Assembly (NCBI GenBank): GCA_034406715.1
Contig: CP137870.1
Location: 1,054,001-1,118,000, forward strand
From: Rhodotorula mucilaginosa
Lineage: Eukaryota; Basidiomycota; Microbotryomycetes; Sporidiobolales; Sporidiobolaceae
Direction: 5' to 3'
Length of the DNA stretch: 64,000 bases
Positions 1-64,000 of the stretch are shown here, piece by piece (the first letter of the stretch is position 1; the number at the start of each line of letters is the position of its first letter). Below the pieces are notes generated by a model, which saw only the letters and a program-made list of their open reading frames with translations, did not search any database and was not told the DNA's origin. A program made the translations under genes and the position numbers.

Positions 1-556
1 TCAAGAACCGACAGCACGAGAGGTAGCCCGTGTGGGCGCTCAGCTCGCGCGCGACCTTGACCGACCCTTCGCGCGACCGGAGGTTGTAGATCGAGCAAAT
101 GTTGTCGAGTCCTCCGCACGCGACAAAGTTGCCCGAGGGGGCGTAGGCGCAGGTCATGACCCACGAGGACCGGAGCGGGATCGCGTGGACCTTGTTGGAC
201 GTGTAGGCGTCCCAGACGATCAGTTTGCCGTCTTGTGATGCCGAGACGAGGTGCCGCTTGTCCATCGACCAGTGCATGGCGTAGATCTTGGCGAGGTGAC
301 CTTTGAGCGTTCGTCGCACGCGCATCGCTATCCGCGGCAGCGGTTCGACGTCGGCGGCCATTGCTCGGACTGGGAGAGAGGGGGTCGGAGGGGTTCAGCC
401 TTGCGGTTCTTCCGAGCGAAAAGAGAAAAAAGACAGGCCAAACTCACGGCTCGTATCTGCGAGTTGTTCCCGCTTTGCACGGATCTTTTCCTTGAGGAGG
501 TCTGCTTCTCTCCGCGCCGCCGCGATCTTTTCTTGGATATCTGCTGGTGCCGACAT
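1..556 (-). CDS. Heterotrimeric G protein beta subunit, N-terminal part (runs off window)
   Basis: WD40 beta-propeller subunit that pairs with G gamma and regulates G alpha, in fungi mainly in pheromone and nutrient signalling at the plasma membrane. The start codon is at 556. Exon 1 (556-448) encodes the N-terminal coiled coil, with typical charged heptads ending in LADTS. A small intron (447-370) follows, and exon 2 from 369 continues to the window edge. It encodes the linker beginning LRAMA and the first WD repeats ([23 protein letters not shown], then [20 protein letters not shown]). The splice joins in frame to the family signature DTSLRAMA. The C-terminal repeats lie outside the window. 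Identity is very secure; which mating or cAMP pathway it serves cannot be told here. Confidence 0.93.
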
Positions 557-2601
557 GGTCGCTTCGTCCGCTGGTGCCTCTCCGGTCTTGCGTTTGTCGT
601 CTTCGTCAAGTGGTGGTGGTGGTGGTGGTCGTGGCTGGGGCCGTGCTGGTTTTGCGGGGGCGGAGAGACGAGGACCGAGCGACAAGGCGGGCGGGACAAG
701 GGCGAGGGGGATGAACCCAAGAGCATCAGCGTGAGGTCGTTGATCGAGAGTGAAAGGCGGCCAAGTACACTCACGAGGTGGTGGGTGTGTACGAGTCACA
801 GAGTACGGAAGGAGGCGAAGTCGTGTCTCGAGGCGGTGGTGGTGGTGCTTGTTCGGAACGGGCTCGAGCACCTATCCACCTGCGACGGGGCAGGGGAGGG
901 AGTGTCGCTGGGAGTCGAGCCTGCTGATCGTGTGCGCTACAGTTGCTCCTGCTGCTGCTCTGTAGGAGAGAGAGAGAGCGAGCGATCCGACGAGCCGAGA
1001 TGGCGGTGCGGCGGGGGCTGGGCGGGGGACGACGACTCGTTCGCGTCTCGGCGCCGCAGGTTCGGTGCGGGAGGATAGAGACCGAGGCTGGTCTTGATCG
1101 GCTCTAGAGACTTGGGCGTGGTCCTTAGTCCCGGTATGGCGTTGGGCAGAGTGAGTGACGGGAGGAGCGGGTCCGTCGACTAGAACAATGGGGCACTCGT
1201 TAACGAATCGTCCGCTCGTCGTGGGCTCGCTCGCGGTCGCTGCCCGGGTGCGTGCGGGGACCCTTTTGCCTGGCGCAGTCTCTGTGCCGCGCAAGTCCGA
1301 TTCGAGTCCCGTAGGCGAGTTTCAGCTGCAAAGGCAGAGCGATCACTCGCATGCCGATCCGCCGCCTCTTCGCCCGCGCCGCCGCGTCGTCGTCACGTCG
1401 GCTCTCTCTCTCTCTTACACCTGCAGGCCATGATGACACTCCGACCACGGCTCGAGGCAGAATACAGCACGCTACGCTTCGATCGGGATCATGAGCTCCG
1501 CCCGTCACGACCGCCGCTCCCCGTTTCGGCATCGGCCACTGACGCTGCTGCCTGCGTTGTCCTCATCGGCCCAAGTCTCGGACTCTTTCTCACCTAGCTC
1601 AGATACTGCTGTACGGCGCATCAATCCTCGGTGCTCATGCCGCGAACTCGCGCTCTAGCTCGCAGTGCGTGTGCGGGCAATTACCGCGTAAATAGCCAAT
1701 CGGCAACATCGGCGTTCCTCTCTCTCTCTTTTGACACTCAACGCGCGCTTCCCACGATCAGCAGACAAGTCGACTGGACATTCAAGGGTGTGCTGCCGAA
1801 AACAGATTTCAACGGTGTGCACGCCGTCCGAAGGTTCGGGATCGTTGTCCACCTGCAGCCGACTGGCGACCTTGCTTACACGACGAGCCACCGCCGCACT
1901 TACCCGCCGCGCGACACCACTGCTGCGACGTGGCTCGCAAGACCCACTCCCACACGCTGGTCCGGGAATCCGGAGCTGCCTGAGAGGAGAGGACGGGTGT
2001 CACCGAGACGAAGTCACCACCGACAGGCTCCTTTCCTGCTCCGAGCGAGCTTCGCCTGGCTCCGGCGGGTCCTCCTGCACGGAGGCAAGACTCGTCGCGC
2101 TGCTCCTGATGACCAAGACAGAACAGGCAGACTCATCCGCCCGTGCCAGCGAGTCACCGGCCGGACAACCCGCGCGAAACTGCAGCAGGGCAAGTTAACG
2201 TTTCTTTTGTTCCGCCTCCGGCCGTCCCGCGCCCTGATCTTAGAGAACTCTGCATGTACGATCCGGCGATCCTGCATACACATGCGCTTGTTAAGTCTTA
2301 GCCCAGCTGTCCGAAAAATCGTGGGATTCAATTTCCGCGCGGAAGCGATCGACGCTTTTCGCCAGCTCGAAGCTCGAGCTGACACAGCCACACTCGTCCC
2401 AACTCGGTCCTGACACCCGCTGGAGTCAGTCAAGAGCGCGTAGCGAGAGCGCAAAAGACACACAAAGACATCTGCAGGCGCTATCAGGCTCGGGCCGCTC
2501 GTTAGCAACACTCGTGTTCACCTCGCATCTTCAACTCCACTTTCTCTCTTCCGACTCGACTTTTCATCTCAAGCACGATACGCTAGAGTCTTGCTATCGC
2601 C
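557..2601. other. Intergenic region between the G beta gene and NOG2
   Basis: About 2 kb separating two divergent genes. It contains a GTG/CAC trinucleotide run near 607-632, a CT-rich run near 1401-1417 and several open frames on both strands (the longest about 260 codons at 1631-2413). None of them shows recognisable protein similarity, and they overlap one another. I see no supported gene. It probably holds two promoters and long leaders. Confidence 0.6.
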
Positions 2602-5527
2602 ATGGTTCGCGACACGAGCAACCCGACGACCAAGGCGCGTTCGTCAAAGCACGCAGCCGCGACCGGCCTGAAGACGGGCAACCTCCGCACCAAAGGTGAG
2701 CAACCGTTGTGCCTCTTCACTCTATGGGAGCAGACTTGGCTATTCGGTCCCCCACTGACACAAACGTCTCATCCGCCGCACAGGCGAGAACTTTTACCGC
2801 GATGCCAAGTCGGCCCGGCGAGTCAACTTGTTGTCCGGCAAGTCGAGCAAAGCCATCCGCGACGCGGACGGCAAGGTCATCAAGGCGGCCGAGTTCCAGT
2901 CGTCCGACGTGACCCCGGGACGGATCCAATCCGATCGGAGGTGGTTCGGCAACACGCGGACCATCACGCAGACGGCGCTCGACCATTTCCGCGAGACGTT
3001 GAAGGACAAGATTGCCGACCCGTATGCGGTCGTCCTCAAGCAGAACAAGCTCCCGATGAGCTTGTTGTCTGATGCCGTGCGAGGAGTACGTCCATGCAGC
3101 TACCGAGGTCGTGCGCGCGAGAGCTGACGGAAAAAAGAGTGCCGGTATCGCAGGGTGGCAAGCAGGACCTCGTCTCGACTGAACCGTTCTCCGACACGTT
3201 CGGCACCAAGGCGCAGCGCAAGCGTCCCAAACTCGACATTGGCTCGATCGAAGAGCTCGCGAGCAAAGTCGCCACCCACCAGGCCAAGGTCGCGGCCGAC
3301 GCCGTCCAGGCCGAGAAGGACCAGCGCCTGAGCGAGATCCGCGACGTCGAGGGCAGCATCGCGCCCGAGTTGCTCGCGGCGCAGGAGGAGGAGAAGCAGT
3401 TGAGCAACGTCCCGCAGGATTACATCCTCAGCGCCGGTACGAGTAAGCGTATCTGGTCAGAGTTGTACAAGGTGCGCTTTTTCTTTTCCTCCGCTTTTGA
3501 GTTGGTGTCCACAAAAAAGCTGACCGCGGCCACGCCCGCAGGTTATCGACTCTTCCGACGTGATCTTGCACGTCCTCGACGCTCGCGACCCGCTCGGAAC
3601 CCGGTGTGACTCGGTCGAGTCGTACCTCGCCAAGGAGAAGCGCGGCAAAAAAGTGATTTACGTGCTCAACAAAGTCGACCTCGTTCCCGGTTGGGTCGCC
3701 GCCCGCTGGGTCAAGATCCTGTCCAAGTCGCACCCGACGATCGCGTTCCACGCCTCGATCAACAACTCGTTCGGCAAGGGTAGCTTGATCCAGCTCCTCC
3801 GGCAGTTTTCGACCTTGTTCTCGGACAAGAAGCAGATCTCGGTCGGCTTTATCGGCTACCCCAACGTCGGCAAGTCTTCGATCATCAACACGCTCAAGAA
3901 GAAGGCCGTCTGCAAGGCCGCGCCGATCCCGGGAGAGACCAAAGTCTGGCAGTACATCACCCTCATGCGCCGGATCTACCTCATCGACTGCCCCGGCATC
4001 GTACCCCCTTCGGCCCGCGACACGGAATCTCAAAAAGTCCTGAAGGGCATCGTCCGAGTCGAGCACCTGTCCGACCCGGCGCAGCACATCCAGTTCCTGC
4101 TCGACCGCGTCCGCAAGGAGTACCTCGTCCGGACGTACGGCATCCAGGACTGGAGCAGCTCGGAGGACTTTTTGTCTCAGCTCGCTCGCAAGGCGGGCAA
4201 GTTGCACCGTGGCGGAGAGGCAGACTTCCGCACCGTCGCGACCATGGTCCTGAACGTGAGTTTCTCGCTCTCCCCTTGCGCTTCTTGGGGGAGGGGACTT
4301 CGACCCCCGCCGCCGCTGCGCCAGCGAGTCCGGGGACATAGAAACCTTGTGGCTGACCGTCGCGCTTCGTTGCAGGATTGGATCCGCGGCAAGATTCCGT
4401 ACTACGTCGCTCCGCCCGAGCCGACCGATGCCTCGGGCAAGCCGATCCCGCGCCCCCTCAAATTCGCTTCTTCTTCTGCCGCCACGACTGCTTCGACTTC
4501 CTCGAACGGCGCTTCGTCCGCCAACGCCGGCGCCGAGGCGTCCATGTTTGACAAGCTCGACGCGAACGGCAACACGACGCGGCGCGTGCCGGGCGTGCAG
4601 CAGCCGCTGCACCAGATTGTCCACACGACCAAGTTCTTGCCGGATGATGTTCGTCGCATCGAAGAAGAGGCAGCGCAGGAGGAGGAGGTCGGCGATGAGA
4701 CGTTCGAAGACGATGGCGAGGAGTGGGGCGGCATCGAGGAGAGCGGCGAGGAGGACGAGGAGGACGAGGAGGATGACGAGGAGGACGAGGCTGCAGCACC
4801 GCTCGAGTGGGATGAGCTGTTTGCTCAAGCGGTCGGTGATGCCGAGAGCGGCGAGGAGCTGTCTGACGATGGCAGCGAACCCGAGTTTACGGTCGAGGTC
4901 GAGGAAGAGTTTGATGTCGACCTCGATGACGAATCGCTCGATGGTGAAGAAGAGGAGGAGGAGGATGTCAGCAGCGAGTTTGGCACTGGGGACGAGGACG
5001 ACGTCGAGATTCTGGTCAACGGCAAGGAGTCCACTTCGGGCTCGGCGGCGGCAACAGCGGCCAAGAAGGCATCGTCGAAGAAGGCTCCGGCTGGCCAGAA
5101 GCGAAGTGAGTCGTGTGCCGCCTTCAATCACGAGGTTCAACCCTTTTGCCGCGAGTCGTACTGACACGGATGCCCCCGTTTCCTTTGCAGCCCGCGCGAT
5201 CGATGTCGTCTCTTCGGACGACGAAGAGGACGCTGGCCGGCCAGTCAAGGAGAAGCGCATGACGACCAACAAGAAGAAGGCGACCAACTTTTTCACCCAC
5301 GCCAACGTCAAGAAGTGAGTCCTCGGCGCTGTCCCGTTTCTGTCAACGCCGGCCACTGACCCCCCTTCGCTTGTGCGCGCAGCAAATCTCGACGAGGCGG
5401 TCCGGTCAAGGACCAGCAGGCGCGCAAGGCTGCGGTGGCTGCAGGAGCCGGTGTTGCTGCCCCGAAGGGTCACGCCGGCACGAGCAAGAAGCGGGCTGGT
5501 GGCGGCCCGGGCGGAAAGCGGAGATGA
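2602..5527 (+). CDS. NOG2: Nucleolar GTP-binding protein 2 (60S pre-ribosome GTPase)
   Basis: Circularly permuted GTPase of the YlqF/NOG family, needed for maturation and export of the 60S ribosomal subunit. Seven exons join in frame: 2602-2695, 2784-3085, 3154-3471, 3542-4255, 4376-5105, 5191-5314, 5383-5527, giving about 808 residues. The N-terminal NGP1NT region ([18 protein letters not shown] onward) is followed by the permuted G motifs in the order expected for this family: DARDP, NKVD (G4), then GYPNVGKSS (G1) and DCPGI (G3). The C-terminal third is a long acidic stretch (4650-5020) followed by a basic tail ending in GGKRR, usual for fungal NOG2. The start at 2602 gives the conserved [12 protein letters not shown] beginning. 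Nothing suggests damage. Confidence 0.96.
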
Positions 5528-5740
5528 GCAGCTGGTTCGGGGCCATTCTCTAGAGATGGTTTTATGTTTCCCCTGGGGCTCCTTCCTTGTTGTAACACCT
5601 CTGGTTCTGAGATGAAGAAGAGGTGCCGGCTTCTTGAGAAACCGGACGGACTTCGGAAGTGATTGGGCCGACGGAAGAAGTGGGCGCCTCTTTTTGGCTC
5701 TCTGCCAGGCTCTCTTCAGTTCGCGAACCCTTCGTAGCTC

Positions 5741-8379
5741 ATGCTCTCTGCTGCTCGCAACGCAGCTCGTACTGCAGCCAACCCCAAGCACTCGCTCGCC
5801 CGCGTCGCCGCCTCGTCGTCGTCCTCGTCCTCGTCCTCCACGCCGCTCCTCGCCCGCAGCTTCTCCATGGCTCCTCCTCGCACCCAGAATGCCCAACAGG
5901 GTCAAGCCGACCCTTCAGTCGGTCCTATGCGTGCGTTTCCGAGACTCGCCGCGCTGCCGGAACCCCTCGAGGTCGAGTTGGCGCTTCCCCACTGACCGAG
6001 TCGCTCGCTCCCCCGCGCCCAGTCCGATTCGAGCACACGCTGCCGCATCTCCCCGTTCCGACGCTCCAGGAGACCGCAGACAGGTACCTCACGTCCATCA
6101 GGCCCTACCACACCGCCCAGGAACCGTCCGCGCCGAGCGACCCGCTCGAGAGCTGGCAAAACTCGGAGGCCGCAGTCAAGGACTTTGTCAACAGTCCGCT
6201 CGTCCACAAACTCCAGGACCGACTCCAGAAGCGCGCCGAATCAGAAGGCCGAGAGAGCTGGCTCTCCGAGTGGTGGAACGAGACCGCCTACTTTGGCTGG
6301 CGCGGTCCCGTCGTGCCCGGTCAGTCCTTTCTCTCTTCCGTTCCGTTCTTCTCCCCCCATCTCCGCACCCTCGGCGGGAATCGCAACTGACGCCCCCCAG
6401 CCGCGCTCCCCAGGCGTCAACTACTTCTACAGCCACAAAGATGACCGGACTCGTCGGACTGGCCCTGCTCGCGCTGCTGGCCTTCTCCGCGCACTTCTCT
6501 ACTTCCGCCGCCTGGTCGTAACGTGAGACTTTGTCTGTTCGGGCCGGAGGAAACGCGAGCGCGGGCGAGACTGACGCGATTTTTGCGCCGAACAGTCAGC
6601 AGCTCGAGCCCGAAATGGCGCGCAAGACTCCCCTCTGCATGTCGTCGTACAAGTACCTGTTCAACGCGACTCGTCTGCCGACCGCTCCGTCCGATACCGC
6701 CAAGATCTACGACCCCGAACAACACAACCACGTCGTCGTCGTCCGCAAGAACAAGTTTTACGAAGTCCCGGTCGTCGACGAATCGGGCGAGTGGCTCAGC
6801 GAGAAGGAACTCGAGGCGTGAGTTCCCCCGCGCAGCGTGGTCTTCACAAAGAAGCAGACGAGTGGACTGACGACGGCCTTGGTGATGCAGTCTCTTCCAG
6901 AAGGTCGTCGAGCAAGCGGGATCCGAGGCAGACCCGAACCCCGTCGGCGCTCTCACCGCGGCCGACCGCGATGTCTGGACCAAGGTGAGCGAGCCAGCGG
7001 CGCCTAGTTATGTATCTGTTTCAGCTTGAACAGCCCGCTGACACTCGGAGAGGTATACAGGCCCGGCAAGAAATTGTCTCGCATGACCCGAAGAACGAAG
7101 CGGCTCTCGAGCGCATCCAGTCGGCCATCATCATCATTTCGCTCGACTCGAACAAGCCGTACACGCGCGAGGAGAAGAGCTGGGGTCTCTGGGTCGGCGA
7201 CGGCAAGGACCGGTGGTTCGACAAGCACCAGCGTGAGTGATTTCCTTTAGCAGCCGTGTCCCCACTCGGCGCAGACAAAAGGGGACTGACCCGGAACCAT
7301 GGGGTTGGCAGTCGTCGTCTTCGAGAACGGCAAGTCGGGCTTCAACGGCGAGCACTCTTGCATGGACGGCACCCCGACCTCGCGCTTGAACGACTGGCTG
7401 CTGCGCTCGCTCGCGCACGGCAAGATTGACCTCGGCTCAACCGAGGTCCGACCGGCTTCGAAGCTGCCGCAGGTCAAGCCGATCACATTCAACCTGCCCT
7501 CGTCCGTCAAGTCGACCATCTCGGAAGCCGTCAAGGCGCATGACTCGATCATGGCCAAGCACGACCTCTCGGTCCTCGAATACTCGGGTTACGGCAAGGA
7601 GGTCATCAAGAAGTACAAGACGTCGCCCGACTCGTACGCGCAACTCGTGATGGGCCTCGCGTACTACAAAATGGAGGGCAAGGTCGCGCCGACGTACGAG
7701 TCGGCGCAGACTCGCAAGTACCGCCTCGGACGGACAGAGGTCATCCGGTCGACGACCAACGAGGCGCTCGAATGGTACAAGGCGATGGAGAACCCGCAGC
7801 GGAGCGTAAGTGGCCAAACGGTTCCTTCTTCGTGCGTGTCAGCGATACTGATCCCCCGGTGTGAACAGGATGCGGAGCGTCTCGAGCTGTTCCGCAAGGC
7901 GGCCGCCAAGCACATCAAGCTCGCGGGAGAGGCAGCCGATGGTCGCGGTGTCGACCGCCACCTTTTCGGTCAGTCCCTTCTCACACGCGACATTCGACGG
8001 AGTTTGAAAAAGCCGGCGCTGACGCGCGCACTCCCACGCCACAGGTCTCAAGAAGCTGTTGCAGGACGGCGAAGAGCTGCCCAAGATCTACCAGGATCCG
8101 ACCTTTGCCCAGTCCTCGAACTGGATCCTCTCGACCTCGCAACTCTCGTCCGAGTACTTTGACGGGTGGGGTTACGGACCCGTCACCGACGGCGGGTACG
8201 GTCTCGCGTACTCGGTCAACGAGCGAACGCTCCGCTTCACGATCACGTCCGAGAACCGCGGCTCGCACAACAATGTGCAGGCCTTCCGTCACTACCTCGA
8301 GGAGGCGTGCGAGGATGTTCGCGAGGTCATGGAGAAGAGCGGTGCCGCTCAGGCCGAGCCCGTCAAGGCCAAGCTCTAA
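5741..8379 (+). CDS. CAT2: Carnitine O-acetyltransferase, mitochondrial and peroxisomal
   Basis: Transfers acetyl groups between CoA and carnitine so that acetyl units made in peroxisomes or cytosol can enter mitochondria. Nine exons (5741-5930, 6023-6319, 6414-6522, 6596-6817, 6891-6984, 7061-7232, 7312-7805, 7869-7968, 8045-8379) give about 670 residues. The catalytic histidine is in GEHSCMDGTP, and PLCMSSYKYLFN and the C-terminal STSQLSS block are family signatures. The first 40 residues are rich in Arg, Ala and Ser and lack acidic residues, like a mitochondrial presequence. An in-frame Met codon at 5867 (residue 43) opens a form without it. The protein ends in AKL, a classical type 1 peroxisomal signal. 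Yeast Cat2 uses the same arrangement. Confidence 0.95.
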
Positions 8380-8505
8380 GGGCGCCCCGCGAAAAAAAAC
8401 TCACCCGCTTCCCTCGCAACTGTAGACACCGCCTCCTTTTTCTTTTCTGTACTCGAACGACACAAGACGTGCTTGCAACCTAGACGTGCCACCCCCTCCA
8501 CATCC

Positions 8506-11500
8506 CTACTTCATCTTTGAGAGCCAGGAAAACTTGCGCAACCGGTCCTCGCGTTCCTGCTCGCCGCGAAGCAGCCGTTCGATGCTGAGGTTGAGCGCGT
8601 AGACGAAGAGATCGCGTTCCAGCTGCAGTCACAATACATCGAGTCAATGATCCCAGCAGACTTGTGCGATGAACAACTGTGTCGAGCTTACCTTTGAACG
8701 GGTGCGGTAGACCCGGGCGTCCGTCGACTTGCCCTTCTTGCCGAGCTTGCAATCGGTTCCGCTCTCCGAGTGCTTGATCTTGAACACGACAAAGGTACAG
8801 TCGTCGCGCTCGTCGGCGGTCCGGAGGCCGTCCATGCCGGGATAGCATCGCGGGAACTGATGCTGCGTCTCGTCGGCCGGGTCCCACTCGCCCGTGCTCG
8901 CCGTAGGGGCGTTGAGGTGTCCCGCCAGCGTCCCGCTGTAGACGTAGCAGTCGCGGAGGTGGAGGAGCCGTGTCCGCCGGTGGTACGGCGACGGAAGAGG
9001 CTGGCCGTGAATGCCGCGGGTAACGTGCTGAAACTCGAGCAAGATGCCCGGGAGGAGGACGACGTGGCGCATTTGGTACATCCCGCGCAGGCCTTGCTTG
9101 ACGTGCATGATCCCCTCGCGCAAGATGGCGCGGCAACCGTCGAGCAAGCACCAGTTGTAAAGGTGCGTCAAGTGGTGGCTCGCCAACACCTCGTCGCGCG
9201 AGAGCGGCGGCATCGTGTCCGCGTCCGGCTCGTCTTCGTACGCGTGCTTCTTGTGCGGTCCGCGAGCCGGTAAGCGGTGCACCATGGCGGCCGATCCCGA
9301 CAGTTCCATGTACTGGATCGCGTCGACTCGTTCGCGGCGACGCCAATACGTTGCGAGCGCCCTCAGTCGAACAACCCATTCGTCGCGCACGTCGTTCGAG
9401 GGACACTGCAAATGTGGCTGACATCAGTACTCACGGTGGATCTCCCGCGCTCGCCCGCCGGAATCTGACCCACCTCGAGCTTGACGTAGCGACCAGAGTC
9501 GAAATTGACGATCAAGCGGCGTAACTTGCGCGAATTCTCCTTGCTTCCGTCCAGGTTGGCAGCTGTCGTCTCTAGCTCTGGCTCGACGGACTGGATTTCG
9601 CTGATCCGGACATAGCCGAGAGAGTCGGTCACCTGGAGGAACGCCCGCTTCTTCTCCATCGTCTCGAGGTATTCAAGCATGTGGTTGCCATCGCAGTTGG
9701 CCGCATAGTCGTCGCAGAGCGCCATCGGGTCCCCGAAGGCCTCGTCCGCGATGTCGGCCAGGCTGAGACTCTGCAAAGCCCTGTCGCGACGTTTGCGGTG
9801 CTGGTGAGAGTGGTCGCGGAGAACGCTTCTCGCGACCGGACTCCACAGCTTTTCTCGTTTCTTCTTGTCCGGCTGGGCGAGGGTCGCCATACCAGCGATG
9901 AAGGGTCCGAGCACGACGGCCGCGGGGTTGTTCATCACGTCCATCACCCTGAGAGGGGGGTCCGGCGCGTGGGCAAGAGTCGGACGGCTGCGAAACAGCA
10001 AATTCTTGCGAGTCGAGAGGTACACTCGGCGAGAGCGCCCTTTGGGCGTGATGCGAATCACGAACCCTTCGATTCCGGGCGGTTCGGCGACGCGGATGGT
10101 CGACGAGATGTGCGAGCCGGAAGCGCCGTCCTGCGCCGGTACACGGCAAGTGGTCGGGTAGTGCGAAGCCGGCCGAAGTTCGAGGACAGAGGCTTGTCCG
10201 GCCTGGAAAATGGTCGAACCATGTCAAGTTTACACAGGATGGGGAGAAACGCAACCTGCGGGAGGGGAAGGGGCTCACCTGCCGAAATGCGAAACCGCCA
10301 ACGACGGCCCAATCAGGAGGAGCTTCGCCCGGCGGGGGGTCGGTGATCCAGTCGAGGATGCTTCCACGTCTCCAAGCCAAGCGGAAGTTCGTCCCTTGTC
10401 GCTTCGCCGTCTCGACCAAGTCCTTCCACTGCGGGACCGTCGAGAGGCGCGCGACGCATTCCTCGATAACGCGATCCGCTTGCAAGAGGCGGTACCCCGT
10501 GTCCTCCTCGGTCCGGTCGTACAACTCGTCGCCGTCCGGGTCGTGGTCTCGCGGGATCCGGAAGTACAGCTTGGCGCCGAGCCCCGGAACGCGGACCTCG
10601 AGCAGCGGCGGGAGACGACCTCCGAGAATGCGGTACAGTCGCCAGAGCCATTCCTTTGCCGTCGCATGAGTCCGAGCGCGAAAGAGGAAGATGTTGGTTC
10701 CGGTCGACCGCAGATGGAGGTAGCCGCGCTTGGTCGCTTTGGAATTCGATCGGCGATTCGATTCCGCATTCGTCGCGGCGTGACTTCGGTCGTCGCGAGC
10801 GTGGGTGTGTGACGTCCGTGCGAGGACGCGCGATCGCACATCCGGTCGGAAGGTGAGGCAGAAGACCAAGTCGGTCGACGAGTAGAGCGAAAGGTGCGTG
10901 GCCTTGGGATCTAGCGGGATGACGCCCTCGAGCTTTTTCCGATTGAGGAGACTGGCAGCGAAATTGAGACCCTGGTTATGCAGAAAGCCGTCAGCAGCTT
11001 GCTCATGCTCGAGTGCGCGGTGGACGGAAGCGGGCTCACGTGCTCGCTCCAGAGCTCGATTTGGCCACTGGCGCGCCAGACGACGGCGAGCTCCTCCCAC
11101 GTCTCTTTGACGGTCGGGTACTTCTTCGCGACGTGCTCGTCAAAGACGTCCGGCAGGTCGTCTCGCGGCGACCAGTCGACACGGACCAGCATTCGCTCTT
11201 GCCGGACCACTTCGTCCGGAGCGCGCTTGAAGCGAGGAGGCGGCTTGGCAGCCTGGATCGGGTGCCCGTGCAAGACCTTTCCGAGGCGCTCGGCGGCTTT
11301 CGGTCCGGCCGGGATCTCGTTGTCGGGCCTCGCGAGGACGACCTGCGGTGGAGCGGGAGGTGCCGCCCCCGATCCGGGACCCGCGTGATCGGAAGTGGGC
11401 ACACTGTCGGGGAAATGAACATTCGGCGCAGGAACGGGCTCGCTCCGTGCGCTGCGGAACGACATGATCGATCTCGCCGTCGAGGCGCGCGTGCGCAGGA

Positions 11501-12389
11501 TCGATCGCACGTTGGGGAGGTCGAGCCGGATTCGTAGATGCCGTGAGGTCGGTTTGTCCGAACTGGCATCTGTCACGTGGATCTCGGGTATGTCCGAGTA
11601 TGGTGTAGATACCGCCGCTGCGCCCGTTGGCGGCTGCGGCGGCGGCGGCGAGGAGGCAAAGTAAGGGTTGGATGAAGGGGTCGGCGAGGCGAGTGGCGTT
11701 GCGAAGTGGGTCTGGGCGGTCGCGAACGAGGCGCCGGTCGTCGTGGAAGAGAGGGCGGGACTCTTGGGCATGAGCTGCGAGACTGCGGTCGTGCTGTGCC
11801 GGTCTCCGGGACTCGGAGGCGGAATCCCAGACGCTCTGTCGGCCTCTTCTCGCTGACGCCGGAGGCGAGCATCTCGGCGCCTCGCCGCGTCGCGGATATC
11901 ACCTCCGATTTCGAAACTCGTCCCTTGCCAGCCTGTCGCGTGGTCGCCTCCCCGACTGCTCAGACTGTCCCGCCGGCTTCGGCCCTTGCTCGATTCGGAC
12001 GACGCGTCCGACAAGCGCGAGGCTCCCGTGTTTGCTCGCTTCCGCCGCAGGAGCGGGAGCCGAGACGCGTGCAAGTCGAGGGCGGGCAAGTCGTTGGTGT
12101 TTGGCTTTTGCTGCATGCCGAACTGGTTGGTGCCGTGTCCGCGATACGAGGGCCCGATAAAGATGCGGCGCATGGCGGTGACGCCGGCGTGCTTGGTCTC
12201 GAGGTGGGGCAGGAGGTCATCCTGGGTCCTGACTGCATAGTCTGGCTGCACGTAGCGGGCCTCGCCTGCGGTGATCCTGGCGGCGTCGAGGTCGAGCGGG
12301 GAGAAGGCGTCGGGCGGAGGGAGCGCTGCGAAGCTGTGGCGCTTGCTGCCGGACGACGTGGACGCTTCCGAGGCAGGAGGGCCCTGCAT
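8506..12389 (-). CDS. Large PH-domain protein related to sporulation protein Spo71
   Basis: Five exons (12389-11040, 10971-10279, 10202-9474, 9405-8692, 8622-8506), all joined in phase 0, give about 1200 residues. The first 350 or so residues are low-complexity and rich in Ser, Pro and Arg. The remainder is conserved and includes LNFAASLLNRKKLEGVIPLD and blocks typical of the fungal Spo71/PH_4 proteins (LYFRIPRDHD, RVYLSTRKNLLF, LEYLETMEKKRAFLQVTD, the C-terminal LRKFSWLSKMK). Spo71 acts in prospore membrane growth in budding yeast; the role here is unknown and may be general membrane lipid binding. The reading frame stays open upstream to 12848, so a longer N terminus is possible; I chose 12389 because the sequence before it looks like leader DNA. 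Confidence 0.8.
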
Positions 12390-13908
12390 GTCTGCGTGAG
12401 AGGCTGCTCTTGCTCCTCCTCCGAGCACAGCAAGTGCCGCTTCGAGACTCGTTCGATGCTCGACTTGTCTGGATCGAGAGACGTCCTCTCGATCCTTGGC
12501 TGGCTGCCTCCTGCCGCGGGGATCCGGTACCGCCGCTTGGACTCGACTGTCGTGCTCGAGTGTTGGGCACGCTGTCGACCTTGCGCACAAGCACCTGGTG
12601 TCCGCTTGACCTGACCGAGCGAACTGTGCGTCATCGTCAGTCAACCTTTGGAAGGCGCCTTCTCGCAGCAGCTGGCAAGATCGGCTCAAATCCACCCCTT
12701 GTGCTGCGTTCTCATTGACTAACCAAGTCACACAGAACCCGCGCCTCCCTGTCCGCCCTCCCGAGCGGCTGCACTTGTGCCCGCGTCTCTGCTGGCTTGC
12801 CGTCCCCTTGAGGTGCCGCGGCCGCCGACCCCGCCAACTAGAGGTCACATTTGTGCCGATCGTATGCTATCGGTCGCTGGAGCGAGGCGGCGACAAAGCC
12901 CACCGAGGACACACCTGGCGCCACTGGACGGAACCGCTCGGATCACGACCGACTGAAACGACCGCTTCCGCAGTTGCTTGCGTCGCACAGTCAAGCCAGC
13001 GGTTCCGCTTCTGGCGGGGCTCAGTATACTATCCTTACGAGACGTTCCTTCTTCGGGAATTGCTGCCCGGACGGCTTGCCCCAGCTGTCTCTTGCGACGA
13101 ACCCGCTCGCGCGAGCGACGAACGCATCGGGTCAACAGGGTCGATTGCCGGTCGCCTGTCCGCATGGCTTGTGGGCTAGATTCAGACTCTGAACGTCTGC
13201 CTGCGCCGCTAGCCCAAGACGGCGACCACCTCCGGCTGCTCCGATGCCTGACGCGACCAGCCCAGCTTTGCTTTCCTAGGCCTTCTCTCCTTGCGCCGCC
13301 CTGGAGACAGTCTCTTGTTTCACTTGCTACAACAAGTCCCCTCGTATGCGACACTAGATGCACACACGGGAGCAGAAGGGCAACAAGAGCTTAAGCAGGC
13401 CTCTAGGGGCGGAACTTCGTGAGAAAGCTGGGGTATGTACGTCGGGCTTTGTCGGCCCAAGAACGGGCGGTCTGACCAGCTTCTACGCTGTTTGTGCCGT
13501 TGATGCTGCATAAGCAGAGGGTTCGTGACATTCAGAGTATAGGTACTTAAGAATTTACAGGCGACGGCCATGATCAGCCGAGGAAGAGCAAGTGACCCAA
13601 ATCCGAGGTGCCCGGCGGAGTAATCCATAAGGCGAGTCTGCATATGGCAAGCCCGGCTTGTTCCCTGCAGCTGTGCTGACTGGAGATCGGTTCGCGCGGC
13701 CGAGCGAGAAAACGCGGTCGACGCGCGTCTTTGTCAAAAACGCGTCGCGCGGTGTTTTTCGTGTCGAGAAGTCGCGTCTTTTGCTCGGTCTTCGCTCTCC
13801 CCTTTCTCTCTCTCCCTCTCTCTCTCGCTCTCTCTTCACCCGCTTGCTTCTCTCTCTCTCTTGCACTCTCCAAGCCAAGCAAGCACCTCCCCACACACCA
13901 ACGCAGCC
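12390..13908. other. Divergent promoter region between the PH-domain gene and RNR2
   Basis: No supported gene. Overlapping open frames on both strands lack similarity. The last 250 bases form the ribonucleotide reductase promoter and leader: ACGCGT-containing sequence at about 13706-13760, then a long CT-rich tract at about 13795-13865 just before the start codon. Confidence 0.6.
13706..13760 (+). promoter_or_regulatory. MCB-like (ACGCGT) promoter segment of the ribonucleotide reductase gene
   Basis: The segment holds GAAAACGCG, GACGCGCGTC and AAAAACGCGTCGCG within 55 bases, about 150-200 bases before the RNR2 start codon. ACGCGT is the MluI cell-cycle box bound by MBF-type factors at G1/S genes in ascomycete yeasts, and RNR genes are classic targets. 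The motif is seen directly; use of the same factor in this basidiomycete is inferred. Confidence 0.5.
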
Positions 13909-15715
13909 ATGGTTTCCGCACCCATCGAGACGCCGTCAAAGGTCGCCGCCGCCCAGCTCGACCAACTCGACCTCACCAAGCCCGCCCCGATCGCGGACAA
14001 GCTCGCAGCCGCCACCAAGCCCCTCGTCGAGGTCAAGAACGGCTCGACCCGCAAGCAGCACAAGTCGGCGCAGGTCGTCGACGACCTCTTGTACGAGGGA
14101 CGCGACCGCTTTGTCGGCAACCCCGACATTACTTGCGACGCCGACGAGCCCATCCTCCGCGAGAATGGCAAACGCTTTGTCCTCTTCCCCATTCAGTACC
14201 ACGAGGTACGTCTCCACGGTCCCTCGATCCAGCCCCTCTTGGGCATCTCGTCGCGAGCTCGACGCGTCGACGCGACTTGCTTGGTGCTGACCTCTCTCTC
14301 TCTCGCCGATGATCGCAGATCTGGGGACAATACAAGCGTGCCGAAGCTTCGTTCTGGACTGCCGAGGAGATGGTGCGTTGCCTCGGCGTGGCCGCGATCG
14401 CTAGAGCCCGTCCCGAGTGGCCACCGACCCAAAACTGACATTGACTCGTCACGCGTGCAGGATCTCTCCAAGGACATGAATCACTGGGACACGAAGCTCA
14501 AGGACGACGAGAAGTTCTTCATCAAGCACGTACTGGCCTTCTTTGCCGCCTCGGACGGCATCGTCAACGAGAACTTGGTCGAGCGGTTCGTCCCCACCCC
14601 CTCGGCCGCGACGAAATGTCAGCGACGACGAAATTGACATCTCATCTCTACAGCTTTGCTGGTGAAGTCCAGATCGCCGAGGCTCGCTGCTTCTATGGCT
14701 TCCAGATCATGATGTGCGTTCGGCGACGAGACGCGCGAACGAACCGCCCGAGACGGCGAGCTGACCTGTTCTTTCTTCGGGACCTGCAGGGAGAACATCC
14801 ACTCTGAAGTCTACTCGCTCCTCATCGACACCTACGTCCGCGAGCCGCAAGAGCGCGACAAGCTCTTCAACGCCATCGACACCAGTGCGTTGGACACACT
14901 TTCGCGCCAGTCGAGATCGGGGCAGAACACTGATCATGATCACCTTGGCTGCACAGTCCCCTGCATCAAGAAGAAGGCCGACTGGGCTATGCGGTGGATC
15001 TCGGACGACCGGTCCATCTTTGGTGAACGCCTGGTCGCGTTCGCCGCCGTCGAGGGCATCTTCTTCTCGGGCTCGTTCGCCTCCATCTTCTGGCTCAAGA
15101 AGCGCGGTCTCATGCCGGGTCTCACCTTCTCGGTACGCCCTCCCTCCCTCCCTCCCTTCCCCGACGCGCCACGATCACGATGTCTGACCTACTCGGCACA
15201 CTTGCGCGCAGAACGAGCTCATCTCGCGCGACGAGGGTCTCCACACCGACTTTGCCTGCCTCCTCTTCTCGCACCTCGAACGCCGACCGCACCCCGACAC
15301 GGTCGAGCGCATCATCCGCGAGGCGGTCGCGATCGAGCAAGAGTTCCTGACCGACGCGCTTCCCGTCAAGCTGATCGGCATGAACTCGGACCTCATGTGC
15401 CAGTACATCGAGTTTGTCGCCGACCGGTTGCTCGTCGCGCTCGGCAACGAAAAGATCTACAAGGCGACCAACCCGTTCGACTTTATGGACATGATCTCGA
15501 TGGAGGGCAAGACCAACTTCTTCGAGAGTGAGTTTTGCGCACTCGTCCTTTTCAGGATGGCTTCGAGCGCTGTGACTGACTGTGCCTTATCTCCCTCCTT
15601 GACAGAGCGTGTCAGTGACTACCAGAAGGCCGGTGTCATGGCCAAGCAGACCGCAAAGGAGGCCGGCGACGAGTCGGGACGAGGAACCGCCTTCTCGCTC
15701 GAGGAGGACTTCTAA
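13909..15715 (+). CDS. RNR2: Ribonucleoside-diphosphate reductase small subunit
   Basis: R2 subunit carrying the di-iron tyrosyl radical centre that lets the large subunit convert ribonucleotides to deoxyribonucleotides. Eight exons (13909-14205, 14319-14372, 14461-14585, 14654-14713, 14790-14884, 14957-15132, 15212-15527, 15606-15715) give about 410 residues. Visible signatures are the iron-ligand regions [18 protein letters not shown] and ENIHSEVYS, and [14 protein letters not shown]. The C-terminal tail FSLEEDF is the conserved peptide that docks on the large subunit. The start has a good context (gccATGG) after a pyrimidine-rich leader. A close relative (Rnr4-like) is unlikely because the iron ligand regions look intact. 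Confidence 0.96.
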
Positions 15716-16359
15716 ACAACCTCGCCCGGTCCCGTCTGCCTGTTTCTCGTCTCCATCGCTTGTGCATCACCCCGCTACTGCTCTTGTCCATCGAGTCCCC
15801 CACCCTGTCGTTATCTTAGAAAGGCACGTCACCTCTTTTTCGAGTGTGCGAGCTGTAACCCCTCAAAGCTTTCTCCTTTTACTACCCCTTGTTTGTCACA
15901 TTACATTATACCCCCTCTTCCATACTTTCGCAGTCCCTGCTTAGTCCACTTCAGTATCGCATCCATTCACTCTCGATATATACAGTACAGGTCTCTGTAC
16001 CATTCTCGAGCGCGTGCGACTGCGAGAGTAGACTGGTCTTTCGGGGCGCGCATCGGGGCATCCTAGCTGAGCGCATTTTACTGTAGCGACCTCGAGCCGG
16101 CCGTCTAGCTATCGCTGGCAGAGCCGTGAGTACGCCGTGTCGATCTGAAGATCTAGAGAACGAGACAGACAGCCGGGCTGCGACGTGCTGCAATCTCGCA
16201 AGGCACCGGACATTCGTTTCGTCGGCGCCGCGACCTTGCTTTCGGGCAAATTCCATGTGTATAAAGATCGAGAGGAGCAAGCGCGCAGAAGGGTGACTCG
16301 CAGAATACGGTCGGGGAGGAAATGATGATACAGAATTGAAACCGCGAGAGAGAGCGGCA
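15716..16359. other. Convergent intergenic region between RNR2 and uS12m
   Basis: Presumed 3' untranslated regions of two convergent genes. The sequence is pyrimidine rich and contains a short AT-rich patch near 15955-15985. I see no gene. Confidence 0.6.
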
Positions 16360-17058
16360 CTACTTCTTCGGCTTCTTGGCTGCAGAGCAACAGAGAGTCA
16401 GCCGTTGATGACGCAGAATGTATGCAGGAGGGGTGGGGGGCGGCACTCACTTCCATACTTTGATCGGGAGACTGCCCGACCGGCGACGCCGTTCAGGTCG
16501 AGCGCTCCTCGGACAATCTTGTACCTGCGCGGGTTGGCCCCTCCATCGCGTCAGTCCCCAGTCACGCCAGAGTACAGGTAATGGTGAGTGAGCCACTCAC
16601 TTTGCGCCGGGGAGATCCTGTGTCCGTCCGCCGCGGACGAGCACGACCGAGTGCTCCTGCAAGTTGTGGCCCTCTCCCGGGATGTAGGCGATGATGGCCC
16701 TGCCGGTACTGAGTTTGACCTTGGCGACCTTGCGCACGGCCGAGTTGGGCTTCTTGGGCTTGACGGTGTAGACTTTGCTGCAGACGCCCTTTTTCTGGAA
16801 GCAGCCCTCGAGGGCCGGGGTCTTGTTCTGCCGCGAGACGGGCTTGCGGGCGCCTCGGGTGACTTGGTTCAGGGTCGCGGATCGTGGGCTCGAGGTCGAG
16901 AAGGCGCGTCGTTCGGCTTGCGGGAGTTGGAGACGCGAAGTGGAAGCGAAGGGAGGAGGAGGCGACGAAGGCACTGCGACGGCGCGGGCGAGGGGCCTAG
17001 CGACGGCAGGGCGAGCCTGTACGCTCAGGCGTGCGAACGACGCTGCCAGCGAGATCAT
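16360..17058 (-). CDS. MRPS12: Mitochondrial small ribosomal subunit protein uS12m
   Basis: Decoding-centre protein of the mitochondrial ribosome. Three exons (17058-16601, 16524-16451, 16379-16360) give about 183 residues. A presequence of roughly 60 residues, rich in Arg, Ala and Ser, precedes the S12 core. Diagnostic core motifs are [12 protein letters not shown], the [10 protein letters not shown] loop, [13 protein letters not shown] and [13 protein letters not shown], then RSKYGTKKPKK at the C terminus. The last exon encodes only the final six residues and the stop. It is divergent from the F-box-like gene, whose start codon lies about 217 bases away, so the two probably share a promoter region. 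Confidence 0.95.
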
Positions 17059-17275
17059 GGCGTGTATTCGGGTGGACAGTCGGATGCAGAGTCTGCCGAG
17101 TCGGGGCTCACCCTCAGTCGGTTCATCTCGCACCACCCACCTGCCACGGAAGGGTCTTTGCAGTCGTACAGATGCTCGTACTCGACCGAGGCAGTCACGG
17201 CCAGTGATCTCCCCGGATCCCCGCGAGACAGCTCCGCGCATCCGCTACCTCTCACCCGACTCGGAGCTCTTCCAA

Positions 17276-18444
17276 ATGTCGAGCGTACTCTCCTCGCCCT
17301 CGCCGCCGACCGGGATCACTTCGTTGCCTCCAGAGCTGCTCTACCGCGTCCTCGAACTCGCGGTCGAGGGCTTACCGGCGACGATCCGCATCCGCGCGAG
17401 TGTGCTTCGCTCCTTCTCCCTCGTCGCACGAGACTGGCGCAACCCGGCCCAGTCGCTGCTCGAGTCGAGGGTCCACATCGACTCGTACCACCGCGCACGA
17501 GCCTTTCTCGATCGACCACGCCACCCTGTCGACCGCCCACTCGTCCTCGAGGAACTCGTCCTGTTCTTCGATTTCGCGCCGCAAGACGACGACTTCTACC
17601 CCTTGACCGAGTTCATGACGCGGTCCATCTGTCAGCTAGACTGCACCGTCAAGTTCTTGCACCTCCGCTCGGCTCTTTTCATCAACGCCTTTGATCTCGC
17701 GTTGCTGGCCCTCCCGGCATTTCGAGGTGAGAAACTCTGGACGAATTCGGCCCTCGCTTGAGAGGCTGACCGCCACCGACGGCTACAGAACTGCGCCATC
17801 TCAAACTCGACATGCCGCTCGAGACCCCTCCTGCCATGGACGCGTTGCCACTCCGACTCCGCGCTCTATCCCTGTCTGCGATGATGGACCAGCCCGCCAG
17901 CCTCTTCAAGGCGCTCTTGCCCGGCTCGAGCGAGGCCTTGACCAGTCTCCACCTCTTCGTCATCAAGAGTGGGCCGCGGCTACACGAACGCGTGCTTCAA
18001 GCCCAGCCGTCCTTGCCGTCGAACCTTCTGCGCCTCTCGATCGCAACGCACTGGGTCCCGCTCTCCGACTCGCTCGCCCAATTCATCGCCTCGTGCACGC
18101 GACTCCAAACTCTGACCCTGAGCGGGATCATCCCCTTACAAATGCTCGAAGTCATCCGGACGCTCTCGTCGCCTCTCGCTGCGCTCGATTTCACCATCCC
18201 GGCAACCTTCGCCTGGCACGGTTACACCGTCGAGGCCTTCTTCGACCGTATCCTGCGCGAGCAGAGCGCTCGCCGCCTTCGCTTCATGACCGCCACGCGT
18301 GTCCTCGAAAGCGGCAGCGACGACCAACCCGAGCGCGCAGAATTTGTCCGCGGGGCTTGTCGCTGCGTCTACGAAATCACCTCCCGTACGTCCGCGCGCG
18401 CCTTGCTCGCCGGGTATGGATGGGAGTTTCCCTTGACGATCTGA
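17276..18444 (+). CDS. F-box-like protein with leucine-rich C-terminal part
   Basis: Two exons (17276-17726 and 17789-18444) give about 368 residues. Near the N terminus, ITSLPPELLYRVLELAV followed about 20 residues later by SFSLVARDWRNPAQ resembles a divergent F-box (LPPE...I...L...V...W). The remainder is rich in Leu with irregular repeats like those of leucine-rich F-box proteins that expanded in basidiomycetes. If real it would recruit substrates to an SCF ubiquitin ligase. The F-box assignment rests on a weak pattern, and no substrate can be guessed. Confidence 0.7.
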
Positions 18445-19367
18445 ATGACTACACAGGACGCCCGCTTCCATAACATTCTCCCGCGCCCGGACCGAGCGCG
18501 GCGCAATCAAATGTGCTCCGTCCGTTCGCATCCGCGTCCGCGTCCGTGCACCGTCCGCCGCCGTGCTGCAGTCCGGTGTCCGCGAGTTGGCGAACGAGGC
18601 CGTCGCCGCTTCTCGCTACATGCAACAGAAGTACTGCCAAGTTCAGCACAGAAGCGGAACGGCCGGAATGTGCTTGGGAAACAGGGAAGCGGCACGCATG
18701 CATGATCGCGCGGGCGGCAGCCGGAGACCAATTTCCGCAGCGTCGCGACGATCGACAAAGAGCTCCTCGGAAGCCGCTCGAGGATAGGACCTGTTCAAGT
18801 GCTGGGATTTGGTCGACCGCACCTTTGACGATAGTGTACTTCAACAGCTAGCTGCCGGAGCCTGGATGTGCTGCAGCCGACAGCTGGAGATGAGAAACAA
18901 ACGCAAGCTGACCGAGATGCACGTGCAACTTCGCGCGGGGGCGATCCTCTCATTCTCCGATCGCGTCAAAAGACTTTTAATGCTCTTCTTCTTGCTGCAT
19001 TCGGACCCAATTCACATATTGTCGGGCTCACGAGCATCGGACGCAGATGGCGCTTCCAGTCTGGCTTCCGTCTCGCTTGGTTCGGAGTCGGCGTCGACCG
19101 CCGCGCCGGTTGGACGAACATCTGTTCTCCTCTTTAATCTGCACGGACCTCTTACAACTGCACGGCGACGTCGCGCGACCCTCCGGCGGACGCGCTTAAT
19201 TTGTCGAATCGCGGACACCGGGATTCGGGGACCAGCTCACCCAGCTGCTGCGTTCTGCTCAGCGTCCGATCTGCCTCTCTCTCTCCTCTTGCAATTGCTC
19301 CAGTCTCGCGGCGCTCTTCCGACTCTCCCTTCGCTTTGCGACGACTCGCGACTACCCCCCTGCCAGC
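18445..19367. other. Intergenic region upstream of the hydrolase-fold gene
   Basis: Several short overlapping open frames, for example about 112 codons at 18513-18851 (+) and about 131 codons at 18449-18844 (-), without recognisable similarity. No supported gene; the distal part is probably the promoter of the downstream gene. Confidence 0.5.
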
Positions 19368-20578
19368 ATGCCGTTCAAGCGTATCGACGACCGGGATCTC
19401 GACATGTACTACGTCTTGAATCCGGATCCGCAAGAGTTCTTGCTCGCCACGCACGATCGCATGCCCGACTCTCGACCGTACAAGCCAGACTTGCCGGTCC
19501 TCGTCTTCATTCACGCTGGTGCGTTCTTTCCTGCGCGTCGATTTGTGTGCCCCAGCTGACTCTGTTGGACTTTTGTCAGCCGGCGCCAATGTCATGTCCT
19601 GGCGAGCGCAGATGGGCGACCCTCGATTAACCTCGCGATTCAACGTCTTTGCGTGCGACGCTCGCTTTCACGGCTGGACAACAGGCGGACCACGAACAGA
19701 GCACACGCTCGAAAACTCTGCCGAATGCATCATTGCAACTTTGGTGGGCTTCCTTCAATTCCCTAAATCTCGTCCGCTTGCCGAATGCTCACCGTCGTTT
19801 TGCGTTTCGCAGGACCAGATGGACTTCCCCTCCTACTGTCTCTACGGAGAGGGCGTGCACGGCTCCAACATCGCTGCATGGATCGCCATCAAGCGAAAAG
19901 AAAAGGTCCAGGCGATGATGCTCGCATCGCCGGGATACCTCGCCGAGTGAGCTCACACTCATCATGACGACTTTGAATGGCGCCCCGGAAAAGTGGTTGA
20001 CACCTTGTCCCCAGATCTCCTCGCATCGTTGAGATGCTCAAGGGAGTGCAGGAATGCCTCGTGATCAACAAAGACGGCCGGGGTGACCGCACCGGAACTC
20101 TTCCAGCCGAGTCGCTCGACGACGTCTGCGCCTACTGGTTCGGATCGCACGATCGTCTCACCCACGCGGGGGCCGACATGGACGCACGCTTGCAGAAGCG
20201 GTACGGATCCGGCGCCGGCGAGTCGTCGCACGACCTCGGTTGGCTCTTTCGGGCCTGCATCGCGCGCGTACCGATCCCGCAGAATCTCATGGCGACCATC
20301 ACGTGTCCGGTCATGATTCTCCGTGGCGCCGACGACAAGATCTGCTGTCCCTTGGAAGCCTGCGAGGAATGGACTAGGTAAGTCTTTCTCCCTCCGCAGC
20401 CCTTTTTTTCCCGTCTTCCTTCGTCTGACAAGTCTCTTTACACAGCCGCCTCACCGGAGTTAAAGGCGGGGTCCCTATACACGCCATCTCGTCTGCACCC
20501 GGCCTTCTTTCCCTCTCCGACTCGAACATCCTGAACCGCATCATTCTGCAATTCCTCCAACGAGCCTTGTCACACTAA
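19368..20578 (+). CDS. Alpha/beta-hydrolase fold protein with altered nucleophile elbow
   Basis: Five exons (19368-19518, 19580-19743, 19813-19946, 20015-20377, 20446-20578) give about 314 residues. The order of elements is that of an alpha/beta-hydrolase: a first strand and oxyanion region (LPVLVFIHAAGANVMSW), DARFHGWT, an elbow at CLYGEGVHGSN, the acid region CPVMILRGADDKICC and a late His in GGVPIHAIS. At the position where the family has Gly-X-Ser-X-Gly this protein reads G-E-G-V-H, so the catalytic serine is replaced by glycine. It may be a non-hydrolytic member or use another residue. Substrate unknown. It converges on the RING gene, with about 240 bases between stops. Confidence 0.8.
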
Positions 20579-20817
20579 TACTACCTCCCCGCATTCAGCC
20601 TTTCCTATAACATGAAGTTCTCCCCGCAGTTCTTGGCAATGTCGTTCGCATACTTCTCTCAACCGCTCAGGACAGCTTCTAACCGAGACGAGAGCTGCCG
20701 GAAGCAGAGGTAAGAAAGAAAAAGGCCGTGCGTAAAAATGACAAGGTACAAAGAGAAGGCGTAATAACGGATCACGAGCTACAAACGGAAGGCGTAATAA
20801 CGGGTGCAGGAGACGGG

Positions 20818-22556
20818 CTAGGTCGAGAGGGAACTTGAGGGCGCCGCTGCAGAGTCGCCGCGAGTCGAGCCTTTGCGACTCTTCTTTCCTTTGGGCTCTT
20901 GGACGGGTCGCTGGCAAATCGGGCACTGCAAACCAAGGGAAAGTCAGCGTTGATCCGTCCGAAAACATGTCTGCGCACCGTAGACGACTCACCCTGCCGC
21001 TGACTCGGAGCCACTCGTCCAAGCAGACGGAGTGAAGCGCGTGTCCGCAAGGCAAGATGCGGAGCAGTTCCGGTTCCCATGAGGCCGCTTCCGCCGACTC
21101 TCGTGCCGGGGGGAGTTCAAACTCTGCAAGGTGCCCGCAACCAGATCAGCGATGAGGAACACGCATGGGGGTTGATCAGGACGACGCACCGCAAAGACAG
21201 ATGCAGCACGCGGCCTGCGACTCGGGGAGCCGTATCGGTTCAACGCCGGCTGGGAAAGGCGGGTACGCAGCTAGAGCCGATATCCGCTCTGCTGCGGCTG
21301 CACGTTGAGCTGGGGGGCGGCGCCACAGGCGCCAGAATTGCCGGCGAGACGATGCGGTCGAGGGAGCAGTCTTTTGCTGTACAGGGGTTACGGTGGCGGT
21401 CGTCGGCTGCTGTGCAAGCGTTTCGGTGGATTTGGACGCCACTGCTCCCGAGTCTTCCGTAACCGGCGTAACTCCGCTGTGGACGGGGGCAAGCGTCAGC
21501 TAGCTGGCCTCCGCAAAGATCGAGGGCCGCGCAGGGCTCACACGTAGATGCGTTGCGGCAAGTTTTCGATGCCGCTCTTTGACAGCGGACCGACCTCGTT
21601 CTTCGCTTGGCCGAGTCCGAAGAAGCGCATGCCGAGGAGGAAAAAGGGCAGGAAAAAAATGACGAGGATCACGTAGATGACGAGTTCGGCCGTCCACAAC
21701 CAGGAGAAGATGAGGGCGGCGAGGGCGGCGTTGTACAGAGTCGGCGAGGTGCGCGAACAAGTCTCGGTCGTGACCATCCAGAAGTTGCCGATGATGAAGA
21801 GGATGAACGAGGCGAGGGCGACCGCGTCGCCGATGAACCGAACCCGGCGATCCAGGTCTGCGCTCCCGACGAGGCGTCCTGCTTCGGACGCAAGTCGGGC
21901 TTCTTCGTCCGCATTACGACGGAGTGGACGGGGCGTGACCGCGTTGTAGTACGAGACTGTGCGGGCGCCGGAACAGTCAGTGATCAGGCGTTCCGAACAC
22001 CGCCACCGGGGAAAGTCGAACCTCGCTCACTTGGGAACGCGAGCGCGATTCGGACGCAAGTGAGGAGTAGGTACAGCGCCAATGGCCGATCGCAGGGCGT
22101 GTCGTACTTCATGGCGAGAATGACGATCCAGGCGATGAGTTGGGCGACTCCTATTGTGCCGAACAAGGCGATGCGGCGGCGGCGGACTCCCTCTGCGAGC
22201 ATTGCAGAATCGTCAGCGCTAGTCGGAGTCTGATACGGATGGTCACGACCGACGGCAATGCCGTCCCAGCACGACTCGGGAAGGCTGCACCGCCACTCTT
22301 TCCCTTCGGGGAGGGAGGACGTACGCATATTGACCGTGGCAGCCCAGAGCCGCCGCAATAGACTCATACGGACTTGCATCGCCGGGGTGAGCGTCGCCGT
22401 CTCGCCACTCGGTGCGCTCTGTTCATGGTTGGCCGTCGCAGCGGCAGGCGGAGGATACAGCGTCGGCGAACGAGTGGGGGAGGCCTGGTCGTCGTCGCGG
22501 CTCTGCGGCGGGTCAATTACAATAGTCGTAACATTTGTAGCATCGGTCGAGCTCAT
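20818..22556 (-). CDS. Membrane-anchored RING-H2 finger protein, probable E3 ubiquitin ligase
   Basis: About five exons. The N-terminal 120 residues are polar and disordered. Four or so hydrophobic segments follow (near IALFGTIGVAQLIAWIVILA, LALYLLLTCVRIALAF, AVALASFILFIIGNF and the long stretch ending VILVIFFLPFFLLG). A disordered linker leads to a C-terminal RING: CCIC at the start, then PCGHALHSVCLDEWL and CPIC after a final splice, giving the C3-H2-C3 ligand order. RING-H2 proteins bind E2 enzymes; the membrane anchor suggests quality control on an organelle membrane, but which one cannot be told. No yeast orthologue is recognised. It lies in tandem with the SURF1 gene behind it. Confidence 0.8.
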
Positions 22557-22840
22557 CAGCGCGACGCCGTGAAGCCGTGTCGAGGAGTAAGCGGGCCGAG
22601 AGAAGAGGAGTCTTGCGTCGGCTCGTGCCGAACGTCGCGGCGGGGCACCTCGCTCTTTTTCGCACTGTTGTACACGCAGCTAAGCGAGACAGACAGATGA
22701 TCGCGCAACAAACGATGTGACACTTCCTTGTGCGGAGCGGCGGTATGGAACAGCGGGACCGCCGGCGGCTGAGGCAATATCCGCAAGCTAGAAGAGAAGG
22801 GTGATGATGGCGCTGCAAGTGTTGATACGGTGCCTAGGCT

Positions 22841-24062
22841 CTACAGGTCCTTCAGCTTACGATACTGCGAAGTGGTCACGGTTGTTGGTCGCTTCATCAG
22901 GCGATAGAACATGAAGCCCGTGAACGCCGAGAGGGTGAACCTGAGACGGGTGCGTTCGAACAAGGATCAGTGCCAACCTTCCCGCCCCGCCCAAGCTTTC
23001 GCCTTGAATGTGCACTTACCAGGTCGCTGCATAGGTTGCATGCATGTTGCGGAGCTCGATCGATGCGTTCCGCCCGACGGGGACGCCGTCGCGCAGGAAC
23101 AGCTCGACTTTGCCAGGGTTGTCCTCTGTTTGCGCGCCCGGGCACAGCATGTCAGCTCAATGTATTGCCGCTTCACAGACGAGGGAGTGACGGACCGTAG
23201 ATCTGATCGACCAGAACGGGCTCCGAGCCGGTATATCGTGCCAGCTCGTCAATGTCGGTAAAGACCCATTCGCCCTTCTCCGGCTTGTTTACCGGAGTGA
23301 ACGAGTTGCGCGCCTCTTGAGACCGCAGCATGCCGACGAGGGAAACGGGGCCAGTAGTCTGTCCACGTACATGTAAGCTTCGAGCGGGGATGAGGAGTGT
23401 GTGGGACAAAGACTGACCAAGCTAGCCGGTCGCGCTTTCGGATCCCGGAACTCGCGCTTGACAAACCCGCGGTTCACCAGGATCGTGTCCTGGCCTTCTC
23501 CCCGCTTCAGAGGCGTAAAGACGTGGTAGCCGAGCTGGCCGTCGCGCGTTTTCGGGCCCAACTCGATCGAGTGGTCATGGTCAAACTCGCCCGTCACGTA
23601 GACTTTTCTCCAAGCGTACTCCGGGATCGCCGACGTGCTGGTGAGGAGCGGACTGTCAGTCGGTTTCAAACAGAATCATGCTCAGCCCACGAGGACGCAC
23701 TCGATCTTGGCTGGCAGTCGCACCGGCGGCTGGTGGAGCTTCTGATCGAGCTGGTCAATCAAGTCGACTTTCCACTGCAACCGCTTGATCTGCCACGCGC
23801 CGAGGAAGAAGGTAAAGACGGGCATGATCCCGACGAGGATCAGGAACGGGCGAGCGCGCAGTTTGTCCCGAGCCGTCTGAGATCCACCTCCTGACGACGA
23901 TGATGTCGAGGCATGCCGGGCAATGGAGAAGCGCAGCGCATTCGGTAAGGGCTGTAGGCGCGCCCTAAGACGTCAACTCTGTCCGCTCGTAGTACCGACT
24001 CCCGATATGGAGCGTACCTTAGCAGTGAGAGTAGTCGATCGTGAGGCGGCGCACCACGGCAT
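22841..24062 (-). CDS. SHY1: SURF1/Shy1 cytochrome c oxidase assembly factor
   Basis: Inner mitochondrial membrane protein required for haem a insertion and early assembly of complex IV. Six exons: 24062-24018 (15 codons), 23951-23701, 23652-23418, then three shorter exons from 23358 to the stop at 22841, about 300 residues. The N terminus is basic and serine rich (presequence). A first membrane segment is followed by the family motif LGAWQIKRLQWK. The intermembrane-space domain includes YHVFTPLKR, ILVNRGFV and VSLVGMLR. A second membrane segment (FTLSAFTGFMFY) sits near the C terminus. The short first exon was chosen because an in-frame stop precedes the downstream exon, so the presequence must be spliced on. 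Confidence 0.93.
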
Positions 24063-25189
24063 CGGCGGCACGACGGAGCGAACGCGCGGCGCTGAGCGGA
24101 GCGTTGTCCGTGCAGCAGGAGCGAGCATGTCGTGCGATCCGCTTTCCTCGGAAGCTGCTTACGATGAGTGTAGAGTCGCTGTCTACGAGATTTTTGCTCT
24201 TCTCCTCGCTCTCCGCCTGCCGCTCCTCCTCTGACCGCCACTTTCCTTGACCAAGCACAGCTGTGCTGTCGACGTCGGTATCATCTTTGCATCTGTCCAA
24301 ACGACTATAGGCAGCTGCACCGGAGCCGCCCGCCTCTATTGCCGACGCCGCTCTCACCGCTCCGCTTCGCATCCCAGCTCTGAGCCGACCGCAGGTTCCC
24401 GCCCCGCCCCGCCCCGCTGCACACGCGCACTCGAAGCGGGGAACGTTCTATCGGCGCATTGTTCTTGCTGCTGCATTGAGGGGCGCCGGCATTCCAGCCC
24501 ACTCGATCCTTCCGCTGACCTCGACGTTCGCCCTGCACCGGCTTGCCGTTTCCTTTTCTCCTCGGAACCCTACCCAAGGCCGCCCGCTGAGGATTTGTAC
24601 GCCACACCGCGTGGTCCGCGGACAGTCTAATCTGGGCGATAAGACTTTGTGCTCCGACCGTCTTCTCCAGAAAAAGATGATCAAAAAAGGCTTGGCGGAT
24701 CCTACCGCCTCCTCCCCTCGACCACGCCCAACCACGACTACAGTACTCTGCCCGCGACTCGTTTGCGCCGCCAAACTTCGGTTAGAACGGGCCTGCACAC
24801 CCGGGGACGCCAGTGTCACCCCCGGATGCCATCATAGCTGGAGCTTACTGTACTTTTAGGCTTTTGCCGCCACAGAAGCGTTCGAGTTTCCCACGAATCA
24901 CAAGGCGACAATGATCGCTCAACGCCGAAACGCCAAGGGACGAGAATTGCTTGCTTGGGCATTTCAGGCCAGATTCTTCGCGCATCATCGGGACCTCGAC
25001 GCAATGCCAAGCAAATGATACAGACGCTCGGCGTGGGGCAATGCACCGCCTGACCGACGAAGGTGTAATCACACGCACGGCCCCGCGACCGATGCTCCTG
25101 TTTGGCGTCCGGATCTCCTCGGACCTCCCGACCGATACGCGGCTTTGCTCTCTTCCTCTATCCGACCCAGACTAGACGCATAGTCGACC
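24063..25189. other. Divergent promoter region between SHY1 and the amino acid permease
   Basis: No supported gene. Contains a GC-box-like run of CCGCCCC repeats near 24397-24417 and a perfect 10-base palindrome GTCCGCGGAC at 24614-24623, about 570 bases before the permease start codon. Confidence 0.55.
24614..24623. promoter_or_regulatory. GTCCGCGGAC palindrome upstream of the amino acid permease
   Basis: Perfect 10-base palindrome containing the same TCCGCGGA core found before the four array genes, here about 570 bases upstream of the permease start. One occurrence in GC-rich DNA may be chance. Confidence 0.3.
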
Positions 25190-28128
25190 ATGTCGTCCTT
25201 CGACGCCGAGAAGGATGCCTCGAGCAAGAATGAAGAAACCTACGTCTCGACTGGCCCGGCAGCCGACCACGACTCGTCTGCTCATCACGACGGACCCGTT
25301 ATCTATGACCCGAAGAAGGAGAAACTCGCCACTCGTCTCGGTGTCAACATCGAGTCGTTCAAGCGGGCGCCGGGCACGACGGCTGGACTGCAGTCACAGG
25401 GTGGCGCGGCCGACCCGCTGCGGGCGCATGAGAACCCGATGCTCCAGCAGAAGATGAAGCCCCGCCACTTGAACATGATTGCGTACGCACACTTTTTTGC
25501 TCTTCATTCACACAGTACAGAGCTGACCACTTTACGCACGCAGCGTCGGAGGGTGTGTCCCGCCTTTTTCGAGCGGCGTTCGGCTCTCCGGTGGCAACGG
25601 ATACTAACTTTGCTTCGGACGCATAGCGCTATCGGTACCGGTCTCTTCATTGGCTCTGGAGGAGGTACGTCAAAGAGCCGCACTATTCTCGGTTCATTGC
25701 GGCGGAACTGCGTTCCTTTGTTTTGCGCGAACTCTCGCTGACGCTTTCGGTGGCGAACGCGTGCAGCTCTCAGCCGAGGAGGCCCAGCCGGTGTCTTGAT
25801 CGCATGGAGCATCATCGGTGTCATGCTTATCAACGTCACCCAAGCTATTGGAGAACTCGCTATCGTCTACCCGGTCTCTGGAGGTGTGTCCGCCTCCTTT
25901 CGCCCTTGGCGGAAACAAAGTTGTACTCACGCTCGATCACGCAACACAGGATTCTACACCCTCGTCTGCCGCTTCCTGGACCCGAGTTTCGGCATGGGTG
26001 CGTTGTACGCGATCGCTACTTCCCTTGCACGCACGGCGCTGACGCATTTTTCCACTCACAGCCCTCGGATGGAATGTGCGCCTCTTTCGGGTTTTCCTCC
26101 TTCCCTGCACCAGTCACAGTACTAATACACGCTCTCTACAGTACTTCTTGCAATGGTTCGTCACTATGCCGGTGAGTAGGCAAAGAATGGCCCTCCCGGC
26201 CGTCTCGGTCGGCCCCTTCCTCCAGCCCGGACGCTACGTTACCGCCGACCCGGACGCTTCGCTGCGGCTACCCCAGACGCGTTACTAAATCGCGTTTGAC
26301 CTTTGCAGCTCGAGATCACCGCCGCCGGTATCACGGTTCAATATTGGGAAGGCGCCGCCCGTGTCAACATCGCCGTCTGGATTACCGTCTTCTGGCTGCT
26401 CTTCATCCTCGTCAACGTCTTCGGAACGCTTGGATACGCAGAAGAGGAATTCTGGGCTTCCCTCTTCAAGCTTGCGGTGGTCATCGTGTTCATCATCATC
26501 GGCGTCGTCCTCAACTGCGGTGGCGGCGACGGCGAGTACTCGACCTACGTCGGCGGCCGGTACTGGCGAGACCCCGGCGCTTTCGCCAACGGCTTCAAGG
26601 GTGTCTGCAGTGTGTTCGTCACTGCAGCTTTCTCGTTCGCCGGAACTGAGCTCGGTGGGTTGGCCATTTTGAGCATTTCTTGCAGGGTTATTCGCTGCTT
26701 CCTAGTCCGAAAGAATACCGTTCGCTCACTACCATCTATTACACACAGTTGGTCTCGCTGCCACCGAGACTCCGAACCCGCGCAAGACTCTCCCGACCGC
26801 CGTTAAGTAGGTGCTGCCACCCGGTCGCCGACTTTCAGAACTGTTTCGCTAACGACTCGGCGCTCTTTTGTTTTCCAGGGGCACCTTCTGGCGTGTCAGC
26901 TTGATCTACCTCACCACCCTGTTGATCATCGGTTTGAACGTCCCGTACAACAACGAGACCCTCCTCGGCGGTGGCAGCGGCGCTGGCACCTCGCCCTTCG
27001 TCATCATGGCCAAACTCGCCGGTCTGAACGGCCTCGACCACCTCGTCAGTTCTCCTGCGCGCGAAAAACCTGCTCAGAATATCCGATACTGACATGCGGC
27101 AACGCTCTTACAGCTCAACATCACGGTCTGCATCTCCGTCCTCTCGATCGGACTCTCCTGCGTCTACGCCGGCTCCCGTGTCCTCACCGCCCTGTCCGAG
27201 ACCGGCTTCGCTCCCAAGTGCTTCCAATATGTCGACAAATCTGGCCGACCTCTCTACTCGGTCCTGGTCCTGCTCGCCGCTGGCCCGATCGGTAAGTTGA
27301 CTTGAACAATCTCGTGGAAATCGCGCCGTGGCTCATCATATCCCGCCACCCCGCAGCGTACGTCAACTGCGCCGCCCAGGGTGACACGATTTTCAACTGG
27401 CTCCTGGTGAGTGCCTGCAGTACTCCGCGACTTCTGGGAGGGCCAGGCAAGCTAACCCGTTTCTCTCGAACAGGCCCTCTCCGGACTGTCCACGCTCTTC
27501 ACCTGGGGTTCGATCTGCATGTGCCACATCCGCTTCCGCAAGGCGTGGCGAGTGCAGGGTCACTCGGTCGATGAGCTGCCGTTCCGGGCTTGGGGCGGCG
27601 TTTACGGCTCGTGGCTCGGATTCATCCTCGTTTGCCTCGTCCTCATCGCTCAGTTCTACACCGCCGTCTGTGAGCCTTTTTGCCCGTCCTCTGGCTCCTA
27701 CCACGTCCGTACTCACGCCTTGCTGAGCAGGGCCGATTGGAGGCACTTCGTCAGACCCCGGCAAGGCGGCCGAGACTTTCTTCCTTTCCTACCTGGTAAG
27801 GCAAACATTCGTCGCCGGGGCATCCCCCTACGGCTGCTGACTTGTTGTGCGGAACAGGCTGCCCCGATCGTCATCGCACTCTACATCATCGCCTTCTCGA
27901 TCCACCGCACCTTCCCGAAGAAGGCGCACGAGATTGACCTCGACGTGAGCTTTTCTCTCGACGCGACTCCGAACACGGAACACCGATAGATCACCGTGCT
28001 GACGTCTTGCTGCCCAACAGACTGGACGCAAGGCATGGTTCACCGCTGAGGAGATGAACCAGTGGCGTGCCGAGCGCAAGATGGCGCCGTGGTACAAGCG
28101 CATCTACCGCATGCTCTTCTCGCAGTAG
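25190..28128 (+). CDS. Amino acid permease of the yeast GAP1/AGP family
   Basis: Proton-coupled plasma membrane amino acid transporter (APC superfamily, YAT family), 12 expected membrane segments. Sixteen exons, among them 25190-25482, 25544-25552, 25627-25664, 25767-25883, 25950-25997, 26062-26075, 26142-26171, 26309-26654, 26749-26806, 26879-27044, 27114-27291 and 27357-27406. Family signatures are visible in order: [19 protein letters not shown] at segment 1, [42 protein letters not shown], the SGRPLYSV loop, and [16 protein letters not shown] near the C-terminal tail. The 9-base exon at 25544-25552 supplies residues of the substrate-binding segment. An inverted partial copy lies at 34.1-34.7 kb. 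The preferred amino acid cannot be told from sequence. Confidence 0.93.
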
Positions 28129-28303
28129 AGGCTCAAGTCTACATCCTTAGAAGAGCTACAGTATGCGGGAGGAAATTGTTTGTGAGCAAATTGCTTTTGT
28201 CTTTGTAACAATTCGTTTGCCAGGTCTCTACAAGTTTGCGAGAGGAGGTTGTGTAGATCGGCGAACGCAAGCGTTCGAGCTCAACTTTCGACTTGCAGAC
28301 GAT

Positions 28304-31300
28304 CTAGTCATGCCACTGAAGGCCCATAGATTGCGCGACGAAGCCGCTGCGGAGAGAGTGCGAAAGAATGTCAACTTGATCCACAACACGCGCGCGCACG
28401 CCTTGGCTCACTATTTGTCGACCGCCTCCTCGATCTTCTTCTCGGTACTCTGCAAAACATGAATCGACGTGAGTGTGCAGCCCAGGTATCCCGCCAGGAG
28501 AGTAGAAATGGATCGCGAGTGCGCACCTTGCCGGCACCGTGACCACTCTTGGTGTCGATGCGGATCAGGAGGGGGTTCGGGTTGTCCGGAAGCTGGTGCT
28601 GCAACTCGGCGATGTGCTTGAACGAGTGCAGCGGCACGACGCGGTCGTCGTGATCGGCGGTGAGGAGCATCGTGGGAGGGTACGGCGCCTTGGCCGGGTC
28701 GACGTTGTGCAGCGGCGAATACCTGTTGCGATGCAGAGGTGTCGATGAGCGCGGACTCTTAAATAAGCAGAAAAGACGCCTCCCTCCTCGAGAAGGGCTT
28801 ACTTGATGAGGTAGTCAAAGCCTTCGGGGTCGTCCGAAGAGCCATAGTCAGAGACCCAGAATCCGCCGACCGTAAAGCGCTGGAAGCGGAGCATGTCGAG
28901 CACGCCCACGTCGGCGATCGCAGCTCCAAACAACTGCGGCGCCTGATTCACACACGCGCCGACGAGCAAGCCACCGTTGGAACCACCAGAGATGGCGACC
29001 TTGTCCGGGGCGGCGTATTGCGCTTTGATGAGGTACTTTGCCGCGCCTTGGAAGTCGTCAAACACGTTCTGCTTGCGCTCTTTGGTCCCCGCGAGGTGCC
29101 ACTCTTCGCCGTATTCACTCCCGCCGCGGATGTTGGCGACCGCGAGAACACCCTTGTAGTGCTTGATCCAGGTCATGAGCGAGCTGCGAACCCGGACAGG
29201 TCAGTTTTCGCAATCTCACATCATGGGAGCTCTTTCCGAGAGAAGGGGAAGCTCACGGAGAGAAGAAAGGCTGTAAACAAGAGAAAAAGTCAAGGGCGCG
29301 CACGATCAGATCAGTAAGAGGCATCCGGTCTGAACAGACGAAGGAACTCTGGAACGCACTGTCATGGCATGACTGAAGCCGCCATAGCCGTACAGGATGG
29401 CGGGCGCGGTACCATCGAGTTGGACGCTGCGGATATACGGTGGGAGGGTCAGCTCCCTTTTCCCGATCTATCACCCCGACTCGCCGCCCACAGCGGCAGC
29501 ACGAGCCGGGGAACGACACCAAAGGCTGAGGAGCAAACGCACTCTTTCGGTCGCGTGACAAACATGGGGACCCTCGTCCCGTCCTTCGACTCGAAAAACA
29601 CCTGCCCGCTGATATAATCATCGGCCTTGATCCCGTCCACTTTCGCCTCGCGGTACACCTCCTCCTTGTTGGCGGTAGCGTCGTTGTCCTCGCCAAACTT
29701 GTAGCGGTACACAGTCCCGGGCGAAGTGAACCCCGACATGGAGAACCACATCTCGTCGTGTTTGCGTTCCCCGGCAATCTGGTCGACGGAACCCATCAAC
29801 CCTTCCCCGAGGCGTTTGATCCTCGCGCCCGTCTTCAAATCGTGCAAGTACAAGACATCTTTGACGTCGACCGAGTAGAGCAAGACGAGCTTGTCCTGGT
29901 CGGCGACGTGGACCGACGTCAACGGCGACTTTGGATCGTGCGCGACGAGGTCTTCGAAACCCCGATCGGGGTCCGCGAGGTCGTACGTGACAATCTTGTT
30001 GTTCGGACTGTCTTGCGCGTCCGTCATGAGGTAGAACTTCGTCCCGTCGTTGGCAACGTCGCCGTAGAACGACCCCCACTCGTTGACGACCTTGTGCCAC
30101 TTGAGGTTCGGACCGAGCGTCTCGTTCCCCTTTTCGTGCAGGTCGGCGATCCAGAGCAAGTTGGACCGGCCCGTGTCGCGCGATTGGGTCATGACGATGA
30201 AGCGACCGCTGTGGGTGGGGCAGGTTCCACAAGGAAGTTAGTCAAATGGGACGAGAGGCTCGTATTCTCCTTCGCTCGGACAACGCGCGCCTCACTCGTC
30301 GGTGCCGGATCCACTAAACATCCACTTGGGGTTGCTCGCATCCTTGTAGATCAAGATGTCCTCGCTCTGCGGCGTACCGACCTTGTGGTAGTAGAGCTAC
30401 AAATTTGTCATGCACAGTTAGCTCCCCCGATGGTCTTGAATGCAGGCTCCTTGAGGAAGAGGCGGAGGCTCACCATGGCATTCTCGTCCGCATCCGTCTC
30501 GGTGCCGGCCTTGTCGTCCGTCTCGGAGCCGTGTTCGGCGCGCTCCGGGAAGCGCTGGTACAGGAAACCTGGATCGCAGGGGGAAGTTTTCAGCTCGATT
30601 CTCCACATCGCTCATCGCGCCAGAAGAAGAGAGCCAGCTGCGCCCATACCTTTCGAATCCTTGAGCCAGCCGATCCCACTAAACTTGACGAACCGGAGCA
30701 CGTCGTGCTCGAGGCGTCCTTCGTCCTTGCCGACGGGCTGGTTCGGGTCGTGCGGCGCGTCGGTCGAGCGGACATAGACGGTGGACCAGTCTGAGCCGGA
30801 GCGCGAGAGCGCATAGGCGTACCACTTGCCGTCGTCGGAGAAGCTGCTCGTTGCGCGCGAGACGGAACCGTCCGTCGAAAGGAGGTTCGGCTGCGTGCGT
30901 TCGTTTCCGGTTCCGGGATGTGTCAGCGAGTGTTTTGGTCTGTCCGAACCCAGCAGCGGGAACGACCACTCACGTCAAAGAAGAGCTCTCCGCCGGGTTC
31001 TCCCTCTTTCGGCGGCTGGATGCCTTGACCTTTCGGGAAGCGGTAGATGACGGGTTGCGCCTGGAGACCCGAGTTGTAGGTGAAGTAGTAGCGGTCGTCT
31101 CCCTTGAGGGCCGGGCACGAGACTGTGAGCGAGTTCGAGGATGTCAGCATGTGGGGGAGGTTCGTGCACCCCTAGAGTGAGATGGGAAACGCACATCGGG
31201 GGTAGTTCCAGTTCTTCCTGAGTTCGCGAGTGAACTGCTCCTTGTGCTTGTACTGGTCGAGGTACTGCTGAGTAAAGTCGCCCTGCTGTTGGACGAACTG

Positions 31301-31489
31301 CTTGGTCTCGTTCGAATCGGGGTCGTGCAGCCAGTCGTACGGGTCGGCGACGGGGACTTTTTGGCCTGCCTTGGCTGACTGGAAGTACTCGACCGTGTCT
31401 GACCTGCGCGCAGGTGGGTACGGCGTCTTCTTCGGGTTCCACGGCGTCTTGAAGGATTGCGAGGAGTCGGCGTTGAGGGAAGCGGTCAT
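28304..31489 (-). CDS. Prolyl oligopeptidase (family S9A)
   Basis: Serine peptidase that cleaves short peptides after proline. About twelve exons give roughly 770 residues. The N terminus ([27 protein letters not shown]) and propeller precede the catalytic domain. The catalytic triad is visible: Ser in [10 protein letters not shown], Asp in [14 protein letters not shown] and His in [28 protein letters not shown] is also diagnostic. One exon is only 14 bases (29257-29270). There is no secretory signal. In-frame Met codons at 31573 and 31585 would add about 28-32 Arg-rich residues resembling a mitochondrial presequence. Basidiomycete relatives include the macrocyclase used for amatoxins, but nothing nearby looks like a precursor peptide gene, so I read it as a housekeeping peptidase. 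Confidence 0.94.
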
Positions 31490-31669
31490 GGTCAAGGTGC
31501 GGCGTGGTGAGGAGCGGAGAGAGACGAATCTGATAGTCCGAGTAGCAGCAGCACGTAAGCAGGCACTGCCCATCGAGGAGTGCATGGACCCAAGTATAGC
31601 CTCGCTTCTCTTTGAGCCGCTCTCTCGCTCGGTCGGCTCCGCTCTCTCTCTCTTGGCCCGTACGTGGCG

Positions 31670-33901
31670 ATGGTGCTCGTCGACGGGGTCAAGTACGCCT
31701 GCCAGCAGTGCATAAAAGGTCACCGCTCCTCGAAATGCACCCACTCGACCCGCCCTCTCACAGAAATCAGGAGTCCGTCGCTCGCTCCCTCTCTCTTCGC
31801 ACTCGGTCAACTCACTCTAACTCCCTTCACAGAAAAGGGCAGGCCGTCGACGCAATGCGCGCACTGCAAAGAGCTCCGAAAGACTAGAGCAGTCCACACG
31901 AGATGCGATTGCGCGGCGAGGGAGGCTCAACGTCCGTTTCACACCTCTCTCTCTCTCTTTCTCGCTCACTAAGCAGCACCTGACCCTCTGTCCACGCTGC
32001 AGAGGAACATGTCGCACGCATACTCCCCAACGGTCTCGCGGACGTCGTAGGAAAACACGCTTCGGAAGAACTCGTCCGCACAGAACCAAGCGGAGGTGCG
32101 TCCGTATCCCCTTCAAAACGCGACGAACGCCGCATGTTGCAGCCTGTCTTCCCTACAGTGCTGACGAGCAGAGTTTGTTCCTTCGGTCCTGGTCCGCACA
32201 GTCACTCGCTTGTTGAACCCGTGCAGCTGCCTCCGGGGCGGGAAATGCACCTGCTGCGCATCGATCAAGTCGCCGACCGCGAAATTCTTCCCAGACGAAC
32301 CACAACCCCCTCGTCTGCCCGCGGCATCGACCTCATCAGGGCGCGTGGCCTCGGCTCCTAACCTCGTCGCGGTCGAGGTTCAGCCTCTTAGCGCAGGGGC
32401 AGGGATCGTCACGACGACTCCCGGTGGCGACATCCTCGTCGATCCGGTTACTCCTGTCGCGTCGACCTCGCCTTACACGTTACCGCCATTGACACTACTA
32501 CCACCACCATCAGCAGCGATGCTGTACTCGTCGTCCTCGTCCCGCTCTTCCTCCGATCACTATCTCACCAACGCGGGCGCTCTCCCCCCTCTTCCGCCAA
32601 CACCACCACTAGCACTACCGTTCGCAACAACCAACAACCCGCTCTTCCTCCCTCCAACAGCCGGCACCCTCGCCTGTTTCTGCGGTCCCACGTGCCAGTG
32701 CGTCGGTTGCGCGACGCACGACCCGTACTCGCGCAAGCGGCCCGCACCGGGGGCGTGCAGCGGTGGGGGGTGTCATTGCGGGACGGGCAAGGGGTGCGAG
32801 GAGGCGGCGGTGGCAAGAGGGGCGGTTAGTAAGAAGAGTAGGAGTGGGAACGGGAACGGGAACAGGAACGGGGACGGCAGTGGCTGTTGCGGGAAGAAGA
32901 AGAAGAAGGAGGAAGAGGAGGGCGCGACGAGACCGTCTTGCTGCGGCTCCAAAGACTCGACATCTTCGACATTCCCTCGCTCTGAACCCATGTCAGCCGC
33001 CTCATCGTCGTCGTCCTCTTTGACGTCGTCATCAACGGGAGAAACCTTGCCTCCTCACCTCCTCTTGGCTCCGCCCCCCGGCTCGGCAGGCGTGGCCCTC
33101 CCGTCTCTCTGGTCCTCCTCCTCCTCATTCACAACCTATCCTCCTACCGCCTCCTCCTCCTCAAACCTTCCTCCCACCGCTTCTGGATCCTCGCAAGACT
33201 TGGACTCGGAATCGGGGACGAGTTACACTCCTCCTCCGACGACGACGAGTAGCGCGGCGCCGTTACCGTCTTTGAGGACTCTGTGGCCCGCTTTGCTCGA
33301 TCTCGACGAGGCAGGTGCCTCTTTCCCCTCCTCGTCTTCTCTCGATGGCGTTGTAGGCGGAAGCACGACTACCGCTGAAGGCGAACAGCATCCAGCACCG
33401 ACGACGACGACAACCGTACCGATGCTCTCCGAGGCATCGCGCGACCAGAATATCAACAATGGGCTCGTCGATGCAGATAACGACGGTGGACCCTCTTTGC
33501 CGTATGCGCCGCACCACCTCGGCCTCCCCGAAGGACTCTTCGACCCCGCTCTCGAACCCGCGATCCTGCGCGCCTCGCCCTCAACCACCACGACAGCGAA
33601 TAGGGATGGTCGACAGGATCGGCTAGTCCTGACGGCTTGTTCGGCTTGCTTTTTGGAGGAACCGCTCGATGATGCGTGTGGACGTGGAAGTGGAGGAGAG
33701 TCTGGCGGTGCGGAGGAGGAGGAAGAAGAGGAGGATCTGGGTTGTCAGTGTACGAGTCGGTGTGGATGTCGAGGAGGAGGCGGCGGTGATGGTGGGATTG
33801 AAGCTTCTTTGACGGCAAGGAGGGAGGAGCGAGGGGACTTGGTGGAGGAGGTGGAGCCGGAGCACCCGAAGGCAAATGGCGTTGTACGGGGGTTGGGTTG
33901 A
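31670..33901 (+). CDS. CUF1: Copper-fist transcription factor (Cuf1/Ace1/Mac1 type)
   Basis: Copper-sensing DNA-binding regulator. Four exons (31670-31772, 31833-31931, 32003-32095, 32202-33901) give about 664 residues. The protein opens directly with the copper-fist: MVLVDGVKYACQQCIKGH, CTH, then KKGRPSTQC, HCKELRK and the closing CDC, containing the zinc ligands and the Arg-Gly-Arg-Pro minor-groove motif (here KGRPS). Further on are Cys clusters: CSCLRGGKCTCC just after the fist, CFCGPTCQCVGCATH (pattern C-X-C-X3-C-X-C-X2-C-X2-H like Mac1 repeats), CHCGTGKGC, and CQCTSRCGC near the end, presumably copper-binding switches. The rest is Ser/Thr/Pro rich. A GGGAAC-type repeat at about 32846-32875 encodes a Gly/Asn-rich run. 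Divergent from the prolyl oligopeptidase gene. Confidence 0.93.
32846..32877 (+). repeat. GGGAAC-type hexanucleotide repeat inside the copper-fist gene
   Basis: Four to five imperfect copies of GGGAAC/GGAACG in a row, encoding a Gly-Asn run interrupted by Arg and Asp. In frame, so length changes of whole repeats would be tolerated. Confidence 0.7.
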
Positions 33902-34144
33902 GCTGGAGGTGGAGGTGGAGCGGGGTAATCAGGCGGAGTCGAATCTGTTGCTTGAGGCGGGACAGGAGGAGGATGCTTTTAGTAGTCGAAGCCGGGTTGG
34001 ATGACACCTTTGCTTCACGAGCGGGTGCAAGAAGTCTGACCCCTGTCAGTCCCCCACTAGTGTACAATACAGCGTCTCTACGTCTACTGTCCACTGTCTA
34101 CTGATACGGCACTGATATGGCAGAAGGTGTCACTGGAAGGGAAT

Positions 34145-34720
34145 CAACGTGGCGAGTCGCCAGCGAAGCGGGCCTGCGACGGTGGCAACGGAGTTGCAGA
34201 ACATGCTTTGACGGCGGGTGGGAGAGCCTTGCACGGGATCGGGGTCTTGGTGGCAGCAAGACTAACTGTGTGTGAAAGATGACAGTGAGCAGGATGTATT
34301 CTCGCGCATGAGCGAAGCAGCGAATAACCCTGCAAGAAATGCGCAAAAATGGCCAACCCACCGAGTTCAGTTCCGGCGAACGAGAAAGCTGCGGTAACAA
34401 ACACACTGCAGACACCCTTGAAGCCGTTGGCGAAAGCGCCGGGGTCTCGCCAGTACCGGCCGCCGACGTAGGTCGAGTACTCGCCGTCGCCGCCACCGCA
34501 GTTGAGGACGATGCCGATGATGATGAACACGATGACCACCAGAAGCTTGAAGAGGGAGCTCCAGAACTCCTCTTCTGCGTAGCCGAGCGTTCCGAAGACG
34601 TTGACGAGGATGAAGAGCAGCCAGAAGACGGTAATCCAGACGGCGATGTTGACGCGGGCGGCACCTTCCCAATATTGAACCGTGATACCGGCGGCGGTGA
34701 TTTCGAGCTGCGGAGGTCAG
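34145..34720 (-). pseudogene. Truncated inverted copy of an amino acid permease gene (middle exons only)
   Basis: On the minus strand this segment matches, nearly base for base, the permease exon at 26309-26654, the intron after it and the next exon (to about 26860). It includes the intron and its splice signals, so it is a genomic duplicate and not a retrocopy. The encoded stretch includes [15 protein letters not shown] and SFAGTELG. There is no recognisable first third or last half of the permease around it. Differences in the first 200 bases are mostly synonymous, while a run of more than 100 bases is identical. After the intron the conserved LAATETPNP reads LAATKTPIP. It cannot make a transporter. 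It could be the remnant of a lost paralogue, perhaps touched by gene conversion. Confidence 0.85.
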
Positions 34721-35072
34721 GCGCGACTTAGTACAGTGTTCAGGCTGGCCCTAGCGAGGAGATACTGTAGAGGGCAAAATGTCAGAACTGAAGACCGTGA
34801 AGTTTGCCTGCTTCCCGTCTCGTTTGCTGGCGTTCCCGGCAACTCGTTCACTTAGCCACTCGGTCCCCGAGCGTCTCACTCGGCAGATTGGGTCTCATTG
34901 CGAGGACAGTCCCGGTCAACGCGAAAAGTCAGGCACTGGGTCATAGTTTGTTACAACAGGCTCGTCGCCCGGAAACAAAATGGGCTTGCGAGAGAGATTG
35001 AGCGGAAGGAGGGGCGAAATCGCGTGAGGCTGCCTTCGTCTGCGAGTGGAAGCGATGCCCGTCTCTTGGTAT
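34721..35072. other. Spacer between the permease fragment and the V0 subunit f gene
   Basis: No gene recognised. The bases next to the fragment (about 34745-34770, minus strand) start with CTCTACAG, as does the acceptor of the preceding permease exon, so an eroded remnant of that exon may lie here. Confidence 0.4.
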
Positions 35073-35561
35073 CTACAATCGGACCGCGCCACGCTGATAC
35101 CGCCGGTTGACGCCGACCTGTTGAGAGAGGAAGCGGTCAGCAGTCCACGCTGGTCGGCGCCCCTGCCTCGGAGAAAGCCGAGACTTACTTGACATGCGCA
35201 AAAGACGACAAAGGCGAGGTAGACGAGCGAGCTGTGCGTGGTTTGTCTTGACGCTGGTCAATATCGCTGGGATGCCGCGGCGGAGGCGGCCTGGCGAAGA
35301 GGAGCAGGACTACTGTACGCACGCGAACCAGCAGTTGACTGCGACTGCGTGCCCGTCATGCGGAGAGTCTGTCGATCCCATCAGCACTTCGACCTGTCGT
35401 CGGCGTGTGGTCAGTTCCGCCAAACGGAGAGGCGAAAGAGAGAGAGGAGACCGTACATTGGCATTGAAAGCGAGGCCGAGTGCGCCGAGGATGATGAAGC
35501 CGAATACGCTGAGGACAGTGCAGCAGGTAGCGAGGCTCGAACTGACGACCGGTCGCGACAT
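35073..35561 (-). CDS. V-type ATPase V0 subunit f (RNaseK/Ypr170w-b type), 87 residues
   Basis: Tiny two-pass membrane subunit of the vacuolar proton pump membrane sector, the fungal counterpart of the RNASEK-type subunit. Four exons (35561-35457, 35393-35323, 35231-35189, 35117-35073) join in frame to give about 87 residues. The N terminus RPVVSSSLATCCTVLSVFG is very close to what I recall of yeast Ypr170w-b (RPVVSTGKAWCCTVLSAFG), and the middle GSTDSPHDGHAVA matches its GSINDPEDGPAVA. A second hydrophobic segment (SLVYLAFVVFCACQV) and a short basic tail follow. Because it is split into pieces of 43-105 bases it is easily missed by automatic annotation. Confidence 0.88.
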
Positions 35562-35784
35562 GATTTCGGTCGGACTGGACTGATGACGGAGGCGGGGGGA
35601 CGGGGGGTGTGTGCGCAGAGCTAGGGTCTCTTCCGGCTCGCGCGTCTTGTCCGCAGGGCGACGAACAATGTATAGTCGCTGGTACTAGACTCCTCCTGTG
35701 TGTCCGTAGAGGTGGGGAGAGGTCGGAGTTGTGCAGCCTTCTCTCGTCCGGGACAGGTTGACCTCGTTCCACATCTCTGCAAAC

Positions 35785-36381
35785 ATGCTCAGACTACCGA
35801 GGACAGTCAGGCCATGGCAGATCATCGCACGCAGGCCCTACTCGGCTACCGTGCGCCCTCCCGCGAGTCGCACCTCGACTGCTCCTCCTCCTCCGGTCGC
35901 CGTCGACAACGACTGCATCCCGCTCTCGGCGACCTACTTCATAGCAGACTATCTCCCCTCAAAGCAGCCATCCCTCTCGCGCGAGACGATCCTCAAACTC
36001 CACCGCCTCGCAGCGTTAGAACCCCCGAAAACCGAACAAGACTGGCACCAACTGCAAGACCTCGACGAGCTCGTTGCGATCGTTCAAGCCGTCCGGGACG
36101 TCGATACGAGTATCCTCGGCCTCGAAGAGGGCGCCATGGTCGATGCCCGCGTCCGAGCCGAGCCCGAACCGATCGACTGGTCCCCTTCCTCTGCTTCTTC
36201 GACCGCCACCGCTACACCGGCAATCGGCGGACAAGAGCTGCTCAAACTCGCGCAGAGGACAGAGGGGGCCTACTACGTCGCTCCGATGCCGGAGAATGTC
36301 CGAACGAGGAAAAGGAGCAGCACCGGCGCGGCGGCGACGGCGGACGCGGACAGGGACGCAATCTCGCCCGACGAGCTCTAG
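35785..36381 (+). CDS. Mitochondrial glutamyl-tRNA(Gln) amidotransferase subunit C-like protein
   Basis: One uninterrupted frame of about 198 residues. The start at 35785 gives a basic presequence (MLRLPRTVRPWQIIARRPYS). The middle, with SRETILKLHRLAALEPPKTE followed by LDELVAIVQAVRDVD, matches the GatC fold pattern (helix with L..LA.L then a second helix before the wrap-around arm). GatC tethers the amidase and kinase-like subunits that convert Glu-tRNA(Gln) to Gln-tRNA(Gln). The C-terminal half is longer and less conserved. An in-frame Met at 35731 is possible, but 35785 starts the presequence cleanly. The stop is followed within about 10 bases by a GTGAGT donor, so an intron in the 3' untranslated region is likely. 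Confidence 0.75.
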   Translation: MLRLPRTVRPWQIIARRPYSATVRPPASRTSTAPPPPVAVDNDCIPLSATYFIADYLPSKQPSLSRETILKLHRLAALEPPKTEQDWHQLQDLDELVAIVQAVRDVDTSILGLEEGAMVDARVRAEPEPIDWSPSSASSTATATPAIGGQELLKLAQRTEGAYYVAPMPENVRTRKRSSTGAAATADADRDAISPDEL

Positions 36382-37027
36382 CCTACCAGGTGAGTAGGCA
36401 CCAGCTCCGCTCTCATGAACAGGGGCGGAGTAAACTCACGGTCAACCTCACACAGAAATGTGTAGGGGTCCGAGAGCGCTGCTGAGAGATCGCTCCTTCG
36501 TAACGACTCGCCCCGGCCGTCCGCCCATCGACGATGAGTCGAGTCCTTGCGTCGCCAGCCGCGGGTGTGCGACGCATCAAGACCTCACGGACGCATCCGT
36601 GCCCATTCCTATGGCCCGAACCGACTCCAGATACGAGCAGGGAGCGGATCAGGGCCGCACAGAAATTGGCGCAACTCGGCACTATGTTTTCGATCCGGCG
36701 TTCCCGCCCCTGCGCGCCGGCGTTGCGAGTAGCGAACCGCATTTTTAGGCATTTCTCCTTCTGTCCCCACTCTATGCGAGAGCCTTTTCTTCGAGTTTTG
36801 CTGTCCCTTCCGCGTGTCGGCGCCGCAACCTCTTTAACATACATTCAGCCGTCTCTCTCGCTAGCGCACTCGATACCCCTGCTAGAGACTGTGTGACGCA
36901 GTCGATTGATTTGGCGCCCGTTTTCGCCCCAAGTCCCGCTACACGGCTTGTTCTCGCCCTTGTTGTCTGTCGCCCTCATCAGCAGCCGTGCCCTAGGTCG
37001 AGGTACTCGAGGACGGCGCACGCGTCT
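36382..37027. other. Intergenic region upstream of the kinesin gene
   Basis: Contains one open frame of about 120 codons at 36534-36896 (+) with a basic N terminus, overlapped by a frame on the other strand. Neither resembles a known protein. I treat the interval as 3' untranslated and promoter DNA. Confidence 0.45.
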
Positions 37028-40000
37028 ATGGCGTTCGCAAGATCTTCGACCCCGTCCACTACCTCGCCGCGCAAGCAACAACGCCTGCCGCTCGCGTCGT
37101 CGCGACCGAGTTCGCCGACGAAACCATCGTCTTCACTCAACAACGCGACGAATCGCCCTTCCTCTCGCGCCAGTACGACCGGAGGAGCTACTACCCTTCG
37201 TCCGAGTGGAGCTAGTTCTCTGTCCTTGAGGAGCAATGGTAGCTCCGCATCGGGTTTGCCGACGAGGAGTGGTGGTGGTGGTGGTGGCCGCCAAATTGCG
37301 ACCCGATCGAGCGTCGCCTCGAGCCTGAACGCGTCCGTGTCGTATCAGGACTCGTTGGCTGGACTCTCAACAGCTTCCACGACGACGACGACGACAAGCG
37401 TCAGGAGGGAATCAGACATCCCCCGTCGGAAAGCAGGGTTCGGACCGCCGCCGTCGACTCCATCGCGAACTCTTACGCTGGCGGCTGCAAAATCGATCTT
37501 GCACGAAGAGGAGGACGACGAGGGGCGGGGACATGTCTCGGCGGCGACGTTTACGCCCCTCAGGAGTAAAGTCAAGGGTACGGAGGATGAGCGGAGTGGA
37601 GGAGAGGTGACTGAAACGGAGGAAGAGGACCGCGACGGCAAGCAGGAGAACGTCGTCGTCTGTCTCCGGTGCGTTGCGCTGGAGTCTCTCTTGTCTTTGT
37701 TCGCCTGATGATCTGTCATCTCTGAGCTTGTGAAGACTGATTACAGCCACTTCGGTTACGTGCAGCGTCCGGCCTCCGAAATCGACCTCTCCGACTTTTC
37801 CCGCCGCGCCGATCTACACCTATTCCCCCTCGGACGCGACTCTCTCGCTCACGTCTGCTCATCCGACTTTGCTGAAACGCTTCGGCTCGACGTCGAATGT
37901 GCCGAAAGCGCTCTCGGACGAATACGATTTCCGGTTCGATCTGTTGCACGTGCATCCGCAGCCGACGGAACATCTCTATGATCGCAAGATCAAACCGGTG
38001 GTCAAGGCCGCGCTCGGCGGTTTTAACGGGACTGTGTTTGCGTGAGTTGCTTCGTCGACTGAACAACAGATCTTGTGTGTTCTTGGTGACGAAGAGGTGC
38101 TTTTCTGACGAACTCGGTTGCGACGTCTGTAGCTACGGCCAGACTGCGTCAGGGAAGACGCACACCATGCTCGGCTCGCCGTCCGAACCTGGTATCATCC
38201 CCCTCGCCGTCGACGAACTCTTCTCGCACATCCACCACCAGCAATCCCGCCGTTCCTACTCGCTCCGAGTCTCGTTCCTCGAAATCTACAACGAACAACT
38301 GCGCGACCTCCTCGCGCCGCCGCCTTCGACTTTTACCCTGCAGCCCGCAAAGGGGCCCGAGATCGTCGAGAATGGAGTGGTCAAGAATTTGGAGGAAAGG
38401 GCGGTCAGTTTGCCGGAGGAGGTGCTCGAGGTGCTGAAAGAGGGAGAGACGAGGAGGAGGGTCGGCGCGACCGATTGGAACGAGCGCAGTTCGAGGAGTC
38501 ACTGCGTCTTTATTGTGGTGCGTGACCGATCATCTGGGCTTTTCAGCGCCCGCGCCCAAGGAGCCATCCATTGCTGTGGAGGCTGATAAGCGAAGCTTGT
38601 TCATGCACAGACGATCGAAAGTATGAGCAAAGCGGACGGTTCGGCGCGGACTTCCAAACTTGTGCGTTGACAGATAATATCTCGGCTCATTATAGCCGTG
38701 CCCAACTGACATGGCTCCACTTTCGCACAGAACTTGATCGACTTGGCTGGTTCCGAGTCGGCGACGGGACAGGAAGAACGACGAAAGGAGGGCGCCTTTA
38801 TCAACAAGAGGTGAACTCGAGGACCGCACCGTGTCTCCTTCGACCACTACACCCAGACTGACCTCTCCCCGCTCTCCACAGTCTTCTAACCCTCGGAACC
38901 GTCATCGGCAAGCTGACCGACCCGTCGACGTCCGCCGCCCACATCCCTTACCGCGACTCGAAGCTCACTCGCCTGCTCCAACCCGCCCTGTCCGGCAATT
39001 CGCGCGTCGCCGTCATTTGTACCGTATCGCCGGATCCGGAACAGGCGGTCGAGACGCTCAGTACGCTCAAATTTGCGAAGAGGGCAAAGATGGTGGTCAC
39101 CAAGGCAGAGCGAGGAGTGGTGAGCCCGCCTCTCCGTTGCGCTCACATCGCGAACCCTCTCCAGGCTGATTTTGATCTTCCCCCGCGCATCAACAGCTGG
39201 TCACCGACGCGGTGATGCTCAAACGCTATGCGGCGCAGATCGCCACTCTCCAAACGCAGATCAGCTCGCTCGAATCGAACGCCCTCGCGTCCGAACGCGA
39301 CGAGGCTTTCGCCCGGTTGACCGAAGCCGAACGACTGGGTCGCGAGCGACAGGACGCTCTCGAGGAGAAGGAACGCGAACTCGAACGCCTCCGCGAATTG
39401 CTGAACGAGACGCGACGGTTCGTCCTCACCGGACCCGAACTGGAGCGGAGCGCGCGCCGCGTCAGCGGTAACCTCTTGTCGACGCACGAGGAGCTCGACG
39501 TCGTTCTCAGTCCGAGTCGCTCGCGGAGCCTGCGCGGTACCGGGTGGACTGTCGACAAGCGAGATGGCTCGGTCAACGAGATGGGAGCTTTGGGACTCGG
39601 GACGCCCAAATCGATGAGTCGGATTCGGCTCGATCGAGCGCGAGTCAGCGCGGGCGCACGACTCGCCGAAGAGGATGAAGCGCGTGAGAAGGTGAGCCAT
39701 CGTTTAAACTCGATCACTCCGAGGGACTGATTCGTAGAGACTAACGGTGTCGCGGACGCAGGAGGCGGCTCTGACGCGACAGCTGGACGACGCTCGGAGT
39801 CAACTCGCCAAGCTCGCTTCAGCGTCCGAGGAAGCCGAGACTCTTCGACAACGTCTTCAGGAGCTCGAGGCGGCTTCGGCGACTGCCAGCGGTATCCAGG
39901 CCGAGTCCAGCGAGGAGCAACGACTACGAATCGTCTCGCTTCAGGAGAGTGTCGCTCGACTTGAGAAAGAGCTCGCACAGACCACCGCCGAGCATGATCG

Positions 40001-41519
40001 GCTACGCGTCGCACTGGAGGAGCTCCGCGACCAGTCGCGCAGGGCGGCGGAAGACAAGGAGCGCGAATTGGCGCACCTCCAGGAACAGCTCGATCAGTCG
40101 CGGCGCGATGCGGTTGGAGCCCAGGGTGACGCTGATGCTGCTCTACAAGAAGCGCGCGAGACGTTGCGCGACCGTGACGCCGAGGTTGCCAAGCTCGAAG
40201 TCGCCACTCGGTCGCTCGAGCAGCGTCTCGCGACCAAAGAGAGCGAGGCGAAGAAGCTCGCCGAGACGCAAGCCGCGACGATCGCTTCTCTTCAACGACA
40301 AGCCGAGAGTGTCAAGGCAGAACTCTCGACCGTCATCGCAGCACGAGAGGCTGCTCTCGCCGATGCGATAGAGCAGGGCAACGGTGCTCGCCTCGAGCGT
40401 GATGTCGCCCTGAAGTCAGTCGAGGAGGCGGAACGCCGCGTCAAAGACGTCGAGGAGCTGCTCGCGCTTCAGCAGCAACAACACGAGGCGACCGAGCAGC
40501 AGACCTTGCGCGAAAAGGATGCTGCGCTCGCGGCGATGCAGGCTGAGCTGGACCACGCCCGCGCCGATGCAAAGGCCAAAGTGGACAAAGCAGAGCAGCT
40601 CCAGCGCGCCGTCGATCAGTTCGAACGTCTCGAAGCGCAACGGCAAAAGTACGAACGGAACCAGCGCGCTGGGACCGACTTGCTCAAGTCTCGCCTCGCG
40701 GACCTCCAGGCTCGCACGTCTCACGCCTCCCTGCCGCTCGCTCGGTCCGACTCGGTGACGTCTTCCTCTTCGGCTCTCTCTGTGTCGACTGCCGCCACCT
40801 CATCGGGCGAACAGCATGTCGAGCTGCAGATCAGGAATGCCGAGCTGTCTTCGCGCGTTCTCGAGCTCGAAAAGCAGGTCGAGCTTGCCGACTCGCGCAT
40901 GTCGCGCACCGAGGCGGAGCACTCCAGTGCGGTAGACCTCCAGCGCCGGCAGCTTGAAGACGCGGAAGCGCGTGCAGAAGACTGGCGGCAGGTGAGTCGG
41001 GATTTGAGGCTGTGGTGGTGGCAACCCCTTTCTGACTCGTCCTTGCGCACTTTCTAGAAATACCTCGCGGTCCAGCGTTTGCTGGAACAACTCATGGCAT
41101 CGCAGCAGGATGCCGAGAACGAGAACAAGCGCCCCTCTGCCGCCAACGCGGCGGCGGCGGGTGACACCGCATCTCCTCGCACGTCCATCGCTACTCGGCG
41201 TGCACCCCTCCTCGCGTCGCAGCAATCTCCATCTCGACCCTCGATAGCCTCCTCCTCACCGTCTTACACCGGCTCTAGCTCGGCCGGCGGCAGCGGCGTC
41301 GCCGCGAGCTGGATCGAAAAGAACCGCCCGCCGCCGTTGCCGTACTCGCCTCACCAGCGCGACCGCGAGCGGAAAGCGCGCCGCGAGACGATCGCGCGCG
41401 ACCTCGCCAAGTTGAAAGAGACCAAAGTCGTCGGCGAGAAGCGAGAAGGATGGGACAGTCCGCTCGCGAGCCCCGTCAAGAGTGAATCTGGCGGTGGCAC
41501 GACTTCTCGCTCCCGCTGA
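37028..41519 (+). CDS. Kinesin-7 type motor protein (CENP-E/Kip2/Tea2 group)
   Basis: Microtubule motor. Nine exons (37028-37668, 37766-38041, 38133-38517, 38611-38661, 38731-38810, 38882-39119, 39197-39691, 39762-40991, 41058-41519) give about 1285 residues. A Ser/Thr-rich N-terminal extension of about 210 residues precedes the motor. Motor motifs: VCLRVRP, FNGTVFAYGQTASGKTHTM (P-loop), NERSSRSH (switch I), LIDLAGSE (switch II) and IPYRDSKLTRLLQPALSGN. After the neck comes a long coiled coil (about 39200-40990) rich in Glu, Gln, Arg and Leu heptads, and a basic Ser-rich tail. An N-terminal extension plus central motor is typical of fungal Kip2/Tea2, which carry plus-end factors. The exact start is uncertain because the frame is open upstream to 36893. 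Confidence 0.92.
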
Positions 41520-41769
41520 GGTGCCAACCGTGCGCCCATACGACTCAATCAATCTCCTCTTTTGTCCAACTACAGTTTGACAGTTCATAGTCGTTCCTTT
41601 CGTTCTGGTTTGTCCAGCAGTTACACCTTGTTCTTTGTAGAAATTCACGCAGGAATCGTTCTCTATCATCAGATCGTTGCCCCCCCCGCCTCTGGCTCGC
41701 GCTTTCGAAGAAGTCTCGTGAGACGACAGTGATATTACAACAATGAGACAAGGCACTCGCGCGGCGGGG

Positions 41770-43007
41770 CTACTCTCCCTCCCACCAATCGAGGACGCCC
41801 ATGCCGTCTTCTGCCATGGAGCACTGCAGGCCGGGAGAAAAAGGATGGGTCAACGAGCGAAGGAGGGGCCAAGCGAGTAGAGACGACTCACGATGAGCGA
41901 ATACGGCGGCTTGCCGTTCGTCCTCGCCTCGACCACCGGCGCCTGTTGCTCGCCCTGCGCGCCGGGCGCACTCGCCGCCGCGGGCGCCTTGGCTTTCCCA
42001 CTCGTCGGACTCGTGTCGTCCCAGTGCTCCTCCTCGACTCGTATCCGGACCCAGTCTTTCCTCCCGATGTAGAGCTTGGCGTCTTCGGGTTGGGCGAGCA
42101 ACTCTTTCACGGTCGGGCGGGGGTCGTCGGGGGATTCGGCGGGGAACCAGAAGTAGGAGCGCCGGTCGTGGTCGCTGTGCGAATGGAAATAGGGTGTAAG
42201 CATCCTGGTCTCTGTGTACGATCCTTGGAGATGCACGAGTCAAAGGAACGTTCGCTGCCGACGCACAAGGTGGAGTAGTCTGGCAGCAAGGTCGGAGGGA
42301 CGAGTATGTCGTCGAAGAATCCGACCGAAACTGGACGAGCGGGGCAATGTCAGTTTGCGAATTGTGGTTGAATCGATGGGTCTCGTCTTGGTAGAGCATA
42401 GACTCACTGACGATCCCTTCGGGGCTTTGCGACTTGACCTTGCCGACGAGGGCTTCGCCGATGTACGGGCGGAAGACGATTAACCGGAACTCGGCTGGCG
42501 TCGCAGTGTCGGTCAGTAATTTGTGCAATGGAAAGTTCCCTCCAGAAGGATGACCGGTGACCCACTCTTGTAGTAGAGGCAGCCGTCGCCGTACAGGACT
42601 GCGCCTTCGGTAGCAGAAATGATATCGAGCAGGGAGATGCAGAGACCGACGTTCGGAATGACCTGTCGCCGATAGGGTGATTAGGCATTGATGTCCGCTC
42701 GCTTGGGTGAAACATCTACCTCCTAGACGTCGGCAGTGTGTGCTGCTGTGCGACAGAGGGAGTGCGCCAGAGAGAACGAGACGGACAGCTCACCTTGTTG
42801 GCATACCTCCGGTGGATCTCTTCCCTGATTGCGTCGACGGGGTCCTTGTGAAAGTCGCGTGCCTCGACGCGGATCGTATCCTGTTCGGGGCGAGTGCAGA
42901 CACGGCGGGTCGAGATGAACAGAGAGAAGAGTGAGCGAACCAGCGGGTCGGGGGAGGCGAGGTCAAGGTTGGCAGCAGCTCACCTTTTGGATGCAGAACG
43001 TAAACAT
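41770..43007 (-). CDS. RPC25: RNA polymerase III subunit RPC8/Rpc25 (Rpb7-like)
   Basis: Stalk subunit of RNA polymerase III that helps initiation on tRNA and 5S genes. Several short exons, beginning with the eight-codon exon MFTFCIQK at 43007. The assembled protein carries DTIRVEARDF, RYANKVIPNVGLCI, YGDGCLYYKAEFRLIVFRP, GEALVGKV, a GFFDDILVP segment, YFWFPAES and the C-terminal DGMGVLDWWEGE, all of which match the Rpc25 pattern, including the diagnostic NVGLCI and GMG..WWE motifs. A low-complexity Ala/Pro insertion lies before the last exon. The start codon is about 190 bases from that of the divergent Nop6-like gene; both serve ribosome and tRNA production, so a shared promoter would make sense. 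Confidence 0.93.
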
Positions 43008-43198
43008 CCTCCCTCGCCCCCTACCAGCTCAGCCGGCCTGGTCTGCCTTGCGTAGAGAGAGAGAGTCGATGAGACCTGTTTGACGCGGAAGCAAAAAGTT
43101 GCACCGCCTCCTTTGCTCGTTCAGCGCGAATCAGCTTGGAGCGCTTGACGAACACAGCGCTGTGCGAACCCCTTGAACGCTTGCACTCATAGGCCGCC

Positions 43199-44433
43199 AT
43201 GCCCGAGCAAGCCGACAGGAAACTCACAAAGAAGGAGAAGAAGGCCCTCGCATTCCGCGCCAGCAAGGGCAAAGGAAAGGCTGCCTCCGCAAAGGACGCC
43301 GCTCCGTCGTTCGAGGACGAAGTCGCGGCTATCGACCGAATCGGAGACGACAACGGCGATGACGACGACGTTCAGGATCAGGCTGGAGCAGCAAAGGGCA
43401 AGGCGAACAAGAAACGCAAGCGAGACGACGACACCTCAGCCGCCGCCGCAGAGTCGGAGGCAGCAGCAACCGAGGGAGCAGGAGCGCAAGGCGACGAGGA
43501 ACAGCCGCAGAAAAAGAAGAAGCGGCAGCGAGGCAAGACGCAGGCGCAGCGGGATCGAGAGGCCAGGCTGGCGGCGCAGGGGGTGGCAGGATCGCAGAAC
43601 GAAGACGGCCACCGCAAGCTGCTCTTTGTCGGTAAGCAGGGGTCCATTCCGTCCGAGCTATTTACAGAGGACGCAGTCTGATCCGGGACATGGTGCTTCC
43701 GCAGGCAACTTGCCGTTCAAGGTGACAGTCGACGAGATCAAGAAGCACTTCGAGTCGTGCGGTAAGTTCGCAGACACCTGTCCCGTTCGGATCGAGTCTT
43801 TCTGTTCTGAACTGATCCAATCCGCGAGCACATGCAGGAGAAGTGCCGACTGTCCGCCTCCTCACTCCGAAAGCTACCTCGGGCGACAAACCTCCCGCGT
43901 CCAAAGGCTGTGCCTTCATCGAATTCACCACCACGAGCGCTCTCCAAACCGCCCTCCGATTGCACCAGTCGTCCCTCGCCGGTCGCAAGATCAACGTCGA
44001 ACTGACGGCCGGAGGCGGCGGCAATTCCGAAGCCCGGCGAGCCAAGATCGAGGCGCAGCGGAAGAAACTCAATGACGAGCGCGAAAAGGCGGCCAAGAAC
44101 AAGCGGGTCAAGGAGGGCGAGAGCGAGAATGGGGACAAGACGGGCAGGTGGAAACTCGCGGCGGAGAAGGCGGCAGTGGCGGGAGGAGAGGGTGGCGATG
44201 GAGCGGCAGCAGCAGCACCGGAAGGCGAAGGCGAACCGCCTCGGAAGAAGAAGAATGTACGCGACCGCCGACTCAAGAACGGTGTCGTCGTCTCGGCTGC
44301 CACCGCTGCTGCGACTGGAGCGGGCAACGCGGCGGAGAAGAAGCGCCTCGAGGCCAAGGCGGCAAAGGCTTCGTCCGGCGCGAACGCGATCAAGCTCGCG
44401 AGCGGGTGGGGCAACAAGGCTACGGCAGCGTAG
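43199..44433 (+). CDS. Nop6-like nucleolar RRM protein
   Basis: RNA-binding protein probably acting in small-subunit rRNA processing, as Nop6 does in yeast. Three exons (43199-43631, 43705-43761, 43838-44433) give about 361 residues. A Lys/Ala/Asp-rich N-terminal region with KKRKR-type nuclear signals leads to one RRM: RNP2 is KLLFVGNLPF (spliced across the first intron) and RNP1 is KGCAFIEFT. The C-terminal half is basic and Ala rich, ending LASGWGNKATAA. Start chosen at MPEQADRKLTKKEKKA, the first Met in frame. The alternative is another nucleolar RRM protein with the same layout. Confidence 0.85.
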
Positions 44434-44580
44434 GGGCCTTTTTTCCTCCTTGCTAAGCAGTTACCACCTTTTTCTTTCACTCGCGCGTAGCTCTCCGTGA
44501 AGAAGGACCGCGAACCGTTAGGCATGGATGGAACGACCCGTTCCTCGTTTCGAGTTTTTCTGGCCGAGGGCGCGGGCTCC

Positions 44581-45761
44581 TCAACACCACTTGCTCCACC
44601 CTCCGTCCACTTTGAGCGTTGTCCCGCTGACGTACGAGCTCGCGTCGCTCGCGAGGTACAAGACCGCGTTTGCCACCTCGTGCGGCTTGCCCGCCCGCTT
44701 GATGTTGCCCTTGGTGAGGTGACCCTCTGCCGAGAAACCTTCGAGCATCGGAGTTTCGATCGCTGTGTGCGTACGTAAAACGGGTTGGGCTTTTTGGTCA
44801 GTCAAAGGTGTCGATGTGCTGGGATTCTTCTCCAGCGCAATTAGGGCAGCGAGAATGGCGACGCACGACCTGGGCAGACGCAATTGATCCGGATCCCCTT
44901 CGGACCGACTTCGGCCGCCACGGAGGACATCAACCCTCGTAATGCGAATTTGGATGCAGAGTATGCTGCCGATCCAGGATAGCCTGGCGCATTGCGAGAG
45001 TCAGAGCGAGCGTTTTCTTTTTCTGGGACCGGAAACTGCTTGCTCACCGTCCAGTCCGAGTTGCGAGCACATCAAGACGACGGCACAGCCTTGACCTTGT
45101 GAAGGAGAAGCGAGCATGCCCTTGAGACTCTGCTGCATACCGAGGAAGACTAGTTTCGGTCCCGGTGGCAAGAAAAACGGGGTCAGAATTCCGCCGTTGT
45201 TCGCGAGGACGAGTAAGCCGAGATTTTGGGGACGCACCTCCTCGCAAATTGACACCCATCGTCTTGTCCCAATCCGACACTTTCAAGTCGACCAGATCCG
45301 CCGAGGGCAGCGAGATTCCCGCGCACTGTACGCTGACATCGACCCGACCCCATTTCCCCACCGTCTCCTTGACATAGCCCTCCGCGGTGCCTTCCACGCT
45401 GACATCTCCAGCGTAGGTGTGCAGGCGTGATTCGATGTCTGCTCTGCCGCCACCGAGGGATGCCGCAGCTTGGGAGAGCGAATCGGCCGAGAGGTCGACG
45501 AGGGTTACGCCGGCTGCTCCTGCTTCGAGAAAGGCCTGCGAGCAGTCGCGTGTTCGGTAGGAGGTTCTGCTTGAATGGGCAATCTGCGTGGTGCTTACCT
45601 TGACAGCCGCAAACCCGATTCCGCTCGCTGCGCCCTGTCGCAACGCGGTGTCCGACGGTCAGTCGTGTGGGGGTGAGCGTCACCGCGAGATGCAGGGCGA
45701 TAGGAACACGCACAGTGACAATGACGACCTTGTCTGTGAAAGAGTGAACGTTCTGCGCCAT
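44581..45761 (-). CDS. Short-chain dehydrogenase/reductase
   Basis: NAD(P)-dependent oxidoreductase of the classical SDR family. Five or six exons give about 270 residues. The cofactor motif is assembled across an intron as [27 protein letters not shown] at the end of beta 2 carries an Asp, favouring NAD over NADP. CAGIS stands in place of the usual NNAG. The catalytic Tyr and Lys are in [13 protein letters not shown], and the C terminus [20 protein letters not shown] with [12 protein letters not shown] is typical. There is no targeting signal. The substrate cannot be predicted; such enzymes act on sugars, steroids, quinones or ketones. Confidence 0.9.
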
Positions 45762-46246
45762 CTGGTGCAAGTCCGAAGCGGGAGCTTGAAAAGCAGGAAA
45801 AAGATGTGTCGCGTGGACGCGATCGAAGAGAACCAGCTGCGGCGGAGAAATCAAGCTAATTGTCCACACTTTACACGCGGTATAGCGAGATGCATGTGCT
45901 GCTAAGATGAACAGGGAAAGCTACAGAGCAAAGTTAGACTAGGTCCGGCGGAAACGGATGTACAAAACGGTATCACGATGAGAGCGAATTATCAGCAACA
46001 AGGGTCAAGAAAACCGTCCGCAGACGCCACATCCACAAATTATCGTACAACCGAAGATCAAGGGGATCACAAGAAAAGCTCGGACATGCTGCTCGAGGAG
46101 GAGGAGAGCGAAGCGAAGCGCGACGAGGCAGGGTAACGACTGGTCGATTTGATGGCGGCGGTGGCGGCGGGCGCAAAGCGGAGATGAGACGCGAGCCACG
46201 ATCCGGGCACGAGCGCATGCACGAGCGAGCTGTAGAGAATTGACAG
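45762..46246. other. Spacer between the dehydrogenase and the disordered membrane protein gene
   Basis: Both neighbours are on the minus strand; this holds the 3' end of one and the promoter of the other. Slightly AT-richer than the flanks. No gene seen. Confidence 0.5.
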
Positions 46247-48485
46247 TCAAGAGCATGGTGAGCGCTGTTCAGTCCGGATCCATCGAAGGGAGACTGTGGC
46301 GTACCCGGCGGCCCAGCCTGCGCCGATCAAGACACCGCAGATCCCGACCAGGTGCCAGACTTTGAGCTCGACCGTACCTCCGCGGATCCAGGAGAACCAT
46401 CCCTTCTTCTTAGCCTTCTTCTCCTTGTTCGCGGTCGGATCCACAGCGCGCTCGGACGACAGGCTCTCACTCCGCTGCTCCTGGCGAGATTCCTTGGTCC
46501 GTTTCGATGCGTCGGTTCCGGTCCCAAGCAGAGGCGAGCGTTCTCCTTCCGCGCCGCTCGAGAGGCTCTCGAGCGTCGGCACCGACTCGCTCGCGAGCGC
46601 GGGATCCGATTCGTCCGCCGCGCCATCGTCGCTCGACGACGGGGAGCGAGGGCCTGCAGACGACAAGGGGAGCGCCGAGGCAGCCCACGCTGAGGTCGAC
46701 GAAGAGGCGGGAGGCAAAGTCGTCCGACCGGAGTCGTACGAGCTCGGTAAAGAAGAAAAGGGAGCGCGGGACGCGCGAGGCGAAAGGTCGGAGAAGAATC
46801 GAGCTGTCGAGAGGAGGTCGTGGAACGCTTCGTCTGTAGTGCATGGGAAGGTCGTGAGCACCGTCGCAGTGCGAACCGTCACAGCCAGAATAGCAGTATC
46901 GAGCGCACGGCCGCAGCCCGGCGACAGCGGAGGGGGCGAAACAATGCTCACCTCGCTCAGCAGAACTCCCTTCACCCTCGCTGAACCTCACGCCAGACCC
47001 CGCCCACTCGGAGCCTGTAGTATACGCGAGACCGGCAGCAGACGATGCCGCCGCCCTCGCGCGCCTGCGCTCCTCGACACTCGCCGGTCCGGGACTCGCA
47101 GATCCTCCCCGTCCGCGCCCGCGTCGGCGACTTCCCGTCCCGAGCCCGCTCGCACCGCGACGAGAGCGGCTCCAAGTGGAAGCCGGTGACTCGCCACTGG
47201 TTTGTCCGCCGACTGGGCGTGACTGCAGGGGCGAGAAGCGCGCAGACGAGCCCGACGCTGCGGTCGATCCAGAAGGGACCGAGTCGGACAGCGACCGGCG
47301 CGAGGACCCGATCGGGATCGCGCGCGAGCCTCCTTGACCCGTTGCAGATGGGCGTACTCCGAGCTCGGTCGTGCTGTCTGCTTCGGAGCTCGAGTCGGAC
47401 GAAGACGAGGCGGAAAAGACGTCGGCGTGAGAAGGTCCCGCCTTGACTTGCTCCTCCTCGAGATCTCCTTCTTCGAGCATGATGCCGGCGAACGGGGCTT
47501 CGCGATGAGGTCGCATACTCGCAGGCCCCATGTTGGAACCGGCTGGAGCTGTGCGCGACACCGAACCGGACGTGGTGGCCGTCGGCTGGAAGAGCGAAGC
47601 GAGGGAAGCGTACGACATGGCGGGAGTCTGCGAGAGACCGGCTTGAGTCGGGGCAAGAGACAACAGGGTAGCAAGGCTGTGGGACTCTTGTACGTGTGTC
47701 AGAGGCTTCCGACCGAGGTGTTTATCGAGCTGGTGTTGCGAGACACTGACCTCGACCGGAGAGCGTCCTCGAGCATCGACTTTTTCAGCTCCGGATCCCT
47801 GATTCTGCGAGTACGGGCTCGTCCACGGGCGTCTTCGACGTCTTCAAAAGCACTGCTGTCTTCGTCGTCGCCTTCCGTGCCGCGCTGGTTTCTCTCGTCG
47901 TCCATACTGGGGGCAATGGCGATCGCCCCTCGAGCTTGCGGCTGCGGTTGCTGAGCTGAACCGCAGCTCGAGTCGACGCTGTCGGTGCTGAGGTACGACT
48001 CTTCCCTGCTCCTGCGACGCTGCGAAAGGGTGCGCGAGAGGTTGGAAGGGTGGGCTTGAGCGGGCGGAAGAAGCGGACTTGGCGCGGAATTGAGGTGGAC
48101 GACTTCGCTGTCCGAGATCGGTTCAAAGTCGGACGACGAGGGCGAGTAGCCAGTAGTCATGCAAGGCGAAGATCCGAGGCCTGTATGTGCGGGAGCAAGA
48201 GCGTGAGCGGCGCGTGACTCGGCTATCAGTCGCGTCGCGCGACCCCGGTTCTGCGGGGGATAAGGGGGGCACGAGAGGCGACAGACGGGGGCGGTACGGA
48301 GGGAGCTCACCCTCAGTCGCACTGCCAGATTGATCTCGCTCTCCTCCGCCGACGTGACCGCGAGTGGTGGTGGCGTCGATCGCCGAGGCTGGGTCGGTCG
48401 GCAGAGGCGAGGAGGGTGACGTCCTCTGCACACCTCGCCGGGACGAATCGGCGGGGTCGCGTATGGGCGGCGGATATGAGCTCAT
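46247..48485 (-). CDS. Unrecognised Ser-rich disordered protein with one C-terminal membrane segment
   Basis: Four exons: 48485-48311 (58 codons plus one base), one from 48180 ending near 47746 at AG|GTCAGT, one from about 47681 to the donor near 46950, and a last one to the stop at 46247. The joined protein is roughly 620 residues and mostly Ser, Pro, Arg and Gly with acidic patches (SSSSDSSSEADS, EGDDEDSSAFEDVED). Structured sequence appears only at DEAFHDLLSTARFFSDLS and at the C terminus, where KKKGWFSWIRGG leads to one hydrophobic helix (VWHLVGICGVLIGAGWAAGY) and a short tail. This suggests a tail-anchored membrane protein facing the cytosol. I do not recognise the family. Confidence 0.7.
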
Positions 48486-48885
48486 CGCCAATTTGCCTCG
48501 CCAGCAGCACTAGAGAAGCTTGCGAGGTCGAGCGAGGGTGCAAGCGTCTCGACCTGCGAGCATGTGGGGCTTCGCTCGACGACGCTTCGGCGCGGGCCTC
48601 GATTCGCAGCGAGCGCTTCGACCTCGGTCCAATGCTGCGTGCGGGACTCCGTCTACGTTTGTTGCACCCGGAAAGGTTCCCAAGCTCCCAGATTCTCTTG
48701 CAGCGGGACAGTCCGATATCCGTGGGTCCGGCCACAAATCCGCGGATTGAATAACTCACGCCACATTTGCACAGCTATCCGGAAGACCCTATCTATCAGT
48801 CTGTGCGACAACTGCCCAGAGGAAAGTGATCTATTCCAGTCCTGATGCTAATAGATGTCGTGTCCTCACAGGTCACTCGGAGCCT
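48486..48885. other. Spacer between the disordered membrane protein gene and the tandem array
   Basis: Promoter side of the preceding gene and 3' side of array copy A. Short open frames on both strands without similarity. No gene seen. Confidence 0.5.
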
Positions 48886-50179
48886 CTAAGCTGCTTCAAG
48901 GCGGGTGGCTCGAAACTCCTTGTAGCGCAGGCGGTACTCTTCGATCCAGCTGTGCAACGCTGCAGCATGCGAGGATGTGACCAGGCGATACGTCAATACG
49001 CGGTTGCTGTTTTCGAGGTCTGCCGGTATGCCGGTCGGAGTGAGACCCTGCGTGCAGCGCAGTGGCAAATGTCAGCGGAATGCTTGCCGGAGCGATACGA
49101 GAGCCCGAAAGAGACGGCACATGTGATGCGGCAAACTCTAGTGGATTTGTGTCCTGCGGGTAGCGACAGTGTCCACCCTGGTGGTATCAGTCCGGAAGAC
49201 CGAGCTTTTTCGGCGCACTGTCTCGGAGACCAGAACTTACGATGACCATCAACATGGCAGGACCTATACCGCCATCCTCAGCCCGAGCCAAGTCGCAGAC
49301 AGTGTAGAGTAAAGTTAAAAGTGCTGCGTTGACGAGTTCCGCCGCCGGGAGGGTGTCGTGATGATAAAAAAGATAGCCAGCGTAAGCAGCCGTCACAATG
49401 CGCCAGCCTTGCAGCGCAGGAAATAGAATTCTGGCTTTGTCTTCTTGTGGTAGCTCATGAAGAGGCTTCTCGTGTTCCCCGACGCTTGAAAGCTCGTAAA
49501 GGAGAGAGAGGAAATTGCGGTGACATCGCGGCAGAGATCGGTCGGAGCCAAACAATCGGAGGTTGCGATTGTACAGAGGCATTCTGACCCATACATTATT
49601 GACCTCGACATTGTACTTTGGGTGTAGGTTAGCCGAGTGGAGAACTAGGGGCATTCCCGAAGTTGCGCGCCGTCCGTCAAAATGCTCACTGAATCAGTTT
49701 GCCATTCGCAAGCATTGTTCATGAACTATAGCAGTATGTCCATGTCAGTTTTTAGTATATCATTTTCACTACCTGGCAGAGCAGTGACTGACCATGATCC
49801 GCGCGACCCAGCTGCCTTGAGTGTACTCGGCAAAGTTGACGTCGTGGTGCCCTTCGCTTTCCAGCTGAGCGCGGAGCTCTTCGAGTTTCTTGAAGACGAA
49901 CCAGATTACAGCCCGCTTTCGGACCTTGTCGGAGAAGCGACCGGGGTCAAAGATCGGTCCTACACGGGCGAGCATGATCTTTCGCCAGCCCCATCCAAGG
50001 CCAGGGAAACCCGCTTGACGAGCTGCCAGACGCTGGCAATAGTTGACTCGTCCCAAAAAATCATCCATCAACGGCAGATCGTAATGGGAATCCTCCTGCG
50101 GCCGAGCAGGCCATGGACCAAGCTGCTCGTCGTCCTCGCCTGCTCGCCGTGACTGCGGGAAATGCGGGTTGCTGTCCAT
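48886..50179 (-). CDS. Tandem-array family protein, copy A (unknown family)
   Basis: Four exons, all introns phase 0: 50179-49793 (129 codons), 49725-49690 (12 codons), 49615-49241 (125 codons), 49047-48886 (53 codons plus stop), about 319 residues. Shared family blocks: PHFPQSRR and LGPWP near the start, GRVNYCQRLAARQAG, GLGWGWRKI, ARVGPIFDP and WVARIM in exon 1; FLSLLYELSS, ALQGWRIVTAA and GPAMLMVI in exon 3; LHSWIEEYRLRYKEF in exon 4. No signal peptide or long hydrophobic helix, so probably a soluble, mostly helical protein. I do not recognise any known domain. Three more copies follow upstream in the same orientation. The constant exon plan argues for a real gene. Confidence 0.75.
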
Positions 50180-50303
50180 CGAAGAGCGGCGCGCACCGGG
50201 GCCGGCCGTGATAGCTCCCCGTTGGCGAAGCCAGGGTGGAATAAAGCTAGAGAGGCTTTTAGGCGCCCGCTGAACGCGGCACCGGTATGCGGAGCTCGGC
50301 TTG

Positions 50304-50311
50304 TCCGCGGA
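50304..50311 (-). promoter_or_regulatory. TCCGCGGA element upstream of copy A
   Basis: Perfect 8-base palindrome inside the block CTCGGCTTGTCCGCGGAGG, 125 bases before the copy A start codon. The same block precedes copies B, C and D. TCCGCGGA is the sequence of the yeast pleiotropic drug response element (Pdr1/Pdr3, Zn2Cys6 regulators); the factor here is unknown. Confidence 0.6.
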
Positions 50312-51132
50312 GGCCGCACGCGCACCTTATTCGAGCTCAGCATCCCGACTCAGGCGGCTGCGCTCGTGGTTCCGCCTCCGCCAGTCTACATATATATTCA
50401 TTCTGGAGCTGAGGCAACGATACCCTCTTGTAGCAGAAGTAGGTCAAGTTTTTTGTTTGTGAGGAGGGAAGTCAGATCATCGATCATTGCTCGCAATTCA
50501 AGATACTTGACTGAGCTCTCTTGCACGGGCGAGTCCGAGGTCGCAGATTAACTCCATGAATCTGCTGCCTATGACGATGAAAGACAAGTCTGATGGAGCT
50601 GAGAAAAAGGAGACCTTGGGGGAAGAGGCTGAGGAGTGCTAGGACTCGCCATACGGGTTCGTTTCGCTCTCGCTCCCGCAAGGCCTTTTCCGGATCTAAG
50701 TCCTTTTTCACTCGCTCATTTTCGCTTGAACCTTCGCTGACTTGATCTCTAGACTACTACCATAGTCCGGGGCTCAAGATCAAGACGACGACGCGGTATT
50801 CGGATGAGGCGGCGAGTGGAGGTTGGAGGAGGATCTCGGGCGCTCTTCGATGTAACATAACTCGCCCCTGGGCTCCCCTTCCCTCTCTTCTTCACCGCTC
50901 ATACCTTGCAATCTACGCTCAATTCAGTGTTATTGCTGCTATTGCGGAGCAGCTCTCGCCAACTCAGAGCGGGACACCCTGCAGCAGGTGATGAACCGGC
51001 ACAAGCCTCTTTACTTTCACAGACAAGAGCGAGTCAACTATGGATTACCAGATGAAGAACAGGAGTGAGAAGGGGATAAGGCAAGCTGAGAGCTACAAGA
51101 GTCCGAGACAATAGTGAATGAAGGGGTAAAGG
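50312..51132. other. Spacer between array copies A and B
   Basis: No gene. A TATA-like ACATATATATTC run lies near 50388-50400, upstream of copy A. Base composition looks AT-richer than in the housekeeping regions. Confidence 0.5.
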
Positions 51133-52449
51133 CTAGCACTGTTCAGGTTGCAGTTGAGTTGCTGTGAAAGCGCGGTAGATTTGGCGCAAGTTCTTAAACC
51201 ACTCATTGATCTGAACTGGCCAGACATCAGCATGCGCAGATGTGACTTTGCGATACAGGAAGACCTTGTTGTTTTCTTCAAGGGCTGCCGGTATCTCGCA
51301 TGGAGTAATGCCCTGCCATGCCGCGCGGTAGATGTACAGTCACCACTCCCTGCGGGCCCCTCCATGGCGTAGTGCAAGGGTAAGAAGGAGACGTACCTGT
51401 GAGGCTGCAAACACCAACAGATTGGTGTCCTATGTAGAGAATACCTTGTCAATACTGTACCTTTGTCGCGCAGCAGAAGCAGATCTCGAATATACAGATA
51501 CTCCGAGGGTTCACTCACAATGATCATCAGCATGGCAGATGCCATACCACCGTGAGGTGCACGAGCCATGTCACACATCCTATAGAGCAGAGTTACAAGT
51601 GCTTTGTTGATGCACTCAGCATGGTGGTATTGGTCAGGACTGCGAAAGACTTCGTGAAAGTGAGCAGCGGTTACGAGGCGCCAGCCTTGCAGTGCAAGGG
51701 GTAGAATACTATGGTTTTGATCCAGCTCAGCCAGAGGCGCCTGATGTCCCCCGGCACTCGAAATCTCATACAATAAAGAGATGAAGTTGCGCCGTCGTTG
51801 GGCGACATCGCCACGGGAAACAATTGATGTGAAGTCGCCAGTGTACAGGGGCAAGTTGACAGGTATATTGTTGTAGAGGGGCATGTTGGTGTGCTTCATG
51901 TGAAGGTCAGCCACACACCTGTCACCAGATCATCTTGTCAATCATGCACTGCAAAGAAAGAAATGCTCACCGAAGCAGTTTGCAGTGCGCATACATTATT
52001 GTAGAACTATGAGACCCCACACATGTATGGTCATTGTGGTGGTCATTTACTCCATAGCGTGTACGTCCACTCACCAGAATCTGCGCGACCCAACTGGTTT
52101 GACTGTATTCCGGCCAGGGATCACCCGCGTGGGTGAGCTCCTCTCGGAGCTCTTGCAGCTGCTGGAGGACAAAGTCTATGAGGCATTTCCTGCGGGACCT
52201 GCTGGAAAATTGGCCGAGACAGAAGATCGGACTGAGCCGGGCGACGAGTATCGCCGACCATCCGATTCCCAGTTCAGGGAGACTGGCTTGGCGAGCTGCG
52301 AGACGCCGGCAATACTCGACTCGTCCCACGAAGGTATCCATCAAGTATAGGTCATAATCTGAGTCTCGCTGTGGACCCACGGGCCATGGGCCAAGGTCGT
52401 CTCCTTGTCGTGCTTGCGGGACGTGCGGGTTGCCAGGGTTATGACTCAT
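51133..52449 (-). CDS. Tandem-array family protein, copy B (unknown family)
   Basis: Four exons: 52449-52075 (125 codons), 52006-51971 (12 codons), 51893-51519 (125 codons), 51312-51133 (59 codons plus stop), about 321 residues. All three introns are phase 0 as in copy A, and exons 2 and 3 have the same lengths as in A. Blocks: NPHVPQAR, LGPWP, GRVEYCRRLAARQA, GIGWSAI, ARLSPIF and TSWVAQIL in exon 1; micro-exon FYNNVCALQTAS; FISLLYEISSAGGH, ALQGWRLVTAA, LLYRMCDMARA and AMLMII in exon 3; VTSAHADVWPVQINEWFKNL in exon 4. Looks intact. The family is unrecognised and function cannot be assigned. Confidence 0.75.
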
Positions 52450-52582
52450 TAGACAGAGGTATGATCCTAGGGTTGGCTGAGGAGGACGGAGAGCCTGATG
52501 CGGTGGGGGTATAAGGGGGTGTCTGAGGGAAGGACAACCTGGTTGCTGGGTGTAGAGGCCCACGACATCCCTGCTCGGCTTG

Positions 52583-52590
52583 TCCGCGGA
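52583..52590 (-). promoter_or_regulatory. TCCGCGGA element upstream of copy B
   Basis: Palindrome within CTCGGCTTGTCCGCGGAGGA, 134 bases before the copy B start codon. Bases on either side are shared with copies A and C over about 20 positions, while the spacer to the start codon is not. Confidence 0.6.
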
Positions 52591-53347
52591 GGACGAGCCC
52601 TTTGGGTCGAGCTCGCGCCCCGTAAGTCCGTTAGAGCTTGGCAACCAGGTTCTGGGACTCCAGCTGTGTGACGATCTAGCACACCCAAAAAAGCACAGTC
52701 GAGAGGCAGCGTCACGGTTGCAAAAGCTCACGACCAAGCTGCGGCTTGCTGTGAAATGGCAGGCGGCATTTGTATGGAGACGGTGCCCTCGCCGCCTCGA
52801 TTTGACCGCCACAGACACTAGCTCCTGTCCAGTCAAGTTTACATTTGCTTGGCGAGCACGTTCGAATCGCCGATCGTATGCACGCTCCCCTGCGTCCGTT
52901 TTCCGTCCTCTTCCGGTCCGTTTCCTGTCCCCCCTCGCGTTCTGGCGACCGTCTTCCTATTTCCTTTGGGCTTCAGTTCTTCTTGCGTCACTTACGCTAA
53001 CACCTTAAGGTAAAGGCGACAAAGACGAGTTTGACGTAGACCAGAAAGGAAACGAAAGCACGCCGGCGGAGACGGAGTGAGAAGGCCAACCGTCGGCCCA
53101 AACCGGCCGGTCACCGCACTCCTTGATCTTCAAACACCTCTACAGCTGTGCCTCGGACCAGCATGAGACTTGGTCATTCGATATAGTGCTTTCTTCTTTT
53201 CAAGGTCTCGAATCGCGTACCCTCACTCACCGGGAGAGCGTTGGACAGCTCAAGCATCATTTTCCTTTTGCCACTCGTCAAGAGCGTTCTGCACACCTCA
53301 CAGTGTATGCACACTCCTTGCCCAGACAAGACAATGTTTTACTTGTG
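52591..53347. other. Spacer between array copies B and C
   Basis: No gene recognised; short overlapping open frames only. Contains the promoter of copy B and the 3' flank of copy C. Confidence 0.5.
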
Positions 53348-54713
53348 CTAGTGAGTGGTATTGTCGCCTGTATGCCCCGGCAGCACGCTACAGGCTTCGA
53401 ATTGACTGTCTTGGAATCTTTCATAAACATCACGATACCCTTCGATCCAGTCGTGCAGGGCTTCGGCATCCGGAGAGGTGACTTCAAGATACATCGAGAC
53501 ATTGTCCGTACTTGCAAGTGCGGCTGGGAGTCTGGTCATCGGAGCAAGGCGCCGCAATGGTGTTTCGGGGCGGCTGCAGTGTCAGTAAACCCGGTGACAT
53601 TTTCGCGGGAGAACGAGGGCAAGAAAGGGGACAATATGTACCAGCCGTTTCGCAAGTTCCGCTGGGCTCGTGTCCTGTGCACCGACGCCACAAGGTTCTA
53701 TGGTCAGGACTTTTCGCTTGAATTCTGAATTCTGAAAGGACCTTTCGCTTGAAAGCTGGGGCAAGCTCTCCATCAGTGCCCATGACAGTCACTTACGATG
53801 ATCATGAGCATGGCAGGCCCTACGCCGCACTCTTTTGCAAAAGCCATGGCATACATGCTGTACAATGACTTAGCGAGCCTCTCGAGAACAACTTGGGCGG
53901 TTGAAAGCCTTTTGTCATCTCCGAAGAGGTGGCCAAACTGCACACCCATCACGACGTGCCAGCCTCGCAGCGCATGGGATAGAACGCTGGCTTCACTGTC
54001 TTGAGCCAGAGCATGGGTCGGTGTCTCGACGCTTGAGATCTCATAAAGCAGGGAGAGGAATTGGAACCGGAGTGCAGTCTTGTCGACCTGAGAGTTCTCA
54101 GGATCAGGGGTCATGATGCTGCCGCTGTGTAGGGGTGGATTCAGGCGGGCGTAATTGCCCGGCTTCTCAACGCGAGGCCAGCCAAGCAAAGCGGGTCAGA
54201 ATCCTGATTCGGTGGCCGCTCCGTCCGACAATGTGCTTACCGCTTCAGCTTGCAATGCGCATACAGTGTGCTCGAGCTGCAGGTGCAAGCATGTGAGAGT
54301 ACTTCGCCGCGGGAAAGGATAGTCGACTGACCAAGAGCTGCGCCACCGAGCTGATTCGACTCCGCTCCGTGAGGTTGAAACTTGACATTGAGTCCCTCCT
54401 GCTCGACAAGCTTGTTTCGGAGCTCGTCCAGTCTGTCAAAGACCCACATGACAAGATCTTTGTTGGCGTTCCTCGAGAGTCGATCCGGGTCAAAGATCGG
54501 ACCCAGACAGGCAAGCGTGATGGACCGCCATCCAAATCCGAGGCCACGTAGGCGGCCCACACGAGCTGCAAGACGCTGACAGTAGTTGACTCTGCCCACA
54601 AATATGCTGTTTAGTTCGTAATCTAGATCGAGACTTGGACAAGCAGGCCAGACGCCGAGCTCGTCGTCTTCGTCGCCCCGCCGTGACTGCGGGACATGCG
54701 GGTTGTGCCTCAT
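53348..54713 (-). CDS. Tandem-array family protein, copy C (possibly impaired)
   Basis: Same plan as copies A and B: exon 1 from 54713, micro-exon 54276-54241 (12 codons, LEHTVCALQAEA), exon 3 54162-53797 (122 codons) and a last exon ending at 53348. Exon 1 has NPHVPQSRRG, LGVWP, GRVNYCQRLAAR, GFGWRSI, LGPIFDPDRLS. Exon 3 has FLSLLYEISSVE, ALRGWHVVM and GPAMLMII; the last exon has ALHDWIEGYRDVYERF. If the donor homologous to the one in A and B (after 54332) is used, exon 1 is one base over a whole number of codons. The frame coding SVAQLL at its end differs from the frame of the rest. Either the gene is broken here or it is spliced differently. Confidence 0.65.
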
Positions 54714-54840
54714 CGCGGCGCAGGGGCGATCTTGGGCCTGAGGACGACAGATACCCAGACTGTGGGTCACCAGAGCAGCTGAGAAGTAGATAGAAGCCCG
54801 TGAGAGCCTGACGTGCTCGAGAAAAGCGCTGCTCGGCTTG

Positions 54841-54849
54841 TCCGCCGGA
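54841..54849 (-). promoter_or_regulatory. TCCGCCGGA variant element upstream of copy C
   Basis: Same block as in copies A and B (GCTCGGCTTG before it, GGAC after it) but with one extra C between the two half-sites, giving TCCG-C-CGGA, 128 bases before the copy C start codon. Copy C is also the one with a suspect reading frame. Confidence 0.55.
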
Positions 54850-55118
54850 GGACACACGAGCCCTTATTAGCTCGAGCTGACGTCCAAATCATGTTCAAGC
54901 TCGGGATCCACGACTGGAGCGCAAGCAACATACCCTTCTAGACAGGGCACATGCGGGAAAGCATTGTCGAGATGCAGCTGCTCGCGGTCGTATAAAGCTC
55001 AAGACCAAGTAGCCTGCTACATAATTCCCGAAAGGCATTACGCTCAGAAAGAGTCCAAATGAACGACTATACAAGCTGTGCTCAACACTCAGCAGTAATC
55101 TCTTTTGGGGTATACATG
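54850..55118. other. Spacer between array copies C and D
   Basis: Short (about 270 bases), with no gene; upstream flank of copy C and 3' flank of copy D. Confidence 0.5.
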
Positions 55119-56500
55119 TCAATGGTCTGCCTGCCTGCGGTGGGTCACGCGTTCGAGTTGGCGTGCGTGACGACCGTCGAATTCCGCGCCCATCCTTCGG
55201 TACTCCGCAATCCATGTCGGTGTCTGAGCAGTTGTGCCTTGTTCGCTGCAATCAAGGTATAGTGAGAGGTTGGTTCTGGAATTTGAGGGCATTCCCTCAA
55301 GCTGTTGCACGACCAGACGGTCCAGTTCACGAGAGGAAGGAAGGAGCTGCAACAAAGTGCCAAGAGGCCCGTTGCGAGCTTGCTCAGCCAAAGATCACAG
55401 CGGACATGGATGAGAAGAAGAGAGCAACTGTACATTTTGTGGGACGAGCTCCTCCGGCCGAATGTCCTGGTACAGAGAGCGAGTTAGTGACAGAGACTTT
55501 GATGAGGCCAGGGCGCACGTACAATGACAAAGAGCATTGCGGGACCGACACCGAATCCCTCTGTGCGAGCCATGGCCCACATTTTGTCGAGCAGTGATGC
55601 CAAGGACTTGTTGAGCTGGTGGGCTATTCGGAGATGAGGACCGGTTGTTGCGAGATTGTCGGGGTCTCTCGACAAATCACGGCGGTCTGTCGAAAGACGA
55701 TGATCCGTTTCGAATGTGTACCTGAATACAGCAGCTATGAACACCTGCCAGCCTTGCAGCGCATGAAATAGTATCCTGAATGAGTCGTCCGGGTCCATTT
55801 CAGACACGGGTCCATCGTGCACGTAAAGACTGGAAATTTCGATCAGTAAAGAACGGAAGTCCTGGCGACACTGGTCCAGTGTGCCCTCAGATCCGGGCAC
55901 TTTGATGTCCTCGTCGAAGAGGGGTAGATTCCCCTGGTACCGGTCATCCTTCAAGGGGCGGCCAGGTGAGTCGAGCACAATCAAATGAGAAGGCCAGAGA
56001 CGGAAGCACGCACAAAGTCGCGTCGCAGCGCGTACGGATCGTTGCGAACCTGCAGGAGAGAGTGGCGATCAGCTCTGAACCCAAGTGTCGTTGCACACTT
56101 GCCACCCAGCACCCACCAAGACTTGGGCAATCCAGCCCGCCCGAGTGACTCCAGAACCACGGGGATTCGGCTCTCTCGTTTCGAGCGCGTCCTTGATTCT
56201 GCCCAGTTCGTACAAGACAAAGCCTCGGAGCTCCACGACGTGGTCATGGTCGTCCTGATCGTTCGAGACGAACAGCGGCCCGAGTCGAGCTGACATGATG
56301 GCTGCCCATCCGACTCCGAGGCCTGGACACCCAGCTCGGCTGGCCGCTAGACGCTGCAAGTAGCCGAGACGAGCCTCGAAGATGGATCTAAGGTTCATGT
56401 CGTGCGTGATCTGATGACCGGGAATCTCGGGCCATGCGCCAAGCTGATCGAGCTCGCCCGCTGAACGCGAGAGCGGAACATGGGGGTGGAACGCGGGCAT
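55119..56500 (-). CDS. Tandem-array family protein, copy D (most diverged)
   Basis: Four-exon plan retained: exon 1 56500-56117 (128 codons), a 36-base micro-exon VRNDPYALRRDF near 56019-56054, exon 3 from 55948 (about 143 codons) and a last exon ending at 55119. Shared blocks are HPHVPLSRS, LGAWP, ARLGYLQRLAASRAG, GVGWAAI, ARLGPLF and WIAQVL in exon 1; FRSLLIEISS, ALQGW, LLDKMWAMAR and GPAMLFVI in exon 3; TWIAEYRRMGAEF in the last. Exon 3 carries an insertion of about 20 residues after the ALQGW block (around RLSTDRRDLSRDPDN) that A, B and C lack. Looks open throughout. Family unknown. Confidence 0.7.
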
Positions 56501-56897
56501 CCAGAAGGGGGATGCAAACCCGACGGGAAAGTGGCAGGACGGTGTCGACGACGCTCAAGCCAAGAGAGTGAGGAGAAAGAGCAGTCGAAAACGTTCGTGC
56601 GCGTAAACCCTCACGGCCGTTGCGCCTGTTCGGGTTGTCCGCGGAGGACGGACGGAGCGCCCAAACGGTCAAGGTGGCAGTGCTCGCGGCGCCGAGCGTT
56701 CGCGTCACCACGGACGCTCCAGAAGCAACGGTCGCCGCCTTTGAATGCAACGGTTTGGGTCTGCAGAACCTGCCCACGCGCAGCGAACGGTTCGGATGGC
56801 CGTTCATCCAAGCAGGGCGGAAACGTCGATGGCGTATGTACAGCTTGCAAGTGCTGGGCTCTAAAGAGGTCGTGTTACAAATGCGTGTAATAGTCGC
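56501..56897. other. Spacer between array copy D and the Tom5-like gene
   Basis: Contains the copy D promoter with its palindrome and the 3' flank of the Tom5-like gene. An open frame of about 136 codons on the plus strand (56480-56890) has no recognisable similarity and is Cys/Arg rich by composition; I do not call it. Confidence 0.5.
56638..56645 (-). promoter_or_regulatory. TCCGCGGA element upstream of copy D
   Basis: Palindrome within TTCGGGTTGTCCGCGGAGGA, 138 bases before the copy D start codon. Here the surrounding bases beyond about 20 positions no longer match the other copies, which makes the retained core stand out. Confidence 0.6.
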
Positions 56898-57224
56898 TCA
56901 TCGGATGAGCGCATAGATCTGCTCAAAGGCGAACGGGACTGCGAGGTTGGCGGCGAATTTAAAGTCAGCACCCGAGGACGGAAGTCAAACAGAGCACAGG
57001 ACGCACCGACGCGGAGGACGCCGATGGCGATGAAAAAGTTGCGGAGGGTCTGGCGGGCCTGCATCTTGGCGAGCGCGAGCTGGGCGGGCGAGGGTCCTTG
57101 GCCTGGAGGCGATGAGAAGCAGCAGGGGGAGCAACTCGGGCGTCAGCTCGGGGACGCTTGGCTCAGGTAGAGTTGCGTTGGAGATAGATTCCGTGAGCGT
57201 GTCGTACGACTCACCGGCGAACAT
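56898..57224 (-). CDS. Very small mitochondrial outer-membrane protein, Tom5-like
   Basis: Three exons: MFAG is spread over a 10-base first exon at 57224, a central exon (about 57103-57013) encodes QGPSPAQLALAKMQARQTLRN and a hydrophobic stretch FFIAIGVLRV, and a last exon at about 56940-56898 gives VPFAFEQIYALIR and the stop. The total is about 48 residues. A short polar N-terminal helix followed by one C-terminal membrane helix, starting MF, is the layout of Tom5 of the protein import pore. Similarity is in layout and a few residues only, so the name is tentative; another tail-anchored microprotein is possible. Its start codon is about 120 bases from that of the divergent CSL4 gene. Confidence 0.5.
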
Positions 57225-57345
57225 GGTCGTGGTCGTGGTGGTGGGAGGAAGTCAAGCGCTCTCACTTTGAGGCGGTGCTCCTTCCGACCGACTCCACCCT
57301 CGACTCGCTTGGAAGCCTACTCTAGATCGGAAGAGTACTCTCGAT

Positions 57346-58228
57346 ATGGCTACCCAAGTCATTCCCGGCCAGCCGCTCTCGGTCGCCGGCACTTCTGCCT
57401 CGCTCGCCGCCGGTCCCGGCACTTTCGTTCGCGGAGGCAAGGTCTACGCCGCTCTCGTCGGACAAGTCAAGCGGGAGGGAGGCGTACGTCCCTCATATTC
57501 CGTCCTACGCAAGCCCCGCGCGCAGGCTGACGTTTGGCGGGCAAATCGAACAGGTCCTGTCCGTCCTGGGCAAGGAGGAGACGCAGGCGATCCCCGAACC
57601 GAATGCCACAGTCAGTGCCGCTACCTGACTAGCCACAGCTTCAGAAGACGGACATACTCACGTCCTGTCGGTCGCAGGTGGTCGGAACAGTCACGCGCAT
57701 CACCCGGCAAGCGGCGACGCTGTCTCTCCTGACCGTCGACGGGCGACCCTGCCGACCGGATTTCACGGGCATCATCCGGAGTCAGGACGTGCGACAGACG
57801 GCAAAGGACTCGGTCAAGGTCGGTCGGACCTTCTTGGAGTTGGAGCTCCCAGACGCCATACTGATCCACCCTCGTTGCTCGACAGATCTGGTCATGCTTC
57901 CGACCTGGCGATGTCGTCCGAGCCAAAGTCGTGCGTTGCGGACAGTCTTGCGCCTCCGTTAACAGCTCTCACTGACGCTTGTCATTCTCACAGATCTCGC
58001 TCGGCGATTCGCGATCATGTTTGTCGTGTCCCTTTGCTCCCCTCGATCCAGAAGTTGACGCCTTTTTCTCGTGCCGCAGATTTCCTTTCCACGGCGGCCA
58101 ACTCGCTCGGCGTGTTGTTTGCCGTCTCGACCAAGACGGGCGAGCCACTCGAGGCAGTCAGTTGGGAAGAGATGCGAGATCCAACGACGGGCGAAGTCGA
58201 GGCGAGAAAAGTGGCTGGACCGGAATAG
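57346..58228 (+). CDS. CSL4: RNA exosome cap subunit Csl4
   Basis: Cap protein of the RNA-degrading exosome that guides RNA and cofactors into the ring. Six short exons. The N-terminal domain begins VIPGQPLSV, the usual start of the family, and includes GPGTFVRGGKVYA. The S1 domain starts at VVGTVTRIT and continues through FTGIIRSQDVR, then WSCFRPGDVVRAKV and ISLGDSRS. After a last splice (donor GTTTGT, acceptor before 58077) YFLSTAANSLGVLFA and the C-terminal zinc-ribbon-like end (SWEEMRDPTTGEVEARKVAGPE) follow. That splice restores the conserved SYFLSTA motif. Divergent from the Tom5-like gene. Confidence 0.92.
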
Positions 58229-58388
58229 CGTTTCCCTCTTTGCGCGCTGCGGCGAGTATCTGTCTACGTGTCTGTTGTAGTATCAAAGCAATCCCTGCAT
58301 GTCCTTTTGCTCTGATACTTTGGAGAGATGAGCTCTTGTCGTCGCCTCGCTCCCCACCTCTGACCCGAACGCCTCACTCGACGACAAG

Positions 58389-60492
58389 ATGGATGAGCAC
58401 TACGACTTTGTGAGGCGCTCGCTAGGCTTTCATCGAGGTGCTGTGATGCTCATGGCAAGCCCTGGCAACCCCTGCTGACTCCCGCTCACGTCGCATCCTC
58501 GTCCACCGCCATCATCATCATCGTCTCGGTCGCTGGTCATTGCCTGCGCGCTCTAGATCATCCTCGGCACCGGCCTGACCGAATGTGTCCTCTCTGGACT
58601 GCTCTCGGTCGAGGGCAAGAAGGTCCTCCACATGGACAGGTGCGTGCCTCTCGTCGCCATTCCACGTCGGATCATGCTGCCGCGGCCCTCTCTGAACGGG
58701 GGGCACCAGTACAAGGGTCCTGCGTGATTGCGAGTGGGAACGGAAGCTGACTGTATTCTGTACCGCCAGGAACGACTACTACGGCGCCGAGTCGGCCAGT
58801 CTCAACTTGACCCAGGTTTGTCGACGCGTTGACCTGCAAGCACTGTGACCAGGTCGCAAACCTACCGGTCATCGCGGAGAGCGTCAACTACTGACACAGT
58901 CGATGTACTCCTCTGCAGCTCTACAAGAAGTTCCGAGGCACGGAACCGCCTGCCGAGCTGGGCCGCGACCGCGACTACGCCATCGACCTCATTCCCAAGT
59001 TGTCAGTGCCGTTCACCACCCTCGCTGCCACGCAGATAGTTTCAGTTGACATGAGCCGGACCACACAGCATGATGGCGAACGGCGAGATGACCAAGATGC
59101 TCGTGCACACCGACGTTACGCGCTACCTCGAGTTCAAGCAAATCGCCGGATCCTACGTCCTCCGCGACGGCCGGATCGCCAAGGTCCCCGCGACCGAGAT
59201 GGAGGCGATCAAGAGTCCCTTGCTGGGCCTGTTTGAGAAGCGCCGGGCGAGGAACTTTTTCCTCTGGGTCCAGAACTACAACGAGGAGAACCCGAGCACT
59301 CACCAGGGTGAGGCTTTCTTGCGCTTCGCTCCCGGCGCGTCTGCTCGCATGCGCTGTGCTATCTGTCGCTAATATTCTACCACTTTAACCCGCGCAGGCC
59401 TCAGCCTCGACAAGAACACGATGAAGGAGGTCTACTACAAGTTTGGTCTCGAGGCGGGCACCCAGGACTTTATCGGCCATGCCATGGCTCTTTACCTCGA
59501 CGACGAGTGCGTGCCATTCCTGTTGACGGTGTCGCGAATGTCACTGATGCTCGACCGCCCGCCCGCAGCTACTTGACCCAGCCCGCTCGGGAGACGTACA
59601 ACCGAATCATGCTCTACACCTCTTCCATGGCCCGCTTCGGCAAGTCGCCGTACCTCTACCCCCTGTACGGCCTCGGCGAGCTCCCGCAAGGCTTTGCTCG
59701 TTTGTCGGCCATCTACGGCGGCACGTACATGCTCGACAAGCCGGTCGACAAGATCGAGTACGATGACAAGGGCAAGTTTGTCGGCGTCACCTCGGGCGGC
59801 GAGACCGTCAAGGCCGACAAGGTCATCGGCGACCCGTCCTACTTTGTAGACGCGAGCGGGAAGGGCGGCGCCGACAAGGAGGACAAGGTGTTCTTGGAGG
59901 GCCACGTCGTTCGCGCGATCTGCATCCTGCGGCACCCGATCCCGAATACGGACGACTCGGACTCGGTCCAGATCATCATCCCGCAGAAGCAGGTCAACCG
60001 CAAGCACGGTAAGTCGCGACAACGTGGGTGCTGCTTGATGTGATGTGATGGCCGAATTGACACGGTCTGTTCCGCCCCAGATATCTATGTCGCCGAGGTC
60101 TCGTCCACGCACAACGTCTGCGCCAAGGATGTCTACGTTGCCATGGTGTCTACGATCGTCGAGACCGGCAACCCGGAAGCCGAACTCGACGCCGGTCTCA
60201 AGCTCCTCGGACCGATTCACGAGAAGTGAGTCCCCCTTTTGCGGGCGGATCTCCATACGCAAAAAGGACCGCCACTGACTTGGTCCGTGATCGAAAACGC
60301 AGGTTCGTGTCGATCTCGCCGATCTACTCGCCGGCGTCGTCTGGATCGCACGACAACGTCTTTATCACGCGATCCTACGACGCGACTTCGCACTTCGAGA
60401 CCGTCTGCGACGACGTCAAGGAGGTGTGGCGCCGCGCGATCGGCGAGGAACTCGTTCTGAAGAAGCGGGAGGATGCCTTGCAGGCTGAGTAA
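58389..60492 (+). CDS. GDI1: Rab GDP-dissociation inhibitor
   Basis: Extracts prenylated GDP-bound Rab GTPases from membranes and delivers them to the right compartment. Nine exons; the first encodes only MDEHYDF, the next [20 protein letters not shown]. Family signatures: [71 protein letters not shown] and [20 protein letters not shown], then GDPSYF and the C-terminal [16 protein letters not shown]. About 450 residues, the usual size. GDI rather than Rab escort protein is indicated by the compact length and lack of the long insert. It looks complete. Confidence 0.95.
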
Positions 60493-61067
60493 GGTCACTA
60501 CAGTCCGCACCTCGTCTCGGTTTTGTCCCCCTAGTCTCGGAGGGGTTTCCGTCCCCAGCTCGTCTCCTCGTTCTTGCTGTTTCTCCCTCCCTGTTTTTCC
60601 AGCCCATCGCGGATCGCAATGTACTCTACCACGATCGATATGTGTGACCCGAGCACGCAAAGGGACCTCGGATGGCGTGCGGAAACGGTCGATTGCTTCC
60701 CGCCTGCCATAGGACTCGATCGGTTTCCAGCTGCTGCAGATTTGCTTCGTCCTCCACGCTCGAGGCGGTGACCATTCATGCATGAGAGCTGTGCTTGCGA
60801 TATGGCCTCGGAGATCGACATTTCAAAGTCCATGCGAGGGCTATAGACCCAGGCCAAGAGGTCTGGGCTCACGAAGATGTGACGGGGCTTGCGTTTTGTG
60901 AGCGCCCGAGCACGCCTTCGCACTTGCTGCTGCGGATTCCGCCTTCCTCGCTCAGGTGAGGCCGGTGAGGATGGTGGCACCGAAAGCGAGTGTTCGATGG
61001 TTGTAGCTCCTCTTCTCTATTCTTGCACGTCTGTGTTTGCTACCCGCTACACCCTTGAAGCGCAGAG
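60493..61067. other. Intergenic region between GDI1 and the sulfate permease
   Basis: GDI1 3' flank and permease promoter. No gene or clear motif seen. Confidence 0.5.
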
Positions 61068-64000
61068 ATGGCCACCGCTACGCGAGCCAAGTTTCTGAGG
61101 TGGATTGGGCACGACCCGGTCATCACGCAAGCTGCCTCTGCTCGAGGTACGTTCACTCCATCTTTTTGCCACTCGATACTTGATAGCGTAGGCGGATCTG
61201 GTGGTGGCAACACTGACCCCGAATGCGCATCCGAACGAGCAGACTTTGTCAAAAGCTATTCTCACGACTTGCCAAGCCAGTCGAAAGCCTACGTCGCCAG
61301 GCTTTTCCCGTTCACCAAATGGATCCTCAACTATAACCTGACATGGCTTACGGGAGACCTTATCGCCGGATTCACCGTCGGGTTGGTCGTCGTTCCGCAG
61401 TCGATGGTGCGTTCGTCTTTTTCTCGACGAAACCGTCCTCCGTCTCTGCTGCTGACTCTTTATGCGCGCATACGCCTGTACTTTTCACAGTCCTACGCCA
61501 AGATTGCGACGTTGCCTGCGCAATACGGTCTGTACTCGTCGTTCGTCGGCGTGCTCATCTATGTAAGTCTCTCGCTTTCGAAGTTTGGACTTCCTCGCCT
61601 TTTCTCGCGACGGATCGCTGACTCTCGGGCCCTCGCTAGGCGTTGTGGGCGACTTCCAAGGATGTCACTATCGGTCCAGTTGCGGTCATGTCGCTCCAAG
61701 TCAGTAAGGTCATCGCGCACGTCCAGGCGAAACCCGGTGGCGACCAGTACCCGGGTCACATCATCGCCACCACGCTCGCCCTCATCTGCGGTTGTGCGGT
61801 CCTCGGTATGGGCCTGCTGCGTCTAGGCTTCTTGGTCGAGTTCATCCCCGCTCCGGCGATTGCCGGCTTCATGACTGTGAGTTGCGCTGGCCCGCTTCTT
61901 TCTCCTCCGCCCAGTTTGCGACACCGGACTGACACCCGACGTTTCCCCGCAGGGCTCGGCCATCTCTATCGCTGCTGGTCAAGTGGGCGGTCTTATGGGC
62001 TACAGTAAGCTCTTCGACACGCGCGCCGCGACCTACAAGGTCATCATCAACTCGTTCAAACATTTGCCCGACACCAAGCTCGACGCCGCCTTCGGACTCA
62101 CCGGCCTCGTCTTCCTCTACGCGAGCCGGGCCCTCCTCAGCCGTATCGAGCGTCGCTCGAAGAACCCGATCGTACGCAAGACGGCCTTCTTCGCCAACAC
62201 GTTCCGGACGGCGTTCCTCGTCATCATCTCGACCGCCGCCTCTTTCGGTTTCCTGCGCTACAAGAACCCGAAGAAATACCCCATCTCTGTGCTCGGCAAC
62301 GTCCCGGCGGGTTTCCAAGATATGAGCGTTCCGGTCGTCGACTCGAAACTTCTCAGCCTCATGGCATCCGAAATCCCGGTGTCCATCATTCTCGTCTTCC
62401 TCGAGCACATCGCCATTGCCAAGTCCTTCGGCCGCGTCAACAACTACAAGATCGACCCGAATCAAGAGTTGGTCGCCATCGGCCTCAACAACATTATCTC
62501 GACCTTCTTCGGCGCATGTGAGTGCCCGCTCTCCGTCGCCCTTCCCAGAGCGCACCTGACCGGCTTTCCTCGTTCTCAGACCCGTCGACTGGCTCCTTCT
62601 CCCGAACTGCCATCAAGGTGAGAAAGACGACCCTGCTCAGACGAGGGCTTGAGGGCTGACTAGTCGCCTCTCTCCGCAGAGTCGTGCGGGAGTTCGCACG
62701 CCCTTGGCCGGCTGGGTCACGGCCCTCGTCGTCCTTGTCGCTCTTTACGGTCTCACTCCTGCTTTCAAGTGGATCCCGTCGGCGACTCTCAGCGCCGTCA
62801 TCAGTAAGTCGGGGAGAGAACTTTTCAGCCGCTTATTTTCAGCAGGCGATGTTCTTTCCCAGCCGCGTCTGACGAGCCGCCCGCTGACAACTTGCGCCGT
62901 GGCACCCACAGTCGAAGCGGTCGGCGGTCTCGTCGCTTCGCCGAGGCAAACCTACTCTTACTGGCTCGCCTCCCCGCTTGAGGCGCTCATCTTCCTCGTC
63001 GCCGTCTTCATCACCATCTTCACGTCGATCGAGAACGGCATTTACTTCAGCATCGCCGCCTCGGCCGCCCTTTTGCTGTTCCGCATCGCGAAGCCTCGCG
63101 GCAAGTTCCTCGGCCGGGTGCGTGTCCGCCACGAGGAGCCAAACGGCGCGACTCTGGCCCGCGACGTCTACGTGCCTTTGAACCCGGACGGTGTTCGCAA
63201 CTCGACCATCCAAGTCGACGCGCCACCGGCAGGTGTCATCGTCTTCCGCATGGAGGAGGCTTTCCGTGAGTCTCTTCATTTCGAAAGTCCGCGCCTGAGA
63301 CAGTTTCTGATGTTTGACTCGCGACACGCAGTCTACGTCAACTCCGCGAGGTACACCGACCAGATCGTCGACTACGCAAAGGAGGTGACCCGGAACGGCC
63401 AAGACTACTACTCGGTCCCGCAAGGCGACCGTCCTTGGAACGACCCGGGCCCGAACCGGTTCCAGAAGCGCGGGAAGCGCGCGGACCGCGAGGAGCTCAA
63501 GGCAGCCGAGAACGAAGCCAAGCCGTCTCTGAAGGCTGTCGTCTTTGACTTTTCGGGCGTCAGCAACGTCGACACGACCAGTATCCAGGCGCTCGTCGAC
63601 ACGCACAAGGTTCTCTCGCGGTACGCTGGTCAGCCGGTGGCGTTCCATTTCGCCACCATCCTCTCGCCTTGGATCAAGCGCGCTCTCCTCGCCGGAGGCT
63701 TCGGACGCGATCGCGAGGACCAGCGGCCGGTTGAGATCGGCGACGTCGTCCCTCAGCACGACAACGCCGACGAGATCTCGCGCTTGCCCTCGGTGCCGGC
63801 TGCAGTCTCCGAAGCTTCGTCGGCTACTCCACACGACATCAAAGAGCTCGATATCGAGCGAGGAACCCCGCCGTACCTCGGTTCTCGCAACGACAGCCTG
63901 GAGAAGGTGCCATACGCAGCGAGCGCGGCAGACACCGTCGTTGGCGACGGCCGATTGATCTACTTCCATCTCGACTTGCCGACTGCCGTCGCTGCTGCCG
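61068..64000 (+). CDS. SulP family sulfate permease with STAS domain (3' end outside window)
   Basis: Plasma membrane sulfate transporter of the Sul1/Sul2 type. At least nine exons are visible. After an N-terminal cytosolic stretch (FPFTKWILNYNLTWLTGDLIAGFTVGLVVVPQSM, the classic SulP entry motif, cited here in parts at 61303-61407) come SYAKIATLPAQYGLYSSF, KDVTIGPVAVMSLQ and GFMTGSAISIAAGQVGGL, then SFSRTAIKSRAGVRTPLAG, all diagnostic. The C-terminal STAS domain contains VVFDFSGVSNVDTTSIQAL. The frame is open to the window edge, so the stop is not seen. The acceptor after the first intron-like GTACGT at 61149 would put a stop in frame, so I read through there. Substrate could also be another oxyanion. 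Confidence 0.93.

Follow-up and report, generated by a model that had tools for sequence, protein, structure and literature searches.

A tandem array of four related gene copies (A-D), all on the minus strand, has been delimited at positions 48886-56500 of the window, the whole 64,000-nt stretch of DNA that was analysed (60% GC). Each copy is divided into five exons, two of them micro-exons, and a rigid 15-bp element that recurs beside several other sets of orphan genes is found upstream of all four. The explanation favored here, to which slightly less than an even chance is given when it is taken as a whole, is that the array constitutes an old, maintained and lineage-restricted family of soluble helical proteins built of two units, which would be controlled by one factor acting at the element and whose products would serve as diversifying adaptors or decoys.

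The four minus-strand copies and the shared sequence blocks quoted in the original prediction were recovered, and the four-exon plan that it proposed was replaced by a plan of five exons, including micro-exons of 36 and 33 nt. Exon sizes across the copies were 375-387, 36, 366-426, 33 and 162-228 nt, and the exons are the following:

56117..56500, minus strand: copy A exon 1 (384 nt, ATG at 56500), N-terminal unit, predicted helical
56014..56049, minus strand: copy A micro-exon 2 (36 nt, 12 codons)
55523..55948, minus strand: copy A exon 3 (426 nt), second unit, predicted helical
55434..55466, minus strand: copy A micro-exon 4 (33 nt, 11 codons)
55119..55346, minus strand: copy A exon 5, stop included (228 nt); least certain at its 5' end, where the acceptor chosen by the scripts is 36 nt further upstream
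54333..54713, minus strand: copy B exon 1, in this assembly off the family frame close to its 3' end
54241..54276, minus strand: copy B micro-exon 2 (36 nt)
53797..54162, minus strand: copy B exon 3 (366 nt), open, with four outside relatives (P0007, P0009, P0011, P0013)
53642..53674, minus strand: copy B micro-exon 4 (33 nt)
53348..53573, minus strand: copy B exon 5, not in phase 0 at the junction with exon 4
52075..52449, minus strand: copy C exon 1 (375 nt)
51971..52006, minus strand: copy C micro-exon 2 (36 nt)
51519..51893, minus strand: copy C exon 3 (375 nt)
51397..51429, minus strand: copy C micro-exon 4 (33 nt)
51133..51312, minus strand: copy C exon 5 to stop (180 nt)
49793..50179, minus strand: copy D exon 1 (387 nt)
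49690..49725, minus strand: copy D micro-exon 2 (36 nt)
49241..49615, minus strand: copy D exon 3 (375 nt)
49121..49153, minus strand: copy D micro-exon 4 (33 nt)
48886..49047, minus strand: copy D exon 5 to stop (162 nt)

Copies A, C and D were open through all five exons, encoding proteins of 368, 332 and 330 amino acids, with introns of 56-89 nt. The phase-0 introns that had been predicted were found throughout these three copies, and the exon 4/5 junction of copy B departed from this pattern. An exon-chaining script started from each ATG gave the same exon 1-4 junctions for A, C and D, with only partial independence because its codon table was trained on these genes themselves and it overran the gene borders. 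Once a stop bonus was added, C and D were recovered with their complete set of five exons, and exon 5 of A came out longer. When gene prediction was run freely with a low intron penalty, genes were split too often, and exon counts were not taken from that output. The micro-exons, the frame break in copy B, the possible internal repeat, the upstream element and the other element-bearing arrays were all absent from the original prediction.

Protein identity to copy D was 56% (C), 50% (B) and 39% (A) for exon 1, and 48% (C), 38% (B) and 39% (A) for exon 3; in BLASTP comparisons with D, C was matched with an E value of 6e-106 and A with 2e-51. In exons 1 and 3, differences were most frequent at third codon positions in 6/6 copy pairs, which is the pattern expected of coding sequence under constraint. 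When the exon-3 protein of D was searched against its own genome (20.35 Mb, 19 contigs), nothing beyond the four copies was obtained (five matches), in a single-sequence search that would miss distant relatives. The full-length D query found no relative among 5.8 billion proteins, whereas exon-sized alignments searched against the same collection gave 15 exon-3 and 18 exon-1 matches, probably because the entries of this database are individual exons and a length limit applies to candidates. Most of them (14/15 exon-3 and 16/18 exon-1 matches) were not marked as the window's own, so that relatives of exon size are present in other assemblies.

The reading frame past the exon end, inspected by eye, continued with V and then S or R in 15/15 exon-3 rows, as a GT donor would give, and with V and then S or G in 12/18 exon-1 rows, the other six including the window's own copy B and the doubtful row P0031. 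In the tree of exon-3 rows, A, B and D each grouped with their own outside rows, which places the duplications before those splits; C and P0014 were on long branches with unsure placement, and the program warned of long branches meeting between the A and B groups. Outside exon-3 relatives of D were 82-87% identical to it (4 rows), those of B 72-79% (3 rows, a 99% row being left out) and those of A 65-78% (4 rows, a 98% row being left out). The array had been described as old or fast-evolving and both terms appear to apply, the duplications being older than the splits from the outside groups and the identities being those of the array family alone. A longest-contig figure of 58758 is common to P0004, P0011, P0012, P0020 and P0024 (A, B and D rows), and a figure of 4631 to P0009, P0010 and P0025 (A and B rows); these equal figures suggest that the array has been kept as an array in other assemblies.

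AlphaFold2 models obtained from four-row alignments were helical for the exon-1 unit (pLDDT 72.4, pTM 0.67) and mostly helical for the exon-3 unit, where confidence was low to moderate (pLDDT 63.5, pTM 0.58, the other four models at 48-54). Each model contains three main helices, in similar order, and a short last one, with one further short helix in the exon-1 model and two low-confidence strands at the front of the exon-3 model. The exon-1 and exon-3 profiles built from all rows aligned at GW..I..A..GPIF, in one setting with a score of 31.5, a P value of 0.00012 and an hhalign probability of 56%; in the control setting the score was 28.3, whereas none of 150 column shuffles exceeded 18.6 and the reversed profile gave 13.2. 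With the micro-exons added, the score was 28.2 against a maximum of 22.7 in 60 shuffles (0/60 as high) and the hhalign probability 31%. From the shared signature and the similar helix order it is proposed that each protein may be built of two helical repeats, each closed by a micro-exon (exon 1 with micro-exon 2, exon 3 with micro-exon 4), followed by exon 5 as a short tail. Against the two-repeat reading count the match length of 18 columns, the hhalign probabilities of 56% and 31%, the P value of 0.035 given by the four-row alignments alone, the low to moderate confidence of the exon-3 model, and the genes on contig C10 described below, in which no such repeat was found (exons 1-2 against exons 3-4, score 10.6, 35/60 shuffles as high).

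The 15-bp element TCCGCGGACAAGCCG is located 114-127 nt before the ATG in 4/4 copies, and CCTCCGCGGACAAGCCGAGC or a variant of it is found at each of the following sites:

56628..56647, minus strand: element before copy A, 127 nt before the ATG, 18/20 bases as in C and D
54831..54850, minus strand: element before copy B, 117 nt before the ATG, altered within the TCCGCGGA half
52573..52592, minus strand: element before copy C, 123 nt before the ATG, exact
50294..50313, minus strand: element before copy D, 114 nt before the ATG, exact

The four matches within the window compare with 0.02 expected. Element identity among the copies was 15-20 of 20 bases, against 24-34% in the ungapped flanks; in gapped alignment of the upstream DNA the B-C and B-D pairs were similar over 46-50 bp that include the element, and sharing of the element inside the array may accordingly be partly inherited. 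Base 15 was G in 8/8 sites at loci picked by the 14-mer alone and in 34/35 exact sites of later stretches (chosen from mixed lists). Since this base is nearly constant, and the base before the element and those after position 15 are variable, the element measures about 15 bp and its ends are sharp.

Throughout the genome the first 14 bases have 116 exact copies, and the reversed-pattern control has none. Element-dense places coincided with sets of similar open reading frames on contigs C3, C4, C7 (two places), C10 and C16; such places were fetched first, so that the link between the element and orphan arrays is biased by choice and is no unbiased survey. The grouping of neighbouring 3-kb stretches was set aside as partly trivial, because these stretches overlap, and the array sets rest on similarity between reading frames instead. 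None of 10 proteins or pieces from element-linked arrays or pairs matched a Pfam family above the cut-off, with one DUF7939 match below it. The presence of the same element before the array and before several other orphan clusters suggests, at the level of sequence, a shared control switch for fast-changing proteins.

A possible alternative, which is considered unlikely on balance, is that a general regulatory or core-promoter factor binds at the element, the arrays simply carrying an ordinary promoter part with no link to orphan genes. It is in agreement with the very rigid sequence (52/68 distinct collected sites exact, up to one mismatch being allowed), with the occurrence of the element on either strand relative to the inferred gene, and with the isolated element sites, where 4/7 scanned script proteins (of 12 listed) had ordinary Pfam domains, namely PQ-loop, M16 peptidase, short-chain dehydrogenase and glycosyltransferase. 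However, 116 exact 14-mers in 20 Mb are few for a general factor, and the sites are clustered (28/100 listed sites, of the 116, have a neighbour within 3 kb, against about 3 expected), also at tandem sets of unfamiliar genes. Since ordinary genes also lie near the element, a regulon restricted to orphan genes would be a stronger claim than the data allow.

The array also shares its gene plan with one of the element-linked sets. When the micro-exon limits were loosened to 27-51 and 24-51 nt, the C10 genes (4/4) showed five phase-0 exons of 486-522, 36, 390-426, 36 and 33-267 nt, and the five-exon plan with micro-exons of 36 and 33-36 nt is thus common to both. A gene on contig C2 (L021) gave 456/36/468/36/120 nt with fixed sizes, and micro-exons of 30 and 36 nt with loose sizes. 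In the exon-plan control carried out elsewhere in the window, 2/323 starts reached a score of 45, the best (101) being above all true genes, although most of these positions are not gene starts and the control is therefore imperfect. Besides the second site of a C10 gene, only L042 exceeded a score of 20 (27.8) for the exact micro-exon plan among the other collected element sites. The micro-exons of the C10 genes are alike (LARTPPAMLERM, SLWTPGHVQAWM) and also resemble those of L021, L039 and L042. A pattern derived from the C10 micro-exons matched 10/597 slots, all of 36 nt, in L021, L039, L044 and L045; as L045 overlaps L044, the distinct places number 8, and independence from the genes that supplied the pattern holds for L021 and L039 only.

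Homology of the window and C10 proteins was not supported by profile comparison, with hhalign probabilities below 1% in 4/4 pairs and 2, 4, 5 and 57 of 60 shuffles as high. Common descent of the window and C10-type families is put forward as a proposal based on gene plan and element. Its widest form, which is regarded as rather doubtful, would make most element-bearing orphan arrays one hyper-diverged superfamily of micro-exon-punctuated helical proteins that kept the gene plan and control element while sequence similarity was nearly lost, forming a large, co-regulated and diversifying repertoire in a yeast-like fungus.

Four genes had been predicted in the array, and A, C and D are intact, but B is not intact in this assembly: its exon 1 has left the family frame by the time the donor is reached, and joining exons 4 and 5 requires a shift of phase not seen in A, C and D. 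The frame break may be an assembly error. Among the outside rows for B exon 1, 4/5 (P0021, P0023, P0024 and P0025) began with the N-terminus of the family and kept its frame as far as the donor. The remaining one, P0028, reached the donor and matched B only from its residue 94, its first part looking, by eye, like that exon read in a different frame; row P0019, for which no outside source is given, agreed with the window's B over 121 residues. That the array is a relic of once-active genes now drifting, with B already broken, is quite improbable: the state of B in this assembly, its altered element copy and the pattern of P0028, from which B may be broken elsewhere too, would fit, and they are opposed by the fully open A, C and D, by the excess of third-position differences in all six pairs, by the splice donors kept in outside rows and by the four outside B rows in frame to the donor. 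Maintenance of the family, as stated at the outset, is the reading retained.

The original prediction of an unrecognised family with no known domain was borne out within the Pfam, NCBIfam and PDB searches. No Pfam family was found above the cut-off for A, C, D and two B pieces (five sequences), only one weak NCBIfam match was obtained, in 1/4 exon-3 members, and PDB matches were weak only; these weak matches, some of them to designed proteins, were set aside. The predicted lack of a signal peptide or membrane helix agrees with hydropathy, the one measure used: the highest 19-residue means were 1.35 (A), 1.71 (C) and 1.56 (D), and the N-terminal maxima were all below zero (-0.07, -0.41 and -0.86), so that the N-terminal signal peptide of a small secreted effector or surface protein was not seen in A, C or D. 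A degenerate DNA pattern of PHVPQSR gave no match, as the serine codon written into it is not the one found in the copies. A literature search for the 14-mer gave no paper, and among the entries listed in further searches nothing bore on the array family or the element. Derivation of these proteins from a mobile-element or mycovirus protein, adopted by the host and amplified, would fit in general with orphan status, helical models and tandem arrays, but it is highly unlikely in view of the five phase-0 exons and conserved micro-exons, which argue for a long history as host genes, and of the lack of a Pfam match.

For the favored explanation, an old and maintained helical family under joint control, the following mechanism is proposed. 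One DNA-binding protein would read the 15-bp element before the array genes, and the further sites read by this factor would include several more orphan arrays and the neighbourhood of some ordinary genes; a factor of the zinc-cluster type is a fair guess because the first half of the element equals a yeast PDRE. A set of fast-changing proteins would thereby be switched on together. This control by one factor is what we infer from the element. In the least certain steps, the products might act inside the cell as helical adaptors or decoys, and tandem duplication might diversify them in response to a partner that itself changes, for example a virus, a competitor or a different strain.

The incompatibility proteins of fungi (NLR and HET) form fast-evolving intracellular families, as the array family may do; the array differs from them in that neither A, C and D nor the two pieces of B gave a Pfam match above the cut-off to HET, NACHT, NB-ARC or a repeat domain. 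The pleiotropic drug response element (PDRE) of budding yeast has the consensus TCCGCGGA (PMC5539612). Bases 1-8 of the element are identical to a PDRE consensus, and the element adds 7 near-invariant bases, CAAGCCG. As for a Pdr1/Pdr3-type regulon, TCCGCGGA is present before A, C and D and altered before B, and neither a match to an ABC-transporter Pfam family nor a drug pump was found in 17 scanned element-linked proteins (7 + 10, a small and chosen sample).

Promoter motifs have been described for effector genes of plant-parasitic nematodes (PMC8601627). The name DOG box is in use for such a motif. The element resembles it in being a short motif shared by genes of separate origin, there read as pointing to joint control; in contrast, hydropathy shows no secretion signal in the array proteins, and ordinary genes too are found beside the element.

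Lineage-specific tandem gene families of fungi are known as tandem copies that diverge fast, lack known domains and have a restricted distribution. Array A-D is like them in all four respects and differs by its two conserved micro-exons and by a rigid 15-bp element common to orphan arrays without BLAST or profile similarity (profiles having been compared for C10 only). Orphan arrays have mostly been studied singly, and through a rigid element that they share many of them become accessible together, with one factor to find and one condition to seek; it also allows asking whether gene structure and promoter outlast protein similarity.

On contig C4 of the source genome, the 15-bp element recurs within a tandem repeat (L038, G000:C4:517000-526990) whose unit of 4,692 bp is conserved with 99.9% identity across the compared stretch, and one copy of the element is present in each unit. 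The genome-wide site list places the element at the following positions here, the third coming after the first two at the same 4,692-bp spacing:

C4:520632, element site
C4:525324, element site
C4:530016, element site

The element was also found doubled. Two copies in the same orientation, with starts 30 bp apart, are present on C2 (L012, G000:C2:1517006-1517054), and one C10 gene (L044, G000:C10:99000-108900) is preceded by a pair separated by 109 bp, in which a single mismatch affects one copy. In the C7 stretches L041, L039 and L042 of G000, the element is on the opposite strand from the similar ORFs found around it, and therefore, if functional, it seems to work in either orientation. Separate element sites, each adjoining similar ORFs, were found on G000:C2 at about 1374 kb (L011) and 1344 kb (L027), and one script-predicted protein of L011 matched glycosyltransferase families.

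The first part of P0028, an exon-1 relative of copy B from outside the window's own genome, resembles a different reading frame of exon 1, and a second broken B may thus exist. The window array itself is apparently surrounded by ordinary genes, because the adjoining ORFs (59055-60043) resemble, by eye, a Rab GDP-dissociation inhibitor.
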